Below, piece after piece: positions 1-64,000 of a stretch of DNA of 64,000 nucleotides (positions within the stretch are counted from its first letter, which is position 1; each line of letters begins with the position of its first letter). The notes beneath the pieces are model-generated. The model worked only from the letters and a program-made list of their open reading frames with translations, searched no databases and was not told the DNA's origin. The stretch lies in the NCBI RefSeq assembly GCF_019599405.1, contig NZ_RKLQ01000004.1, positions 1-64,000 on the forward strand, read 5' to 3'. This DNA comes from Haloarcula salinisoli. GTDB taxonomy: Archaea; Halobacteriota; Halobacteria; Halobacteriales; Haloarculaceae. A program made the position numbers and the translations under genes.

Positions 1-106
1 CTGTGATACGTCCGTCGTCGACGACGACCGTCCCACGCTCGTAGAGCCGGTTGCGTTCGTCGACAGTCAAGACGAGTGCATCGTGGATGACCAGGTCAAC
101 GGACAC
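1..106 (-). CDS. Amidohydrolase, N-terminal fragment (runs off left edge)
   Basis: Only the first 35 residues are present. They begin at a GTG at 106-104 that follows a strong ribosome-binding site (GGAGGTGA on the minus strand, 120-113). The start reads VSVDLVIHDALVLTVDE, then a short loop and VVVDDGRI. This beta-strand pattern is typical of the N-terminus of metal-dependent amidohydrolases such as S-adenosylhomocysteine or methylthioadenosine deaminases. The catalytic HxH and later metal ligands lie outside the window, so the substrate cannot be named. The gene points away from the copper block and may not belong to it. Confidence 0.6.
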   Translation of the reverse strand, partial: MSVDLVIHDALVLTVDERNRLYERGTVVVDDGRIT

Positions 107-234
107 TGTTAGTCACCTCCGAAGTGGGTTTGCTGGGACATAGTGTGGCTGTCGCTACTGCCGAGATACAGTAGTCTGACAGGTGTACCGATACGGGCTG
201 TCGCCTCTCGTCGACGCGGTGTGACGGGATTCGG

Positions 235-1635
235 TCAATGGTCATGGCTGTCGGCCCCACCCCCTTCAGAAACGTGTGGGTGTTGGTCTGAGAACTCTGT
301 CGGGTGCTCGTCGAAGGACTGCTTGCAGCGCTCCGAACAGAAGTAGTACGTCTCCCCGTCGTGGGTAATACTCGGCCCGCTATTGTCGGTTCGCATCCCA
401 CAGACGGGGTCACGATACTGACCGGGGGCACCGAGTCCTCGACGGTAGACGTAGAGCAGGAACCCCGAGAGGGCAAACGCGATGACGTTGAGGTAGAACG
501 TGTAGTTGAACTCAAAGTATGTCTGTTCTGTCGCAGTCTGTCCGCCCGCGAGGTCTGGGACGATACCGAGCACGTCGAACAGTTCTTCCATGAGAAAGCC
601 CGTGAAAGCCATCGTCACGAAGAAGACGCCGAGGATGTACAGCATCACCTTCCAGCCGTAGTACTTTCGGTAGACGTTCAGGACGGGAATCGTGATGAGG
701 TCCGCGTAGACGAACGCAATGACGCCGGCAAAGCTGATACCCCCGCCCCATAGGGCGACGGCGAATGGGACGTTACCCATGCTTCCGACGAAGCTGATGA
801 CGGCGATAGCGACGCCCATGATTGCGTTCTCGGCGCTAACGAGTACACCCTCGCCCTGGAGGAACAGCGTGTTCCACACTGATTGTGGAACGAACACGAT
901 GACGAACCCTGAGACGAGAAAGCCGGCTACGACGTCCTTCCATATCATCGACCACTCCTTGCGGTACTGATTGCCGATCTTGTACCAGCCGCCCCACGAC
1001 AAGAGTTCATCGCGCCACCCGCCGCTGCTGGCGGCTTCCTGCTCGTAGGTCTCCATACAGCCTTCCGAGCAGAACTTCAGCGTCTCGCCCCCATCGGTCA
1101 CCAGCGAGTACTCGTCTTTGCCTTCCATCCCGCAGGTCGGGTCCTCGGTAATACCGTGGTCGTGGTCACGGTCGTTGAGCGTCTGTCTGACTTCGTCGAA
1201 GAGATTCTCCGGGAGGGTCAAATGGACAAGGACCGCCATCACCGCGATGAGAATGACACCACCGAGCAGTTCCGCGACGAGGAACTCCCAGCCAAGCAGG
1301 ATGAGAATCATCAGCCCCAGCTCGACGATGAGATTCGTCGAGGCGAACATGAAGGCGAGGACGTTCACCACGTGTGCCCCCTTCTTGAACAGCCCTTTCC
1401 CGATAGCAATCGCACCGAAGCTACACCCGCTGCTTGCAGCGCCAAACAACGTCGCTTTCGTGACGCCACCCACAGTCTCCTCGCCCAGTACTCGAGCCAT
1501 CCGTTCCTTCGAGACGTAGACCTGCACGAGACTCGTGATGACGAGGCCCATGATGATGGCCCACGCCGCTGTCCAAAGGAAGCCGAACCCGATCCGTAAG
1601 GATTCGAAAATCCCGTCGACGATGGCAGTTTGCAT
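235..1635 (-). CDS. ArsP/UPF0718-type permease with two YHS metal-binding domains
   Basis: A 466-residue membrane protein. Hydrophobic segments fall in two blocks, separated by a cytosolic-looking insert with a YHS/TRASH-type domain (DPTCGM, then CSEGC, about residues 166-195). A second YHS domain ends the protein (DPVCGM, then CSERC, about 410-440), followed by a His-rich tail. The transmembrane part resembles predicted permeases of the UPF0718/ArsP group, with the SSGCSFGAIAIGKG helix. YHS domains bind soft metals, so export or handling of copper or another metal is inferred from domain content and position beside copA. The ATG at 1635 is preferred over an upstream start that would only add a polar stretch. 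It lies 172 bp downstream of copA on the same strand and may share its transcript. Confidence 0.8.
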   Translation of the reverse strand: MQTAIVDGIFESLRIGFGFLWTAAWAIIMGLVITSLVQVYVSKERMARVLGEETVGGVTKATLFGAASSGCSFGAIAIGKGLFKKGAHVVNVLAFMFASTNLIVELGLMILILLGWEFLVAELLGGVILIAVMAVLVHLTLPENLFDEVRQTLNDRDHDHGITEDPTCGMEGKDEYSLVTDGGETLKFCSEGCMETYEQEAASSGGWRDELLSWGGWYKIGNQYRKEWSMIWKDVVAGFLVSGFVIVFVPQSVWNTLFLQGEGVLVSAENAIMGVAIAVISFVGSMGNVPFAVALWGGGISFAGVIAFVYADLITIPVLNVYRKYYGWKVMLYILGVFFVTMAFTGFLMEELFDVLGIVPDLAGGQTATEQTYFEFNYTFYLNVIAFALSGFLLYVYRRGLGAPGQYRDPVCGMRTDNSGPSITHDGETYYFCSERCKQSFDEHPTEFSDQHPHVSEGGGADSHDH

Positions 1636-1807
1636 ATCTAATACATCGCGGGGCTGATTTTTTGCCGTTGTTCTTAACAAACCAAGCTCGGAGCGGGGCG
1701 ATTCCGAATATCCGAAACCGAGACTGAATTTTAGTCGTCAGTCCAGTCGACACTACGGTTTAGTCACAGCAGCGAAGATAGAACCGAAAACTCCGGATGC
1801 ATTCGGT

Positions 1808-4411
1808 CTATCGGAACCAGCCCAGCAGTTCGTAGTCGTGGTCGGGGGTGTACCGGCGGAACAGCAGGCTGTTCGAGAGCACCGACACGCTGGAGAAGGC
1901 CATCGCGCCGGCGGCGAGGACGGGCTGGAGCAGGCCGAGCGAGGCCAGCGGAATCATCGCCGTGTTGTAGCCCAGCGCCCACACGAGGTTCTGCTTGATC
2001 TTCACGAGCGTCGCATCCGAGATGCGGATTGCCTTCACGACATCCAACGGATCGTCACGCATCAGCGTAACGTCCGCCGCTTCGATGGCGACGTCCGTCC
2101 CGCTGCCGATAGCCGTGCCAACGTACGCGACCGCGAGTGCCGGAGCGTCGTTGACGCCGTCACCGACCATCATTGCTTTGCGTCCATCGTTTTGAATCGC
2201 CTCGACAGCATTGGACTTGTCTTCGGGGAGGACTTCGGCACGGACGTTCTCGGGGTCGATGCCGACCTGTTCGGCGACAGCACGGGCGGTGCGCTCGTTG
2301 TCGCCGGTGATCATCATCACGTCGACTCTACGCTCCTGCAGTTGGCTCACGGCGTCCTTCGCACTCTCTTTGACCGTGTCGGCATCGGCGACCACGCCGA
2401 CGAGTTTGCCCTCGTATGCGACTAGCATCGCCGTTTTGCCCTCGTTTTCGAGGCGCTCCATCGTGTCCTCGGCCGGCGAAGGGTCGATTCCGTTGTCACG
2501 GAGGAGTTTTCGATTACCGACCAGCACCTCGCTGTTGCTCACGGTCGCTATGATACCGTGTCCAGGGACGTTCTCGAAGTCGTCGGGGTCAGTCACATCG
2601 ATACCGCGATCTTCGGCCCCATCGACAATCGCACGGGCGAGCGGGTGTTCGCTCCCGCTCTCAGCCGTGGCTGCGAGTCGCAACACGTCATCCTCGCTGA
2701 GTTGATCGTGCGTGGTTAGCTGGCCACCGTCTACGGCAGGATCGCCACCATCGGCGACGGGCTGGCCCTCGCCATCAAAGACCACCACATCGGTCAGTTC
2801 CATCTGGCCTTCGGTGAGCGTTCCAGTCTTGTCGAAGACGACGGTGTCGACGTCCTTCGCGCGTTCAAGGATGTCGCCACCTTTGAACAGGACGCCGTGC
2901 TGTGCACCGATGGTCGTCCCGACCATGGTGGCCGCGGGCGTCGCCAGCCCCAGCGCACATGGACAGGCGATCAGTACGGACGAGGCGAACACGATTATCG
3001 CAAACTCGAAGATTGAGACACCGCCAGCGGCGACGGGACCACCCGCGACGAGACCCCATAGCGGCAGCGCATCAACGAAGCCCGCAAGGACCTCGGGGAA
3101 CAGGTACCAGACGATTCCCCAGAGAACTGCGTTCGCGATGACTGCAGGCACGAAGTACGCAGAGATGCGGTCGGCAAGATTCTGAATGTCCGGCTGGCGC
3201 GACTGCGCCTCCTTGACAGTCTGGACGATCTGCTGGAGGGCGGTGTCCTTTCCGACCTTCGTCGCTTCCACGACGAGCACGCCGTTTTCGTTGATCGTCG
3301 AGCCGACCACCTCGTCTCCTTCGCCTTTCTCGACGGGGACGGACTCACCAGTCACCATCGACTCGTCGACGGCACTTTGCCCATCGACAACGACTCCGTC
3401 AGTCGGAATCTGCTCGCCGGGGCGGACCTTCATCCGATCACCAACCTCGACATCTTCGAGCGGAATTTCCTCCTCGTTTCCGTCCTCATCAACGACAGTG
3501 GCGGTGTCAGCCTCCATTTCCAGCAACTTGCGGAGTGCCTCGCCGGCCTGTCCCTTCGAGCGGGCTTCGAGGTAGTTTCCAAGCGTGATGAAGACGAGAA
3601 TGAACGCCGCGGTGTCGAAGTACAGTCCGCCGGCGATTACCTCAAGCAGAACCGCCACGGAGTAGACGTACGCGGTCGTCGAGCCCAGCGCAATCAGGAC
3701 GTCCATATTGGCACGGCCGTTCTTGACGAGCGCTTTGTAGGAGTTCTCGTAGAACGGCTTGCCGAGCACTAGTTGGACGGGCGTCGCCAGGACAAACGCT
3801 ATCCAACCGGATGGAACGCCAAAGAGCTCGTCGCCCACGAGTCCGAGCCCCAGCAGATGGTCTGCCATGAACACCAGCAAGGGAAGGGATAGTCCAGCGC
3901 CGAACAGCGTCAGTCGGAGTTGCCGACGGATTTCTTCTTGTCGAGCAGCCTCTCGTGCATCACCGTCAGAACCGTCATTAGTGTCACCACCTTCACGTAC
4001 GGGTGAGTAGCCAGCCTCCTGGATAGCATCGTATAGATCCGAGCGGCTCGCTTCGGCCGGGTTATACGTGACCTGTGCCTCGTCAGTCGCGAAGTTGACA
4101 TCGGCCGCAACGACACCCGGCGTCTGCCCAAGTGCATCTTCTACTGTCTCCGAACAGTTGGCACACGTCATATCGGTGATACCGATCGTCACCGAATCCG
4201 TAATTGGCGTGTACCCGGCCTCTTCTATAGCATCGAAGACTTGGTCGAGCGATACCTCGTCGGGATCGTATTCGACGCTCCCCTCGTCGGTCGCGAAGTT
4301 GATGTTCGCGTCCGAGACGCCGTCAACCGAGGTGACTGCATCGGTGATTGTCTGTGCGCAGTTCGCACAACTCATCCCCTGGATGTCGACGTGGCTTTTT
4401 CGCTTACTCAT
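1808..4411 (-). CDS. copA: Copper-exporting P1B-type ATPase CopA
   Basis: An 867-residue heavy-metal ATPase. Two N-terminal HMA domains carry CxxC metal sites (C15/C18 and C83/C86). The membrane part holds the intramembrane CPC motif (about C483-P-C485) typical of Cu(I) pumps. The phosphorylation motif DKTGTLT is near residue 526, TGES lies in the actuator domain, and [10 protein letters not shown] closes the hinge. Known members pump Cu(I) out of the cell with ATP. Start: GTG at 4414 and ATG at 4411 are both in frame; the ATG is chosen. It lies 106 bp downstream of the Lrp-TRASH regulator on the same strand, so copper-responsive control by that protein is likely. Confidence 0.93.
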
Positions 4412-4517
4412 CACTCATACATACACCCTCTATATTCAATCGGTTTTTGCCTTTGTCTATTCAGCAAATCGCCACCTGGACTTTTGATTGTAAATCTACC
4501 CGTCGAGCAGCGTCGTC

Positions 4518-5117
4518 TCAATCAGCTCCCTGCTGAAGCTGTTCGTACTTCTCGGTAAACCGGGCTTCACACGACTGACAACAGAACTGATACAACTCCC
4601 CGTCGATTCGAACGGCAGTCCCCTCGCTGTCGACCGTATTCTCACACTGGGCGCAGGTGAGCGCGAACTCTGCCCCGCCAAGGTCTGGGGACCAATCAGC
4701 CGCCGCAAGAAGCGTCACCTCGACATCAGCGATTGCATCTTGGGCCACGGTATCAGCGAGCCAGCTCGAAACGTCGTTGTCAGGTACCCGAGCGTACACT
4801 ATCAGTTCACCGTCGGCCGAGGTGAACACGTGTTCCACTGCCCCATCATCAAGCAAGGTACTCCGAAGCGCGGAAACGTCTGGACCCTCCCGAGCTACAT
4901 CGAGAGTGAGTAACACTGGGATGCCCTTCTGAAGCTGTGAGCGGTCGATATCGAGCGTAAAACGATTGATTACGCCCATGTCCTGCATCTTTGCTACCCG
5001 GTCCGAAACGGCGGGTGCTGAGAGTCCGACGACATCTGCGATGTCACTGTAGGCCCGACGTGCGTTCGATTGCAGCAACTGAAGGATTTCGAGGTCAGTT
5101 TCGTCAAGTTCGCGCAT
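4518..5117 (-). CDS. Lrp/AsnC-type copper-responsive regulator with TRASH domain
   Basis: 199 residues. The first 60 form an Lrp/AsnC winged helix-turn-helix (ETDLEILQLLQ, then a recognition helix around SAPAVSDRVAKM). A ferredoxin-like ligand or dimerisation region follows to about residue 145. The last 50 residues are a TRASH zinc/copper knuckle with CxxC (TCAQC) and FCCQSC. This architecture is the known haloarchaeal copper sensor placed beside copA. It is transcribed toward copA and divergently from the small HMA chaperone, so it can control both sides. An imperfect dyad (TTGGA-N6-TCCAA, 5160-5175) lies in the divergent spacer. Confidence 0.88.
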   Translation of the reverse strand: MRELDETDLEILQLLQSNARRAYSDIADVVGLSAPAVSDRVAKMQDMGVINRFTLDIDRSQLQKGIPVLLTLDVAREGPDVSALRSTLLDDGAVEHVFTSADGELIVYARVPDNDVSSWLADTVAQDAIADVEVTLLAAADWSPDLGGAEFALTCAQCENTVDSEGTAVRIDGELYQFCCQSCEARFTEKYEQLQQGAD

Positions 5118-5159
5118 ACGCCGAGTACGGCAATGAGTGACTAAAGCTCTCCGACAATA

Positions 5160-5175
5160 TTGGATTTGATTCCAA
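5160..5175. promoter_or_regulatory. Candidate operator dyad in the copper-regulator spacer
   Basis: TTGGA and TCCAA are separated by six bases, in the 131-bp divergent spacer between the Lrp-TRASH regulator and the HMA chaperone. Lrp-family proteins bind dyads of this general size, so it is a plausible autoregulatory or copper-response site. The arms are only 5 bp and could arise by chance. Confidence 0.3.
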
Positions 5176-5248
5176 AGTCAGGTGGGTTTCTTATCCCTCA
5201 TATCGAAGGGGAAACCAGAATAAAAGATGGGTGCGTAGAGAGTAGTGT

Positions 5249-5446
5249 ATGGCCACCACTATCACCGTCGAAGGGATGACCTGCGGACACTGTGAACAGA
5301 CAGTCGAAGAAGCGGTAGAGGAAGTCTCCGGAGTCACAGGTGCCGCCGCCGATCGAGACGCCGAACAGGTCACTGTCGAGGGGGACACTGACGTATCGAG
5401 TCTCGTGGAGGCCGTCGAAGATGCGGGATACACCGCGCAGGTCTGA
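5249..5446 (+). CDS. Copper chaperone, single HMA domain (CopZ-like)
   Basis: A complete 65-residue HMA domain. The GMTCGHC motif gives the metal pair C12/C15, and the fold ends with a VEAVEDAGY helix as in CopZ and Atx1. It should carry Cu(I) in the cytosol and hand it to the HMA domains of the adjacent ATPases. An AATAAAA element about 25-30 bp upstream of the ATG fits a short-leader or leaderless transcript. It is divergent from the Lrp-TRASH regulator and 88 bp ahead of the CPH-type ATPase, which it may be co-transcribed with. Confidence 0.88.
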   Translation: MATTITVEGMTCGHCEQTVEEAVEEVSGVTGAAADRDAEQVTVEGDTDVSSLVEAVEDAGYTAQV

Positions 5447-5534
5447 ACCGGCAACGTACTGACAATCATCCTGTCGTTCTCATTCGAGTCCTCCCGCCGG
5501 CCGTACGCGATAGTGTCGGCGTGTAGCTAGTACA

Positions 5535-7865
5535 ATGGGTAACATTACCAATAAACAACACATGACCAACCACTCAGACCACGACCCGCCGGACGAACAG
5601 CCGCCAGACCGCCCCGCTACTCCGCAATCAGACGACGCTTGCGCCTGTTGCCGCATCTGTGAACTCGAATCTGCCAGCGATGGAACTGATAAACCCGGTA
5701 ACGAGCACCAACACAACCATCCACAACAAGGCGGTCCCGGAACCCGTACCGATTCCAGCGTCGAACAGGAACTGCTCGAACACGAAGCCGAACGGGCCGA
5801 CGAAGCCGAACGGGAGTTACACGACCGAGCAGAACACGGCGAGCACGCAGGTCACGACGAAGACGGTGACCACGCGGATCACGACGGTCACGGTGGGATG
5901 CACGCCGGTCACGAACAGATGTTCCGCCGTCGGTTCTTCGTCTCGACATTGCTGTCGATACCCGTCCTCCTCTACAGCCCGTTCATTCAGGGGGCGCTCG
6001 GATTCTCTTCGCCGACTTTTCCCGGGAGCACCTGGATAACGCCTGTCTTCGCGGTGGTCGTATTCGCTTACGGTGGCGTTCCGTTCCTCAAGATGGCGGT
6101 TCCCGAGCTGAAAGACCGATCACCGGGGATGATGACGCTCATCTCGATGGCGATCGTCGTCGCATTTCTCTATTCCGTCGCCAGCCTATTCATTCCCGGT
6201 ACGACGCCGTTCTTCTGGGAATTGGTCACGCTGATAGACATCATGCTGCTCGGTCACTGGATCGAAATGCGGTCGGTGCGAGCCGCCTCCGGTGCGCTCG
6301 ACGAACTGGCCAAACTCATGCCCGATACTGCCGAGCGAGTCACCGAGAGTGGCGAGACCGAGGAGGTACACGTCTCGGAACTTCAGGACGGAGACGTACT
6401 ACTCGTCCGACCTGGAGCGAGTGTGCCAGCCGACGGCGAAGTCGTCGAGGGGGCCTCTTCGGTCGACGAGTCGATGATTACGGGGGAATCGCGACCCGTG
6501 GACAAAGAGGAAGGTTCTGATGTCGTCGCTGGGACGGTCAACCAAGACGGGAGCCTCCGTGTCCGCGTGACGAAAACGGGCGACGATACCACACTCGCCG
6601 GCATCATGCGGCTCGTCGAGGATGCCCAGCAGTCGAAGTCAAAGACACAGCTGCTCGCCGACCGGGCGTCCGGTTGGCTGTTCTACGCCGCTTTGGGTGT
6701 GGCGGCTATCACGGGTGTGGCATGGGTCATTGCGGTGGGGCTGAACATCGCCGTACTGGAACGCGTCGTCACGGTGCTCGTCATCGCCTGTCCACATGCA
6801 CTCGGTCTGGCCGTCCCGCTCGTCGTCGCAATCAACACGTCAACGGCCGCCCGAAACGGGATACTCATCCGCGACCGCATCGCCATGGAGGAAGCCCGGA
6901 ACCTGGACACGGTGATGTTCGATAAGACCGGGACGCTCACCAAGGGTGAGCAAGGTGTCGTCGGGGTCGAAACAGCTGATAGCTGGACCGAAGAAGAAGC
7001 GTTCGAGGTCGCTGCTGGCGTGGAAGGCGACTCTGAGCACATGATTGCCCGTGCCATTCGGACTGCCGCCGAAGAACGTGGCGTCAAGCGAGCGAGCGTC
7101 TCGAACTTCGAGAATCTCCGTGGTCTCGGGGTCAAAGCAACCGTAGAAGGCAAGCTAGTCCATCTTGGCGGTCCCAACCTAATCGAGAAGCTCGGCATCG
7201 ACAGACCATCGTCGATGGCTTCCTTTGCCGATGAGGCCGGCTCAAACGCCCAGACAGTTATCTACCTCATCCAAGACGAATCCGAGGTCGTCGCTGCGTT
7301 CGCGCTGGCGGACGTCATCCGGGAGGAAAGCAGACAGACTATCGACGCGCTGCACACGATGGACATCGAGGTGGCGATGTTGACCGGTGACTCCGAAGAC
7401 GTCGCGAAGGCCGTCTCCGAAGAACTCGGTATCGACCAGTACTTCGCTGAAGTGCTCCCCGAGGAGAAAGACACGAAAGTCGAACAACTCCAATCCGAGG
7501 GAAAACTGGTGGCAATGGTCGGCGATGGCGTCAACGATGCGCCGGCGCTGACCAGGGCAGACGTCGGGATCGCCATCGGGTCCGGTACCGACGTAGCAAT
7601 CGAGTCGGGTGACATCATCCTCGTCGAGAACAACCCCCGCGACGTCGTTCGACTCATCAAACTCTCGAAGGCCAGCTACCGGAAGATGCAGGAGAACCTC
7701 GTGTGGGCGACCGGTTACAACGTATTCGCATTACCTCTCGCAGCCGGCGTCCTCGCACCGATAGGTATTCTCCTGTCGCCAGCCATCGGCGCGGTGTTCA
7801 TGTCGCTGTCGACGGTCATCGTCGCTATCAATGCCCGCAGACTCCGCGGAGTCGATCTCTCGTGA
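5535..7865 (+). CDS. copB: CopB-like P1B ATPase with CPH motif and His-rich N-terminus
   Basis: A 776-residue heavy-metal ATPase. The N-terminal ~130 residues have no HMA domain. They hold a CACCRIC cluster followed by a run rich in His, Asp and Glu. The core has TGES, the intramembrane CPH motif (about C419-P-H421), the phosphorylation motif DKTGTLT (D463) and [13 protein letters not shown] pumps (P1B-3, CopB type) are associated with Cu(II), Cu(I) or Ag rather than strict Cu(I), so this complements the CPC pump at 1808-4411. An alternative start is the ATG at 5562. Its stop overlaps the GTG of the following methyltransferase, which suggests translational coupling. Confidence 0.9.
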
Positions 7866-8542
7866 TTGACGCGTTTCGCCAGTGGGCCTTCGACCGTCGC
7901 GACCACACGCACAGCCAGCGCGTCTACGACTGGTGGAGCCGACACGACCGGGTGTACGCCGCCTTCGTCGCGGCCTTTCTTCTTGGCCGCACGGGCGAAT
8001 TTCGCGACCGGACGGTCGCCGCCCTCTCGCTGGACCCCGGTGATACCGTCCTCGATGTTGGATGTGGGCCCGGTCCAAACTTTGAGCGTCTTGCCGACGT
8101 CGTTGGGCCAACTGGAACTATCGTGGGCGTCGACGCCAGCCCCGGCATGGTCAAGCGGGCGAAGGAACGCGGTGAACAGTTGGACTGTGAAGTCGAAGTA
8201 CTTCGAGCCGACGCTAGGAGACTGCCACTGGCGAATGACCGCTTCGATGGGGTGTGCGCGACACTCTCCTTGAGCGCGATGGGCGATATCGAGGCAGTCG
8301 TAGCGGGAATATCCGACGTTTTGCTGCCCGGGGGACGCATCGCAGTTCTCGACGCTCGGTCGTTCCAGACTGCACCGCTTCGCTGGCTCAACCCGCTCAT
8401 CGAAGGCATCTCTGCATATATTACTAACTGGTATCCAGAGGCCCCAATCGTCCAGTCAGTCGAAGATATGTTCGCGGAGGTCTCCATCGAGACATTTCAC
8501 GGGGAGACGGTCTATGTAGTGACAGCGAAGAAGGGTGGATGA
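7862..8542 (+). CDS. Class I SAM-dependent methyltransferase
   Basis: 226 residues with a class I methyltransferase fold. VLDVGCGPG is motif I (SAM binding, about residues 63-71), [10 protein letters not shown] the acidic end of beta 2, [10 protein letters not shown] the adenine loop, and [14 protein letters not shown] motif IV. It resembles UbiE-like small-molecule methyltransferases. The substrate is not evident. The start is taken as the GTG at 7862, which overlaps the stop of the copper ATPase (GTGA), so the pair is probably translated together. A role in metal tolerance is only suggested by this coupling. Confidence 0.8.
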
Positions 8543-8579
8543 CACGGACTGCCTGCTGAAATACTCGTCAGTTGTCCCG

Positions 8580-9386
8580 TCAGAACACTCCTAGAATGAA
8601 TCCGATTCCCATGACACTGAGAACGACAGCGGAAAATGCCGGTAGATACGGCGTGAATCGGTCGACCTTCTCCTCGTAATTCTGATAGCCAGCAATCAAC
8701 AGCATCGTCAATCCGACGATACCGACGATGACGGTAATCGCATAGACACTCATGAGTTCCAAGCAGTGGTTCGAGCCGGCACAGAGTGCGATTATCTCGA
8801 ACTCCTCTTCGTGAGCAAAGCCGAGGACAAACGCGAACCAAGCGATGCCGAACAGTCCCCGGTCTGTGGCGCTGTCAAGGTCATCGTGCTCGTGGGAGTG
8901 GCCACCGACGAATGGAATGACGGCTTTTAGACGTGTGAGTAATCCCTCGTCATTGTGCTCATGGGTGTGGGGATCGCCGTGGTCGTGATGATGGTCGTTG
9001 TCGTGCCTATGCTCGTGCTCGGGACCAGATTGGCCGTGTGAATGGCCGTGTCGGTACTCACGAATCCCGAGGGCGATAAGCAAGATACCGGCGACGAGAC
9101 TGACTGGACCACCAATTTGTACACCAGCCAGTATCGTCAGCGGCTCGTTTACCTGTGTGAGATTGAAGTAATCTTTCGCGTAGAAGAACACCGCGACCAT
9201 CGCGATGCTGCTGATGAGATGTCCGATACCGAGGATGAAACTCGCAGCAAAGCCATAGATCCACTTGTTCGTCTGGTCAAGTGCGTACGATGCTGCGACC
9301 GGCCAGCCGTGCCCCGGTTCAATTCCATGAATCGCACCGAGTACAATAGCGCCGACCAGTAGCCCGGCCGCCTCGTTGTGTAACAT
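8580..9386 (-). CDS. NicO/RcnA-like nickel-cobalt permease
   Basis: 268 residues with about six membrane segments. The first helix has GAIHGIEPGHGWP, the HxxxxGH-type metal signature of the NicO family. A long cytosolic loop is extremely rich in His with Asp and Glu (about residues 115-170), as in RcnA-type exporters. A later helix carries GFAHEEEFE. The family moves Ni(II) or Co(II); the His-rich loop favours efflux, but direction cannot be proved here. The ATG at 9386 is chosen because the upstream extension has no membrane or family character. It is divergent from nikR with a 94-bp spacer, so NikR control is very likely. Confidence 0.85.
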   Translation of the reverse strand: MLHNEAAGLLVGAIVLGAIHGIEPGHGWPVAASYALDQTNKWIYGFAASFILGIGHLISSIAMVAVFFYAKDYFNLTQVNEPLTILAGVQIGGPVSLVAGILLIALGIREYRHGHSHGQSGPEHEHRHDNDHHHDHGDPHTHEHNDEGLLTRLKAVIPFVGGHSHEHDDLDSATDRGLFGIAWFAFVLGFAHEEEFEIIALCAGSNHCLELMSVYAITVIVGIVGLTMLLIAGYQNYEEKVDRFTPYLPAFSAVVLSVMGIGFILGVF

Positions 9387-9480
9387 CCCTCTGTCGCAGG
9401 CTTGGCTGAGACCGCGGATAACGGTTGTTAATACCGAAATCGGGGATCCATCATACTGAGAACTCTTCAACGGGGACGCC

Positions 9481-9888
9481 GTGAGGACGACTATGCGGAC
9501 CAGTTTCAATATCCCGGACGAGATCGTCGCGGAGTTCGACCAAGTCTGGCAGGAAGAGGGTCTCGACAATCGTTCGCGGGCAGTGAGAGAAGCCATGCAG
9601 GAGTACATCGAGGCACATTCTCAGCTCGAAGCGGTAACCGGCGAAGTCGTTGCACTCATCGGGTTCGATTATCGCCACCACGACGTGATACAGGAGTTGC
9701 ATGGGATCCAACATGAGTATCAAGACGTGATTCTCAACACCGGTCACACCCATCAGGGAGAGTGGTGTCTGGAATCGCTGTTCTGTCGCGGGGATGTCGA
9801 CCGTGTCCGTGAGCTGACGTACCGACTCCGGGATTTCGATGGTGTCCAGCGAGTGAAGATAATGGTCATCCGAGACGAGGAAACCTGA
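9481..9888 (+). CDS. nikR: Nickel-responsive regulator NikR
   Basis: 135 residues, the usual NikR length. An N-terminal ribbon-helix-helix DNA-binding part (MRTSFNIPDEIVAEFD, then NRSRAVREAM) precedes an ACT-like metal domain. The nickel ligands are recognisable as H-T-H followed by Cys in GHTHQGEWCLE, with an upstream His. It begins at GTG 9481; the ATG at 9493 is an alternative. It is divergent from the nickel permease, and the 94-bp spacer contains an imperfect CCGA-AA-TCGG dyad (9434-9443) and TTAATACC, a possible TATA region. It probably represses or activates the permease in response to Ni(II). Confidence 0.9.
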   Translation: MRTTMRTSFNIPDEIVAEFDQVWQEEGLDNRSRAVREAMQEYIEAHSQLEAVTGEVVALIGFDYRHHDVIQELHGIQHEYQDVILNTGHTHQGEWCLESLFCRGDVDRVRELTYRLRDFDGVQRVKIMVIRDEET

Positions 9889-10023
9889 CTCCGTCAGGAG
9901 TCGAGTGAATGGTTCGCCGAAATATACGCTTGAAATCAATCGAATGACAGGGGAATGTGAGTCAGCGCCCCCGCGGTCATATCATGGATATCAGTTATCG
10001 GGTGAGCGTGCAAATCATGTGGT

Positions 10024-10881
10024 ATGATGTCTATTGTTCGCTCAACGAACGACGCATTACGTATTTCGGCTCTTCGGACGCTATCTCCCGAATTGAAGAC
10101 GGTCGTCGCAATAGGTGCCTACGGGGCATGGACGGCAATCACGTGGCTGTTAGAAGGGCGAATCCAAACGTTACTCCGTCCAGACGCAGTGGCGGATAGG
10201 CTCCTGTACACGAGCGTGGCTAACGTTCTTGTCGGCACCGTCCTCTCATTGGTTCTGGTCCGGGAGTTCGTCGCAGCCGGGTTCACTACCCGCGAGCAAC
10301 TCGGATTGCGGTCACTCCGTCGGACGGTTAGCGCAGTTATTTTTGGCGGACTTCTCGGCATCGGTCTCTACATGTTTCAACAGCCGCCGACCGCCGATCC
10401 AATCGTGGTGCTAAACGTTTTCGCGCAGGTACTACCGGTTTCGATTGCCGAGCTTGTCGTGTGCTGGGCCCTCGTCGGTGGCAGCGTAGCCGCCCTGTTA
10501 CGTCATCGTCGTCTGAATCCAACACTCGCAGACGGAATTGCACTCGTTATCTCTGCGGTGCTCTTCGGTGTGTACCACTTCGCACACAGCCCACCGTTCA
10601 ACACGGCCGAGATGGTCGGAAGTCTCACAGTCGTAGGGATTGGAACGGGGCTCATCTACTTCGTTGGCGGAGCGTTCTACGGCGCGCTCGTGTTCCACAA
10701 CTGCATGGCGCTGTTCGGTATTATTTCCTCTCTCGCAGTGAGCGGACAGCTCAACACATACCAGGAGCCACGCGTGGCTCTCATAGCGACGGCGATAGTC
10801 TCATTTGTCCTTCTAGTCGCCGTCGAACGCCTGTTTGTCAGGCCGCCGCTGTCAAGCGACTCGGGGAATTCGAGAGGATGA
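10024..10881 (+). CDS. CPBP-like intramembrane protease homologue
   Basis: A 285-residue polytopic membrane protein with about eight hydrophobic segments. The C-terminal half looks like the CPBP/Abi family: FGVYHFAH corresponds to the FxxxH motif, and VFHNCMA to the last HxxxN-type motif. The first family motif EExxxR is reduced to a lone Glu (IAELVV), so activity is doubtful. Two adjacent ATG codons (10024 and 10027) can serve as start. Roles of such proteins range from prenyl-protein processing to immunity; none can be chosen here. The flanking spacers of 135 and 197 bp hold no recognisable feature. Confidence 0.65.
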   Translation: MMSIVRSTNDALRISALRTLSPELKTVVAIGAYGAWTAITWLLEGRIQTLLRPDAVADRLLYTSVANVLVGTVLSLVLVREFVAAGFTTREQLGLRSLRRTVSAVIFGGLLGIGLYMFQQPPTADPIVVLNVFAQVLPVSIAELVVCWALVGGSVAALLRHRRLNPTLADGIALVISAVLFGVYHFAHSPPFNTAEMVGSLTVVGIGTGLIYFVGGAFYGALVFHNCMALFGIISSLAVSGQLNTYQEPRVALIATAIVSFVLLVAVERLFVRPPLSSDSGNSRG

Positions 10882-11078
10882 GCGCGTTTTGTGTCTCTTC
10901 ACGGGTCAAGTGTTCCTGGATGTGCTAAACACACCCACGATTCCGCAGCTATCTCAGTCTGCGTATTTTCGTAGAACATCTGGTGGTCGATCCAGATACC
11001 CGTTAAAGCGACTGATTCACCGGCCAGAGAATGAGAAGCATCTCTGAAAATTGCGATAAAGCAGCTCTGATATTTTAG

Positions 11079-11886
11079 CTACTGCTGATGGCGACATATC
11101 TCATCACGAACGATTTTTCGAATTTGGCGTTCTGGAATACTTGTTTCAGTGGAGATGTCTGGCTCTTCAAGTGGTTCAAGATCTTGTGCGGCGGCTTGGA
11201 GCCGCTCATCTTTAGCTTCGGCGTAGAAATAGAGGCTGCGACGGTTGTCGTAGAGCGCCCGCAACGTTGACTCGGCAACAGGTGTTCCGTCAGCTGCTTC
11301 AGTGTAGGTGTAGCCTTGCCCAACGCGTTCAAGCGCACGTCGAATAGTCAGGAACTCGTCAGCGTTGACCTGGAGATAGCCGTCTTCGACATCGAACCCA
11401 GCTGGCGGCCGCCCCGTCCATCGGCCGGCCTCTTTCGCAGCGTCAATACCTGATTGAATCCGGCGGAGCTTCTGTTTGTGCTCAACCCGGGCGAGGTCAC
11501 CCATCACACCGGCGATAAGCTGACTCACCGCTCTGTCGACGAGGTCATCCTCAAGGCTGATTTCGAGTCCGACTTCTAAATCTTGGATACCCGTTTCGTG
11601 GCTGAGACAGAATTCGAGGAAGTCGTGGATTTCGCCGGCGCCGAGTCGAGAAAGACGTGAGAGTTCGTGGACAACGACGACGTCTAGGGCCCCCGTCTTC
11701 GATATCTACACGGAGTCGCTGGTACTCTTCACCACGCTCAGTTTCAGTCCCGCTGATGATATCTGCGTAGGTGTGGATCTCTGGCTCGTCGTACGTGTTT
11801 TTAACAAATTCTCGAAGTTCGTCAAGCTGTCGTTGTGGGTCCTGATCTGTCGTTGAGACACGGGCGTAGATGCCGATATCGGGCAT
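11079..11886 (-). pseudogene. Serine recombinase/resolvase, frameshifted
   Basis: The N-terminal resolvase domain is clear from 11886 leftward (MPDIGIYARVSTTDQDPQRQ, with the nucleophile Ser in YARVST). The reading frame breaks near 11697. After the break the protein continues in another frame as VVVVHELSRLSRLG, the standard resolvase helix, on to a C-terminal helix-turn-helix-like region ending at 11079. The break coincides with a run of five G on the coding strand; removing one G restores a continuous protein of about 268 residues. Either this is an inactivated recombinase or a homopolymer sequencing error. It sits at the left edge of the accessory region and may have mobilised it. Confidence 0.8.
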
Positions 11887-11946
11887 ACTTTTTGTGGCCT
11901 CAACCGAGCGTGTAAGTTATCCACCATTTGTCGACCTCAGTAACCG

Positions 11947-12351
11947 TCACGGGGCAGCAGCACCGATATTATCACTCGAATCAGCAAACGGGATATCGAT
12001 TTCGAGCCCATCGTAGGTCAACAATGGTTTTTTTGCCTGCCCGGAGCCCCCTCCTTCGAACTCAATCACACCGATTGATTCGAGTTCAGTGAGATTCCGA
12101 TGGACCTGTTTGTAGTCTCGGTCGACAAGTTCAGCGGCCTCGCGAATACTTTCGGGGCCGTGATCTGAAATTGACTCTAACAGTTCCAGATTCTTTGGAC
12201 TGAGGAGTCGACTAAGTGCGGAGTACGATTCGAAGTTTAATACCGGTTGGGCGTCCTCAAGATCCTGACCTTCCTGTGCAGCCTTGATGCGGCTGCGGGT
12301 ACGACGATCGAGACGGTCGCGTTCACCGACGGTGACTTTGAGCGTTGGCAT
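11947..12351 (-). CDS. TumA-like HTH antitoxin/DNA-binding protein
   Basis: 134 residues starting at the ATG 12351 (MPTLKVTVGERD). A short N-terminal beta/RHH-like segment precedes a winged helix-turn-helix (LLESISDHGPESIREAAEL, then a recognition helix DYKQVHRNLTEL) and a wing at GVIEFEGGG. This is the layout of the HTH partner normally found with DUF6516/TumE toxins. It lies 29 bp downstream of the TumE-like gene on the same strand, as expected for a toxin-antitoxin operon. It probably binds the toxin and represses the pair through the dyad at 12700-12725. Confidence 0.75.
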   Translation of the reverse strand: MPTLKVTVGERDRLDRRTRSRIKAAQEGQDLEDAQPVLNFESYSALSRLLSPKNLELLESISDHGPESIREAAELVDRDYKQVHRNLTELESIGVIEFEGGGSGQAKKPLLTYDGLEIDIPFADSSDNIGAAAP

Positions 12352-12380
12352 GTTGTGTTCCTCCTGGAGGCGTCCTACGG

Positions 12381-12680
12381 TTACCAATTCCATGAGACCG
12401 GCGACAGTTCTTCGGCTTCTTGCTTGAACCGGTCGTACAGCGTGAGCATCCCGGGGAACTCGATATATTCGGTATCGGTCTGGGTGTGGCGCTCGTGTCC
12501 TTTCTGTCGTTCGTGAGCGTTGTCGTATCGAATGATGGTCTCGCCACCAACTTCGCCGAGGTGCAGGCTGTAGTCCCAACCACAGGGGTACTTCTCATCG
12601 TCAGTCTGTCGGATGGTCACTGCAACAACGTAGCCGTCTTCGACATCGCGCCAGTCTTCGATTGTCGTATAGGACGCCAT
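12381..12680 (-). CDS. TumE-family (DUF6516) toxin
   Basis: A 99-residue protein. The central motif IIRYDNAHERQKGHERH, with paired His, matches the RYDNxxH...HxH signature of the TumE/DUF6516 family, thought to act as toxins, probably on RNA. Upstream is a beta-rich half (YVVAVTIRQTDD, then WDYSLHLGE). It is the first gene of a two-gene operon with the HTH antitoxin. A perfect 9-bp inverted repeat encloses its probable TATA box about 30 bp before the ATG, consistent with leaderless transcription and autoregulation. Confidence 0.75.
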   Translation of the reverse strand: MASYTTIEDWRDVEDGYVVAVTIRQTDDEKYPCGWDYSLHLGEVGGETIIRYDNAHERQKGHERHTQTDTEYIEFPGMLTLYDRFKQEAEELSPVSWNW

Positions 12681-12699
12681 CCGCTAGCCTATGTTATTA

Positions 12700-12725
12700 C
12701 CTCCATAGACATAAACCTATGGAGG
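12700..12725. promoter_or_regulatory. Inverted-repeat operator of the TumE/TumA operon
   Basis: CCTCCATAG (12700-12708) and CTATGGAGG (12717-12725) are perfect complements separated by 8 bp. On the minus strand the loop reads GTTTATGT, a plausible TATA element about 30 bp before the toxin start. A protein bound to both arms would cover the promoter, as in autoregulated toxin-antitoxin operons. Confidence 0.6.
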
Positions 12726-13027
12726 AGACCACATAGAAGAGTCCGAAGGTCCTGATCGAGAGTTTCTGCGGTGACAGCTGAATTGATAAGCTGGCCGGGT
12801 TTTGACTGACCCGTACAAAGCACTACCTTTGCAGCATCCATATTGGGATAACACTCATGCGTAGCACATTGTTGATGTAGAGCTATCATGTCATTTTGTC
12901 GCAGACTCTGCCAACTGGAAACCAGTTTACTGAATAGTCTACCCGTTAGTCCCTATCTTCTCTTATTGATAGAGAACTCAATCAACAATCTCCTACGCAA
13001 GAGCGTTGGGATAAAATACTACAGCCC

Positions 13028-13504
13028 TTGGATGGACCCGAACAGGCCGGTCCCAATGCCGCCGAAATAGCGGAGTGGATGGAGAACGATTTTGGGCGAG
13101 CAGTGGCCGAGGGGATAGCAAACGCTGACGACAAGGACGAGTCCGACGACGAGCACGAGATAGTAGAGGTAGAGATACTCCATCACCAGCGGGATGAGAT
13201 TGTGTGGACGATAGACACGGACGGAAATCTCGACACGGAGAGCGAAGCGCTCAGAAACGTGGCGCAGGAGTATCTTGAGGAGGGCATTCCCGTGCTCGTG
13301 CCTACGACCTACGAGAACAAAGACGGTGAAACGGTTCACGCGGATGACGAGGTGATGGTTGAATCGGGAAGTACGGGATTCGTTCGGGCCTTCGTTGACG
13401 AACTCCCGGGTCCGTTCGACTGTGGCTCTGTGGCGCTCGCTGACCTGTCTGTCCGGTCGCGGTCAGTAGTGTCCGGAATGTCGATGCGAACAGGACTACC
13501 CTAA
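13028..13504 (+). CDS. Acidic protein of unknown function, possibly 5'-truncated
   Basis: About 158 residues from a TTG at 13028, or shorter from the ATG at 13079. It is rich in Asp and Glu (DDKDESDDEHE), followed by beta-strand-like VEVEILHH and EIVWTIDTDGN. No family is recognised. The frame stays open upstream to 12950 and reads plausible coding sequence (LNQQSPTQERWDKILQPLDG) with no ATG or GTG, so the original start may have been lost by recombination. The gene faces the first TBP paralog tail to tail, with its end 5 bp from it. Confidence 0.45.
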   Translation: MDGPEQAGPNAAEIAEWMENDFGRAVAEGIANADDKDESDDEHEIVEVEILHHQRDEIVWTIDTDGNLDTESEALRNVAQEYLEEGIPVLVPTTYENKDGETVHADDEVMVESGSTGFVRAFVDELPGPFDCGSVALADLSVRSRSVVSGMSMRTGLP

Positions 13505-13509
13505 GCAAT

Positions 13510-14094
13510 TCATGTACCGATTTCCTCGGTCAGGATTGCTTGAATGTCGCGAAAAACATAATGTGTCGTCTCGACATCCTGCCCCCCTGTAATCGTCACC
13601 TTCCCGTTGGAAAACAACATTATGGTACAGTTCACATCATCTGGGCGGTAAATTAGCGCGGGGAACTGTTCTGGCTCATATTCCGTACACTCCAACCCGA
13701 GCGCTACCGCCGCCGCAGCAAGGTTCACATCCGACCCCAGCTCTGCTGTAGCGACGAGATACTTCACTACAATCGATTCCGAAATGATTTTTTGGTCAAT
13801 ATCGACCCCAACGCCGTTAAGCACTTTTGACAGCCACTCGACGGTATCTAGCACCTCCTGCCACGATTCTGCCCCGGCAATCGTGTAAGACCCCGAACGA
13901 AACACCATTGCGACCGGTGTTCCGGGACTCTTCGACAAGTACAGGCGTCCCGGCTGAACGGTCTTTACAACCTCAAGGTCGGCCGCCAACATCTTAACAT
14001 CAATCTCACCAGCACCGAGTGTTCCAGAGGCCACGATGTTGACAATCTGCAGGTCTCGGTATTCGCTTCCTTCTGTACCGACTGGCGTTGGCAT
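13510..14094 (-). CDS. Divergent TATA-binding protein paralog (upstream of RM gene)
   Basis: 194 residues with the two-repeat TBP saddle. The C-terminal repeat is well kept: LVATAELGSDVNLAAAAVALG, then EYEPEQFPALIYR, CTIMLFSNGKVTITGG. The N-terminal repeat keeps IVNIVASGTLG and VFRSGSYTIAGA but has lost the EPEQFPGLVYR segment, replaced by QPGRLYLSKSPGTP. Canonical TBPs conserve both, so DNA or TFB contacts are probably altered. The ATG at 14094 is chosen because the family fold starts there. It is divergent from the restriction-modification gene across a 123-bp spacer, which suggests specialised transcription or control of that gene. Confidence 0.85.
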   Translation of the reverse strand: MPTPVGTEGSEYRDLQIVNIVASGTLGAGEIDVKMLAADLEVVKTVQPGRLYLSKSPGTPVAMVFRSGSYTIAGAESWQEVLDTVEWLSKVLNGVGVDIDQKIISESIVVKYLVATAELGSDVNLAAAAVALGLECTEYEPEQFPALIYRPDDVNCTIMLFSNGKVTITGGQDVETTHYVFRDIQAILTEEIGT

Positions 14095-14217
14095 GTATTC
14101 AGAGAGAATGACCCAATATACAAAAGCCACGCTGAGTCTCAGTAATTCACGTTGCAGGGCGGAGCTTCGGTAGGGACAAACCACCTATTTTTTTACAATG
14201 CACTATAGATTCGGACT

Positions 14218-17142
14218 ATGTCAGGGACTCCGAAGGAACAGAAATTCCACAGTCTTCTCTACTCGGCTCTTTATCGGTATGTAGAAAATAACGACACGAA
14301 GTTTTCAGAGGTGAGTATTGAGAAGGACGTTGAGGGCAGACGAGCAGATATCCACCTTGATAGTAATCTCACTGGCAGTCTTGTTATAGAAGTTAAACGA
14401 GATGATATTTCGCCATACGACAAAGACGTAATTAAGCAAGCCCGCGATTACACCCGCGACATCGGAGCCGACTTCTTCGCCACATGTAACAGCAACGACT
14501 TCTACCTGTTCAATTATAATGGAGAAATCGAACTCAATGACGTTCCGTACAACTACGCAAATCTCCGCCCAATCAATCTCTCTGACCCGGATCTCGATGG
14601 GTTCGTCCCACAGTTGCTAGCTGGGGTAGACAACCTTTATCAAAGTGGGACACTTCCCGAACAGGAAAAGAAAGAACAAGTTGTCGGGCTTCTCCGTACG
14701 TTCCACTCCACGATATGGCCCGCATACAAAGAACTCGCACAGCAAAAGTACAAATCCAATGAGAAATTCATCAATCTGTTCGACAAATGGGTTCGGGAAA
14801 ACGATTTTACCGGTCTCTCAACAGATGAGCAGTTGGAAACAGCGGCGAAGCAGTACGCGTACCTGCTGACCAATAAGATCCTCTTCTACGAGGTCGTTCG
14901 AGAGCAAACGCCTGAACCAATCGAACCGACGGATGGAAACAAACTCCAATCACTTGTCGGTGAGTCGAGTATCGATTTCCTCGATGAGCACATCCGCCGT
15001 CGGTTCGAAGAGATAATCGAGAAGATCGATTACAAACCAATCTTTCGGAACAGCGACCTCTTCGAGCAATTCCCGAACAATAAAAAGACCCTTCAGAACA
15101 TCCAGTCGCTCGCAGAAAACATTGAGCAACGGGAAATCTCCGGCATCGACGAAGATCTCCTCGGTGACGTGTTTGAAGAGCTTATCCCCGAGAGCGAACG
15201 GAAGAAACTCGGGCAGTACTACACACCGCCAACGATCGCTGAAGCGGTATCAAAATGGGTGCTTGACGCCCCAGCTGAACACGATCTCCCAGACATCCTC
15301 GATCCAGCGTCTGGCAGTGGGACGTTCCCTGTCGAAGTGTACACCGAGCTTAAGAACAACTACCCAGCCGCGTCACATCAAGAGATCCTCGACTCGATCA
15401 CCGCAATCGATATCAACAAATTCCCCCTGCACCTCACCGCGCTCAACCTGGCCAGTCAAAACATCGAAGAAGAAATCGACACCCTGCACGCGTACCACGC
15501 ATCGTTCTTCGATATCGAGCCGGATAGAACGATGCTGACATCTGCGCGGTTAGACGATCAAAACACCGGAGAAGTCGGGTATTTCGATGGAGTCGTCGGG
15601 AATCCCCCGTACATTCGAAACCGTGACATCCCAGACAAAGACGCGTTCAGAGCACACCTCTCACGGTTCGGACCGGAGAACGCATCACCGTACTTGGACG
15701 GGGCGAAGAAACTCAGTAAACGCAGCGACGCGTATGTCTACTTCGTCACGCATGCGACACAGTTCCTACGAGATGGTGGGCGGCTGGGGTACGTGATCCC
15801 ACCGAAGTGGATGACTGTACAGTATGGCTTGGACTTCCAACAGTTCCTCTTCGATCATTACCGCATTCATGCCGTAGTCGCGTTCGCAGAACGAGCATTC
15901 GAAGACGCGTTTGTTGACACGTGCCTGCTGCTCGTAGAACGGTGTGAAAATGAAGAGATACGACGAGAGACAACCACCCACTTCATTCGCGTCCAGGATG
16001 AGATGGAGCCAGTAGACTTGTACGACACCGTCACGTACGGTATGACTCTTGAGCAAGAGCCGATAGATGTGTTAAAACGCCCGAACTACCGTATTGTTGG
16101 GGTCCGGCAAGCGTATCTTGAAGAGACAGGGCCGAAAAAGATGGATTACTACTTGAACGCGCCACTACAGTTAATCAACCTCATTGAGCGAGATGATTTT
16201 GTCCCTCTCAGCACGTTCGCCAATGTGTCTCGTGGCCCCAGCACGGGAGCTGTGAACTTCTTCATCCTGGATAAAGAAGAAGCGCACCGACGTGGGATCG
16301 ACGAGCGATTTTTGAGCCCAGTCGTGAAGAGCATCAAGGACATGGAGTCGGAAGTACTCACGGCGGATCAAATTACCAAGTACATGCTTGACGTGAATGA
16401 CTACGTTGAGCGAGTGAAAACACAGACGAGGGAGTTCGGTGAGGACACAGAACTGGAAGACGATGTAAAGAATGCATTGAAGCGTGATGGTTACACCAAT
16501 CTCCTACAGTACATCACTGAAGGAGAAAACGCAGGTGTGCATGAAGGTGGGACGACCGGTTCACGGAAGGTGTGGTTCAACGCTGGAGACATTATGACGC
16601 CGGAGTTGTTCCATCCACGGTTTTTCAAATGGCGACTATTTACTGTCGTGAACCGTGCTGGAGCGGTGACAACAGACGCCGTACAGTGTGTTCAGGTCAA
16701 GCCAAAGTACGACTCAAAGGTGCTGACTGGAGTGATGAATTCGAGTCTCTACGCTGCAGCAGTTGAGTGTTGGGGGAGGATTGAAGGAAACGGTGTGCTG
16801 CAACTAAACACGTATGAGGTAGCAGGCATTCCTGTGCCTGATATTCGAGAGTTCTCTGAGGAATCGTGTGATGCGATTCGAGAGGCAACTGATGCCTTGC
16901 TGGAGGGAGAATCTGATGCGAAACAACGGCTGAATCAAGCGGTACTTGATGCGGTCGGTGTTGAGGATATGTCAGTCGAAAAGTTGGAAGACATACGGCA
17001 GGTTATGACGAATCAACGACTTGAAGGGGAGTTCGAGTCGGAGGTGATGCTGCAGAATCTTGACGCTGCGACAGAATGGTCGGCTGATTACTTCGGTGAC
17101 GAAAATATAGCTGGAGAAAGCACGTTAGACGACTTCTCGTAA
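14218..17142 (+). CDS. Type IIG restriction-modification protein (nuclease-methylase fusion)
   Basis: 974 residues. The N-terminus has a PD-(D/E)XK nuclease-like core: RRADIHL with D44, then SLVIEVKRD with E58 and K60. A helical linker follows. The N6-adenine methylase part has GQYYTPPTIAEAV, motif I DPASGSGTF (about residues 362-370) and motif IV NPPY (about 461-464). The C-terminal 350 residues resemble a TaqI-type target-recognition region. One polypeptide that cuts and methylates is the type IIG/L arrangement; a BREX PglX-like role is the main alternative, but no other BREX gene is present. Codon use is more AT-rich than the metal genes. TBP-like genes lie on both sides. Confidence 0.85.
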   Translation: MSGTPKEQKFHSLLYSALYRYVENNDTKFSEVSIEKDVEGRRADIHLDSNLTGSLVIEVKRDDISPYDKDVIKQARDYTRDIGADFFATCNSNDFYLFNYNGEIELNDVPYNYANLRPINLSDPDLDGFVPQLLAGVDNLYQSGTLPEQEKKEQVVGLLRTFHSTIWPAYKELAQQKYKSNEKFINLFDKWVRENDFTGLSTDEQLETAAKQYAYLLTNKILFYEVVREQTPEPIEPTDGNKLQSLVGESSIDFLDEHIRRRFEEIIEKIDYKPIFRNSDLFEQFPNNKKTLQNIQSLAENIEQREISGIDEDLLGDVFEELIPESERKKLGQYYTPPTIAEAVSKWVLDAPAEHDLPDILDPASGSGTFPVEVYTELKNNYPAASHQEILDSITAIDINKFPLHLTALNLASQNIEEEIDTLHAYHASFFDIEPDRTMLTSARLDDQNTGEVGYFDGVVGNPPYIRNRDIPDKDAFRAHLSRFGPENASPYLDGAKKLSKRSDAYVYFVTHATQFLRDGGRLGYVIPPKWMTVQYGLDFQQFLFDHYRIHAVVAFAERAFEDAFVDTCLLLVERCENEEIRRETTTHFIRVQDEMEPVDLYDTVTYGMTLEQEPIDVLKRPNYRIVGVRQAYLEETGPKKMDYYLNAPLQLINLIERDDFVPLSTFANVSRGPSTGAVNFFILDKEEAHRRGIDERFLSPVVKSIKDMESEVLTADQITKYMLDVNDYVERVKTQTREFGEDTELEDDVKNALKRDGYTNLLQYITEGENAGVHEGGTTGSRKVWFNAGDIMTPELFHPRFFKWRLFTVVNRAGAVTTDAVQCVQVKPKYDSKVLTGVMNSSLYAAAVECWGRIEGNGVLQLNTYEVAGIPVPDIREFSEESCDAIREATDALLEGESDAKQRLNQAVLDAVGVEDMSVEKLEDIRQVMTNQRLEGEFESEVMLQNLDAATEWSADYFGDENIAGESTLDDFS

Positions 17143-17211
17143 CCCTTCTCTCTCCAGTGTACGTTCTCACGCACACGCATGGTTCACGCGACGGGTGCGG
17201 TTCTGTAGCCT

Positions 17212-17787
17212 TCACTCAATGAGTGATTGGATGCGTGTGATCACAGGTTCAATATCGTCGAGACTGCGCAGGCCTTGGATCGAAAACTTCCCCGTTGAGA
17301 ACAACAAAACGGTGACTGATAACTCCTCAATCCGTACAATCACTGCTGCGAACTGTTCCGGTTCGTACTCAACATCAAGCCCTTGTTGGCTAATCTCGAC
17401 GCTGAGGCGCTCTAAGTCAAGTTGCGTGCCGAGATCGCCACTGACAGCGATGTTGGCAATATCCGGTCCGCTGACCAGCGTTATTTCATGATCGATATCT
17501 GTCACGCGGTCGATAATGGTCTCAACGTATCCCTCAGCTTCTTTTGTTGATGTACAACCGTACACCAGAATCCGCTTTTCGCTCCAGTCGCGGCCGTTCA
17601 CCATCACTCGCACATTCGAGCCTTCTGGGACAAATTTGAATCCTGATTCGTTGCGCTCAAACCCATCGAGCATCTCCAACTTCGTCGGGTCCATACGGAC
17701 GATGGCTTTGTGCATCATCGAGTGGGGCGTATACTCAACGCCATCTTCGGTGAAATGGGTCTTGGCCTCACTCTCAGAACTTGTCAC
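17212..17787 (-). CDS. Second, more degenerate TATA-binding protein paralog
   Basis: 191 residues. The C-terminal TBP repeat is recognisable: IANIAVSGDLGTQLDLERLS, then EYEPEQFAAVIVR, VTVLLFSTGKFSIQG. The N-terminal repeat keeps only a rough pattern (MLDGFERNESGFKFVPEG, then VRVMVNGRDWSEKRILVYG) and would not be identified alone. It could be a TBP-domain protein with a new N-terminal half. It is convergent with the restriction-modification gene, 69 bp past its stop. With the paralog at 13510-14094 it brackets that gene. Confidence 0.75.
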   Translation of the reverse strand: MTSSESEAKTHFTEDGVEYTPHSMMHKAIVRMDPTKLEMLDGFERNESGFKFVPEGSNVRVMVNGRDWSEKRILVYGCTSTKEAEGYVETIIDRVTDIDHEITLVSGPDIANIAVSGDLGTQLDLERLSVEISQQGLDVEYEPEQFAAVIVRIEELSVTVLLFSTGKFSIQGLRSLDDIEPVITRIQSLIE

Positions 17788-17834
17788 AATAATATCTCAT
17801 TCTGCGCATAGTCACCTGAGTCTTGCGAATCGCT

Positions 17835-18011
17835 ATGAGCAATATGATGAAAATCAATAGTCCCTATGTGAAAATATTGGTCGTGATTATCGCCGTAATC
17901 GGGACTGCATTCTTGACATTTCGAAGCCTTTCCGGAAATCCTGGAAACGACGGTTTACCGCAAGCAGAATCGAGTGACAACGGCGGAGTTGGCGTCAAGA
18001 ACGAACTGTAG
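17835..18011 (+). CDS. Small single-span membrane protein
   Basis: 58 residues from ATG 17835. A positively charged start is followed by one hydrophobic helix (YVKILVVIIAVIGTAFLTF) and a polar Gly/Asp/Asn-rich tail. Family and role are unknown. It is divergent from the second TBP paralog (47 bp) and ends 70 bp before the Orc1/Cdc6 gene. Its reality rests on the hydrophobic profile and start context only. Confidence 0.4.
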   Translation: MSNMMKINSPYVKILVVIIAVIGTAFLTFRSLSGNPGNDGLPQAESSDNGGVGVKNEL

Positions 18012-18081
18012 CATCTCAGATTCCGGAAACTACCCAGCCACCATTATATACCGCGCTAGAAAACCAGTCTACTGATCAAAC

Positions 18082-19110
18082 ATGATTCGTGATGCTCGTG
18101 TGCTTCGGGCGGGGTTCATACCGAAGGAAATTGAGCATCGCGACGCTGAGTTGAACCACCTCTCCAGCGTTCTGGAGCCGATTACGAACGGGGAACCCGC
18201 CGACACCGCCATTGTCACAGGCCCCAGCGGCGCCGGGAAGACGTGCATCTCGAAGTTTGTTACTGAGAGACTCCGTGAAGAGGTACTGGACATCGAGACA
18301 ACCTACGTCAACTGCTGGCGCAACTACACCCGATTCCGCACGCTGTATCAGATTCTTGACGACCTCGGCCAGACCATCGATATCCACCGGCAGTCGACAC
18401 CGCATGATGAACTTGTCGACCGGATTCAGCAGTACGACGGGCCGCGAACGGTTATCATCCTCGACGAGGTCGACCAGCTGGAAGATCCGGGCATCCTCTA
18501 CGATCTTCACAGTTTGGAGCAGTTCGCGCTGGTCTGTATCGCTAACAAAGAGGAGGAGCTGTTCAGCCGTGTCGACGACCGGCTCGTAAGCCGACTCCGC
18601 TCCAGCGAACACGTCCGGATGGACAAGTACCACGACGAGCAGCTGTACGACATCCTGAGTGCCCGTGCGAAATGGGGTCTCGACGAGGACGTCATCACCG
18701 ACGACCAACTCTATCGCATCGCCGATGCGGCCGCCGGCGACGCCCGTCTCGCGATAGGGATTCTCCGTACCGCCGCTAGCAAGGCTGACAGAGAAGATGA
18801 AGAGCGAATCACAGACGAAATGCTGTTGGACGCTGCGGATGACGCCCGGGCACAAATCAGGCAGACGAGCCTCGATTCGCTCACACCACACCAACAATCC
18901 GTCTACGAAATCGTTCACGAGGATGGTCCGCTCGGACCAGGAGCTATTCACGAACGCTATTGCGACGCCGTCGACGACCCGCGAACGAAACGAACGATTC
19001 GGACATACCTCTCGAAGATGGTCCAGTACAACCTTCTAGAAGCCGAAGGGACAAGCCGAGACCGGCAGTATTCCGTAGTCACCGAGCCAGTCAGTTCGCC
19101 GGTTAACTGA
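18082..19110 (+). CDS. cdc6: Orc1/Cdc6-family replication initiator (first copy)
   Basis: 342 residues. AAA+ motifs: Walker A GPSGAGKT (about residues 48-55), Walker B VIILDEVDQL (about 117-126), sensor 1 LVCIANKEEE, and an arginine-rich sensor 2 region at GDARLAIGILRTAA. A C-terminal winged helix (SLDSLTPHQQSVYEIVHEDG) should bind origin DNA. It is shorter than chromosomal Orc1 proteins, as is common for plasmid paralogs. An ATTATATACC element about 35-40 bp upstream of the ATG fits a haloarchaeal promoter. No G-rich origin repeats lie next to it, unlike the copy at 23200-24663, so it may act on another site or as a regulator. Confidence 0.88.
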   Translation: MIRDARVLRAGFIPKEIEHRDAELNHLSSVLEPITNGEPADTAIVTGPSGAGKTCISKFVTERLREEVLDIETTYVNCWRNYTRFRTLYQILDDLGQTIDIHRQSTPHDELVDRIQQYDGPRTVIILDEVDQLEDPGILYDLHSLEQFALVCIANKEEELFSRVDDRLVSRLRSSEHVRMDKYHDEQLYDILSARAKWGLDEDVITDDQLYRIADAAAGDARLAIGILRTAASKADREDEERITDEMLLDAADDARAQIRQTSLDSLTPHQQSVYEIVHEDGPLGPGAIHERYCDAVDDPRTKRTIRTYLSKMVQYNLLEAEGTSRDRQYSVVTEPVSSPVN

Positions 19111-19145
19111 GTCCCACGCAGCGATTCGACACTACAGTTGCTCTG

Positions 19146-19187
19146 TTAACCAACATTCGGACTGCGTTGGCTCGTTTTGTTGGTTAA
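19146..19187. promoter_or_regulatory. Inverted repeat TTAACCAACA/TGTTGGTTAA upstream of the polymerase operon
   Basis: Perfect 10-bp arms (19146-19155 and 19178-19187) are separated by 22 bp, so equivalent positions are 32 bp apart, about three helical turns. The left arm is followed by TTCGGAC. The same arms, and the same CGGAC after the left arm, occur at 61498-61538 ahead of the nuclease operon. It lies about 150 bp before the RecA-like gene and 35 bp after the Orc1/Cdc6 stop. A shared regulator-binding site is the simplest reading; an initiator-binding site is the alternative. Confidence 0.65.
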
Positions 19188-19340
19188 ACTGTTGCAGACG
19201 ATTCCGGAGAGTTTCGCGGAAGCGGGCTAGACACTCAAAATCCCGGGCACAACGGTCTATTCCAGATTGCTACGGTCGGTTTCCTGAAACACGGAAGCTA
19301 CACGCCGCAGGTTATCGGATCCGTGGACCTCTACTCACGT

Positions 19341-20279
19341 ATGTCAGACCACCCACCCTCGAATCGATTGGAAATTGAGCAACCAACGCGAGGAGCTGAC
19401 CGGAATCGGTCCATTTCCAGCCAACCTGATACAGCGAGCGACGACATCCTACTTCCCTCACTTGAGGACGGCATCACGCTGTTGGACGTCGACGGCAGTC
19501 GGGGCGTGCCAATCCTGCAGTCGATAGTCCTCGATCATCTCCTCATGCGCGACGGGCCCGCTTTCTGGGTTGACGCCAACGGGCACGCCACGACCACCAC
19601 GCTCTCACGAATCGCTCCCAGCCAACGGTTGCTCGACCGGATCCACGTTGCACGCGGATTCACCGCCTACCAACATTACGGCGCTGTCTGTGATCTCCCG
19701 ACGGCAGTGAACCACTGTATTCAGGAATCGACAACAGGGGACAGCTTGGGAGAGCGACGGTCCACGGATTGCGATGGGGAGACGTCTCCTCACACACCCT
19801 CACTCATCGTCGCCCCAGCCATCGATGCACAGTACCGTGCCGACGATACCCTTGGAGAGGCACACGCCGAGACGCTCCAAGCCCGAGCGCTCGCCAAGCT
19901 AGCGACCTATGCTGAGGGGTACGACATCCCCGTTCTGGTCACCCGAAGCAAGCGCGACGAGTTCGCGGCACCGGTCGAGACGGCCGCTGATCACTATCTG
20001 GAGTGCGAGCAGACCCGGATGGGACCGAAAATTAGTGGCGATGACTTCGAGACACTCCTCTACCCCGTCGACGACAGCGCTTACTACCAGACGACGTTTG
20101 CCTACTGGCGACAGTTGCTCGCGGCACGCGCCACGCAGGTCGGCGTGGAACCGGCGACGCCGTCAACGCCGACCCAGGAAGGCGTCGGGACAGGCGTCAC
20201 AGCCGACGGTGAGACGGTTTCGGCCACCGCGGACCCCTTACTCGATGCGTGGACCGCGACCGGGACAGGAGGCCGATAG
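19341..20279 (+). CDS. RecA/RadA-like protein lacking a Walker A motif (polymerase operon)
   Basis: 312 residues from ATG 19341 (GTG 19323 is possible). The core follows a RecA/RadA pattern: GITLLDVDG, then where a P-loop should be only GSRGVPIL, then a helix, AFWVDANGHATT, LDRIHVARGFTAYQH as in RadA, and a strand SLIVAPAIDAQY. The absence of GxxxxGK[ST] implies no ATP hydrolysis. It is the first gene of a tight three-gene set with a small coiled-coil protein (2 bp gap) and an exo-dead B-family polymerase. A RecA-like helper next to a polymerase recalls the bacterial ImuA/ImuB/DnaE2 mutasome; that parallel is inference. Confidence 0.6.
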   Translation: MSDHPPSNRLEIEQPTRGADRNRSISSQPDTASDDILLPSLEDGITLLDVDGSRGVPILQSIVLDHLLMRDGPAFWVDANGHATTTTLSRIAPSQRLLDRIHVARGFTAYQHYGAVCDLPTAVNHCIQESTTGDSLGERRSTDCDGETSPHTPSLIVAPAIDAQYRADDTLGEAHAETLQARALAKLATYAEGYDIPVLVTRSKRDEFAAPVETAADHYLECEQTRMGPKISGDDFETLLYPVDDSAYYQTTFAYWRQLLAARATQVGVEPATPSTPTQEGVGTGVTADGETVSATADPLLDAWTATGTGGR

Positions 20280-20281
20280 CG

Positions 20282-20587
20282 ATGGGGCGCACCAACCCAA
20301 CGTACCGAGACGCTCTCCGGGCCATCGAAGAACGTTGGGCGGAGTTCCGCCGGGCACTGCGGCGTCGCGACCAGCCCCGGTTCGACCGACTGTTCGAATA
20401 CGCCCGCGAGCATGCTGACGCGAGCGGGCTGTTGAACCACCAGAACCCGCTGCTGCCGGCGCTGCTTAGCATCAATCTCGAACAAGAGGCCCGCCTCGAC
20501 GACCACGAAGAGCGTCTCGAGGAACTCGAAGCCGCGGTCGCAGTAAGCGAGGACCAGGAGACAGCTCCACCGGACTCGAACTCGTGA
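20282..20587 (+). CDS. Small coiled-coil protein between RecA-like and polymerase genes
   Basis: 101 residues from ATG 20282, two bases after the preceding stop. It starts MGRTNPTYRDALRAIEERW, continues with Arg-rich helices and ends in a Glu-rich coiled coil (LDDHEERLEELEAAV). It has no catalytic motif. Tight packing on both sides (its TGA overlaps an in-frame GTG of polB) suggests co-translation and a scaffolding or subunit role with the polymerase. Similar small proteins upstream of polB in other haloarchaeal plasmids come to mind, but this was not checked. Confidence 0.7.
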   Translation: MGRTNPTYRDALRAIEERWAEFRRALRRRDQPRFDRLFEYAREHADASGLLNHQNPLLPALLSINLEQEARLDDHEERLEELEAAVAVSEDQETAPPDSNS

Positions 20588-20589
20588 CG

Positions 20590-22740
20590 ATGCCGTTCAC
20601 CATCGACTTTCTGGACGACGGCCGCGTCCTGGAGTGGGAAGCAACCGACGACAGCGCCGTCGCGACCGAGCGCAATGACTACACCCCTCGCTTCTACGTC
20701 GCCCCTCGCGACCCAGAGACTGACCTCGACCTCACGACACTCCAGTCGGTGTACGACCAGCACCCGGATGTCGTCACGACCGAGATGGTTGCGCGACGGC
20801 CGGGCTTTCGGCGAGGCGAGGAGACAGTCCTCGCCGTCGACGCCGCCCACATCGACCGCGTCACTCCGCTCGCTCGGCAGGCACGCCAGTTGTCCGACTA
20901 TCCGATCGGTGGTATCGCATGCTTCAACGTCGATTTCTCGCGAGAGTTCCGGTACTGCTTGGAGAACAGCGTCGATCCAACGCCGGCGAGCGAGCTGTCG
21001 ACGCTCCGCCTCAGCGTCCCGGTGACCGAAACGAGCAACGATATCTATGGAGAACTGTCCGTCGCCGGCGACACCGTCACCGGCTCGCCGACGGAGCTCT
21101 TGACCGCCGTCCAGGGGGCGCTCGAAGGACATGATCCGGACATCCTGGTCTGCTCAACCAGCGAGATTGTCCCGACGCTGTACGAGATGGCGACGGCCGC
21201 CGGCGTCGACGACTTCTCGCTGAGTCGGTGGCCGGACGTGGACTATCAGCAGCTCGCGGGTGCGTCGACCTACGCCAGCTACGGCCAAGTGGGCCACTCG
21301 CCAGCGCGATACAACGTGCCCGGCCGGGCCATCATCGACGAGTCGAACACGTTCTTCTACGGAGAGACGAACCTCGATGGTGTCCTCGACCTCGTGTCGC
21401 GCTCGAAAAAGCCCGTCCAAGAACTCGCCTGGGCATCTATCGGGAACGTCCTGACGGCAATTCAGATCTGTGAAGCCCACGACCGCGGCGTGCTCGTCCC
21501 GTGGAACTCCTGGCGTCACGAATTCTTCAAGCCAATGGGCACGCTGCACGACGCCGACCGTGGCGGGTTCATCTTCGCACCGGAGGTCGGTTTCCACGAG
21601 AACGTTCACGAACTCGACTTTTCGAGTTTGTATCCGAACATCATCTGTACGCGAAACGTCTCACCGGACGTCATCAGGTGTGACTGCCATAGCGACCGTG
21701 GCGATGTGCCCGAATTGGGGTACTCGATTTGTGACGAGCGTGGCTACCTCGTCGACGTCCTCCAGCCGATCATCGACGCCCGAGACGAGATCAAGGCGGC
21801 CATCCGTCGAGAACGCCAACGTGACGAGCCCAACGAAAAGCGCCTCGACGAACTCGAGGGTCGCTCGGGAGCGCTGAAGTGGATCCTCGTCGCGTGCTTC
21901 GGCTACCAAGGGTTCAGTAACGCGAAATTCGGTCGTATCGAGTGCCACGAAGCGATCAACGCCTACGCTCGTGAGATATTGCTCGTGGCGAAACAGCGCC
22001 TAGAGGCGGGCGGCTGGCGCGTCGTCCATGGCATCGTTGACTCCATCTGGGTGACCCCAGACCCCGACGTCGACGACGATGCTCGTGAGGACCTCGAAAC
22101 GCTCGCGATGGACATTACCGATGAAGTCGAGATTCGCCTCGAGTACGAAGCTCACTACGATTGGGTGGCGTTCGTCCCGCAGCGAGAGAGCGACGCCGGC
22201 GCGTTGACGAAATACTTCGGGAAGGTCAGTGGCCAAGAGGAGTTCAAGCTCCGTGGCATCGAAGCCCGCCAGCGGTCGACACCGCCGTTCATCGAAGCGG
22301 TACAACGGGAGTTTATAGAGGTGCTTGATGAGACACGGTCAGCAGACGCAGTCATCCGCCGGCTCAAAGCGGCGATTGCGAGACTGCATTCCGGGGAGGT
22401 TGTTGCCGACCAACTTGTCGAACGGAATCGAGTCTCAAAACCACTGGAAGGGTATACCCAGAACACGCAGAACGTGGCCGCGCTCAAACGGGCACGAGAT
22501 CAAGAATTGGGCGTCCATCCGGGACAGGACATCGAGTACGTGGTAGTCGACGATCAGAAATTATCTCGGGACCGTGTCGCCCTAGCTCATGAAGAGATTG
22601 AGGAATACGATCCCGAGTACTACGAGACACAGCTCGTTCGAGCGGTCGAGAGTATCCTCTCTCCAAAAGGGTGGGACCGGACAGATATTCGACGGGAGCT
22701 CGCTGAAACAACTACGAGGAGACTGAGAGACTATTGTTGA
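20590..22740 (+). CDS. polB: B-family DNA polymerase without exonuclease motifs
   Basis: 716 residues. Polymerase motifs are present: motif A DFSSLYPNI (D343), motif B beginning K430 (LKWILVACFGYQGFSN) and motif C HGIVDSIWV (D484). Motif C normally reads YGDTDS; here the first Asp is Ile, while the second, catalytic Asp is kept. The 3'-5' exonuclease region shows no DIE (LSTLRLSVPVTET instead), no NxxxFD (LVCSTSEIVPTL) and no clear YxxxD, so proofreading should be absent. The protein is shorter than replicative PolB. Start ATG 20590; GTG 20584 overlaps the upstream stop. A stand-alone DEDDy exonuclease at 62927-63652 may compensate. Confidence 0.9.
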   Translation: MPFTIDFLDDGRVLEWEATDDSAVATERNDYTPRFYVAPRDPETDLDLTTLQSVYDQHPDVVTTEMVARRPGFRRGEETVLAVDAAHIDRVTPLARQARQLSDYPIGGIACFNVDFSREFRYCLENSVDPTPASELSTLRLSVPVTETSNDIYGELSVAGDTVTGSPTELLTAVQGALEGHDPDILVCSTSEIVPTLYEMATAAGVDDFSLSRWPDVDYQQLAGASTYASYGQVGHSPARYNVPGRAIIDESNTFFYGETNLDGVLDLVSRSKKPVQELAWASIGNVLTAIQICEAHDRGVLVPWNSWRHEFFKPMGTLHDADRGGFIFAPEVGFHENVHELDFSSLYPNIICTRNVSPDVIRCDCHSDRGDVPELGYSICDERGYLVDVLQPIIDARDEIKAAIRRERQRDEPNEKRLDELEGRSGALKWILVACFGYQGFSNAKFGRIECHEAINAYAREILLVAKQRLEAGGWRVVHGIVDSIWVTPDPDVDDDAREDLETLAMDITDEVEIRLEYEAHYDWVAFVPQRESDAGALTKYFGKVSGQEEFKLRGIEARQRSTPPFIEAVQREFIEVLDETRSADAVIRRLKAAIARLHSGEVVADQLVERNRVSKPLEGYTQNTQNVAALKRARDQELGVHPGQDIEYVVVDDQKLSRDRVALAHEEIEEYDPEYYETQLVRAVESILSPKGWDRTDIRRELAETTTRRLRDYC

Positions 22741-22875
22741 AACGTGATAGGGGGGACACCGGATTTCCGGGGAAATACTCCAATAGAGAAGCACAGCTGG
22801 TGAACTACCCGACCCTACTCGCTCGTTGAGGAAGGAGCCTTAGCGCCTACGTTCAGCTAAACGCAAGAGTCAACA

Positions 22876-22898
22876 TTTACACATCGATGACGGGGGGT
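22876..22898 (+). repeat. Origin recognition box 1
   Basis: TTTACACATCGATGACGGGG followed by GGTG: a full match to the repeat consensus, left side of the origin. Confidence 0.85.
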
Positions 22899-22948
22899 GC
22901 AATATGTCTGGGAGAGATTCCAGTCGAGGTCTGCCGGAGATGTGCAAG

Positions 22949-22970
22949 TTACACATCGATGACGGGGGGT
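22949..22970 (+). repeat. Origin recognition box 2
   Basis: TTACACATCGATGACGGGGG plus GT: full match, 73 bp from box 1 and in the same orientation. Confidence 0.85.
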
Positions 22971-23036
22971 GTGGCTGACAAATGATTTGAACGACAATAT
23001 CAGAGCGTTATCCAAATCCGGCCAATCCGCTCGCTG

Positions 23037-23058
23037 TTACACTTCGAGCACGGGGGGT
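23037..23058 (+). repeat. Origin recognition box 3 (variant)
   Basis: TTACACTTCGAGCACGGGGG plus GT: three substitutions in the AT part, with the G run intact. It is the closest left-hand box to the initiator gene. Confidence 0.75.
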
Positions 23059-23199
23059 GAACCACAGTAATGTACTTCGTTACCGGTACAGAGCCCATAT
23101 ATTCCAGATTGGCAAATATGAGGGATAGCCCAAATGAGGCGGAGATATATACATCGACGGAGGTTAATCTTTTTAGTACCTGCGTCACACAGCAGGAGT

Positions 23200-24663
23200 A
23201 TGGCCGGCAGCAATCAGGGTGGGAGCGACCAATCTACGTTGGAAGGGGAATCAACGCAATCAGAGGTAGAGGAGAAGCCCAACGCCACTGAAGATAATCA
23301 CGCTGCCGACGACGCATCCCTCACTCTTTCTGAAGAGGATTCTAGCGAGAGTACACAGCAGTCGATTCGGGATATGCTCAACGAGGAGGGTAACGGGTCA
23401 GTATTCGTCAATCGGGATCTCGTCGAGCCCGACACCATCATCGACGAAGAGCGAATCGTCGGTCGCGACGATCAGCTCGAATCGGTCGTGTCATTCCTGA
23501 AGCCGACACTGCAAGCAAACCGACCGCCGAATATGCTCCTCTACGGCCCCGCCGGTACTGGAAAGTCACTCATTATCGGTGCTGTGACCCAGCAAATTGT
23601 CGAGCTCTGCAAATCGAAGGGCGAGAGCTTCGGTGTTGTCGACATCAACTGCCAGCCGATCAATACGCTCGATCAAGCGGTCTACGAACTTGTCCAGACA
23701 GTCGCCAAAGACGTCGGCGCAGAAGTGGGCGTCCCCGAAACTGGCGTGTCGACGAAACGCAAGTACCGACGTCTCTACGAACTCATCAACGAACACTACG
23801 ATTCGGTCATCTTCATCCTCGACGAGATCGACCTCCTGGTCGGACGCCGCGCTAACGACGAACCCGCCTACTCGAAGTTGCTCTACCAGCTCTCACGAGC
23901 CAGCAATACGAACGAAATAGAGGGCAGAGTATCCGTCGCAGCGCTGACGAACGACCCGAAATTCATGGAGGACATCGACGGCCGAGCCGAGAGTTCGTTC
24001 AACCCACGGGACGTCTACTTCCCAGATTACGACGCTAATCAACTGCGCGAGATACTCCAGAATCGTCGCGATGCCTTCCGACCAGACGCCCTCTCTGATG
24101 ACGTGATTCCACTCGTCGCTGCTTTTGCAGCGCAGAGTCACGGGGACGCTCGGAAGGCAATTGACCTGTTCCGTGGCGCCGGCGACCTCGCCGACGAGCG
24201 TGGTGAGGACAGCGTCGACGAACACCACGTCCGAGAATCCCAGGAAGAAATCGATAAGGACCGCTCGTTGAAACTCGTGGAGGGGCTCACGACGCAGAAG
24301 AAGATCTCGCTGTACGCCACTGCCGCCGTCGCACATTATTCGAAGCGTTCAGGCAGTTCCGTTCCGAGCCCAGTTGGATTCAAAGTGTATCAGTGGGTTA
24401 CTGATGAGCTCGACGCGGATCAAATGACTCGAGAGACGTATGTCAAGTACGTCAAAGAACTTTCTACGTACGGGCTCATCTCGACGTCGAGGAAGAGTCG
24501 AGGCCGCGGCGGGGGGATGTACATGGAGTTCACCTTCACGGGTGACCCTACGGGGATTATGGATCGAGTCACCGACGATACTCGTTTAGAGGGCATCGTT
24601 GGACAAGGAGAACTACTCCGAACGGTGGTTAACGCACAGCTCAAAGAGTTCCACCAAGACTGA
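23200..24663 (+). CDS. cdc6: Orc1/Cdc6-family origin-binding initiator (second copy, origin-linked)
   Basis: 487 residues from ATG 23200 (GGAG just upstream). The first ~85 residues are an acidic disordered head. The AAA+ core has Walker A GPAGTGKS (about residue 127 on), Walker B VIFILDEIDLL, sensor 1 VAALTNDPKFM and sensor 2 at HGDARKAIDLFRGAG. A C-terminal winged helix (YATAAVAHYSKRSG, then TRETYVKYVKEL) should read the origin. In haloarchaea an initiator with its own set of flanking repeats defines the replicon, so this is the probable replication initiator of the element. Confidence 0.92.
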   Translation: MAGSNQGGSDQSTLEGESTQSEVEEKPNATEDNHAADDASLTLSEEDSSESTQQSIRDMLNEEGNGSVFVNRDLVEPDTIIDEERIVGRDDQLESVVSFLKPTLQANRPPNMLLYGPAGTGKSLIIGAVTQQIVELCKSKGESFGVVDINCQPINTLDQAVYELVQTVAKDVGAEVGVPETGVSTKRKYRRLYELINEHYDSVIFILDEIDLLVGRRANDEPAYSKLLYQLSRASNTNEIEGRVSVAALTNDPKFMEDIDGRAESSFNPRDVYFPDYDANQLREILQNRRDAFRPDALSDDVIPLVAAFAAQSHGDARKAIDLFRGAGDLADERGEDSVDEHHVRESQEEIDKDRSLKLVEGLTTQKKISLYATAAVAHYSKRSGSSVPSPVGFKVYQWVTDELDADQMTRETYVKYVKELSTYGLISTSRKSRGRGGGMYMEFTFTGDPTGIMDRVTDDTRLEGIVGQGELLRTVVNAQLKEFHQD

Positions 24664-24698
24664 GGGACGGTATTTTCATCAAGTTCGAGTAGGGACAC

Positions 24699-24720
24699 AC
24701 CCCCCGCCGTCGATGTGTAA
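24699..24720 (-). repeat. Origin recognition box 4 (inverted)
   Basis: On the minus strand TTACACATCGACGGCGGGGG plus GT. Two substitutions from the consensus. It lies 36 bp after the initiator stop and faces boxes 1-3. Confidence 0.8.
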
Positions 24721-24732
24721 GTTCCTGACCCC

Positions 24733-24754
24733 ACCCCCCGTCATCGAAGTGTAA
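24733..24754 (-). repeat. Origin recognition box 5 (inverted)
   Basis: On the minus strand TTACACTTCGATGACGGGGG plus GT: one substitution, shared with box 3. Confidence 0.82.
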
Positions 24755-24943
24755 CTGATTTCGATGCAGTGACTGATTCCACGAAACCGAACAAGGGCGA
24801 TCGAGATTATTGAATACAGAGTCCAGGTCGTCTATAGTGGCAAGCAATCTCACTATATTCTACTGATTCTGGAGGATGCATTCATTCAAAAGAGAGGGGG
24901 AGGTCCCTGAAGAATTACCTCGAGTTCATACTCCAACCCCCCC

Positions 24944-24965
24944 TCCCCCCGTCATCGATGTGTAA
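24944..24965 (-). repeat. Origin recognition box 6 (inverted)
   Basis: On the minus strand TTACACATCGATGACGGGGG plus GA, continuing into a longer G-rich run on that strand. Full match in the core. Confidence 0.82.
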
Positions 24966-25096
24966 ATCACCAGTGAGGGATGGGTAGAGGCGACAGAACA
25001 AGTAGTCTCATTCAGGTAGAGAGCGTCTAACGCTAGTGATAGTAAGAGAAGAAGGGTGTAGAAAGACAGTTGTCCAAAGCAATTGACCTCGTTCGA

Positions 25097-25121
25097 TCAA
25101 CTGGAGAGACACTCCAGTTGA
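25097..25121. repeat. Perfect hairpin in the origin spacer
   Basis: TCAACTGGAG (25097-25106) and CTCCAGTTGA (25112-25121) are perfect 10-bp complements around a 5-base loop. It lies in non-coding DNA between boxes 6 and 7 beside an AT-rich stretch. It could be a cruciform in the origin or a protein site; there is no T-tract to suggest a terminator. Confidence 0.6.
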
Positions 25122-25301
25122 CACTCACTCTAGGTCCACTGCGGATTAGGTTAACTCGGGGGTTACATAAAACTTCGTCAGACTAGAGTCATAAGTTCTA
25201 GAGAAGTTATTTATAGAGTGTGAGGACCTCTCGCCCGTGTTTACGGCTGTTCCCTCCGTTTTCCTCGATTTCGTCTTCTCCCCCGCCCCCCTTCTCACGG
25301 T

Positions 25302-25323
25302 TTTACACATCGATGACGGGGGG
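25302..25323 (+). repeat. Origin recognition box 7
   Basis: TTTACACATCGATGACGGGG plus GG followed by AGGGGG: full core match. It is direct relative to boxes 1-3 and so inverted relative to boxes 4-6, with the AT-rich stretch (25160-25220) between boxes 6 and 7. Confidence 0.83.
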
Positions 25324-25357
25324 AGGGGGTCATCGCTTTCAAACTCATCGACAATCT

Positions 25358-25729
25358 TCACTTGGGGTTAACCGGGGCAATGTATTCATTCTTCCACGAA
25401 TCGCCCTCTCGCCACTGCCAGTAGAAATATCGGTACGATTTATCGCCAGTCTCCTTCGTAGTCTTCACCGTGATGTAGGCTCCACCCGGAACATCGCTGT
25501 AGTCCTCGGGATCGGTCGAGATATCTCGTTCACTAAGTTCTTCAAGCTCCTCTTCGTCAACTTCTTCCTCGGCTCGACGTTGTTCCAGTTCTGCCTTTCG
25601 TTGTTCTCGTTTCCACTCAGCAAGGTCACTTGCGTAGGCCGCTACCGTTTCCAGCCGTTCCGGGGACTGTTTCTCGAGTGGCTCGCGAAGATACTTCGGA
25701 AGATCCGGAGTCGGGGGCCTCTCTGCCAT
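25358..25729 (-). CDS. Small plasmid protein of unknown function with coiled coil
   Basis: 123 residues from ATG 25729. A Pro-rich head (MAERPPTPDLPKYLREPL) precedes a long Glu/Arg coiled coil (LAEWKREQRKAELEQRRAEE) and a beta-rich end (GGAYITVKTT, then YRYFYWQWREGDSWK). Proteins of this appearance are often found beside haloarchaeal plasmid origins; no function is known to me. Its ATG lies inside the left arm of a perfect 14-bp inverted repeat whose loop holds the probable TATA region, so it is likely autoregulated. Confidence 0.7.
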   Translation of the reverse strand: MAERPPTPDLPKYLREPLEKQSPERLETVAAYASDLAEWKREQRKAELEQRRAEEEVDEEELEELSERDISTDPEDYSDVPGGAYITVKTTKETGDKSYRYFYWQWREGDSWKNEYIAPVNPK

Positions 25730-25776
25730 AGTTACCCCACGAGGCGAAAACACTTTGAATTTGTGGGGTAACTATG
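25727..25776. promoter_or_regulatory. Perfect 14-bp inverted repeat with a start codon in each arm
   Basis: CATAGTTACCCCAC (25727-25740) and GTGGGGTAACTATG (25763-25776) are exact complements separated by 22 bp. The left arm contains the start codon of the small coiled-coil protein. The right arm contains a mirror-image ATG that opens a 48-codon frame rightward. The loop includes CTTTGAATTT, a weak TATA-like sequence. The geometry (two 10-bp cores 32 bp apart) equals that of the 19146-19187 repeat, although the sequence differs. Confidence 0.6.
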
Positions 25777-25920
25777 AAGAGCGTGTTCTATTCGATAATA
25801 TATATCGCACACGGAGGGTGTCCGATTTGCTATTTTCACCCGCTCAAACAGAAACCACACACCACGGTTCCTAGTGTGGCACCCGAACACTGCGCGAGTT
25901 CATATTCCATGCCGGCGTAA
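25774..25920 (+). CDS. Possible 48-residue protein with CPIC motif
   Basis: A short frame that starts at the ATG in the right arm of the 14-bp inverted repeat and stops 13 bp before the next gene. It reads MKSVFYSIIYIAHGGCPICY and then a Pro/His-rich tail. A TATATAT element lies inside it and may really be the promoter of the gene at 25934. The CxxC pair and the symmetric start are suggestive, but there is no other support. Confidence 0.2.
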   Translation: MKSVFYSIIYIAHGGCPICYFHPLKQKPHTTVPSVAPEHCASSYSMPA

Positions 25921-25933
25921 CTACCCTCCGAAG

Positions 25934-26653
25934 ATGACTACACCCTCGCAAAACGACGGGTCATCAGACGTCGATACCCCCAGCAATACGCCTAAGTACA
26001 GCCCAGTCACACTCAGTTCGATCCACGCTGCTATTGGCGAACTGGGTTACTCGAAAGAGTACATTCCTGTGGTCTCTCAAGCCCTCGATGAACTCCAGCT
26101 CGCGCTGTCGACCGCACAGGGTGGCACCTTCCTCTCTGTAGAACTCGCGAACAAAGCGAAATCCTCGAAATATCTTCACATCGACACTCATTCCGAACCC
26201 AAGAAAGGGCCGACCCAAGCTCTCACGGACCACTCTCCTGGATTCGATGAAATCATGCTCGCGAGCGGCAGTCTCGTCCGGACGATACTCGATGAATTTC
26301 TCTGCGTCGTCGACCCCGCATGGCAGCACTCGCTCGCTGAGGAACCGTTCGCGACTCGGAGCTCCGAGCCGGGCAGTGGCATGCCTGGTGGCCTTTCAGC
26401 AGACTCTCCCAGTACGAACGCGTTCGCTGAGGATAGACTGATTCCCGGCGTCAACTCTCTTGAGATGCTGTACGCTGTCCACGCGATCGTCGAATTGGCT
26501 TTTTACATCTATCTCACAGAGCCTGGGTTCGCTGGTTCGCTGACGACTGACTTGGAACCCGACGTACCCCGATTAGTCGCCCGGACTGCTCACTACGACG
26601 ACCTTGTGATGAACGAGCCCGGCCCGTACCGCGCTCCTATTGCTAGCGACTAA
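25934..26653 (+). CDS. Hypothetical protein, mostly helical
   Basis: 239 residues from ATG 25934. The Ser/Thr-rich start (MTTPSQNDGSSDVDTPS) is followed by helices (SSIHAAIGELGYSKEYIPVV, then ALDELQLALS) and a longer helical region at GSLVRTILDEFLCVVDPAW. A late hydrophobic helix (YAVHAIVELAFYIYL) is probably buried rather than membrane-spanning. No family or catalytic motif is recognised. A TATATAT element near 25799 could drive it with a leader of roughly 100 bases. It precedes the wHTH/TumE-like pair by 85 bp. Confidence 0.65.
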   Translation: MTTPSQNDGSSDVDTPSNTPKYSPVTLSSIHAAIGELGYSKEYIPVVSQALDELQLALSTAQGGTFLSVELANKAKSSKYLHIDTHSEPKKGPTQALTDHSPGFDEIMLASGSLVRTILDEFLCVVDPAWQHSLAEEPFATRSSEPGSGMPGGLSADSPSTNAFAEDRLIPGVNSLEMLYAVHAIVELAFYIYLTEPGFAGSLTTDLEPDVPRLVARTAHYDDLVMNEPGPYRAPIASD

Positions 26654-26738
26654 GTCTCATCTCCGTCGAAGCTGTATCTCTCAATGAAACGCACATATCT
26701 GAATCTTACAAAGATATATTGCGCTTCGTACCCTACTT

Positions 26739-27272
26739 ATGCTTATGACGGAGTTTGACCCGGCGCCAGAGTCACCAGCCACCGAACGACGGTGGCAGCA
26801 GGGGGAGGATACGTTCAGTCGTGTCTACGATGTCGCTATGGGGATTACGTCACCCACCCCCGCTGCCGAGATTGCAGACGTCGCAGATTGCTCTCCGAAC
26901 GCTGCGAAAAAGCATCTCGATCGACTGGCGAAAATGGGTATCGTCAGTGTGAACCGCGACGGTCGGCCCGTGCAGTACGAACGCAACGAGGGGTATCTCG
27001 AATGGCAAGATGCCAGCCGGATTGCTGACGAACTGACCGTCGAGGAGATTATCGAACGGGTCAGTGAGCTCGAAGAAGAACGGGCCGACTATGAAGACGA
27101 ATTTGACGCTACCGATCCAACTGCTGTGAGCGTTTACGACCAGGACAGTCACGAGGCTATTCATGACCGGATGGCTGCAGTCAGTGAGTGGCACGGTGTT
27201 ATTCGGGATATTCGACTGTACGAACTCGCCCGCCAGCTCGCAGAGAACGATGGGCACCTCATCCCGGCATAG
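26739..27272 (+). CDS. Winged-HTH protein, antitoxin-like partner (module A)
   Basis: 177 residues. A winged helix spans residues ~25-80 (SRVYDVAMGITSPTPAAEIA, recognition helix CSPNAAKKHLDRLAKMGIV, wing VNRDGRPVQYERNEG). A helical tail follows (TVEEIIERVSELEEERADYE). A TATATT element about 20-25 bp before the ATG fits leaderless transcription. Its stop is immediately followed by the ATG of the TumE-like gene. The same two-gene order recurs at 56662-57649, which argues for a functional pair; an antitoxin/repressor role is inferred. Confidence 0.75.
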   Translation: MLMTEFDPAPESPATERRWQQGEDTFSRVYDVAMGITSPTPAAEIADVADCSPNAAKKHLDRLAKMGIVSVNRDGRPVQYERNEGYLEWQDASRIADELTVEEIIERVSELEEERADYEDEFDATDPTAVSVYDQDSHEAIHDRMAAVSEWHGVIRDIRLYELARQLAENDGHLIPA

Positions 27273-27719
27273 ATGGGGCCAGACCCAACCACACCGAATT
27301 CAGGTTCTCCCGGTCCACCCGACCGACAGACGCTGCAACTCCTGGCCCGGCACCTTCGAACTGAGGCACTCATTGCCGAGACGAAATTCGATCCCGACAG
27401 CTACGAGCCTCGCCTGCTTCACGCCTTAGTCGACGCTGGACAGTATCCTGAGGGTGTCGTAGCGGCTCGACTCGACATTCGCTGGTTCACGACGGGAGAT
27501 TTCTCGTTCCACTACGTCGAAACACACGAGGATGAAAGCCGATGGGAGTGTCGCTGGGACCGTCATCCGAACCCACACAACGCACGAGTGCACTTCCACC
27601 AACCACCAACCGCAGTGGAAGCCACCGACTTGTCACTGTCATCACGCCATCCGCTGGATGTCTACTCTACGATTCTTGATGCTATCGAGGGGCGTATCCA
27701 ATCACTCTGGGAGAATTAA
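27273..27719 (+). CDS. TumE-like protein (module A)
   Basis: 148 residues beginning directly after the upstream stop. The central block DIRWFTTGDFSFHY, then WECRWDRHPNPHNARVHFH, recalls the strand plus R[YW]D...H...HxH pattern of TumE/DUF6516 proteins such as the one at 12381-12680. It ends with a helix (STILDAIEGRIQSLW). The paralog at 57221-57649 keeps the same WECRWDxHPNxHNxxxHFH motif, which marks the likely active site. Relationship to TumE and toxicity are inferred from motif and gene order. Confidence 0.65.
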   Translation: MGPDPTTPNSGSPGPPDRQTLQLLARHLRTEALIAETKFDPDSYEPRLLHALVDAGQYPEGVVAARLDIRWFTTGDFSFHYVETHEDESRWECRWDRHPNPHNARVHFHQPPTAVEATDLSLSSRHPLDVYSTILDAIEGRIQSLWEN

Positions 27720-27839
27720 GCAGCTTGCAGTCTTCGGTTTCGAAACGGTGGCTGATGTATAGACCAGCCACAGGTGCCTCTGACAGCCGTTATCCAATCG
27801 GCATCTGTACATTACTTGCGGACGACATAAAATCACCCG

Positions 27840-28110
27840 TAACACCAGCGTTACCTCCCGAAACAAGTTGCAAAAACCGGGCGTGGGCAACACCCGGCTG
27901 GGATGCAATTGGGCGAGGTCCCGGCAACTGTAAACTGGAGGTGGGAAACTCGCGGGGACCACCGCCCACACAGAAAGTTCTCCACTCACGATATACGCTT
28001 TGTGGTGAGTTTCTCTCATACCGACGGCTGACGACGTCGACGACCGGCCGGACGCAACCAACGTCCGGCCCTACACACACGGGATTCGGATGTGTGGTCG
28101 GGAGTTACTA
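27840..28110 (+). ncRNA. Candidate structured non-coding RNA
   Basis: The 561-bp gap between 27719 and 28281 has no convincing gene but carries several strong stems: CCGGG/CCCGG around 27877-27897, GGTCCC/GGGACC pairing 27917-27922 with 27955-27960, a perfect 9-bp GGCCGGACG/CGTCCGGCC at 28046-28070 and CACAC/GTGTG at 28076-28096. Frames on both strands are open by low stop density, but none looks like protein. It does not match the signatures I know for SRP RNA or RNase P RNA. Strand and ends are estimates. Confidence 0.3.
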
Positions 28111-28280
28111 GGGGGTATTGACCACAAATCCGTGTCCCACTGAAACCGTACCTTAGGCGGTGTTATAAAAATTAGCCAACCGGGGCTCTCCGTATCGAGC
28201 CATCGGAAGTAGAACACCCGCACTCGTGCGTGTACGCTACCTCGGATGCAGCCACGCTCACCGTGAACTGAGACTGGTTC

Positions 28281-28814
28281 CTATGCAGGGTGCTCTGCCA
28301 GTGTGTTCACCAGGACGCGGTTGTAATCGGGGATGTCCGCAACGACGCGTCCCCAGACGATGTTGCCGTCGCGGAACGCCGGTTCGTCGACCCAGTTCGC
28401 GCCGGCGTTTACGAGGTCGTCCTTGATGCCGAGTGACCCAGTCGCGTCCGAGCCCTCGACGATGCCGGCGGAAATGCCGACCAGCCCGGCGTGACAGATC
28501 AACCCGACGATATTGCCGTCCTCGTAGATGTCTCGGACGAGGTCGAGTATCGATTCGTCACGGCGAATCTTGTCGGGCGTCCAGCCGCCGGGCACGAGCA
28601 CCGCGTCAAACACCGGTGGGTCGACCTCCTCGGCCGCGAACTCGGTCTCGGCGGTGAGTCCGCCGCTCTTGCCCGTGTACTCTACGTCGGCCTCCATGCC
28701 GACGACGTCGATATCTGCTCCTTCCTCTTCCATACGCATGTAGACGGCCCAGAACTCCAGGTCCTCGAATCCGGGTCCGACCAACATCGCGATTCGTGTG
28801 TTTTCCAGTTTCAT
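28281..28814 (-). CDS. DJ-1/PfpI-family protein
   Basis: 177 residues, the normal length of the family. IAMLVGPGFEDLEFW gives the conserved Glu near residue 17, and LICHAG carries the nucleophile Cys (C107) in the nucleophile elbow. Members act as glyoxalases, deglycases, chaperones or proteases; the exact activity cannot be told from sequence. It stands alone, with 466 bp of non-coding DNA on one side and the AT-rich defence-like island on the other. Confidence 0.88.
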   Translation of the reverse strand: MKLENTRIAMLVGPGFEDLEFWAVYMRMEEEGADIDVVGMEADVEYTGKSGGLTAETEFAAEEVDPPVFDAVLVPGGWTPDKIRRDESILDLVRDIYEDGNIVGLICHAGLVGISAGIVEGSDATGSLGIKDDLVNAGANWVDEPAFRDGNIVWGRVVADIPDYNRVLVNTLAEHPA

Positions 28815-29032
28815 GTAAGATCACCGTTGGGATTGCGAACTATACGTTCCGGCCTGTGCCGTCCATACCGGTCCGTTCGGTCGGTACCCAACCGTACATC
28901 GAAATAGACAGGATTTCGTGATAATCTTGGCCCTGTTGAAACCCTTCTCAGCTGATGGCTTTTTGATGCCGTACTAATCCAAAGTGCATAGTCATCAAAT
29001 AGACAGCCGAGGGCTCTGCTTGCCATCGCTCA

Positions 29033-32000
29033 CTAGTCAGCGATATATTCTTCATATGAGACAACTCCCTTATTAATGTGCTCGTAGTCACTATGCAGGT
29101 CAGATAATTCATCAGATCTTGCCTGAATCTCTTGATGATCCAAAGTGCGTTCACCCCAAGGAAGCCAAGCAATTGTCTGATTAATCTCGTCAAGATACCT
29201 CTCCAATAAGTCCCTCCGAATGTACAGCAGCCAGGAATCGAACCGTGCGTTATCGCAGTGGAACTCCCTGTAAATCGTAGCTTGTTCTCCATCTGAGTCG
29301 AATAGATCGGATGTCTGATTGTGATTAACTAGACCTAAATGTTCACATAGCGCAGGTGTGGGGAACCTCATACCGCTCACTTGATTTAGCTTGCTGTGAT
29401 GCGACTCCCATGCAAAGACATGCACCGGAATTTCTACCTCTAATTCACTGCTACTGCCTATATGAGAGCCAAAGGCCCGATCGATATGCCTCTTTGCTGA
29501 CCCATCGTCTTCGCGCAGATACGGCCCGTACCGATCAGACCACGGGATTTCACCGGCGTAAGTATAGATATCCTCTTGCGGCTCCGGGATGTTTCTATTC
29601 CCTGGATACTCAGTTTCCTGCAACTTCTGATTCAACTCAGAAATGTCGTCTTCAGCAATTAAAACACCTCTCAAGAAGGTAAATAGCCTGAGCGCATCAA
29701 AGGAAGCTTGCTCAATCTTCCCATCAAGCAATACCCAAGGCCCATCCACACCATCAACCGTATTCTTCACAAACAAGTCTTCATAACTCGGGTTGGGACC
29801 GCTTGAAATCCACTCTCTGTACTCCGAATACTCCGTTTCAAATAGCTTGGGTAACTCAGGCCTCCACTCTTTAGCCTCATTTGGGAAGCTCGGGTCAATA
29901 TCGCAGTCCGGCGGACGTACCTCGTCCTCATAAGTTGGCAACACACCCTCATCAACACGTTTTCCATACATCTCAAAGTAGGCAATCCAAGAGTACTTTT
30001 TCCCGTATCGATCTACCTTCGTCTCATCCCTTCTCCGGTTATTCCGCCTATCAATTTCATCATCAATCGACTCAAAGTTCTCATACGAATACCCAAGATC
30101 CTGAACCCGTTTCTTGATCTGATTAAAAATAGCCTGGTACTCGGGATGATCATTGACATAGTTCCCCCTGTCTGGCACTAACCTGCCCACAGTATAGTTA
30201 CTAAAGTCCATATGGAACGCAGGTTCAACATCTTCAAGCTCATCCTCATCAATCGTATCAGGGTCTTGAAACGGAGAACCAATTTGATCTAACGGAGGAT
30301 CGGTCAACCCGACTTCACCCTGCGAAATACAGCCCCCATCTACTTTCCTAGCAAGCTCAACGACACCTCCCGCGTATTGCCGCGACAAGATGTGTTTGGT
30401 GCCATAATCCGAATCTTCCTGAAACATTCTCTCAACCAGTTCTCCTGCGAAGCCTGTTATTTCACCCCGTAGAGAATCTCCGTCCGGATCTGCCCAAATC
30501 GACATTGCAACTCCATAGCAACTCGCTAGCATTCGTTCTCTGATATAGGGGTCGTTGAAAGAGAAGGTCCGAAGAGTCTCCTCAAAGAGGAGTCCGGGAT
30601 GGTGAAGTCCCACTAAGTACAGTTTATGCGTAACCCGATCCCGTAGATATCTATCTGTAGTTGTGAGGAAGGTAGACAGTAGAGTAATCGAATTTTGTGC
30701 TGTATTCTCGGAGAACCCGTCAATCGGCGCAGTTTCTATCCATTTCAGAATCCTGTGGACAGTTGAGTAATCAGTTGTTCGCCGCAGATATTCAGACCAC
30801 TGCTCATCACGCTCAGCCATATTCATATCTACCAAGTATCCATACAGCCGATCTGCATCATACGGGTGGCCGGGACGGGACGCAAGACCAACCAGAATAT
30901 CGAACGTTTTTCTCTGAACCCTCTCGTCTAACTCTTCCAAGTAGAAACCCACCAAATCGTCAGTTTGTTCAGTGAATGAGTTCGCGCTCCGCCAATACAA
31001 CCCATCTAAAAATATATCTTTTAGTGGTGCGCCATAACTCCGCTTCTTTGGAATGTAGAAAGCGAGCTCCCGCTCATCCTCGGGAATATCATCTACTCTC
31101 TTTACTCGTTGGGGGAACTCAATCATGACCGCCTCCGCTAAGCCCGGTTCAGAAAAGCGCTGATTATTACCCTCTAACTCGAATAACTGTCCCAATGGCC
31201 TATTCACGTAGAAGCTTCGCCGCACAGCTGTTTCCGAATCAGTATTCAGATACTCTGCCAAGAGGTGGCGTGCAATGATGTGGTCTCCAAATCGCTGATA
31301 CGGAAACCGAACAACCTCCGTAGTCCCTTGATTGCGGTGGAGTGTTTCAGCCAGTATACCATCGGATATCATCCGGTCAAGTAAGTCCCAAGCTTTTGAC
31401 TCTGAGAGAGAAGTTTCGTTTTTGATTGCATCGACAGCATCTTCCTTCGTAACGAACTCCTGCATCTCATCAGCCATGATGCCAGCAATCCCTGACCTGT
31501 GGGTAGGACCTGTAGAGGTCCCTTTCAATATTCTCCAACAGGCCTTTCCGCTAAGCCCGAAGTCTGCCTCAATATCTTGTCCTATTTCCCGAGCGAAGTG
31601 TTCTAAAATATCGGTCATACTTCGCTGGCCGGAGGCAATACTCCTCAGGTAACCCTGATGATCAGATTGATCTCTTCGAGTTATCGCCTCACAAAGTATC
31701 TTTAGAAAGAGAGGACGTGAGAATTCTGGTGTCAGTAGAGGCACGTGAGGTGCTGGAACATCGTAGTAATCAAAGAACTCAATCTGGGCATCGAACTCGT
31801 TCTCCTCAAACCCACGGTGTTCAACCTGAACAAGATGATTTTCGGCCTTGCTCGATAAAATCTGTTCGTCAAACGGAGTACGACAACTGAGGGCCAGACC
31901 GACATGAGAGCAATCCCCAACCTGCTCAGCGACGGAGGCTAACTCATTCCTCCACAGTTCCCGATCAGCTTCATTTATCCCGTCAATCAACAATAGAGCT

Positions 32001-32743
32001 CTTTCCCCAGCGTCTTCGCCAAGTGATTGTAGTTCGGAAAGTAGTTGCTCTGGACTCGACACCGAGTCAATTAATTGGCAGATTCCTTCAAGCGGAGGAT
32101 CATCATCTGGGAGGGTTTCTGCTAAAACAAGAAGCGTTGGAAGATTTGAATCCATTCTTATTTCAGTAAGGTCACACAAGAAGTGTGTCTTACCAGTTCC
32201 CCATTCTCCCCGGAGGAACAGGGCCTTGTCGCGTAAAAGAGGTGGTCCTGGCCCCTCAACAAAGGCAGAAACACTCTCCAAAGATTGGGAGAGATTCTGA
32301 TTAAGCGAAATTTTGTTGTTTATTCCTCGCTGTTTCTCCTCATCTGCCTCACGATGCTGAGAGCGCAGCTTCTGGCTGACTTCACTGGTTTTGCCTTTAG
32401 CAAACCTTGTTGCACGTGTAAGCTGACGGAGTTCTGTCTTATCATCACTGGGCGATTTATTTGATATAGACTTTAGAAGTTCAACCACCCGATTTGGTGA
32501 CTGTTTCCGACGCCTGAACGCGTCTTTTGCTTCATCCGGAGCTCTATTCCAGCTATCCTCCAATTCATCAGCTAAACTGGTTAGCCGCTCTCCTAGCCTA
32601 CTAGAATAAGCCAACGAATCGAATGGCTGTAGTACTTTTGAGACCTGTATGTTTGGAGCTTCAGGATCAATCTGAGGAGTATATCGAGCGCCAGCGTGAT
32701 TGATTTGTTGCTTATTGACTTCATTGAGATCTGAATGCTTCAT
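29033..32743 (-). CDS. Large STAND-type NTPase, possible Avs-like defence protein
   Basis: 1236 residues. An N-terminal region of about 170 residues (INHAGARYTPQIDPEAP, then helices) precedes a P-loop NTPase with Walker A GEWGTGKT (residues 179-186), Walker B ALLLIDGINEAD (about 249-260) and ALSCRTPF as a sensor. A winged-helix region ends in the STAND-like block FPYQRFGDHIIARHLL. The long C-terminal half is helical without a recognised enzyme domain and could be the sensor. STAND ATPases of this size with unique ends include the Avs antiphage receptors; assignment here is by architecture only. Codon use is clearly more AT-rich than neighbours, suggesting separate acquisition. Confidence 0.65.
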   Translation of the reverse strand: MKHSDLNEVNKQQINHAGARYTPQIDPEAPNIQVSKVLQPFDSLAYSSRLGERLTSLADELEDSWNRAPDEAKDAFRRRKQSPNRVVELLKSISNKSPSDDKTELRQLTRATRFAKGKTSEVSQKLRSQHREADEEKQRGINNKISLNQNLSQSLESVSAFVEGPGPPLLRDKALFLRGEWGTGKTHFLCDLTEIRMDSNLPTLLVLAETLPDDDPPLEGICQLIDSVSSPEQLLSELQSLGEDAGERALLLIDGINEADRELWRNELASVAEQVGDCSHVGLALSCRTPFDEQILSSKAENHLVQVEHRGFEENEFDAQIEFFDYYDVPAPHVPLLTPEFSRPLFLKILCEAITRRDQSDHQGYLRSIASGQRSMTDILEHFAREIGQDIEADFGLSGKACWRILKGTSTGPTHRSGIAGIMADEMQEFVTKEDAVDAIKNETSLSESKAWDLLDRMISDGILAETLHRNQGTTEVVRFPYQRFGDHIIARHLLAEYLNTDSETAVRRSFYVNRPLGQLFELEGNNQRFSEPGLAEAVMIEFPQRVKRVDDIPEDERELAFYIPKKRSYGAPLKDIFLDGLYWRSANSFTEQTDDLVGFYLEELDERVQRKTFDILVGLASRPGHPYDADRLYGYLVDMNMAERDEQWSEYLRRTTDYSTVHRILKWIETAPIDGFSENTAQNSITLLSTFLTTTDRYLRDRVTHKLYLVGLHHPGLLFEETLRTFSFNDPYIRERMLASCYGVAMSIWADPDGDSLRGEITGFAGELVERMFQEDSDYGTKHILSRQYAGGVVELARKVDGGCISQGEVGLTDPPLDQIGSPFQDPDTIDEDELEDVEPAFHMDFSNYTVGRLVPDRGNYVNDHPEYQAIFNQIKKRVQDLGYSYENFESIDDEIDRRNNRRRDETKVDRYGKKYSWIAYFEMYGKRVDEGVLPTYEDEVRPPDCDIDPSFPNEAKEWRPELPKLFETEYSEYREWISSGPNPSYEDLFVKNTVDGVDGPWVLLDGKIEQASFDALRLFTFLRGVLIAEDDISELNQKLQETEYPGNRNIPEPQEDIYTYAGEIPWSDRYGPYLREDDGSAKRHIDRAFGSHIGSSSELEVEIPVHVFAWESHHSKLNQVSGMRFPTPALCEHLGLVNHNQTSDLFDSDGEQATIYREFHCDNARFDSWLLYIRRDLLERYLDEINQTIAWLPWGERTLDHQEIQARSDELSDLHSDYEHINKGVVSYEEYIAD

Positions 32744-33020
32744 TTAGTCTACCTGGCTAGCTTTGTTTTATTAGTCTCTCTCAAGATGTTTACCCTTCTG
32801 GCGCTTGTTCGAAGAGTTTCTTTTGAGATATCGGTGAAGGGTATTCATTCGCTGAAAGTCATTCTAACTTCATTGCTGAATCTATCCTCGGTATGTGGCA
32901 GATGGTTTCTATCAACAGTAAAGTTTTCAGCAGCACTGCCAATTTCGGTTTGATGATACACACAATTATGAACTAAGGTGTGCAGTAGTTTATATACCTC
33001 ATCGACCACTATCAGAATAG

Positions 33021-33791
33021 ATGATGCTCCCGTTCGGCATCACTCTGGGAGAAATCACCGTGGCTGGCGTGGCTCTCACCGCCGTCAAAATCGGCGGATC
33101 AAAACTTATCGACTGGTGGAGAGACCGCCGCTCTAGTCGTAGAGAACGAGTCCACGATTGGCACCGAGAAATGCAAAATCACCTCTCGGACGTACGCTCC
33201 GTTGGCCGTCGCATCCAAAATGACCGTAAAATAGATCTCAACAAGATTGAGGAACTAATTCCAGCTACAACCGCCATGGATGCGCGTGTAAACACGCCTC
33301 CATCCGGTGTGCGAACTATGGTCGACCGCGATACGTTCAGGAAAACGCGACGCGCTGCCGGGCTTGCGTATCATCTTGCTCACCTCCCGGCACCGGACCA
33401 GGACGCCGATTCGATTGAAGGTGTGATGCGCCACCAGTACAAACTCCTCCAAGAGTTAGATGTGGAGACTGACGTCGAGATGGGCGATGTATTGGAGATT
33501 ATTGGGGAGATAAGCCAACCAGAGGAGTTAGACATCAGCACGAAGGAAGCAGAGGAAATTCTAAATGCTTTTGAGAAGGAAGCCGGCCGGCGAATGGAAG
33601 ATGCTGAGGAGATGACGGTCGACGAGCTGATGGAACTGCCATGGGAGGAAGTGGACCAAGTTATTTCTGAGCGCAGTCGCAGCGACATAGTCCGGTTCTC
33701 TATCGATCAGTATTACGAGGTAGCATTACTGGAGGCACCGAAAGAGGCGCGGACTGCGTTGCAGGAGTCTGAAGATAGACTGTACGGATAA
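33021..33791 (+). CDS. Unknown protein with N-terminal hydrophobic segment
   Basis: 256 residues from ATG 33021 (a second ATG is adjacent). One hydrophobic stretch (ITLGEITVAGVALTAVKIGG) is followed by an Arg-rich segment (WWRDRRSSRRERVHDW) and long helices. An acidic C-terminal part includes TVDELMELPWEEVDQVI. It may be anchored to the membrane by its N-terminus. It is divergent from the STAND NTPase across a 277-bp AT-rich spacer, so it may belong to the same island. No family recognised. Confidence 0.6.
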   Translation: MMLPFGITLGEITVAGVALTAVKIGGSKLIDWWRDRRSSRRERVHDWHREMQNHLSDVRSVGRRIQNDRKIDLNKIEELIPATTAMDARVNTPPSGVRTMVDRDTFRKTRRAAGLAYHLAHLPAPDQDADSIEGVMRHQYKLLQELDVETDVEMGDVLEIIGEISQPEELDISTKEAEEILNAFEKEAGRRMEDAEEMTVDELMELPWEEVDQVISERSRSDIVRFSIDQYYEVALLEAPKEARTALQESEDRLYG

Positions 33792-34176
33792 TGAATGGGG
33801 CTATTCTGGAGTAGGTCCCAGTGAGCTTTTACAAGCTCTCTACCCTTGGATACTTCGACTCTGTAGAGCACGGTATCCCGCTCATCACCGGTTTCCTCCC
33901 CGGTGTCATCCTCCAATATAGCAACAACCTTGCCCAGCTTGCTTCACTTCGGACAGAGCGCAGAAACCTCTTCGTTATGCATACCCTCGGTATCTCGTAC
34001 GGCATCCCTGTCAGTTTCTAAGGATTTTAACAGAGCCACAATCATTTATTTCGGCCTGACGAGGAGATTGTCCACAAATCATTCCACCACCGGCAGATTC
34101 CTGATATATTTGCTTTCGGGGGGTAAAGAGTTACATCTCTGATGAGATGCAACTACGAACACGGAGAGAATCTATA
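33792..34176. other. Intergenic stretch with a possible gene remnant
   Basis: 385 bp without a convincing gene. On the minus strand (about 34000-33790) a protein-like stretch reads KVVAILEDDTGEETGDERD and VLYRVEVSKGREL, interrupted upstream by a TGA and lacking both ends. It may be the decayed remainder of a lost gene. The rest is AT-rich and featureless. Confidence 0.25.
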
Positions 34177-35718
34177 TCAGTGATACCCGCGCGTGCCTTG
34201 TCCAAGGTCCTCGAAGTCTTCCGCATCGATATCCGTGGTGTCTAGCGTACCAGTCCCAGTCGCCTTGTTTTCGTCAACACGGGGTAGCTCCTCGATGTCG
34301 TGGTTCATCGTATCGGAGAGATCCTCTAATTCGTTAGCCGGTGGGAAGTCCTCTCGCTCAACAGACTTCGCATCACGTTCAGCTGCCTTTCTCCGCGCAT
34401 CTTCGACGATGTCTTTCAATTCCGCTCCGGTGAGTCCCGCAGTGTAGCTTGCGAGTTCGGCCAGGTCTTCACCGGAGAGTTCCGATGGCACAGCAGCGAG
34501 ATGGACGTTCAGTATGGCATGACGTGCCTCTTCGTCGGGGAGGCCGACCTCGAAGTGAGCCGATAGTCGACCCGGACGGAGTATTGCTGAGTCGATATCA
34601 GCAGGACGGTTCGTGGCTGAGACAACGATAGCTTCGCGATTCTCTTTCGTGAGTTGGACGAGGAATTCCGAGGTCACTTTGCGATCCTCTGCATGAATCG
34701 TCCCGTCACCGAGAGTACGAGCGCCGAAGAGATGCTCCGCTTCATCGATAAATATCACGCAGGGGCCCAGCGCTTGCGCTTCCTGAAACAGGACCTGAAT
34801 CTGTTCAGCACTGGCGTTGACCCATCTGCTGGTGACATCACCCGGCGACAGCTCCACGAAGGGAATCCCGAGTTCGCCGGCGAGTGCCCGAGCGAACATC
34901 GTTTTCCCTGTTCCTGGCGGCCCGTAGAACATGATCCCTCGAGACGGCTGGATTCCGAACCGCTCGTACCGATCATCGCCTTCGAATGTGGTCCTCAGTG
35001 GTTTTAGAACACGCTGATTTAGCGCTTCTTTCACCTCGTAGTACCCGCCGATATCCACAAACGTAGTTTGGGAGTATCGCCAGTCGTAGGATAGTTGTTC
35101 CAGAGAGACGGCTGTCTTTTGAACGGCTGTTTTTCTGTTGTCGTTAGTCGATTCTGATGATCTCTCGGTTTTTGCCGAGCTATTCTCGATTGCGATCTCT
35201 GAGGCCGCTGAGTGCGCTATTGACGCTTTCTGATTTGAATTGGCGTCAAGTGGCTGTGTGTCGTTTAGGTACCAAGCCCCAAGAGCTCCGACGAAGAATA
35301 CAGTAAGGTAGGTGATTGGGAGAACGAATTCATCAACGACCCCTTGATTGAGAGCTTGCTCTCCAACGAAATCTTCGACGAAAGTCAGCGCCAAGGCAAG
35401 CAATAACGCCAGTGCGCTGCCCGTGCCAATAGGTCCGTGAACTCTCCCATCCCACAGTGATGCAGGAATGAACATGAGTCCATAGATGAGACCGTACATC
35501 AGAACACCATTTAATGCGACACTTTCACCTACGATTTCCCATCCTTGACTGAGTGGTAATCCAAAGTACGCAGCTATTGCGGTTACAATCACTGTGCTTA
35601 TCCCGGCTTTCAGCCAGTAACGACGTATCAAACCTTGAGAAAGATACATCGGAATAAATGCAAGCATATCAATTAGACAGATCAGCAATGCGACTTCCAA
35701 CCACTGGATGTATGACAT
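34177..35718 (-). CDS. Membrane-anchored AAA+ ATPase (FtsH/Cdc48-like ATPase module)
   Basis: 513 residues. The first ~155 form about five membrane helices. A polar linker leads to a classical AAA module: Walker A GPPGTGKT (about 266-273), Walker B CVIFIDEAE (about 320-328), ATNRPADID and an arginine finger RPGR, then the AAA lid (LTGAELKDIVEDARR). There is no HExxH protease domain, so it is not a true FtsH protease. It may unfold or extract membrane proteins. It lies 108 bp beyond the end of the leftward secretion operon with its own start, so operon membership is uncertain. Confidence 0.85.
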   Translation of the reverse strand: MSYIQWLEVALLICLIDMLAFIPMYLSQGLIRRYWLKAGISTVIVTAIAAYFGLPLSQGWEIVGESVALNGVLMYGLIYGLMFIPASLWDGRVHGPIGTGSALALLLALALTFVEDFVGEQALNQGVVDEFVLPITYLTVFFVGALGAWYLNDTQPLDANSNQKASIAHSAASEIAIENSSAKTERSSESTNDNRKTAVQKTAVSLEQLSYDWRYSQTTFVDIGGYYEVKEALNQRVLKPLRTTFEGDDRYERFGIQPSRGIMFYGPPGTGKTMFARALAGELGIPFVELSPGDVTSRWVNASAEQIQVLFQEAQALGPCVIFIDEAEHLFGARTLGDGTIHAEDRKVTSEFLVQLTKENREAIVVSATNRPADIDSAILRPGRLSAHFEVGLPDEEARHAILNVHLAAVPSELSGEDLAELASYTAGLTGAELKDIVEDARRKAAERDAKSVEREDFPPANELEDLSDTMNHDIEELPRVDENKATGTGTLDTTDIDAEDFEDLGQGTRGYH

Positions 35719-35826
35719 TTTATACTATGTACGCGCCAAGTTCAAATTGCTATTATCTCCTTCTATTACTTCAATAATATATGAATAGAACGGTAGCAGG
35801 GGGTGACACTAAGATCTGAGCTTCCA

Positions 35827-37680
35827 TTATTTGATGTCTCCACTATCAGCAGGCTCTCCAGCCGCTGCCTTTCCAAATTCGTCTAACGTTGATTCCTCGG
35901 GCGGACGCCGGCCAGATCTTACGGATTTATCTGGCCCAATAATCATATTAGAGCTGGATTTTCTGGTCCCGGAATACGCCAGATAGGGATTACCACCTGC
36001 CGCTCCCACAAGCGCTGAGCTACCTACTTTAGCAACATTTCTTGGAATGGTGAATCCTGCCATCTTCGCACCTTTTTTAGTGCTTCCACCTGCGGCTTTA
36101 CCCGCTTCTGATGTCTTTTGGCCTGCAGTCTGTGCTGCTTCCCAGTTGTTGACAGACTCGTAACCTCTCTGTGCAAGGTCTCCAGCGGCCTGCTGCTCTT
36201 CGGTGAGATTCACTGTTTGTGTCCTACCACTGGAATCCTGGTAGGAGGCCATCGTAGCACCTGAGTCACCATCTGTGTACACAGTTGCGCTAGCTTCTTC
36301 TGCTGGATTTTGGGAGATAACTCCGAGCTCAGATGCTCTCTGGAGGTCAAGCTCGCCGGAGGTAATTGCGTCAGAAACGAACTCACTGGTCTCTGAGGCG
36401 TGTTTAGCTGCGTCTTTTTTCTTGTCGACAAAGTTGTTGAACTGACTCACTGGATTCGCTTTATCGGCAACACCAGATGCCGTCTCGCTCACTTTGTTCA
36501 CCCCGGAGCTGACGCTGTCGTCAACTTTCGATAGCGTCTGGCTCTGACCAGTAGCGAATTTCCTTCCTCGCTGCGCTACACTCCCCATACGACTGGCCAA
36601 TCCAGAACCACCACTTCCTAAGCTAGACGTACCGGCAGCGCTGGCGCCTGAAGCACCAGCCCCGGACGCCCCAGCGGCACCTCCTGCACCACCGGCACCA
36701 GCAGCGCCGGCGCCACCGGCTGCTGCACCACCACCCGCCACAACGCCGCCGACACCACCCGTGGCGACGGTCCCGACTGCTGCAGCGGCAGCCAAGGTTG
36801 CAGTTGTCGCGGCTTCCCCGACGCCGAGTGGTTTGCCCGCCCATGATATCTGTTTCCAGACGACTACGACCAGTATTATCGGGAAGATCATAATTAGGGC
36901 TATCTCCGCAGCGAGGGATGCTGCTGTTCCAGCTATTCCGTCGGCACTCTCGACGAACCCACCGTTTTCAATGAGTGCCATCGTGAGGATGACCAGCGAG
37001 ATAATAGGGCCCGACAGTATCGCGTAGACACCCATCTTGAGATAGGTCGCCCCGACGTTACCAACGGCTTCCAGCGGCCCTCGTCCAACGAACCAGAGAG
37101 CCACGAAGAACGGGGTTCCGATAAACACGAGATACACTATGAACCACCGAAGGAGCAGGAAGAATATCGTGAATATCACAGCTAGCATCGTCAGGAACGC
37201 CGTGAATAGAGAGATGACCATACTCAGCGTGGATGCCAAATCCCCAGCCGACTCGTAGGAACCGAAGGCCCCACCGACAGTCGGGTCGTAGTCCAGCATC
37301 CCAATCGTCACGGCATTGGTCACATCGATAGCGAACCCCCACGCTGGCTGTGAAATGCCGATGAAGAAAATCGCCATCACCAGCCGGATTATCATCTCAA
37401 CGATGCTGAATTCCCTATTCTCCCCGAACGGCCATGCGACGAGTGCAACCGCGAAGAAAATCGGCAGCAGTATCAGCGAGATATCGAACACGCCGTTGAA
37501 CACGTTTCCTGCAGTGGCTGATTCATACGGATTCGGAACGACGATCAACTGTCGAATCATCCGCTCAGTGATTGCGGATGAAAACTCAGTCGCGGCATCC
37601 TCGAATATCTCCTCGACCTCGTCGAGGAAGAATTCGACAATGCCGGTCATGACGTTCCTCAGGTCCTCTCGAATGCCCAT
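35827..37680 (-). CDS. VirB6/TrbL-like polytopic membrane protein
   Basis: 617 residues. The N-terminal 40 residues are amphipathic. Six or so membrane helices run to about residue 285 (for example LILLPIFFAVALVAW, ILVVVVWKQISW). A Gly/Ala-rich linker (VGGVVAGGGAAAGGAGAAG) and a long polar, helical C-terminal tail follow. Polytopic core plus long soluble tail is the design of the VirB6/TrbL channel protein of type IV secretion; sequence similarity is not strong. It starts 2 bp after the VirB4-like stop, so the two are co-translated. Confidence 0.7.
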   Translation of the reverse strand: MGIREDLRNVMTGIVEFFLDEVEEIFEDAATEFSSAITERMIRQLIVVPNPYESATAGNVFNGVFDISLILLPIFFAVALVAWPFGENREFSIVEMIIRLVMAIFFIGISQPAWGFAIDVTNAVTIGMLDYDPTVGGAFGSYESAGDLASTLSMVISLFTAFLTMLAVIFTIFFLLLRWFIVYLVFIGTPFFVALWFVGRGPLEAVGNVGATYLKMGVYAILSGPIISLVILTMALIENGGFVESADGIAGTAASLAAEIALIMIFPIILVVVVWKQISWAGKPLGVGEAATTATLAAAAAVGTVATGGVGGVVAGGGAAAGGAGAAGAGGAGGAAGASGAGASGASAAGTSSLGSGGSGLASRMGSVAQRGRKFATGQSQTLSKVDDSVSSGVNKVSETASGVADKANPVSQFNNFVDKKKDAAKHASETSEFVSDAITSGELDLQRASELGVISQNPAEEASATVYTDGDSGATMASYQDSSGRTQTVNLTEEQQAAGDLAQRGYESVNNWEAAQTAGQKTSEAGKAAGGSTKKGAKMAGFTIPRNVAKVGSSALVGAAGGNPYLAYSGTRKSSSNMIIGPDKSVRSGRRPPEESTLDEFGKAAAGEPADSGDIK

Positions 37681-37682
37681 GA

Positions 37683-39968
37683 TTACTGGTCTCCCACGGT
37701 CGATGTCTTCTGACTGGGCTGATTGAGTGCCGCGGATGCGTCCAATGTGTCATCAATACCTGACGTGTCTTCTTGGACTGGTTGAAGCGAATCGATGTCT
37801 TCACCCATTCCAGCACTAACCGCTGGTTCGCTCGGTGCTACACCACCCTCTTGCTGGGCGATGTACGCCCATGGATCGAGGTCGTTATCGAGGACGTGGT
37901 GTTCGAATTCCCCGGTGTGAACCTCGATACGGCGACGGCCGTGTTCCGTGGAGGAGAGAAGACAGCCAGAAAATCCCGAGGCTTGGCCTCGAGGCGCGTC
38001 TGACTGTAGGTAGTTCACCTCTTCCGGAGAGAGGTCGAAGTACTCTCGCGTCTCCTCGGCCACTGACTGCGTGTAGAACAGCATCTTGATGTCGCAGTTA
38101 TCGTAGACCTCGTGGGCCTCTGGTGTCCGGAGGAACTCGTGAGCCGTCTGGCTCATGAGCGTCAGACCGGCGTCGTAGTGCCGGGCGTGTCTGATGAAGA
38201 GGTTGATGAGATCACGCGTCGACTCCCGGCCCAGCAGATAGTGCGCCTCGTCGAAGGTGACGTCGAACCGGCTGGGTGAGCGTTTGGCCTCGAGATACGC
38301 CCAATTCAACATCGCGTGAAGAATGAGGGGCATCTCCCCGGTGTCAGCGAAGGAGCTCATATCCATCACGACGAGGCGTGAGTTGAGGTCCAGGTTCGTC
38401 TGCCCGTTCAAATTCTGGTTGATGCCTCCGGGCTTGAACGACTCGAATTTCGGCTCAAGCGCTTCGGCAAAGCTACGGTGTGCTTCCGATGGCTCGAATA
38501 TCGCGTCAGGAACAGCGAATGGCGGTGTCTCTGCCAGCTGTCCATCGGATTCTAGGATATTGAGTTCCTGTAACTGGAGGAGCTCCTCCATTGGGACAAT
38601 CTCTTTCTCGAACGCTTTCGCGAAGCCGCCCACCGAGATGATTTTCACCCCACGGATGAGGTCACCGATAGTCGGTGACTCATTCTCATAGGTGTCGTAC
38701 TGTCCCATCACGATCCCTTTCGAGAGGTACGCGTAGTGCGCTGCCTGGGTCAGCATCCCTTCTTCGGCCGGTGGAAGTCCGCCACTGGCTTCGAAGAGGG
38801 TGTGTAGCATCTCGACGATGGCCCGGACGGTCAGTGCATAGGTATCTTCAGTCTCGCCAATGTCTCTGTTCGGTGGTTCAAGATCCATCGGGTTGACTTT
38901 CTGATTCCCACCGAAGCGGATCACTTCTCCACCGAGCTTTTCGGCGAAATACGGGTAGTCGTCTCCAGCAGGGTCGAAGAGGACGAACTGAACATCTGGC
39001 TCACGGAGCATTCGGCGATACACCTCGCTCTTCCTGCAGTAGGACTTCCCCGACCCCGTCTTCCCGGTGATTGCGGCTGCAAAGCCGGAATGAGCGTAGC
39101 GGTCGATCACGACCGGACGGGATGTATCGTCGAATCCCAGCAGTATCCCATCTTCGTCGTAGATTGGCGGTTCGACGAGATTGAATAACGTCCCGAGTGC
39201 TTCCAATTGGACCGTGTGGGTGTTGTCGATAGTATCGGTCGCAAAGGGCGCGACTGAGCCGTTGGCTTCGAACTGCTGTCGTCGCAGGACGACCGTTTCA
39301 ACATCCTGTTCGGCAAGAATGGTCTCGACCTGCGAGCGCGTCTCTGTCAGCTCCTCTTGGGACTCTCCAAGCAGTTCGATATAGACCGCAATCTGGAACA
39401 TCTTCGTCTTGCCGCGGACGACGTCTTGGAGGATGCGAAGCAGGTCGTCCCGTTCGGCTTCGTCTTCCTGCAAATCGGTACGCCCCTTCTTCGCCTTCCG
39501 CATCAACGATGTCTGCGTATGGGTATATCGAGCCTGAAGCTTGTTGCGAGCCTTCTTTTGGTCCGTAGGCTCGATGTGTAGCGATAGCCTGAGATTGGCG
39601 TCAGCCACCGTGAGGGGCACGAGCCAGCCGAGGCCAACTTTCGATGGGAAGGCTGTGACGGTTAACGTAGTGGAGATGGTGCCGTTTCGAACCTGATATT
39701 CCGGCGTTCGCTCCATCGTTTTGGGCGCGATCAGCTTCTTATCCAGATTTTCGCGCTCCGCGAGCGATTCAACGGGAGAGACGAGCGGGACTTCATCAGC
39801 TTGGAGTTGATACGCCGCCCACTCGATGTTCTCGCGATTTGGCTCCCGGTTTATCAGTTGTAGATACTCTATCGCGACTTCGGTCTCGTTCCCGGTCAGA
39901 TCGTCGATAGGGATGCTTTCTTCGTCGTCGTCGGATTCCTTTCCGAATAGGACATGTAATGGGTTCAT
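37683..39968 (-). CDS. VirB4/TraC-like conjugation ATPase
   Basis: 761 residues. The N-terminal domain has a VirB4-type alpha/beta pattern (TTLTVTAFPSKVGLGWL). The C-terminal ATPase has Walker A TGKTGSGKS (about residues 299-307), FDPAGDDYPYFAEKLGG, Walker B FDEAHYLLG (about 572-580) and MSQTAHEF. VirB4 proteins energise substrate transfer and pilus assembly at the inner face of the membrane. Its start overlaps the stop of the upstream gene by 4 bp (ATGA). This is the best-conserved member of the cluster and the main ground for calling it a type IV secretion system. Confidence 0.9.
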   Translation of the reverse strand: MNPLHVLFGKESDDDEESIPIDDLTGNETEVAIEYLQLINREPNRENIEWAAYQLQADEVPLVSPVESLAERENLDKKLIAPKTMERTPEYQVRNGTISTTLTVTAFPSKVGLGWLVPLTVADANLRLSLHIEPTDQKKARNKLQARYTHTQTSLMRKAKKGRTDLQEDEAERDDLLRILQDVVRGKTKMFQIAVYIELLGESQEELTETRSQVETILAEQDVETVVLRRQQFEANGSVAPFATDTIDNTHTVQLEALGTLFNLVEPPIYDEDGILLGFDDTSRPVVIDRYAHSGFAAAITGKTGSGKSYCRKSEVYRRMLREPDVQFVLFDPAGDDYPYFAEKLGGEVIRFGGNQKVNPMDLEPPNRDIGETEDTYALTVRAIVEMLHTLFEASGGLPPAEEGMLTQAAHYAYLSKGIVMGQYDTYENESPTIGDLIRGVKIISVGGFAKAFEKEIVPMEELLQLQELNILESDGQLAETPPFAVPDAIFEPSEAHRSFAEALEPKFESFKPGGINQNLNGQTNLDLNSRLVVMDMSSFADTGEMPLILHAMLNWAYLEAKRSPSRFDVTFDEAHYLLGRESTRDLINLFIRHARHYDAGLTLMSQTAHEFLRTPEAHEVYDNCDIKMLFYTQSVAEETREYFDLSPEEVNYLQSDAPRGQASGFSGCLLSSTEHGRRRIEVHTGEFEHHVLDNDLDPWAYIAQQEGGVAPSEPAVSAGMGEDIDSLQPVQEDTSGIDDTLDASAALNQPSQKTSTVGDQ

Positions 39969-41635
39969 TCATCCTCTCCTGCTTGCTTTTCACCTGGCTG
40001 TTCTGCTGGCGACACCTCTTCGCTAGAATCTCTCAGAGCCTTCTCAGACGCTTCTTCACTGTCGGCTGTTCCTGACTCCGTTTCAGTACGCTGCTCCTCG
40101 CTGTCCGGGTCTGTGGTGTCTGGCACTGCTGCTGAGATGCCAGCAGTGGTAAACTGGCCGCCATCAGCTGCAACATCAGACACGACTGGACCGTCGTCAT
40201 CGGCGTCGGATTCTACATCGATGCCTCCGTCTCGACCATCGTCACCATCAGTATGAATCGGCAGATTGAGTCGACGCTGTGAACGAATCGCTACGGCCAC
40301 AGCGAAGACCAGTGCAAAGACACCAGCTGCATACACCTGAATCGTGAACGTAGTCTGTGCCGGTGCGGACAGGTCCCATTGGAAGGGATACGCCCTGACG
40401 AACAACACCGTAGCGTAGGCTGTGACAGAGAGGCCTGCTGTTCCAACCAGCTGGGCTCTCCTCCCGGTCGGTAGCAGTATGACGAGACTCAGAAGGAAGG
40501 CCGGCAGACTCACCGCTAGTCCAGCGAAGGATGCTGTTCGTGCGGTCCAGTAGATATCAGCGCCTCGCGGTGCCGCTTCCAGACTCCAGACGAATCCGCC
40601 GAGACCACCGAGCGCTAACCCCACGCTCAGGATGGCCAGAGAGAGCCCAGCGTACACTGAGGCGGGAATAATCGGCCGCTCACCGTGACCGATGGGGCCA
40701 ATGTTTCTGGCATACCAGCGCAGTATGCGGTCTTTCGAGACCCGATCAGCCAAATCTGGGTGGGCAAAGCCTCCGTCGGGGATGGGGGCTAAATGAGTCG
40801 TATCGGATTCTGGTTCAGGTTCTGGGTCTGTATCAGAAACCCGGCTGTACTCAGACTCATTCTTGCTGCTTTGCTCAGAATCCGGTGTGTCACTAACGGT
40901 GTCCGCGGAGCTAATTGCAGCGGCTTCGGCCACTCCCGAGGGCCGGGTGAAATTGCTCTGTGTGAACCCGAACGCTGGCTTCTCGTTGTTGTAGACCTCG
41001 TAGAGTATCTCCAGCACCGCCGGCCTGGTATCGATGAGAGTTGTTTCGACCTGTACCTGAGGCAGTTTCGAGGCAACGTGCGAGGCACGTGCTTTCACTT
41101 CCTCGATGTACGCGTCCTCATCTTTCTCTTCGGGTTCGCTCTCGCCCTGTACTTTAGACAGAAGCGAGTTTAGGGGACTCTCTTCGGATCGATCTTCGCC
41201 CTTGGGGACAGCCACTGCGACAAAGAACTCTCTATCTCGAATATCTGCGACGTCGATGACTTCTCTGACCCACTCTGCGTGATACTTCCGACCGTAATCT
41301 AACAGCGGGGACTCGTCAGGAGCGACATCTGAATCATCTTCGTTGTTCGATCCGATGACTAATTGGTTCTCGACAGCAACTCCTTCGAGATACGGCTCAG
41401 GATTGTATGCCGTAGACATCGTCAGGATTTGTGTCGGAAACGACAAGCTCCGGAGATAGCTGAGGAACGAGCGGTAGATACTCTCTCGACGGTCGGTCGA
41501 AAGGACCAACCAGTCGGTTGGCTCGACCCGTACTATCATCGCATAGCTCGTTGGCGTCTCGATGATGCCACCATCTCGAATCGTGGTGAAGTCCATCAAA
41601 TCGAGCGTTGATCCCGATCCGTCGACGGAGCTCAT
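39965..41635 (-). CDS. Secretion-cluster membrane protein with VirB4-N-like domain
   Basis: 556 residues. The first ~190 have a cytosolic alpha/beta pattern seen at the N-terminus of VirB4/TraC proteins (SYAMIVRVEPTDWLVLSTDR, then SFPTQILTM). A disordered acidic linker follows. Four membrane helices lie at about residues 320-460 (IPASVYAGLSLAILSVGLAL, then YAAGVFALVFAVAVAI), followed by an acidic disordered tail. It overlaps both neighbours by 4 bp in ATGA form, so it belongs to the same translational unit as VirB3- and VirB4-like genes. It may be a split partner of the VirB4 N-domain. Confidence 0.75.
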   Translation of the reverse strand: MSSVDGSGSTLDLMDFTTIRDGGIIETPTSYAMIVRVEPTDWLVLSTDRRESIYRSFLSYLRSLSFPTQILTMSTAYNPEPYLEGVAVENQLVIGSNNEDDSDVAPDESPLLDYGRKYHAEWVREVIDVADIRDREFFVAVAVPKGEDRSEESPLNSLLSKVQGESEPEEKDEDAYIEEVKARASHVASKLPQVQVETTLIDTRPAVLEILYEVYNNEKPAFGFTQSNFTRPSGVAEAAAISSADTVSDTPDSEQSSKNESEYSRVSDTDPEPEPESDTTHLAPIPDGGFAHPDLADRVSKDRILRWYARNIGPIGHGERPIIPASVYAGLSLAILSVGLALGGLGGFVWSLEAAPRGADIYWTARTASFAGLAVSLPAFLLSLVILLPTGRRAQLVGTAGLSVTAYATVLFVRAYPFQWDLSAPAQTTFTIQVYAAGVFALVFAVAVAIRSQRRLNLPIHTDGDDGRDGGIDVESDADDDGPVVSDVAADGGQFTTAGISAAVPDTTDPDSEEQRTETESGTADSEEASEKALRDSSEEVSPAEQPGEKQAGEDE

Positions 41636-42054
41636 CGAGTCTCCTTTGATTCAACAGCTGACGGGCTGTCGAAGTCACTGGCATTACTTTTCTCCTGGGA
41701 CGCCCGCCCGGCTTCTTGGGCGGGGTATGCGTCGTGGGTGAGCCATTGGTCTGAGGTGTCACCATGGCCGAGGCTTCCCTGCTCGGGGGTCGGCGCTTGC
41801 CAAATGAACTCTTCAGGGTCCCGCAAGTCACGGAGAATTGCCTTCATGAAATTCAATGGGCGTTGCCCTGCTGGCGTCCGCCTGTAGACGAAGACCCCAG
41901 TACATACTCCGACCAAGAGGAGGGGAAGGGTGATCTGTAGCGGCAACCCGAGTGTGTACAGTATCACACACGGCAGCATCGGTGGGCCGATTGATTCCGC
42001 CAACTTTCGGACTTCGTAGCCACCGATCTTTGATTTCAGTAGATTCGAGGCCAT
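41632..42054 (-). CDS. VirB3-like small membrane protein
   Basis: 140 residues from ATG 42054. Two adjacent membrane helices at about residues 25-60 (PMLPCVILYTLGLPLQITLP, LLLVGVCTGVFVY) precede a polar tail. Length, two N-terminal helices and position directly before VirB4-like genes match VirB3, which anchors VirB4 to the membrane. No diagnostic residue motif is visible. Overlaps the next gene by ATGA. Confidence 0.6.
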   Translation of the reverse strand: MASNLLKSKIGGYEVRKLAESIGPPMLPCVILYTLGLPLQITLPLLLVGVCTGVFVYRRTPAGQRPLNFMKAILRDLRDPEEFIWQAPTPEQGSLGHGDTSDQWLTHDAYPAQEAGRASQEKSNASDFDSPSAVESKETR

Positions 42055-42068
42055 CGGGATATCTTGGC

Positions 42069-42278
42069 TCACGGCGAATCCTCTGTACAATCCGTGTGGT
42101 CTCTGCCCGACGGGAGGCCGAGTTGTTGCTCGGTCGCGACGAGCTGCTGTTCGGCTTTTAACATTAGGCCACGCCACGTCAGGCCCAGGTCTTCTCGAAC
42201 GGTGACGAGCCACTCATACTCATCTGCATCGGAAATCTCGATTCGGGTCCTGTGGCTGGCAGGTGTCTCGGATGGCAT
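42069..42278 (-). CDS. Small protein, paralog of the upstream gene's N-terminus
   Basis: 69 residues. EISDADEYEWLVTVREDLGL followed by TWRGLMLKAEQQL aligns with the first ~40 residues of the neighbour at 42278-42853 (DWHSAEEYERIRDLRERHGL, LWRGVLLAGAKDA). The block looks like a short strand and two helices and could be an RHH-like or coiled dimerisation unit. Its ATG overlaps the upstream TGA (TGATG). Role unknown, probably accessory to the secretion operon. Confidence 0.6.
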   Translation of the reverse strand: MPSETPASHRTRIEISDADEYEWLVTVREDLGLTWRGLMLKAEQQLVATEQQLGLPSGRDHTDCTEDSP

Positions 42279-42853
42279 CAGAATTGCCCCTCATCGAACT
42301 CGAGAGGATACTCGTCATATCCGTAGTATGGGTCGACTGAGTCGAACTGACCGTCGTGAGTTTCCTCACCCTCTACCCATGGCTCGGAAATTGGCTCGTC
42401 CTCAAACGCCTGGCTGTGGGTCTCTAAAGACTCAAACGTTTCATGTTCGCCATCCCTGGATTCATTGCTCTGCTCGTCACTGTTGCTTAGGGATTCGTGT
42501 GGCTGGAAGGACCTTGGACCAGCATCGCGATTTTCGTCGACCGATGAAACATCACTGGACGACCTGGTTGTATCGTGTGGACCACCTTCCTTGTCGACAT
42601 CCGCCACGTCGTTAGCAGAGAATCCCTGCTCAGTATTGGAGCATTCTGCTGTCCGGTCGAGGGTACTCACCGGGCCGGTGGGGGACGATTGGTTGGTATG
42701 GGCCCGTAGAATCGCTTGGACGAGGTCGGTGCTTGCTGCATCTTTCGCGCCTGCGAGGAGTACGCCGCGCCACAACAGACCGTGGCGTTCACGGAGGTCG
42801 CGGATTCGTTCGTATTCTTCTGCAGAGTGCCAGTCAATTTGTACTTCGGGCAT
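42278..42853 (-). CDS. First gene of the leftward secretion operon; acidic unknown protein
   Basis: 191 residues. The N-terminal 45 residues share the EEYERIRDLRERHGLLWRG block with the next gene. The rest is highly acidic and low in complexity (SSSDVSSVDENRDAGPRSF and similar), ending in Tyr/Asp/Glu repeats. Its start is 274 bp from the divergent membrane-protein operon, and the spacer carries the palindrome TTGTAACATTACAA. It could be a regulator of the operon. No family recognised. Confidence 0.6.
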   Translation of the reverse strand: MPEVQIDWHSAEEYERIRDLRERHGLLWRGVLLAGAKDAASTDLVQAILRAHTNQSSPTGPVSTLDRTAECSNTEQGFSANDVADVDKEGGPHDTTRSSSDVSSVDENRDAGPRSFQPHESLSNSDEQSNESRDGEHETFESLETHSQAFEDEPISEPWVEGEETHDGQFDSVDPYYGYDEYPLEFDEGQF

Positions 42854-43016
42854 TGGCAGGTGTCCTTACTATTGAGCGGACTAGCCTCGCTTACACGCTC
42901 ACAAACCGCCTGGAGGGCGGGCATCGCATTGTCGTGTGATTAGGTGGATTTTAGCGGGCTTTTCCGTTGCATGGTCTCTGTCGGTAAATGATATAGTAGT
43001 AACAGGATTGCAAGGA

Positions 43017-43040
43017 TTGTAACATTACAACCGTTGGAAT
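43017..43040. promoter_or_regulatory. Palindrome and TTACAAnnGTTG box in the divergent secretion spacer
   Basis: TTGTAA-CA-TTACAA (43017-43030) is a perfect dyad, and its right half begins the 16-bp box TTACAACCGTTGGAAT (43025-43040). Closely matching sequences stand before the pilin gene (48656-48679) and at 60722-60737. It lies between the leftward VirB3/4/6-like operon and the rightward membrane-protein genes, where one factor could control both. Confidence 0.55.
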
Positions 43041-43127
43041 CTGTGAGTCTACTTGCTGTAGGTCGCCCTCTCTGCGCGTACTCAGTTGACAGCGGGTTCC
43101 GCCGCTGGCAGCTCCTCCATCCCTCCA

Positions 43128-43595
43128 ATGACATTCGAATCAACAGACCTGCTCGGGCATCTCATTGCCGTAGTTTCCAGTATCGGGTGGTTCCCCGCGT
43201 TTGGAGCAACGGCCGACGTATCGACATCTGCTATCCTTTCTCAGCTCCTCCATCTCGGACCTGAGTGGGTAGCTGTGAGCCAGCAGCCGCTGAGAATGTT
43301 GCTCACATACCCACTCGGTGGCAGTTTCGACACCGTCGTGACTTTCTTCAGTGGCCACAGCGGAATTGTTGACGAGATCGCCGGCGCCGCTGAGATGCCC
43401 GCCTGGTTCGGAACATCGATGCAGACACTCGGACTGATTCTACTCATTGTCGGAGCGATGGCGTGGGCCGTCAGTCCAAGTGTTCGAACGCGAGAACGGG
43501 GCTTCTATCTCGTATCCTCCGGATTCGTCCTCGCGATTGTCGGTTACGGATTCGAAACATTTCAGGAGTTGATTCAATATGTCTTCACCGGGTGA
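43128..43595 (+). CDS. Secretion-cluster membrane protein, three to four helices
   Basis: 155 residues from ATG 43128. Hydrophobic segments at LIAVVSSIGWFPAF, TLGLILLIVGAMAWAV and YLVSSGFVLAIVGYGF. It is similar in layout to the protein at 46000-46506, so the two may be paralogous subunits flanking the large secreted protein. It overlaps the start of the next gene by 17 bp, indicating co-translation. Confidence 0.65.
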   Translation: MTFESTDLLGHLIAVVSSIGWFPAFGATADVSTSAILSQLLHLGPEWVAVSQQPLRMLLTYPLGGSFDTVVTFFSGHSGIVDEIAGAAEMPAWFGTSMQTLGLILLIVGAMAWAVSPSVRTRERGFYLVSSGFVLAIVGYGFETFQELIQYVFTG

Positions 43596-45951
43596 GGAGG
43601 GGAAATCGCCCTTCGCTCGTATCTTGTCCTGCTCGAGGACTTGGTCGCACTCGGTGGCCGCCTTTCGACAGAGGCTCATCCTCGCTGTCCTGCTTCCAGC
43701 TATCGTTTTCAGTTCAGTCACGATGCCCGTCAGCGCGACTTCGCTTGACCCTATCTACGAAGTCCCGACACCCAGTCCCGGTGTAGAAACGTTCCACGAC
43801 GAGACTTTTCGGATTCTGGCGAATAACGACGAAGACGTCTCACCATCGTATTTTGACTCAGATCCAGGTAGTGATGAGACATATCTTGGGTATCCCAGTG
43901 CGCTTGGTGATGAAGTAATGCCGTCCGCAGATGCACTCTACGCGACGACGACTGGCGATGTTTACCGGACGCATCTCTCTGATTCTGTGCCTATCCCATA
44001 TCAGGATGAGTGGATCACGTTTACCGAATGGAAACGCTCGGGTGGAACACCAGCCAGATTTTACCCAGTTAGCTCTGATTCGACGGTCCCAACAGACGCC
44101 TCTGGGCAGTGGCAAGTCGTCACTCGAAACCGGAACCTAGAGCCCCGGACGGTCTACAACGCGCAAGTCTACAGGAATCCTCTCACCGACGAGCTTGAGA
44201 TACTGAACTCCGATGATGCACTGGTCTATACCGCTCGCAGTGCGACCATTCAGGAGCGGTATCTGCACATTCGGGACCAGTATTTGCAATACAGCGCTGA
44301 TTCCTCCAGAGCAGTCGTCCCGATGTTTGGTGGGGAAGAGGTATATCCCACAGCAAGCGGTGGGTCCGTTCCGCTCCCACACGGGCCCGGTAGCTCTGAA
44401 ACAATATCGGATGCCTGGATTGGGATTTCCGATGTTCGGGAGAGCGCGTGGTATCGTGACTCCTACGTCACTGATAACGCCGACCTCGGTGCGTACATTT
44501 TGTACGACTATCGGGCCAATGCCCCCGATGACTTCACGAGAAGGTCCAGCTGTACCCGTACTCACACCGTCACCCGAACAGTCACAGTTGGGAACGAAAC
44601 AAAGACTGTCACGGATACGCATACGCACAGGTATCCCCGGACTCGATGGGCTGAGTTCGACCTCGTGGATTCGAGTGCGACCGTCACTTCCGTCTCCTTA
44701 GACGGGCCCGCCTACGATGTTGACTCCGCACTCGTCGAACATGAGCAAGGCATCTGGATGGCGACCGATGGAGAAAGAGACCGCTCTGCTGAGTTTGCCC
44801 CCGGTGAATACACGCTCACCGCGACTCTAGAAGTTGAGTCCGAGGTCGAAGCCCGGTGGGGTGTACGGAGTAGCCGATGTAGTGAGTATGAACGCTCTCA
44901 GAGCTATACCCGGACGCTTACTCGAAGTCACTCCGTCCCGGTGACTATCGTCGACACAGACGCGTCGGGTCTTGAGATAGATGTCACCGTCCTCGACGGC
45001 GTCGAATCGGACCGGACAATCGTACAATGGGATGGGGACCAGGACCTCACTGGCGCTCCGTGGAGCTCGATCGAACTCGAAATTGGCGACGCCACTTTCA
45101 GTGTTGATTCACCGTGGCGATTCTACGGGGTCTCACAGACCACGCACGTTGAGGAACGGGGCGGTAGTGATAGCGAGACATATCCCGTTACTCACACCCA
45201 GGGTGACGCCTGGCCTGCGCTCGTCCATTCGGTGACGAGCGTCGGTAACGTGTCCGTCTCCGCGGCCTATGGGCCAGATGGTGAGTACGGTGGCTTATGG
45301 ATTGAAGAGGAGACCGTGATTGACGAGGAAATTCCGGGAACAGAGCTACCCGCGGGTGTCGTCGACGAAGCCAACGGTTCACCGACGTATCTGTTCGAGA
45401 GGCTCGAAGGGGAATTCAGGCCACGAGATGCAAGAGTCGACGAAGCGCTGAATGTTCGGGCCTCGACGGTCTTCGATACCCAGGTTCCGGATGCGAATAT
45501 CGACGCCCATATCGTGACGTCTGAACTTTCAGAACTGGTCGTTGCCGATACCGTGCCGGGAGACGATACCAGCGACGGGCGTGTTCTCCTCCGGTTAACT
45601 GATACCGATGGAAATCCAGTACCGAACCGCGAGATTTCACTTAGCGGTGCCGTCGACGAGACCGTTACGACGAATGGAGACGGTGAAGCGTGGACGACGC
45701 TCGATGGGCCATATCTTCGCGCTTCGTATTCTGGCGATGATCTGGCTGGTAGTGATGGGCGATACTACGAGGGCGATTTCACGACCTATATGGCGCCTTA
45801 TTCGTACGATGGCTGGGGAGCAACAGGGACGGTTGAACGGTATCTTGAGGCGGCTATCGGCAGCGTGCTCATGTTCGTCGAATGGATTGCGCTCGGACTC
45901 CTGGCCTTCTGGTGGCGAAAATATATCAGCAGGAGAGAGGCCCCCCAATGA
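43579..45951 (+). CDS. Large secreted, membrane-anchored surface protein of the secretion cluster
   Basis: 790 residues. A signal-type hydrophobic segment (LILAVLLPAIVFSSVTMPVS, ending VSATS) is at residues ~33-54, followed by a long extracellular beta-rich region with Thr/Ser-rich stretches. An Ig-like bacterial/archaeal fold lies near residues 670-730 (RLTDTDGNPVPNREISLSG, then TTNGDGEAWTTL). One C-terminal helix (AAIGSVLMFVEWIALGLLAF) anchors it, with a short Arg-rich cytosolic end. The position suggests a surface contact or channel component. No enzyme motif is seen; two small Cys pairs may form disulfides. Confidence 0.75.
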   Translation: MSSPGEEGKSPFARILSCSRTWSHSVAAFRQRLILAVLLPAIVFSSVTMPVSATSLDPIYEVPTPSPGVETFHDETFRILANNDEDVSPSYFDSDPGSDETYLGYPSALGDEVMPSADALYATTTGDVYRTHLSDSVPIPYQDEWITFTEWKRSGGTPARFYPVSSDSTVPTDASGQWQVVTRNRNLEPRTVYNAQVYRNPLTDELEILNSDDALVYTARSATIQERYLHIRDQYLQYSADSSRAVVPMFGGEEVYPTASGGSVPLPHGPGSSETISDAWIGISDVRESAWYRDSYVTDNADLGAYILYDYRANAPDDFTRRSSCTRTHTVTRTVTVGNETKTVTDTHTHRYPRTRWAEFDLVDSSATVTSVSLDGPAYDVDSALVEHEQGIWMATDGERDRSAEFAPGEYTLTATLEVESEVEARWGVRSSRCSEYERSQSYTRTLTRSHSVPVTIVDTDASGLEIDVTVLDGVESDRTIVQWDGDQDLTGAPWSSIELEIGDATFSVDSPWRFYGVSQTTHVEERGGSDSETYPVTHTQGDAWPALVHSVTSVGNVSVSAAYGPDGEYGGLWIEEETVIDEEIPGTELPAGVVDEANGSPTYLFERLEGEFRPRDARVDEALNVRASTVFDTQVPDANIDAHIVTSELSELVVADTVPGDDTSDGRVLLRLTDTDGNPVPNREISLSGAVDETVTTNGDGEAWTTLDGPYLRASYSGDDLAGSDGRYYEGDFTTYMAPYSYDGWGATGTVERYLEAAIGSVLMFVEWIALGLLAFWWRKYISRREAPQ

Positions 45952-45999
45952 CGAGCGAATCCGGTTGCTGTGATTTGACTAGTGTCGTGAGGCAACTCC

Positions 46000-46506
46000 A
46001 TGTCTAGCGTCGACGGCCTCGTGGCACCTGCTGAAGCGCTTGCGACGATTGCTAATGTGCTTGGGTACTACGGGACGCTTATCGCGCTCATCGTCGGTCT
46101 CGTCGGATGGGTGAGTGCGACCCGAGATCCCGAGAGACAAGTTCGCTTCCGTGGGATGGCTATTGCTGGTGCTCTGGGGCACTTGGTTATCATCGGCGTT
46201 GAAGCGCTCTATGCGACAATCCGCTTCATCATGGGGACTGAGTTCCTGCCCGATGGCTGGCCGTATGGGGCATCTCTCTCTGCATCGGGAGAGAATGATC
46301 TGATACTCCTTTCAGAAGCGCTCAGTGGGTTGCTGTATCACCTGGGCCTGGCGATATTCATCATTGGCATCACTGCGTGGGCCTTCGGACATATCGGGCG
46401 CGAAGGATCGCTCAGGAGCAACACTGGGGTGACTCTTGGGCTGGTGATGATTGCTACCTCGATTGGCGGGAATCTGTTCAGTGTATTTGCCTATATCCTG
46501 CTGTGA
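46000..46506 (+). CDS. Secretion-cluster membrane protein, four helices
   Basis: 168 residues. Helices at ANVLGYYGTLIALIVGLVGW, MAIAGALGHLVIIGVEAL, GLLYHLGLAIFIIGITAWAF and TLGLVMIATSIGGNLF. The GLxxxIxGxxAWA-like helix resembles that of the protein at 43128-43595. It follows the surface protein by 48 bp and is closed by a hairpin with a T-rich stretch, so 43128-46506 probably is one transcript. Confidence 0.65.
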   Translation: MSSVDGLVAPAEALATIANVLGYYGTLIALIVGLVGWVSATRDPERQVRFRGMAIAGALGHLVIIGVEALYATIRFIMGTEFLPDGWPYGASLSASGENDLILLSEALSGLLYHLGLAIFIIGITAWAFGHIGREGSLRSNTGVTLGLVMIATSIGGNLFSVFAYILL

Positions 46507-46510
46507 ACCG

Positions 46511-46552
46511 CCTCGGAGGTTGAGCCCCGAGGAACTCATCTTATTTTTCTCT
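46511..46552 (+). terminator. Hairpin plus T-rich tract after the membrane operon
   Basis: CCTCGG (46511-46516) pairs with CCGAGG (46527-46532) just after the stop at 46506, and is followed by CTTATTTTTCT. Archaeal termination depends mainly on the T-tract, so this is a likely end for the 43128-46506 transcript. The rest of the 300-bp gap to the next gene shows nothing definite. Confidence 0.5.
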
Positions 46553-46806
46553 GTAGAATTAGTGAGCGGTCTTCTGATGAAAACACGAGACATACCTATG
46601 TCTGGAATATGCGAACCATCGAGATCATTTCAGTCAGACCGTGCGAGATCCAGAGGGTGTAGTCAGCAAGGTGAGTGACTTCGATACTGACGGTCTGAAA
46701 CTCCCTTTAGATAGAATATTGCGTTGTATAGTCGATGCTACCCCAGATAAATTACCCGTCGGGTCGCCCTACACAGACCTATATTGATAGAAAACGATAG
46801 GGAGTC

Positions 46807-47031
46807 ATGGATTCGAACTCGCACGGAACCATTGCTCTCGGACTTGGGCTTGGAAACGCTCTCGGGGCCGGTATCGGGGTGGCTATCGGCGCTATCACTG
46901 GCGAGATGCCCTTCTGGTTGGGTCTCGGTATTGGGCTCGGAACAAGTATGGGAACCGCGATGGGTGTCGTATTTTCCCGGGGAGGAAACGCTGGTGAAAC
47001 GGATGAGACAGAGAGTCTAAAATCCGTCTAA
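46807..47031 (+). CDS. Small Gly-rich membrane protein
   Basis: 74 residues. Two hydrophobic segments with dense small-residue spacing (GLGLGNALGAGIGVAIGA, then GLGIGLGTSMGTAMGVVF) and a polar acidic tail. The pattern recalls glycine-zipper membrane proteins that oligomerise tightly. The function is unknown. It lies among secretion genes but has 300 bp before it and 184 bp after it, so it is probably transcribed alone. Confidence 0.55.
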   Translation: MDSNSHGTIALGLGLGNALGAGIGVAIGAITGEMPFWLGLGIGLGTSMGTAMGVVFSRGGNAGETDETESLKSV

Positions 47032-47215
47032 TCGGCTATACTGGTACTATTCGGCGGTTTTAGAAGCTTATTGCCGACTAACGCTCTGTATTGGGCACAC
47101 GGATATTAACCGGCACTATGCAATTTAAAACGGCACTGTTGCTTGCATGCAAGTCGATATTAGTAAGAGACAGCGTATTAACCATTAAAAGCTATAAGAG
47201 AACCGTGATACTGAT

Positions 47216-48052
47216 ATGACTCCAGATTTTCCGAAATCGGGCGATAAAAGCGTCAGTATGGTCGGTATCGTCAGTTTCCTCTTTCTGACGTTCGCTTGGT
47301 CGTGGGGATTCTGGGGGTCGAAAATCCTTCTCGAAATGGGTGTTGTCGAGGGGGTCCCGGTCCTTCCGAACCTGGGCGCATTCGGTCCGACCGTCGCCGC
47401 CGTTCTCCTCATTGCGTACGCAAACGGATTCGACGGAGTACGGCGGCTCGCTTCCCGAGCAATCCAGTTCGACTACCCTCGGAGGTGGCTGCTTGTGGCC
47501 CTGCTGCTCCCACCGGCGATAGTCGGCGGTGCGCTCGCGGTCGCGGTTGCCACCGGCACGACTCCGACGTTTCCCTGGGCAGGCCAACCGATAGTTCTCG
47601 CCATCGCCTTCGTCTGGATCCTTCTGCTGGGTGGGCCGGTTCAAGAAGAGTTTGGCTGGCGTGGCTACCTCCTCGACCCGCTCCAAGAGCGGCTCACCCC
47701 ACTCGGTGGTGGTCTCGCTGTCGGACTCATCTGGGCAATCTGGCATCTCCCACTGTTCTACATCCAGAGCGCGACTATCTACTACCAGAATCCGTTCCTC
47801 GGGTTCGCCGTCTCCATCACCTTACTCTCAGTGCTCATGACGTGGGTGTACAACAGCACGAACGGGAGTCTTCTCCCGGTACTCCTCATGCACACCTCGT
47901 GGAATTGGGCACAGGGAATGTTCCCCATTCTTGAGTCGGATCCAGCGAGCCTCGCGATGGTCGGATTCCTCGCCGCCGCGACCATCCTCGTAGTGGTATA
48001 TACGGGACCGAAACGATTAGGACGATTGGGAAATGTCTCCCGGCCTGAGTGA
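47216..48052 (+). CDS. CPBP-family intramembrane metalloprotease
   Basis: A 278-residue membrane protein with about eight helices and all family motifs: EEFGWRG (EExxxR), AIWHLP (FxxxH-like, His in helix) and HTSWN (HxxxN). These residues build the buried zinc site of Rce1/Abi proteases. Proteins of this family process prenylated or membrane peptides and often accompany bacteriocin or plasmid functions; the substrate here is unknown. Unlike the homologue at 10024-10881, all key residues are kept, so this one should be active. A TATA-like CTATAAGA lies about 25 bp before the ATG. Confidence 0.85.
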   Translation: MTPDFPKSGDKSVSMVGIVSFLFLTFAWSWGFWGSKILLEMGVVEGVPVLPNLGAFGPTVAAVLLIAYANGFDGVRRLASRAIQFDYPRRWLLVALLLPPAIVGGALAVAVATGTTPTFPWAGQPIVLAIAFVWILLLGGPVQEEFGWRGYLLDPLQERLTPLGGGLAVGLIWAIWHLPLFYIQSATIYYQNPFLGFAVSITLLSVLMTWVYNSTNGSLLPVLLMHTSWNWAQGMFPILESDPASLAMVGFLAAATILVVVYTGPKRLGRLGNVSRPE

Positions 48053-48280
48053 TTTCCTTCTCCGCTCGGACTCGAATGCATTCGGGCTCTTAATCAGTTG
48101 TTGGTAAGGTATCCACAGTTAGCTTCGGTCTCTTAGTTCGCGCCCTTAGTAGGTTCTGCAGGTTGCATCAGAAAGAAAGCGAATCTGTCGCGCTGAAATC
48201 ACGCCCTACATTCACGCTAGTGTCGAGAGTTGCCTACGACTGAGGATTCGAAAAGGGCCACTATCCCACAGTATTTGTCT

Positions 48281-48532
48281 CTATTCGTTGTCTTCCTCTA
48301 ATTCCGAGAGTCCAATCGGCAGATGAGGACTTTGCAGCTCTTCACTCTGTGGGAACTTCATCGAGTCGAGAATTTCGTTGAGCGCTTCGTCGTATGACCG
48401 ATTGACGAGCGGGTTCCGGTGCTTGAAAGCCGTCATTCTCGCGTACGTGTCCGGCTTCAGTGGAATATTCTGATAGCGTGGAGTCTTCTTCTGTTCAGCG
48501 TTGGAGTCTGCTTTTCGAGTATTTGCTGACAT
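48281..48532 (-). CDS. Small ribbon-helix-helix-like protein, possible regulator
   Basis: 83 residues. A basic head is followed by YQNIPLKPDTYARMTAFK, a strand plus helix typical of RHH DNA-binding antitoxins, and a second helix NRSYDEALNEILDSM. The tail is acidic. There is no neighbouring toxin. It is divergent from the pilin gene with a 192-bp spacer that contains the TTGTAATATTACAA palindrome, so it is a candidate for the protein that binds that site. Confidence 0.55.
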   Translation of the reverse strand: MSANTRKADSNAEQKKTPRYQNIPLKPDTYARMTAFKHRNPLVNRSYDEALNEILDSMKFPQSEELQSPHLPIGLSELEEDNE

Positions 48533-48655
48533 CTATCGCTCCGGGTAACACATCGCGCTTAGGAGGGTGCGAGTGTATGGCAACTACCTTGGCACAATGA
48601 TGTATTAAACATTTCCACACAAAATCAACACTATCAGTGGGGTAAGGGTGCCATT

Positions 48656-48679
48656 TTGTAATATTACAATAGTTGCAAC
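48656..48679. promoter_or_regulatory. Palindrome and TTACAAnnGTTG box before the pilin gene
   Basis: TTGTAATATTACAA (48656-48669) is a perfect palindrome; its right half starts TTACAATAGTTGCAAC (48664-48679). It sits 45 bp before the pilin ATG and just upstream of TTTGTTTATCATAT, a plausible TATA region, so a bound factor would touch the basal promoter. It matches the site at 43017-43040 and the half-site at 60722-60737. Confidence 0.6.
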
Positions 48680-48724
48680 TTACTTTTGTTTATCATATCG
48701 ACTCTCCTAAAGAAGGACGGGAAA

Positions 48725-49105
48725 ATGAACATCCTCCGAACATCCCGACCGGTCAAGAGCATCTCCACGGCGCTTATCGCACTGCTAGTACTCGTCCCCC
48801 TGATGGTGGCCCCAGTGGCCGCACAGGAGGTTGGTGGTGACCCGGATGACGTCACTGGCGATGCAGGCACAGATAACTTCGAAGGAATCCTGAACAACAT
48901 GTACGATGTCGTGATGACTGGCCTCCGCTATGTGGGTCTCATCGCGCTCGCTGCCGGTGGTGTCCTCTACTTCACTGCCCGCAAGAACAGTGACAGAGCT
49001 GAGAACGGCATGAAAATCGGTATCGGTGGAGCTGCACTCACGCTGTTCTACTTCGGCATGAACACCGTCATCGGCCTCCTCGAATACATCGCTGGAGGGG
49101 CGTAA
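48725..49105 (+). CDS. VirB2/TrbC-like pilin subunit precursor
   Basis: 126 residues from ATG 48725. A basic start and hydrophobic signal (STALIALLVLVPLMVAPVAA, ending AQE) suggest cleavage after AVAA or nearby. Two further hydrophobic helices (GLRYVGLIALAAGGVLYFTA and a second GIGGAALTLFYFGMNTVIG) have a short charged loop between them. Signal plus two helices in about 90 mature residues is the VirB2 pilin design. It stands just before the coupling ATPase gene and has its own promoter box. Confidence 0.75.
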   Translation: MNILRTSRPVKSISTALIALLVLVPLMVAPVAAQEVGGDPDDVTGDAGTDNFEGILNNMYDVVMTGLRYVGLIALAAGGVLYFTARKNSDRAENGMKIGIGGAALTLFYFGMNTVIGLLEYIAGGA

Positions 49106-49365
49106 TCGTCCCCAGCCGAGAGCTGGGACTCAGCCATCATCCAGAGTGCAGTACCGAGTATAATCACAACGAAGCCCACTCACGAGGTCCGGACACCGAG
49201 GCCTTGCACTTCTGTGGGCATTATCGAGCAGTCTCAGCACTCACACTGTGACTGACATACTACAGTAATGATTGAAACCGAAATCCACCGACAGAACACC
49301 ATCTGGTGCAAGAATTCGAGCGTTACACAGCCCAGTGAAAGCTGGTTCACACTCAACAGAATAGG

Positions 49366-52300
49366 GTGGGTGCTGTGACGCCTTCGCCAGACGACGATGA
49401 GAGCGCCGGCGGCGATCCGAATAGTGGGTACAACGGCATATTCAGCGGCAAGGGCATTGACGTCCGCCGCGCGAAGAAGCTTGACTCTCATGTATCGGAT
49501 GGTCAGGACAGCTCAAACGCTGGATCCGTGTCTCCTGGGCGTTTCACTGAGGCACATAGAAGCGAGGAACGGAATCTACCAGCGCCAGCTGATGAGGAAG
49601 ATGGTGACGACTCTGTTGACCTCTCTGAGGAGGAGAGGGAGAGTGAGGAGACAGTCGAGCCGTATGATCCAGCAACGGATGACATCGGCCCTGGAAAAGC
49701 CCTCGGGGACCCAATCGAAGCACGCCCGTATATCCATATCTCCCCTGCCCGTGAGCAAGTGACGCCCGGGAACGTGGTGAGTGGGCTCTTTGGATTGTAC
49801 CGGGCTGGTGTCACCAATACCTCTCGTTTCAATCTCCTCTCCACCTTCGGACTGAAGAACTACGATAAGACGTTCGAGTTCATCATCCACAAACCCCGGG
49901 CGACGAAGCGTTTCGACTTCTATCTTTCTGCGACACCGTACGATGCGACCTCGTTCAAGAATCTCGCCGCAAACGTGCGGGCGATGTACCCAGAAAGCTT
50001 CGAGTTCGAGATTGTCCCGTTCAACCAAGTCGCGGCGTTCGCTTCGAACGACGGTAATGCCCAGGTCGGCGGTCGACGAATCGCTGCCCTAGACGACATC
50101 GAAGATCTCGAACGACTCGATGGATTCGCTGACCCTTCGGTTTTCGAGCATCACGAAATCGGTGGGGGCAACGAGCCAACACCTGACGAGGCAGAGCAGT
50201 CACTGCACTTGGACGGCGTCCCGTTGCGACCGCGAAAGGTGCCACCAGAGAAACGCCCCGCTATCGTACAGTGGGAGGGCGTCCCCCGAAAGGGACTCGA
50301 CTGGATGACGCTCATTCAACCGTTCAGCGATATCGACATGGACGTCAATGACCAGTACCGCTCTCCTCTGAGTGTCTTGCTGGAGCAGGCAGTTCACACT
50401 GACGACCCGTTCGTGTTTCAGGCCGTCTTCTCTCCACGAAAGGACTGGACCGACGAGGCCGAAGAACACAAACGCGACCTCAAGATGGGCAACTATGGGG
50501 CACTCTCTGCAGCGACGAACGAGATGTCTCGCCAGCTCTTTGGAAGCAGTGACCAGGAACGCCAGAATCTCCACCGAGGAGAAATCCCTGAGCAAGTCGG
50601 TGGGACGCTCAACGATGGCGATTCCAAGAAAACGACGGGCTCTCGGATGGCACAGATCGACCACAAGCAACCGACCACGACGTTCGACCTGACGCTTCGG
50701 GCAGCCTCTGACCCAGATACCGTCCAGAGTATCTCGAACGCGTTCACCAGCCTATCAGGCCCATATTACGGGATTGAGGGCAAGATACTCGATCAGAGTG
50801 ACAAGCCCTTCTCGCAACTGTGCCACGCACGGCAGAACAGAGAGAGCGCGCTGAGCGGGCTCTTGAGCAATCGGTCCCCTATCATTGTTGTTTCTCCTGA
50901 TGAGTTAGCGAACTTCGTGGTCGCTCCCAGTACGGATGCGTTGCCTCGGGCGAGTCGGGGGTCATCTGGCGGCTCGCCGGATGCACGAGCGCCGCTTACA
51001 GCGACTGACGAGGATATGCTGTCGAAATACGACACTGGGATGCACATCGGCAGTGCAGAAACGGCTGTCGAAAACCGGCCAGACATCCCGATTCGACTGT
51101 CTGCAGAGCAACTCACCCATCACATTCTCCGAGCAGCGACGACGGGTGGCGGCAAGACGACCGCGATGATCAACGATGCCCTCAGCGCCTACGGAGCATT
51201 CGATGGGCCGACGTTCATCTTCGACAAGAAAGGTGGCTCAATGAGCGAGGAGTACAAACGGGCCCACTTCCACAAATTCGGCTCGCTGGACAACGTTATT
51301 CATCTCCCAGTCCCCGGCCCTGAAGAAGAAGTCCTCGCGTTCCCCTACTTCGATATTCGACCCCAGCTGGCTGCAGGCGTGAGTCGAACCGTCGCAGTCC
51401 AAGAGAAAATCGACCGCTACAACGAGCTCCTGGTGTATGTTCTCGGGAGCGAACTGACGCAGCAAGCGTTCGTGGCACAAGAGATTCTCAACAACCTAAT
51501 CAAAGCTCTCTTCGACCCCGAATACGGCCGCGATGCTTGGCCGATAGAGGACCTTCTGAAGGCTGCGTTCGAAATGCAGGAAGGAGAGATCCCGGAGGTG
51601 AGCGACGATACACTGCGTCTCACTCTGTCCCGTCATCTCCATGCCGATGAACAGCGCTTCCAGACGTCTATCGACGCCGTAATGAACCGGATTACGAAGC
51701 TCGCTGAGAGGAGTTTCATCTGGCGAATCCTGAATTTCGTGCCCGAGTGGGACGACGAGGCTGGGGCTTACGCTGACCAGTCGCCAATGTTCGACATCCA
51801 GGACCTGCTGGACTCACGGAGCGTGGTCCTCATCGACACTGGTGACCTGCGGCCAGCTTCGAGCAACCTCTTCACATTCATGCTGCTGGATTATATCTGG
51901 AGCGGGGCACGGCTACGCCACCGAATCGGTGAAACGCCCAGTGTGCGTGACGACTACGTAATCAACCTGATCATCGACGAGGCAGCACCCCTCCTCCAGT
52001 CGGAACTGGTCCGGGACGATATGATTCCAGACGGACGAGAGTTCGGACTCGCACTGGAGGTTATCGTCCACTTCGCTGAGCAGGTGAAAGCCGACGCGCT
52101 GGACGTCGCGAGCTACAAAGAGATTCTTCGCAATATCAACACCAAACTCATCGGGAAACTGGCTGTCGACGACGAACTTGTCATGACTCTCTTTCACGAA
52201 GGGATTGAGTCTGAAGAGCTCGTGGACCGAATCACGTCGCTTCCGCGTGGTGAGTGGGTCGCACAACTACCCGATACAGGCTTCATGACCGATATTCCTG

Positions 52301-53586
52301 AGCTGGTGACGCTCCTCCCTGTAGACATTCCGGCCGGCCACACCGCTTCGGGTGACCCTGTGACGGAAGAGACAGTCTCGCCGTATGGGATTCTGTATAG
52401 CGATGCAGCCGATGAAATGTCACGACGAACTCGTGATGACTACTGTCTGTTGCCGGGCAGCAACACGAAACCATCGGCACAGCAAGTCTCGAACGCGCAG
52501 GCAGAACCATCCGGTCCGTCTGTAACGCCAGATGGTCTTCCGCAGTCCCCCGCCACCTCCGGTTCTAGTGGCGACAGCGGCGCGACGAACAATCTCGGCA
52601 CCTCACTTGGCGGTGGGCGCTCACCTACTGCTAAACATGACGAGAAGGGGTCGGCCTCGAAACCTCGAGAAGACGGAGACGAAGACGATGGGGGCACCCA
52701 TCCTCGACCGGTACCAACAGACGATCTCGTCGACGACTTGGACGCGACCAAATCGAGCACCACCAGGGCCACCCGTCCACCTGCCGATTCCGCAGGAACC
52801 AAACCAGACTCAGAGCCGGTTCCGAATCAGCAGAAGGCCGATTCGGGGGGCAAAGGTGAATCTCCCGATGGTGGTCCCAATGCCGATTCAGAAATAGATA
52901 CGACCCTGTCAGTTGACGAACGGAGGTTCCTCACCGAGGTCGTTACCACGGTCAACGGTCGACATCCTACGTTCGATATCCTCGATTCGATGGCAGCAAT
53001 CAAAAATCAGTTCTCTGATATAGATTTAGAGAAGCTGGAGGACCTCGGCTATCTGGAGGTGCACGAAGACCTGAGCCGGATTTACTACACTGTCACTGGT
53101 GACGGGCAGATGGCCTGTGGTGCATCCGTCGCTACTGGAGAGAACCAGGGAGATGTGAATGAGAAGACCGTCCACAAGGTACTGGTAGAGGCCTTAGCAC
53201 GGTCGCTCGCGAACGACCGAACCAACCAGTACTTCATCAGCAAATATTCGCTAATCGACGATGGGTCTGCCAAGCCTGACCTCGCGGCCTATGACGGTGA
53301 ACGGTTGGCTCTCATTGGTGAGGCTATATCGAACAGTCCACCCTATCTCATCGTCAAACACTTCGACGATTACAACGCGGTTGCGGCCGAGCGCAAAGTC
53401 TGGATAGTGCCGAATATCTCGGTCGCCTGGGAGATTGTTCGAGCCCTATCGAATGCAGGTCGAATTGGTGAACTCCCTGCCAAGCGAGAGGGGCTAACCT
53501 ACGAAGATCTGAACGCTGAAATCTGGGGCGAAAACAGTGACTGGGAGTTCGCCGGCGGACGGGAATTGATCCGTGAACTCGAGTAA
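49366..53586 (+). CDS. Very large VirD4/TraD-like coupling ATPase with C-terminal extra domains
   Basis: 1406 residues. An acidic disordered head (1-120) leads to an alpha/beta region to ~560. The P-loop ATPase has Walker A ATTGGGKTTA (about 594-602) and Walker B LIIDEAAPLL (about 867-876). After a Ser/Pro/Asp-rich linker (~1020-1180) come a winged helix (DERRFLTEVVTTVNG, then LEDLGYLEV) and a final domain with KPDLAAYDGERLALIGEAI that recalls PD-(D/E)XK folds. Coupling proteins deliver DNA-protein substrates to the channel. Starts GTG 49366 or GTG 49375. The preceding 260 bp after the pilin gene hold nothing recognisable. Confidence 0.85.
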   Translation: MGAVTPSPDDDESAGGDPNSGYNGIFSGKGIDVRRAKKLDSHVSDGQDSSNAGSVSPGRFTEAHRSEERNLPAPADEEDGDDSVDLSEEERESEETVEPYDPATDDIGPGKALGDPIEARPYIHISPAREQVTPGNVVSGLFGLYRAGVTNTSRFNLLSTFGLKNYDKTFEFIIHKPRATKRFDFYLSATPYDATSFKNLAANVRAMYPESFEFEIVPFNQVAAFASNDGNAQVGGRRIAALDDIEDLERLDGFADPSVFEHHEIGGGNEPTPDEAEQSLHLDGVPLRPRKVPPEKRPAIVQWEGVPRKGLDWMTLIQPFSDIDMDVNDQYRSPLSVLLEQAVHTDDPFVFQAVFSPRKDWTDEAEEHKRDLKMGNYGALSAATNEMSRQLFGSSDQERQNLHRGEIPEQVGGTLNDGDSKKTTGSRMAQIDHKQPTTTFDLTLRAASDPDTVQSISNAFTSLSGPYYGIEGKILDQSDKPFSQLCHARQNRESALSGLLSNRSPIIVVSPDELANFVVAPSTDALPRASRGSSGGSPDARAPLTATDEDMLSKYDTGMHIGSAETAVENRPDIPIRLSAEQLTHHILRAATTGGGKTTAMINDALSAYGAFDGPTFIFDKKGGSMSEEYKRAHFHKFGSLDNVIHLPVPGPEEEVLAFPYFDIRPQLAAGVSRTVAVQEKIDRYNELLVYVLGSELTQQAFVAQEILNNLIKALFDPEYGRDAWPIEDLLKAAFEMQEGEIPEVSDDTLRLTLSRHLHADEQRFQTSIDAVMNRITKLAERSFIWRILNFVPEWDDEAGAYADQSPMFDIQDLLDSRSVVLIDTGDLRPASSNLFTFMLLDYIWSGARLRHRIGETPSVRDDYVINLIIDEAAPLLQSELVRDDMIPDGREFGLALEVIVHFAEQVKADALDVASYKEILRNINTKLIGKLAVDDELVMTLFHEGIESEELVDRITSLPRGEWVAQLPDTGFMTDIPELVTLLPVDIPAGHTASGDPVTEETVSPYGILYSDAADEMSRRTRDDYCLLPGSNTKPSAQQVSNAQAEPSGPSVTPDGLPQSPATSGSSGDSGATNNLGTSLGGGRSPTAKHDEKGSASKPREDGDEDDGGTHPRPVPTDDLVDDLDATKSSTTRATRPPADSAGTKPDSEPVPNQQKADSGGKGESPDGGPNADSEIDTTLSVDERRFLTEVVTTVNGRHPTFDILDSMAAIKNQFSDIDLEKLEDLGYLEVHEDLSRIYYTVTGDGQMACGASVATGENQGDVNEKTVHKVLVEALARSLANDRTNQYFISKYSLIDDGSAKPDLAAYDGERLALIGEAISNSPPYLIVKHFDDYNAVAAERKVWIVPNISVAWEIVRALSNAGRIGELPAKREGLTYEDLNAEIWGENSDWEFAGGRELIRELE

Positions 53587-53602
53587 CCGCGTGGATACAT
53601 TC

Positions 53603-53628
53603 GCGCGGAAAGTGCGCGTTCCGCGCAC
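53603..53628. repeat. Overlapping alternative hairpins after the coupling ATPase gene
   Basis: GCGCGGAA/TTCCGCGC (53603-53610 and 53619-53626, loop 8) and GTGCGCG/CGCGCAC (53612-53618 and 53622-53628, loop 3) are both perfect and mutually exclusive. They lie 17 bp past the stop, at the head of a 531-bp gene-poor gap (53587-54117). Possible uses are a transfer origin, a terminator or an RNA switch. Confidence 0.5.
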
Positions 53629-54065
53629 GGCAGATAGAGAGCTCCTACCGCAGGAATACCTCTCTGAAGACACCCGACCACTGTTGACGGAGACAAAAAG
53701 TGCGCAAAATGGCTTAGAGCCTAATTGGGCCTCTCTCAACACTCAGATTCCAAAATCGATTGCGTCTGGAAATCGGTTTGCGACAAAATCCGCGCAAAGC
53801 GTAAGGGTGGTTGAAAAGTGGGCAGATGCAGAAATACAGGGTCTGATCCGCTCTGATGCCAATATTGGAAATGAGGGGGCGTTAGGGTGGTGCCCGTCGA
53901 CGAGAGCATACCTAGAGGAGCTATCGAGCGCTCTCCTGTCCCCATTAGCCATTCTCGAATTGATTTATCATAGTGTTGGGTGGGGGCGGAGTCGATACAG
54001 CAGTGAAATCGCGTGCAGTCTATCGGTTTTGTCTCGAAGTGTTCCATCCACCCTGAAACCGGTTT

Positions 54066-54088
54066 GTCACGCCTCGGTGACGGAGGCG
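54066..54088. repeat. Overlapping alternative hairpins before the PrimPol gene
   Basis: GTCAC/GTGAC (54066-54070 and 54077-54081) and CGCCTC/GAGGCG (54070-54075 and 54083-54088) are perfect but cannot form together. They end 29 bp before the PrimPol ATG. With the pair at 53603-53628 they bracket the same gap. If transcribed, they could form a leader switch; as DNA they could mark an origin of replication or transfer. A frame spanning the gap (53573-54127) has no protein character and is not called. Confidence 0.4.
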
Positions 54089-54117
54089 TATGCGCCGGAA
54101 CAATACCAACTCAAACC

Positions 54118-56217
54118 ATGCCGATAATCGACGTTAGAGACGAGGAAATTCCCGAAGAAATCCGCCCCATCGAGAACTGGATCTGCTGGCGAGAGGGGGA
54201 GCGAGACGGGAAACCTACCAAAATCCCGACGAAACCGTATCGGACCAGTGGCAGCCCGAATCTGGATGTCACCGACCCGAATCAGCGTCGAGATTTCGAG
54301 CAAGCAGTTGCAGCCCACGGCGACAGTCGCGTCAACTCCGACGGCCTCGGATTTGTGTTTACCGAGGATGTCTCCATCACCGGCGTCGACCTCGACAAAT
54401 GCCGTGATGCCGACACCGGCGAACTCAAAGAATGGGCTGAAGATATCATCGACCGATTGGACTCCTACACCGAAGTCTCTCCCTCCGGAACTGGTGTGCA
54501 TATCCTCGTCGGTGGTGAGCTTCCCGATGGTGGGAATCGGAAAGGCAGGGTCGAAATGTATGACTCCGACCGCTACTTCACTGTGACCGGTGAGCATGTC
54601 GATGGGACGCCCCGAGAAATACGGACCTGTCAAGATGACATAGAAGCCATTCACCGAGATTTCATCCGAGGCGGTATCGACTCTGACGGACAGTCGAGTC
54701 TAGATACTGCAGCCGCGTCGAATATATCAAAAAACGGTGGAAACGAAGCCGATTCAACCTCCTCGTCTAGCGGGCAGCACCAGTCAGAATCGCTTCGAGA
54801 TAGATACGGTGATGACCTCGACACCATCGAAGCCTCGGCTGTGAGAGACGCACTGGCGCGAGTCGATGCTCGGTATCTTCCGGAAGTCATGCCGAAAACG
54901 TTCGACGACCTTGCCGGGCCGGGCGTTGCGCTATCGGACGAGGAGCTACTCTCCAAGATGTTCGACGCCAAGGGTGGTAGTCGTCGACGTCGCCTCTACG
55001 ATGGCGACAACTCGATGTGGGGCTCACCACAAGCCGAGTACCCCTCTCAATCTGAAGCCGACATGGCGATGGCTCACTACCTGGCTTTCTGGACGGGTAA
55101 AGACCCTGCTCAGATGGACGCCCTCTTTCGCGATTCCGGTCTGTATCGAGAGAAATGGGACCGGCGTCACTACAGCTCGGGGTCAACGTACGGAGATGTC
55201 ACTATTGCCCGGGCTCTACTCCGCGTGGACGACTACTACGAATTGCCCTCCGCCAATGGGAAGAAATTCGGCGGGTCATCTTCGAACGGGACACGCGAGG
55301 CAACTGATGCATCGACTTCTTTCGACGATTCATCGAAATTTTCGGGCCACGCCGCTGCGGCTGACCCGGGAACTGGTCTGAGCAACGCTGGCGGGTCTGG
55401 CGATACTTCAGATGGCGTGGCGACTGATTCCCCAACCGCCGGCAGTAAAGCCGACACGGAGCCATCCAGCGCCTTTGGTGGCGATGCGAAGCCGGCACCA
55501 GAGCCGCCCTCGCCGACAGTCGACACTGACCCACCTGTCCGAACTCCCGATTCAGCGTCCGGCGACTCCGTCGAAAATGGGTACGTCGCAGAACAGGACG
55601 AACACGGACGCATTCCTGCTTCTCCCCGTGGTCTCGACACCGACGATACGCTCCGTGAGAGTACACAGGAGGCTATGGAACTCACGGCTGCGGCAGCCGG
55701 TAAAGACTGGGAGCGTACAGACCCACATCTGACCGATGACGAAAAGCACGCGAACGACTGGAGTGTGCCTCGCGAAGGCCGGACGCCGACACAGCAGGCC
55801 CTGGACATGGCCCGTGAGGATAACCGGATATTGGCCCGGAAACTTCGTCGGGAAAGCCAGCAGTATGCTGACTATCACGCACTCGAGGAGGAGAACGAGC
55901 GTGTAAAGCTCAGTAACCGGGTATACCTCCAAGCCATCGACGAGCTGATGAGCGAACGTCATCGCTACCGGGAACTGCTTCGGAAGGAAGGCCTCCTGTC
56001 AGAGGAAGATGCTCGTCTTCCCGATCATCCAACGAAGCATCTCAAGGCTATCATCCGGCCGATGATCCGACGCGAAGACACGCCGACGGCCAAGGAAACG
56101 CTCACCGGCATCGACGCGGTCCTTCAGCAATACACCGAGGCCAACGAACAAATCAGAGGGGCGGACCGAAAGACCAGTACAGGTGTCCGTGACCGGTTGT
56201 CTCGGCTGTTCGGGTAG
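54118..56217 (+). CDS. PrimPol-type (NrS-1-like) replication protein
   Basis: 699 residues from ATG 54118. The primase-polymerase core (1-215) shows ENWICWREGERDGKPTKIP, the catalytic D91/D93 in GVDLDKC, S123-G-T-G-V-H128 and DRYFTVTG. A helical domain (about 270-400; RRLYDGDNSMWG, then SEADMAMAHYLAFWTGKDP) resembles the helix-bundle domain beside phage and plasmid PrimPols. A disordered linker and a C-terminal coiled coil (LEEENERVKLSNRVYLQAID) follow. No helicase domain is attached. It could start DNA synthesis on the plasmid or on transferred single strands, which its place behind the coupling ATPase favours. Confidence 0.82.
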   Translation: MPIIDVRDEEIPEEIRPIENWICWREGERDGKPTKIPTKPYRTSGSPNLDVTDPNQRRDFEQAVAAHGDSRVNSDGLGFVFTEDVSITGVDLDKCRDADTGELKEWAEDIIDRLDSYTEVSPSGTGVHILVGGELPDGGNRKGRVEMYDSDRYFTVTGEHVDGTPREIRTCQDDIEAIHRDFIRGGIDSDGQSSLDTAAASNISKNGGNEADSTSSSSGQHQSESLRDRYGDDLDTIEASAVRDALARVDARYLPEVMPKTFDDLAGPGVALSDEELLSKMFDAKGGSRRRRLYDGDNSMWGSPQAEYPSQSEADMAMAHYLAFWTGKDPAQMDALFRDSGLYREKWDRRHYSSGSTYGDVTIARALLRVDDYYELPSANGKKFGGSSSNGTREATDASTSFDDSSKFSGHAAAADPGTGLSNAGGSGDTSDGVATDSPTAGSKADTEPSSAFGGDAKPAPEPPSPTVDTDPPVRTPDSASGDSVENGYVAEQDEHGRIPASPRGLDTDDTLRESTQEAMELTAAAAGKDWERTDPHLTDDEKHANDWSVPREGRTPTQQALDMAREDNRILARKLRRESQQYADYHALEEENERVKLSNRVYLQAIDELMSERHRYRELLRKEGLLSEEDARLPDHPTKHLKAIIRPMIRREDTPTAKETLTGIDAVLQQYTEANEQIRGADRKTSTGVRDRLSRLFG

Positions 56218-56329
56218 CGTTTCTTGAGCAGCCGTGTGACCAATGTCTCGAGAATCTGTTCTCGCTTTATTGTCGTTGAGTCAGTCGTAGGAAGGCGCCT
56301 CTCAAGAAATCCCTCAAAGGCTCAATATC

Positions 56330-56428
56330 TTAATTTGATGTCCGGCAATACGGGCAGTGCTGCTCTGTGACTTTCGAATTATAAATTCGGCCGCAAGCAA
56401 CGCATTCTTTAATGGGGTTGTTGCTCAT
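56330..56428 (-). CDS. 32-residue CxxC/CxxC zinc-finger microprotein
   Basis: A short frame starting ATG 56428, beginning MSNNPIKECVACGRIYNS, with a second knuckle CPYC near the end. C9, C12, C25 and C28 form a complete zinc-ribbon-like set. Very small CxxC proteins are common and functional in haloarchaea. It is the only gene-like item in the 444-bp gap between the PrimPol gene and the wHTH gene. Confidence 0.55.
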   Translation of the reverse strand: MSNNPIKECVACGRIYNSKVTEQHCPYCRTSN

Positions 56429-56661
56429 ACGAGTCTTAAGCTATAATATAATATAGCAGTTCCCCTATTTTCTCGCCATCAGACAGTAGAAGGACTGTAC
56501 TGACAGATTGAAAACCGCGAATAGGTCATTGTCAGGAATCCAGCAACGTGCGATTTGTCTTGTCGCGTGTGGACAGAGCCTTGAGACCTAAACTGAAATA
56601 ATCCAGTTAACAGTAGTTATTTCACAGAGAAATGCGTTAGTCCTTGTAAGTGACCTCGAAT

Positions 56662-57228
56662 ATGGATCTGACCGATACCCCTCAGGATATACTGGGAGAC
56701 GATGAAGAAGCCCCTGACTTCGATGCGTGGGAGTCTCCCGACGATGTACTGAAGGAAGGACCGACCAGAGAGCGGATGCTGGACGTCATCATGCAGCTGC
56801 GAGAGCCAACGAAGGTGTCGACTATCGCGACGCGAGCAAACTGTGATACAGAGACTGCTCGCGACTATCTCCAGTGGTTTGCTGAGATGGGGATGGTGCG
56901 TGAGCTGTCCGGACGGCCTGTACGATATGAGCGGAACAACTCCTATCTGCAGTGGCGCAGAATCGAGCAGATTCGCCAACAGTACTCAGAAACAGAGATT
57001 GTGGCACGTCTGAAAGAGACGCTTGATGCGGCCACGGAGTATCGAGAACGCTTCGAAGTTGACTCTCCAGACGATGTCTCTCTTGTTGAGGAGAGCTATG
57101 ATGAGTCAGTAGAGGACATCTGGGAAGCGGTATCAAACTGGAAGACCCTCGAAGAGAGAGCAGCGTTGTTGGATGCTGCTCGCCGCGAGGATACGTCTGG
57201 CGGGCATACTGAGACAATCGATGCCTGA
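56662..57228 (+). CDS. Winged-HTH protein, antitoxin-like partner (module B)
   Basis: 188 residues from ATG 56662 (GTG 56650 possible). The winged helix lies at about residues 34-90 (RERMLDVIMQLREPTKVST, recognition helix CDTETARDYLQWFAEMGMV, wing ELSGRPVRYERNNSYLQWR). A helical tail follows (YSETEIVARLKETLDAATEY). It is the paralog of the protein at 26739-27272, with the same GRPVxYERN wing. It overlaps the start of the TumE-like gene by 8 bp. Confidence 0.72.
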   Translation: MDLTDTPQDILGDDEEAPDFDAWESPDDVLKEGPTRERMLDVIMQLREPTKVSTIATRANCDTETARDYLQWFAEMGMVRELSGRPVRYERNNSYLQWRRIEQIRQQYSETEIVARLKETLDAATEYRERFEVDSPDDVSLVEESYDESVEDIWEAVSNWKTLEERAALLDAARREDTSGGHTETIDA

Positions 57229-57649
57229 GGGGGCCACAGACGGTGTTGGTGGCCTCGATAGCGATGTCTTAGAACGGATCGGACGACGTCTTCGTGGGAG
57301 TGCTCGTTTTGCAACTGTCGAGTACCGCCCTGAGTATGCCCCGAACGCAGTCGTCGCCGAGTACGATCTCGGATATTTCCCCGCCGCCATAGAGCGTGCA
57401 TATCTTCGTATTCGGTGGTTCAAAACGGATGATTTCAACGTTCACTACACGGAGCAGTATCGGGACGGAAACTCGTGGGAGTGCAGATGGGATTGTCATC
57501 CGAACAGCCACAACGACCGGGAGCATTTTCACCCACCGCCCGACGCAATTACGCCTGGCCAGGACATGGAGTTCGAAAGTGATTGGCGAGCAGTGATTTC
57601 GGAGATTCTGTCGGAGTTGGATGAGCGTATTCAGTCGTTCTGGGAGTGA
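57221..57649 (+). CDS. TumE-like protein (module B)
   Basis: 142 residues from ATG 57221, overlapping the upstream stop. RIRWFKTDDFNVHY, WECRWDCHPNSHNDREHFH and the final helix LSELDERIQSFWE align along the length with the protein at 27273-27719. The shared WECRWDxHPNxHNxxxHFHxPP block with two invariant His pairs probably forms the active or binding site. Toxin function is inferred from the resemblance to TumE and the coupled wHTH gene. Confidence 0.65.
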   Translation: MPEGATDGVGGLDSDVLERIGRRLRGSARFATVEYRPEYAPNAVVAEYDLGYFPAAIERAYLRIRWFKTDDFNVHYTEQYRDGNSWECRWDCHPNSHNDREHFHPPPDAITPGQDMEFESDWRAVISEILSELDERIQSFWE

Positions 57650-57707
57650 CCGTAGTACCCTCTGATACGACCGATGAGAACTTTTCTCAGCTACCCACTT
57701 TGCTCTC

Positions 57708-57754
57708 CCCGCGTATTTGTCCCCAAAGGAGACTGAGGGAGTCAGGGGTGGAGC
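57708..57754 (+). repeat. Direct repeat with internal hairpin, copy 1
   Basis: Begins CCCGCGTATTTGTCCCCAAA and ends GGGGTGGAGC. The centre GTCCCC-AAA-GGAGAC folds with one mismatch. It is 172 bp from copy 2; weaker similarity extends about 17 bp further left in both copies. Both lie in the 365-bp gap before the RPA fusion gene. Confidence 0.65.
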
Positions 57755-57879
57755 GAATCACACTCGTCCGCCGATTGATTCCTTCGTTGTTCGCTTCCAA
57801 CCGGGGTGAATCAGCGTTTTTCTCCCCACCTCGGCCGTGAGGTCAGTGAGACACCTTCTCGGAAGCCCGCTTCGCATTT

Positions 57880-57926
57880 CCCGCGTATTAGCCCCCAAAG
57901 GGGGCTGAGGGGATGTGGGGCGGAGC
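57880..57926 (+). repeat. Direct repeat with internal hairpin, copy 2
   Basis: Begins CCCGCGTATTAGCCCCCAAA and ends GGGGCGGAGC. The centre AGCCCCC-AAA-GGGGGCT (57890-57906) is a perfect 7-bp hairpin. Stem changes relative to copy 1 mostly keep pairing. It lies 88 bp before the RPA fusion ATG and could be an operator, an iteron or a transcribed leader element. Confidence 0.65.
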
Positions 57927-58014
57927 AGGTCCGAGAGATAGTTGTGATGTCACGATTATCGAGGTCTCGCAGCCCGTTCCGGTCTACCCCAGGACTCCCC
58001 TCAGAGAGACGACC

Positions 58015-59610
58015 ATGAGTGTCAACACTAACTCCGACGTAGCGTCCCGTGCGGCAAACATCAGCGGCGAATTCGAGACAATCGGTGTCGACATGTCGCC
58101 GGCATCGGTCGAAGAGCAGATGGAGTCGATGACCGCGTTCAAGGTGCCTGTCGACGACGCACAGGTGGCGGTTGTTCGCAAGATCATCGATGAGTTCGAC
58201 CTTTCGGACGACGACGTCTCCGAGGACCTCGCGGCTCTGGCGGGCTACAGTTCCAGTGGCGGTCGGTCAGAAGACTTCGACCGAACGCTGCTCAGTGAGA
58301 TAGCGGACCTCGGCGACGAAGAGTGGGTGGACGTTCGAGCACAGGTCATCGACCTCTGGGATGTAACGCATGACTCCATGGCTCAGGTCGGCCTCGTGGC
58401 AGACGAGAGTGCCCAGATGAAGTTCGTCAAGTGGGCGAAGAACACCGACGAGCTCCCGACTCTCGAAGAAGGTGTGACCTACGACTTCTCGTCGGTCATC
58501 ACCAACGAGTACGAGGGCAAATTCAGTATCTCGCTCAACAAAGCCAGTAGCGTCGTAGAGGCCGAACAGGAAGTCATCCCGGCCGACGGCTCTGTGAGTG
58601 CCACCGGGACGCTCGTCGCCATCGAGGATGGCTCTGGGCTCATCAAGCGCTGCCCGGAGGAGAACTGCAGTCGACTGGTGACGAACGGCCGCTGCGCTGA
58701 ACACGGTGAGGTCGATGGTGAGTTCGACCTTCGTATCAAGGCGATTCTCGACGATGGTCAATCGGCAGTCCGGGCGCTGTTCAACGACGAAATGACTGAA
58801 GCGGTCACTGGCATGAGCCTGGAGGAAGCTATCGAGATGGCGATGGAAACAGTGGACCCCACTGTCGTACTCAACGCCTTCCGAGACCAGCTCATCGGCC
58901 GAACCTTCGAAGTCAGTGGTCCCGTCATCGGCGACTACTTCCTCGTCGACGATGTGGCCCAGACGGTCTACTCCAGTGAACAGCCTGGTCTGGAAGACGG
59001 TGCCCTCGATCCGGCACGAACGCAGCGCCAACCGGCCAAGCGTGTCTTCGCACAGGACCTGAATCAGGCGACGCACTCATTCACCCGTCCCGAAGACGGT
59101 GAGGAGGACCGAGCGCCGAACTTCTCACTGCTCCCCTCCGGTGAAGCAGCCAACCGGGTCTTCGTCGTTGGAACGCTCATGGAGACGAGGGATGTCGGGA
59201 CGGACTCAGAGTACTGGCGCGGGACGGTCATGGCGGCTTCTGAATCGGTCAGTGTCTACGCTGGTGAGTACCAGCCGGAGGCGATGCAGGTCCTCTCTTC
59301 GACCGAGACACCCTGCTATGTGGCTGTAATCGGGAAGATACACAGCTACGAAACGGATTACGGAATCAACGTCTCGCTCCAGCCTGAACACATTTCGGTG
59401 GTGGACGAAGCGGTTCGGGACTCGTGGGTAGCAGAGACGCTGGACGCTACGCAGGACCGACTGGGCGCACTTGAAAGCGGTGAGACTGAGGAAGCAGACG
59501 CTGTGTTGGCTGTCTACGAGGGGAATACGGAAGACGTCGAGTCGGCGGTTGAGGACGCTGTAGACGAACTGGTAGCCGAGATGGACGTTCCGGAGACACC
59601 AGCTCAGTAG
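58015..59610 (+). CDS. rpa: Natural fusion of RPA (single-stranded DNA-binding) and Rpap
   Basis: 531 residues from ATG 58015. The N-terminal ~320 residues have OB-fold pattern (YDFSSVITNEYEGKFSISL) and the haloarchaeal RPA zinc finger C213-x4-C218-x8-C227-x2-H230. From about residue 340 the sequence changes to an Rpap-like part (KRVFAQDLNQATHSF, then RVFVVGTLMETRDVG and a second OB-like VAVIGKIHSYET). On haloarchaeal chromosomes these are two adjacent genes; here they are one protein. The tail is acidic. It should coat single-stranded DNA during plasmid replication or transfer. Confidence 0.82.
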   Translation: MSVNTNSDVASRAANISGEFETIGVDMSPASVEEQMESMTAFKVPVDDAQVAVVRKIIDEFDLSDDDVSEDLAALAGYSSSGGRSEDFDRTLLSEIADLGDEEWVDVRAQVIDLWDVTHDSMAQVGLVADESAQMKFVKWAKNTDELPTLEEGVTYDFSSVITNEYEGKFSISLNKASSVVEAEQEVIPADGSVSATGTLVAIEDGSGLIKRCPEENCSRLVTNGRCAEHGEVDGEFDLRIKAILDDGQSAVRALFNDEMTEAVTGMSLEEAIEMAMETVDPTVVLNAFRDQLIGRTFEVSGPVIGDYFLVDDVAQTVYSSEQPGLEDGALDPARTQRQPAKRVFAQDLNQATHSFTRPEDGEEDRAPNFSLLPSGEAANRVFVVGTLMETRDVGTDSEYWRGTVMAASESVSVYAGEYQPEAMQVLSSTETPCYVAVIGKIHSYETDYGINVSLQPEHISVVDEAVRDSWVAETLDATQDRLGALESGETEEADAVLAVYEGNTEDVESAVEDAVDELVAEMDVPETPAQ

Positions 59611-59942
59611 GAGCCCTCGTTTTGGTTGGTTTGCTTAGTAGAGATATGCAAGTGGATTGTATACGTACGGACGCTGACTTCGACTCATTGTGTAGGTCAT
59701 ATTTAAGCGAGTATACGACTCACAGACTCTCGACTGGCGTGTCGTCAACAGTGCTGCTGGTGTACTCTTTTCCGAAACTTCTGACAGCGAATATCAGGCC
59801 CAACTAGGAGGGTGCATGTGCCCTCACCTAATTAGGAGGGTAATGAGGACACGAACATTAGTAGGAGACGCAGTAAGAAAAACTCAGAGCTTGATATTCA
59901 CTATCTTCAAAGTTTTTGATACAATATCAAGACAATGTCCTG
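59611..59942. other. Gap with short GGAGGGT repeats, no clear gene
   Basis: 332 bp between convergent genes. TAGGAGGGT occurs twice (about 59804-59812 and 59831-59839), and the first copy pairs loosely with CCCTCACCTA. The right end is AT-rich (TTTTTGATACAATATC). A 50-codon frame starting MQVDCIRTDADFDSL has nothing to support it. Terminators for both flanking genes are the likeliest content. Confidence 0.3.
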
Positions 59943-60416
59943 TTACGAACCGGATTTGTGTATGTTGCTGGAAGTGGAAGGCTCTGTAGTCTCCTGACGA
60001 TTCCCTGCTGGAAGACCGAGCTCCGCGAACGAGACCGACGAGTCCTCGATGTCGTCGACGGGGATCGAGTCGACGACTGTTAATGGGATATCTTTCATCC
60101 GAGAGCCGAGTTCGCGTTTGACCAGGGTCGTGCTCTCATCTACTGAGCTGGCCTCTATCACCACTGTAATGTCCAGTACGACCATGGCGTAGCCGTGTGT
60201 GCAAAGCACTGCTTCCATCTCCCAGCTACAGCTTGGGCAGGCCACGTCTTGGACCGAAATATTGGCAGAACGAACCGCTGAGGCGTCTGCTCGACGGCCA
60301 ACTTCAGCAACGGCGATATTGATCGCGTCTTGGACGCCTGGAGCCCCCGGCACGACCCACGGCAGCGTGAGTCGTACTTGATACCAACCTTCTGACTGTG
60401 CTACATCCGTGCTCAT
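59943..60416 (-). CDS. UPF0212/DUF555-family protein
   Basis: 157 residues. The pattern PGVQDAINIAVAEVGRR, then VACPSCSWEMEAVLCTHGYA, AMVVLDITVVIEASS and an ending LGSRMKDIPLTVVD matches the UPF0212 family of archaeal proteins, including its CPxC knuckle. The family function is unknown. A 30-residue polar tail is added here. It stands alone with gene-poor DNA on both sides. Confidence 0.75.
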   Translation of the reverse strand: MSTDVAQSEGWYQVRLTLPWVVPGAPGVQDAINIAVAEVGRRADASAVRSANISVQDVACPSCSWEMEAVLCTHGYAMVVLDITVVIEASSVDESTTLVKRELGSRMKDIPLTVVDSIPVDDIEDSSVSFAELGLPAGNRQETTEPSTSSNIHKSGS

Positions 60417-60646
60417 GTCGAGCTCTTACCGGGTGAATTCGTCTTCACACAGCTGTATGCATCGGGTGCTGCGTTGGCTGCTGAAACTGTGCTACTCTTC
60501 AAAACCTGGCTATGGATCATGATTGGGAGGTATCTATCGAGCGCCGGCAGGAGGACTGACACATTGGAGGGCCATGACCCCTGTCCTGTTATCGACGAGG
60601 GGTAATTTGGTGGGCTGGCTATGGAGGGCTATCTCACCCGCAAGCG

Positions 60647-60688
60647 GTGCATTGCAGGGCTTCGATTCAGGCTTTCTCCGCAATGCAC
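60647..60688. repeat. Inverted repeat GTGCATTGC/GCAATGCAC in a gene-poor gap
   Basis: Perfect 9-bp arms with a 24-bp loop; the total span of 42 bp equals that of the 19146-19187 repeat. It lies in the 462-bp gap 60417-60878, which otherwise holds only the TTACAACGGTTGCAAC box. No gene is supported in the gap. Confidence 0.45.
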
Positions 60689-60721
60689 TCCTTGGTGGGA
60701 GTGGATATAATAACTCCAGAG

Positions 60722-60737
60722 TTACAACGGTTGCAAC
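60722..60737 (+). promoter_or_regulatory. Third TTACAAnnGTTG box
   Basis: TTACAACGGTTGCAAC matches the boxes at 43025-43040 and 48664-48679 at all fixed positions of TTACAAnnGTTGsAAy. It lacks the TTGTAA left half that makes the other two palindromic. It stands 141 bp before the membrane protein at 60879. Confidence 0.45.
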
Positions 60738-60878
60738 GGTACCTACTCTTTTCTCGACATGTTTGCTTCCGACCAATTGTTAGCGGCCTACAAGCAGTTC
60801 CAGGGGTGGACATGAGATCGTTTCAGACCAAATCAACCGCTCAGAATACCTATAACCTCGCCTCTCCGATGTTAGTCT

Positions 60879-61310
60879 GTGCAAGTCGGTCCCTCCCTGA
60901 TCGAGAACCCACTGCTGGGTGCAGCCCTCACTCTGACAGTGATCATCCTCGTCGGAAACTTGGTGGCGTTGGGATACTGGGCTCAGGCGGAAGCGTCGGC
61001 ACGAGACGGGTCAACACTGTGGACGTTCATCATGCTCTCTTCGGGCTACGGGCTGGTCTACTACGTTTGGGTCCGCTATATCCGAAACAACTGGGAAGCC
61101 CGCACGCAGCCAGCTGACCGGCGCGAACGGCTGGTCACCGCTTACTCGGTGGCCGTCTTGCTGGCCTTCGTGGTCGGGGCGTTCCTCACACCCCCTGACC
61201 CGTTCACGCAGGTCCTCACATTCCCGGCGCTGTTTGTTGGGTCGTTTGTCCTCTCGTTCCTTCTGGTCTCGCGAGACTCAGTCGGCAGTGCCGGCGACCC
61301 TGCTGCCTAA
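60879..61310 (+). CDS. Four-helix membrane protein of unknown function
   Basis: 143 residues starting GTG 60879. Helices at PLLGAALTLTVIILVGNLVA, LWTFIMLSSGYGLVYYVWV, AYSVAVLLAFVVGAFL and FPALFVGSFVLSFLLV; a charged loop (RYIRNNWEARTQPADRRERL) separates the pairs. CCTATAACC about 28 bp before the GTG fits a leaderless transcript. It could be related to the secretion cluster through the upstream TTACAAnnGTTG box, but there is no family evidence. Confidence 0.6.
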   Translation: MQVGPSLIENPLLGAALTLTVIILVGNLVALGYWAQAEASARDGSTLWTFIMLSSGYGLVYYVWVRYIRNNWEARTQPADRRERLVTAYSVAVLLAFVVGAFLTPPDPFTQVLTFPALFVGSFVLSFLLVSRDSVGSAGDPAA

Positions 61311-61497
61311 ATCTTATCGACATCCCTTGATCATTGGCGACAGCGTAGTTAACGTGGGCCAGTTGGCCTGTACTACCAGAGTCTCTCCCGGCAGTGATCC
61401 GGGACGATTACCTACTGGTCGAGACCACTTGTCACCCACTGTGACGACCACTACCATCGGCCCGGCGATGAACTCCAAACTCTAATTCGACTAGTCT

Positions 61498-61538
61498 TAA
61501 CCAACATTTCGGACAAATCCCCGCAGAGTGTTGGTTAA
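61498..61538. promoter_or_regulatory. Inverted repeat TTAACCAACA/TGTTGGTTAA upstream of the nuclease operon
   Basis: Perfect 10-bp arms (61498-61507 and 61529-61538) with a 21-bp loop; the left arm is followed by TTTCGGAC. The arms, the CGGAC extension and the spacing all match the repeat at 19146-19187. It is 132 bp before the nuclease-like gene in the 360-bp gap 61311-61670, which shows no other feature. A common regulator of both operons is the favoured reading. Confidence 0.65.
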
Positions 61539-61670
61539 CTCTGTAAACAAAATACACTATCCCAGCCATAGCTCGCCACCCGGTCCCTCGCGTGAGTTTA
61601 TCCTTCAGCCAATCGGTCCGAACGTTCGACGCGACGGGTTTTATCTGACCGCTGGTTATCCAGAGCGAGT

Positions 61671-62216
61671 ATGGTCGTCGTTGAGGAGGTCACCAAACTG
61701 AGTGAGCGCCGTACCCAAACCTCGTCCGAGGCGTTTCCAGACGAAGCACTGATGTCGGTTCGATCGGCCGTCGACGCTGTTCCGGCGAGTGTCTTCGATG
61801 GCTCGACGAAGCACACAGAGGTCGGTGAGTTCGATGCCGCGATCGCTGACGGCCTCTCGCAGTACGAGTACGAAGGAGACGCTGCCGGCGGCTACAACCC
61901 GAACTGCAAGCTCTGGTCGCATCTGGGGTTCAATTACAGCGTCGACCTCTACGACGCCGACGCCCGAATCGCCATCGAGGTCGAGAAGAGCGAGCGGAAG
62001 AACGTTAGCGACGACCTACTCAAGTTCCAGAAGGGGTACCGAACCCAAAAAGACGGCCGGCCGAAGATCGAGTTCGGCTGTCTGGTGGTGCCGGTGAACT
62101 ATCTCGGGCGACATAACCTCTACCGGCACAGCCTGACCAAGCTCGACTTCATGAAGGGCGTCCTGTTCATTGACGACGTCGCTGTCATCGGCTATCGGGA
62201 TCCGCGAACGGACTGA
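61671..62216 (+). CDS. PD-(D/E)XK nuclease-like protein (BglII-fold type)
   Basis: 181 residues. The core reads SVDLYDADARIAIEVEKSER: an acidic residue (D92 or D95), then E103-V-E105-K106, the layout of restriction-type nucleases. A conserved-looking WSHLGFNYS strand precedes it, and KIEFGCLVVPV follows. BglII-like endonucleases are the nearest family by pattern, but there is no methyltransferase beside it, so a repair or transfer role is as likely as restriction. First gene of a probable operon with the two small genes behind it. Confidence 0.6.
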   Translation: MVVVEEVTKLSERRTQTSSEAFPDEALMSVRSAVDAVPASVFDGSTKHTEVGEFDAAIADGLSQYEYEGDAAGGYNPNCKLWSHLGFNYSVDLYDADARIAIEVEKSERKNVSDDLLKFQKGYRTQKDGRPKIEFGCLVVPVNYLGRHNLYRHSLTKLDFMKGVLFIDDVAVIGYRDPRTD

Positions 62217-62288
62217 CGCTGTCCGCCCTAGCTGTTTGTCGGCGCCGGGGGGCGTGCAGCGCGCGACAAATGCGCGACGTGACTTACC

Positions 62289-62579
62289 ATGCCTGGTCCC
62301 GATCCTCACGACGACACGAGTTCCGACTACGAACAGTTCGAGAAAGAACAGCTCGCACAAGAACGCGACGCCGCCGGGGTCGACACAGCGGATGTCGACG
62401 ACGCGACGGCTCAGAACCTGGTCAACGACCTCGTCGACGCGGACGTCGTCACTCCGATTCCCGAGGACCGAGTTCTGGTTCACGAACCGAGCGGTACCGC
62501 ATTCGACTCATCGATGCAGCTGGCCGTCTTCCACCGTGGCTGGACGGCCGGTCACGGCACCGGTGAGGAAGACGAGTGA
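62289..62579 (+). CDS. Small acidic protein in the nuclease operon
   Basis: 96 residues. An acidic helical first half (YEQFEKEQLAQERDA) and a compact second half (TPIPEDRVLVHEPSGTAF, then MQLAVFHRGWTAGH) that suggests a small beta domain. No family recognised. It follows the nuclease-like gene by 72 bp, and its TGA overlaps the ATG of the zinc-finger gene (TGATG), so the last two are translated together. Confidence 0.65.
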   Translation: MPGPDPHDDTSSDYEQFEKEQLAQERDAAGVDTADVDDATAQNLVNDLVDADVVTPIPEDRVLVHEPSGTAFDSSMQLAVFHRGWTAGHGTGEEDE

Positions 62580-62914
62580 TGCAGCAATCGCTCACAGGGT
62601 GTGCATTCTGCGACGCTCCGGACGCCACCGAGACTGGTGAAGCCCACACTTGGGGACAGGACGAGCGGGTCACCCACCCAATCTGTGTCGACTGTGCCAT
62701 CCAGGTGGAGCCGCATCCCGACGATCGCGACCATCATGCCTGCGATGGGTGTGGGCTGGTCGTCGACACGCTCGCAGCGCTGACGCGATTCCGCGTGGAA
62801 TTTGGACACCTCGAGGGGCCGCTGCAACTGTGCGAGCCCTGTAGTCCTGGCGGGCTCGCTATCTACTGGACGCGCGACATTGAGGGGCACCTTATCGCGG
62901 CGCCGGCGGAGTGA
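62579..62914 (+). CDS. Zinc-finger protein with four CxxC pairs
   Basis: 111 residues from ATG 62579. CxxC knuckles at GCAFCDA, ICVDCAI, ACDGCGL and LCEPCSP, spaced through the chain, should bind two zinc ions in a treble-clef or ribbon arrangement. Between them are HTWGQDERVTHP and FRVEFGHLEGPLQ. Small multi-CxxC proteins of this type recur in haloarchaeal accessory regions; the role is unknown. Ends 12 bp from the stop of the convergent exonuclease gene. Confidence 0.7.
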   Translation: MQQSLTGCAFCDAPDATETGEAHTWGQDERVTHPICVDCAIQVEPHPDDRDHHACDGCGLVVDTLAALTRFRVEFGHLEGPLQLCEPCSPGGLAIYWTRDIEGHLIAAPAE

Positions 62915-62926
62915 ACCTAACCACTC

Positions 62927-63652
62927 TTACTCGCTGAAGGGTATCCTGTCCGAAAGTGTGATGAGGTGTTCTATATCGCCCAAGACATAGTCCGAGATCA
63001 TCCGCTCCGTATGCTCTAGATTACACGAACCAATATCATCGTGACTTTCCGAACGAGCGTGGAGCCACGTTTCCATGATTCCGGGGATATCGCCGCTATC
63101 GACGTAGTCGGTGTCTGCACCAGCCGGGCGAATCCTCTGGAGCTCTAATCTATGAGCATAGTCGTCGAAGAACGTCCGTCGGAGCCCGACCTCCTGATGT
63201 TGGATGAGATCGTCCAGTCCAGTTCCATATCCGTATGCCTCCGCTGCGAAGTCGCCCAAATCAACGGATTTGGCACTCTCGATGATAGTCTTCAAATCAC
63301 CAGCGAGCCCATCACCGGCAGGGCCGTCAGCAGCATATACTGGTCGCTTTTTCAGCATCGGTAAGTCGAAGAAATCGCCCGCATACGTTACGATCTCGTC
63401 CGGTTGATAGGCCCACAGTTCAGCATTGATCCGTCGTAGGAGATCCAGCTCGGACTCAAGTCCTGGAGCGCGCCGAGTGAGAATCTGTGTTCGGGGTAAG
63501 CGACCGCCTGCTTCGGGACCGTCATACGCGAATCCGATTGCCGCAAGCTGGAAATCCTCCGGATCCTCCCAGTCAGGATCGTCATCAGGCGTGAGGTGCG
63601 GGCTGATGGTCTCTATATCGAGGGCGAGTCGCCTAGTACTACTAAATGACAT
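62927..63652 (-). CDS. Stand-alone DEDDy 3'-5' exonuclease (PolB-type)
   Basis: 241 residues with a complete exonuclease set: Exo I LALDIETIS (D12, E14), Exo II VTYAGDFFDLPML (D96) and Exo III DYVLGDIEHL (Y222, D226). The order and spacing are those of the proofreading domain of B-family polymerases, but there is no polymerase attached. It should trim 3' ends of DNA. The polymerase at 20590-22740 lacks exactly these motifs, so supply of proofreading in trans is an attractive inference. It converges on the nuclease/zinc-finger operon. Confidence 0.85.
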   Translation of the reverse strand: MSFSSTRRLALDIETISPHLTPDDDPDWEDPEDFQLAAIGFAYDGPEAGGRLPRTQILTRRAPGLESELDLLRRINAELWAYQPDEIVTYAGDFFDLPMLKKRPVYAADGPAGDGLAGDLKTIIESAKSVDLGDFAAEAYGYGTGLDDLIQHQEVGLRRTFFDDYAHRLELQRIRPAGADTDYVDSGDIPGIMETWLHARSESHDDIGSCNLEHTERMISDYVLGDIEHLITLSDRIPFSE

Positions 63653-63760
63653 AGCGGGTTATTCAAGTCTGGATATTTAAATCGAAGTGAAGTGTATGGG
63701 TTCAGCTGTCAGTGTCCCGGTCGTGAATACTTTTGCCGGGGTAGGCGTCATAAGATAAGT

Positions 63761-64000
63761 ATGAATCAGGCAGACGTCTCTTGGCCAACAGCTCCCACTG
63801 GAATAGCCCCTATGGGCCGGGTTTCCGATCTGGAATTGCGTGACCTCGTCAAGTTGCTCCGGGAAGACAGTACGTCGCGGTGGTTCGAACTGGTGAAGCC
63901 TCCGAAAGACCCGCATCCGACAGTCACCAAGTTGCCGGACTACGACCACGAAGAAGAGTTCGCCGCGGTCCCAGAAGAGCCAACGGAGGGCTACCGACAG
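63761..64000 (+). CDS. Unknown protein, N-terminal part (runs off right edge)
   Basis: 80 residues from ATG 63761 and still open at the window end. It reads SDLELRDLVKLLREDSTSRW, then Pro-rich FELVKPPKDPHP and an acidic stretch. No family is recognised. The 108-bp spacer to the divergent exonuclease contains AT-rich TATTTAAAT, a likely TATA element for the exonuclease. Confidence 0.6.
   Translation, partial: MNQADVSWPTAPTGIAPMGRVSDLELRDLVKLLREDSTSRWFELVKPPKDPHPTVTKLPDYDHEEEFAAVPEEPTEGYRQ

What the first reader, a model, noticed from the sequence alone, without database searches (positions are those of the whole stretch)
19341..22740. Operon of a P-loop-less RecA-like protein, a coiled-coil protein and an exo-dead B-family polymerase
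Three genes are packed with 2-bp gaps or overlap. The first has a RadA-like core (LDRIHVARGFTAYQH) but no Walker A. The third keeps polymerase motifs A, B and C but has lost all three exonuclease motifs. A RecA-like helper next to a non-proofreading polymerase is the logic of the bacterial ImuA/ImuB/DnaE2 mutasome, built here from archaeal parts. It could be a plasmid-borne translesion or replication set.
Basis: partly seen in the sequence, partly recalled or inferred. Interest (0 to 1): 0.75.

Follow-up and report, generated by a model that had tools for sequence, protein, structure and literature searches.

The report
Haloarchaeal plasmid copy of PolB2 mutasome
Three adjacent genes on a salt-loving archaeon's plasmid-like contig encode a known type of damage-tolerance DNA polymerase complex (PolB2 with a dead RadA-like protein and a small helical partner); the finding is real, but this kind of gene set was already described in 2014 and modelled in 2025.

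Summary
The trio is real. It is the known archaeal PolB2 operon in the order iRadA - PPB2 (arCOG07300) - PolB2, predicted to form a translesion-synthesis mutasome (PMC4104785, PMC11791011). Gene 1 is RadA-related by profile (E=2e-11) and by fold, with no ATPase site. Gene 2 starts with the diagnostic MGRT arm. Gene 3 is a B-family polymerase with a dead exonuclease. The trio is common: 60 of 65 best haloarchaeal loci carry all three, as do 19 of 20 sampled loci of a second subtype, and 183 of 293 genomes of the order have a PolB2. The copy sits beside an Orc1/Cdc6 gene with three ORB-like repeats on a 219-kb contig and is under purifying selection. The mutasome idea is right but already published; ImuA/ImuB/DnaE2 is analogy only. 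Possibly new details: a strongly conserved promoter block, a FEN1-like clamp-binding motif at the iRadA C-terminus, placement beside exchangeable origins, and, in 19 related loci but not here, a separate 3'-5' exonuclease gene after PPB2. No damage-response or biochemical data exist for this copy.

The parts
19341..20279 (+). iRadA: inactive RadA/Rad51 homologue, 312 aa
   Evidence: Profile vs PDB RadA E=2.3e-11; AF2 model pLDDT 71.7, Foldseek RadA/RAD51/DMC1; no Walker A/B; conserved in 60/65 best loci
20232..20255 (+). conserved C-terminal peptide DPLLDAWT of iRadA after a variable linker; PIP-box-like
   Evidence: P[LM]L.[AT]W in the last 40 aa of 64/65 plasmid-type iRadA; the organism's own FEN1 ends QTGLDRWT
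20282..20587 (+). PPB2 (arCOG07300), 101 aa, small helical protein with N-terminal MGRT arm
   Evidence: MGRT at the start in 64/66 homologues and R9 in 65/66; alignment; MGRT is the diagnostic arm in PMC11791011
20590..22740 (+). PolB2: B-family polymerase, exonuclease site lost, motif C HGIVDS
   Evidence: AF2 pLDDT 84.7; Foldseek archaeal PolB E about 1e-38
21004..21033 (+). position of degenerate exonuclease motif I (LRLSVPVTET; DIE replaced by SVP)
   Evidence: alignment to Pyrococcus abyssi PolB; coordinates
21517..21567 (+). flexible loop HEFFKPMGTLHDADRGG with the D(K/R) motif, predicted in the published model to dock iRadA and the PPB2 arm
   Evidence: ADRGG invariant in 30 PolB2; residues 309-326 have pLDDT <50 in the monomer model; role from PMC11791011
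22027..22053 (+). polymerase motif C HGIVDSIWV (first catalytic Asp replaced by Ile)
   Evidence: invariant in 30 sequences; aligned to YIDTDGLY of P. abyssi
19280..19316 (+). conserved promoter block TTTCCTGAAACACGGAAGC...GGTTATC, TTAT box about 26-29 nt before the iRadA ATG
   Evidence: up to 1.39 bits/column against 0.08-0.3 further upstream in 34 non-redundant loci; TTCCGN{2,5}TTTCN{1,2}GRAA matches only 3 sites in the 4-Mb genome, 2 of them in this promoter
19146..19187 (.). inverted repeat TTAACCAACA-N22-TGTTGGTTAA
   Evidence: TGTTGGTTAA in 33 of 82 upstream regions
18082..19110 (+). upstream Orc1/Cdc6-like AAA+ protein with winged helix
   Evidence: Pfam Cdc6_lid 1.1e-13, AAA_22, wHTH; found upstream of iRadA in many loci
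22877..23059 (+). three 23-nt ORB-like repeats (TTACACATCGATGACGGGGGGTG), putative replication origin
   Evidence: 56 of 70 loci have at least 3 G-run repeats at the Orc beside PolB2, 0 in shuffles
23134..24663 (+). downstream Orc1/Cdc6 initiator-like gene
   Evidence: Pfam Cdc6_lid 2.4e-25 and Cdc6_C 2.9e-14; Orc downstream of PolB2 in 69 of 77 loci

Best explanation
This is a haloarchaeal plasmid-type PolB2 mutasome operon. iRadA, a RadA fold that has lost its ATPase site, and a PPB2 trimer assemble on PolB2. PolB2 lacks proofreading, so it can extend mismatched or distorted primer ends past DNA lesions, giving damage tolerance at the cost of mutations. The iRadA tail probably tethers the complex to PCNA. 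Shown here: gene content, homology, folds, loss of ATPase and exonuclease sites, conserved signature motifs, conservation and purifying selection, promoter conservation, origin-side location. Inferred from the family: complex formation, translesion extension, damage induction. Inferred from sequence only: PCNA tethering and plasmid location.
For: Order iRadA-PPB2-PolB2 with 2-bp gaps; RadA homology and fold without ATPase site; MGRT arm; D(K/R) loop and IxD motif C as in PolB2; exonuclease motifs lost; trio in 60/65 plasmid-type loci and 19/20 loci of the 55-61% identical type; Orc1/Cdc6 neighbour as published; dN/dS 0.10-0.18 for PolB2; S. islandicus PolB2 is an active extender without exonuclease and is required for targeted mutagenesis (PMC8764526, PMC7390963); heteropentamer model (PMC11791011).
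Against: No experiment on a haloarchaeal PolB2 activity was found; deletion in Halobacterium and H. volcanii is viable, and no phenotype was given in the passages read. The complex could not be modelled here (single chains only). The operon lacks the exact haloarchaeal UV-B motif TTTCACTTTCA; its conserved promoter block has no known regulator. Constant placement beside Orc genes and origins would also fit a replicon-linked role.
Confidence: 0.87

Rival explanations
1. Replicon-linked function: the trio is part of the plasmid replication module, acting with the neighbouring Orc and origin to start or restart plasmid replication rather than to bypass lesions.
For: An Orc/Cdc6 gene lies downstream of PolB2 in 69/77 loci and 56/70 have ORB-like repeat arrays there; Makarova et al. 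suggested a role in origin regulation; relatives are mainly on plasmids.
Against: The neighbouring Orc and ORB types differ between loci while PolB2 stays mostly 80-87% identical, so the polymerase is not matched to one origin; polB2 of pNRC200 is dispensable; a second, often chromosomal, type of the same trio exists without this cassette in many genomes; the motif set matches a translesion family.
Confidence: 0.08
2. Structural or regulatory pseudo-enzyme: PolB2 is catalytically dead and the complex only binds stalled forks or primer ends.
For: First motif C Asp lost, exonuclease dead, ATPase dead; earlier authors called PolB2 inactivated.
Against: S. islandicus PolB2 with the same type of substitution has robust polymerase activity; motif A and the second motif C Asp are invariant and PolB2 is under strong purifying selection.
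Confidence: 0.04
3. A true archaeal ImuA/ImuB/DnaE2 relative.
For: A RecA-family helper is next to an error-prone polymerase.
Against: The polymerase is B-family, no Y-family ImuB-like protein is present, and gene 1 matches RadA/RAD51 by profile.
Confidence: 0.01

Closest known systems
Archaeal/bacterial PolB2 mutasome (PolB2 + iRadA + PPB2/arCOG07300; Timinskas 2025 PMC11791011, Makarova 2014 PMC4104785)
   Same: Gene order, MGRT arm, inactive RadA, dead exonuclease, IxD motif C, D(K/R) loop, Orc1/Cdc6 neighbour
   Different: Haloarchaeal plasmid subtype: longer iRadA with a linker and C-terminal LDxWT peptide, a conserved promoter block, an origin-side location
Sulfolobus Dpo2 (PMC8764526, PMC7390963)
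   Same: PolB2 group, no exonuclease, replaced first motif C Asp, non-essential
   Different: Dpo2 has experimental data for translesion extension and targeted mutagenesis; this copy has none
E. coli Pol V (UmuD'2C-RecA)
   Same: Error-prone polymerase plus RecA-family protein plus small oligomeric subunit; plasmid-borne homologues exist
   Different: Y-family polymerase, active RecA, UmuD' unrelated to PPB2; analogy, not homology
ImuA-ImuB-DnaE2 mutasome
   Same: RecA-like helper in an operon with a damage-tolerance polymerase
   Different: C-family polymerase and Y-family ImuB; neither is present here
Halobacterium sp. NRC-1 polB2 on pNRC200 (PMC1906834)
   Same: 86% identical PolB2 beside an Orc gene on a megaplasmid
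   Different: At that pNRC200 locus no adjacent iRadA/PPB2 is annotated within 8 kb

Membership tests
PolB2 mutasome | Same-strand operon iRadA-PPB2-PolB2 | tested here: met
   2-bp gaps; conserved in 60/65 loci
PolB2 mutasome | B-family polymerase with exonuclease active site lost | tested here: met
   motif I DIE->SVP, motif II lost; a conserved Asp (D250) lies near the motif III position, so motif III loss is less certain
PolB2 mutasome | First Asp of the DxD motif replaced in most members | tested here: met
   HGIVDS invariant in 30 sequences
PolB2 mutasome | D(K/R) motif in a loop before the palm | tested here: met
   ADRGG invariant; loop 309-326 low pLDDT
PolB2 mutasome | RadA/Rad51 fold lacking ATPase residues and the N-terminal helical domain | tested here: met
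PolB2 mutasome | PPB2 with conserved N-terminal MGRT arm | tested here: met
   64/66, alignment
PolB2 mutasome | PPB2 trimer and heteropentamer assembly | not testable with these tools
   only single-chain prediction available
PolB2 mutasome | Clamp-binding motif in iRadA or PolB2 C-terminus (a fraction of members) | tested here: inconclusive
   LDAWT in iRadA resembles own FEN1 QTGLDRWT but lacks Gln; no binding test
PolB2 mutasome | orc1/cdc6 enriched in the neighbourhood | tested here: met
   two flanking genes; 69/77 loci downstream
PolB2 mutasome | DNA-damage-inducible transcription | not testable with these tools
   conserved promoter block found, but no expression data; exact UV-B motif absent from this promoter
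ImuA-ImuB-DnaE2 | C-family DnaE2 polymerase | tested here: not met
   B-family by Pfam, NCBIfam and fold
ImuA-ImuB-DnaE2 | Y-family ImuB | tested here: not met
   the middle gene is a 101-aa PPB2; no such ORF in the operon
Pol V | Y-family UmuC with UmuD' and active RecA | tested here: not met

The most novel reading that the evidence does not exclude
Haloarchaeal plasmids carry PolB2 mutasomes as a standard backbone module placed beside exchangeable replication origins, under a dedicated conserved damage-response promoter. In a subset of relatives the proofreading function lost from PolB2 is supplied in trans by an operonic 3'-5' exonuclease, making a split, regulated proofreader for a translesion polymerase. 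The window's copy would be the exonuclease-free version.
Probability: 0.15. Interest if true: 0.55.

Novelty: new member of a known kind. Interest (0 to 1): 0.3.

Why it matters
The kind is known, so the value is in tractability and detail. Haloarchaea such as Haloferax volcanii are easy to manipulate and polB2 can be deleted, so the untested prediction that PolB2, iRadA and PPB2 form a mutasome can be tested directly. The conserved promoter block may identify a damage-response element, and the plasmid location parallels bacterial plasmid-borne Pol V genes.

Tried and rejected
Literal ImuA/ImuB/DnaE2 homology: rejected on polymerase family. Viral origin: no match in IMG/VR; in the phage collection only distant polymerases, 26-33% identity. 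Origin-repeat control of the operon promoter: the three ORB-like repeats lie downstream, and no direct repeat was found in the operon's own promoter. Regulation by the known UV-B motif TTTCACTTTCA: not at this promoter; found instead at radA, an RPA-like gene and an Orc gene of the same genome; the chromosomal paralogue has a near-match TTTACTTTCACTTCCA. Regulon search with the new block: only one further site in the genome, in front of a doubtful ORF. Weak hits of the exonuclease profile inside iRadA-PPB2 regions are probably out-of-frame artefacts of two family members called with wrong upstream starts.

Full report
Observation. Three genes run on the + strand: 19341-20279 (312 aa, P0001), 20282-20587 (101 aa, P0002) and 20590-22740 (716 aa, P0003), each separated by 2 bp.

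Gene 1 has no Pfam match, but a profile built from 42 homologues finds archaeal RadA structures at E=2.3e-11. AlphaFold2 gives a RecA-like core (mean pLDDT 71.7, above 90 in much of the core; termini disordered). Foldseek's best PDB hits are DMC1, RadA and RAD51 with E about 1e-10, probability 1.0, and TM up to 0.69 on the RadA core.

Gene 3 is a B-family polymerase: Pfam DNA_pol_B 1.3e-24, NCBIfam NF004418 1404 bits with cut-off 692, AF2 pLDDT 84.7, Foldseek to Pyrococcus/9N polymerases at about 1e-38. Exonuclease motif I (DIE) reads SVP and motif II is gone; near motif III a conserved Asp remains, so I do not claim that every acid is lost.

Identity. These features define the PolB2 gene set. 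Makarova et al. 2014 (PMC4104785) described the operon of PolB2, inactivated RadA and arCOG07300, including haloarchaeal members and an Orc neighbour. Timinskas et al. 2025 (PMC11791011) named the parts iRadA and PPB2, modelled a PolB2:iRadA:PPB2(3) heteropentamer and compared it with Pol V. The hallmarks tested here are met: MGRT at the PPB2 N-terminus in 64 of 66 homologues and R9 in 65 of 66; the D(K/R) motif (ADRGG) invariant in a loop that is disordered in the monomer model; IxD in motif C; Orc1/Cdc6 genes on both sides.

Conservation survey. tblastn finds PolB2-like sequence on 171 plasmid records, 89 with a place covering at least 80% of the query, the close ones haloarchaeal. A genome scan gave 364 related stretches; the best 80 were fetched. 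Of 65 with at least 6.5 kb upstream, 60 carry iRadA and PPB2 upstream on the same strand, 32 directly adjacent and 28 with 0.7-5.9 kb inserted between PPB2 and PolB2. Twenty loci of a 55-61% identical subtype were sampled; 19 have all three genes. In the order, 183 of 293 genomes have a PolB2 at E<=1e-60. The window's genome has a second copy on contig C1. dN/dS against four relatives is 0.10-0.18 for PolB2, 0.14-0.28 for iRadA and 0.09-0.41 for PPB2, so the operon is maintained.

Context. The window is part of a 219,028-base contig. Downstream of PolB2 lie three 23-nt repeats ending in GGGGGGTG and an Orc1/Cdc6 gene with the Cdc6 C-terminal domain, the usual look of a haloarchaeal replication origin. 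Of 70 loci, 56 have at least three such G-run repeats at the Orc beside PolB2, none in shuffles. Repeat and Orc types differ between loci while PolB2 is nearly constant, so the origin cassette is exchangeable. SRAP (SOS-associated peptidase) genes, reported as enriched near polB2, form a cluster found in 23 of the fetched loci, but not here.

New details. (1) The iRadA tail ends in a variable linker followed by [DN]PLLDAWT; P[LM]L.[AT]W is present in 64 of 65 homologues. The same organism's FEN1 ends in QTGLDRWT, so this is probably the PCNA-binding peptide that the 2025 paper reports for many iRadA proteins; it lacks the Gln. (2) Immediately upstream of iRadA is a block, consensus TTtCCcTGAAACgCGGAAGCGacACGCCGCGGCTTATC, with up to 1.39 bits per column against 0.08-0.3 further upstream in 34 non-redundant loci, ending in a TATA-like box about 26-30 nt before the ATG. 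The pattern TTCCGN{2,5}TTTCN{1,2}GRAA occurs at three places in the 4-Mb genome, two of them in this promoter. The other subtype has related TTYC...GAAA...GGAA elements. The known UV-B motif TTTCACTTTCA (PMC2556686) is not here, but lies upstream of radA and other genes of this genome. Damage induction of the window operon is therefore plausible but not shown.

Mechanism. Steps shown: three-gene operon, folds, lost ATPase and exonuclease sites, conservation. Inferred: iRadA docks on PolB2 through a RadA-type oligomerisation motif, a PPB2 trimer inserts its MGRT arm near the active site, and the complex extends distorted primer ends after a lesion. The best experimental support is from Sulfolobus, where PolB2 is active, has no exonuclease, is an efficient extender and is required for induced mutagenesis (PMC8764526, PMC7390963). 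In haloarchaea polB2 is dispensable (PMC1906834, PMC7776575), which argues against an essential replicase role.

Verdict. The ImuA/ImuB/DnaE2 parallel is analogy without homology. It is a new member of a known kind, with some possibly new details worth following.

Noticed in passing
L049:3396-4040, L021:2878-3519, L054:5406-6050 and 16 other related loci (not in the window): A stand-alone putative 3'-5' exonuclease of the RNase_H_2 superfamily (PF13482; FDIETTG, NGErW.GGFDLPFL, HNvaDIRR) directly follows PPB2, in most loci with no gap, before PolB2, in 19 loci. A polymerase with a dead exonuclease may have a proofreader or trimmer supplied in trans; the main text of the 2025 paper does not mention RNase-type genes, plasmids or promoters.
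   Followed up: partly
L025:4027-5469 and 6 other related loci: A metallophosphatase fused to an RNase_H_2 domain lies upstream of iRadA.
   Followed up: no
own genome contig C2:462373 (L119): An Orc1/Cdc6 gene carries the exact haloarchaeal UV-B motif TTTCACTTTCA in front of it, as do radA (L117) and an RPA-like gene (L118); a candidate counterpart of the Sulfolobus damage regulator Orc1-2.
   Followed up: partly
28 related loci, between PPB2 and PolB2: The operon is interrupted by 0.7-5.9 kb inserts, often an inverted pair of HTH (DUF7342-like) and unknown genes whose homologues lie at window 26739-27719.
   Followed up: partly
window 14218-17142: A 974-aa Eco57I/N6-methylase type restriction-modification protein.
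   Followed up: no
window 25361-25753 (-): A small acidic protein without a Pfam match, conserved near the Orc gene in 63 loci; apparently part of the plasmid backbone.
   Followed up: no
window 19146-19187: Inverted repeat TTAACCAACA-N22-TGTTGGTTAA upstream of iRadA; TGTTGGTTAA occurs in 33 of 82 upstream regions; role unknown.
   Followed up: partly
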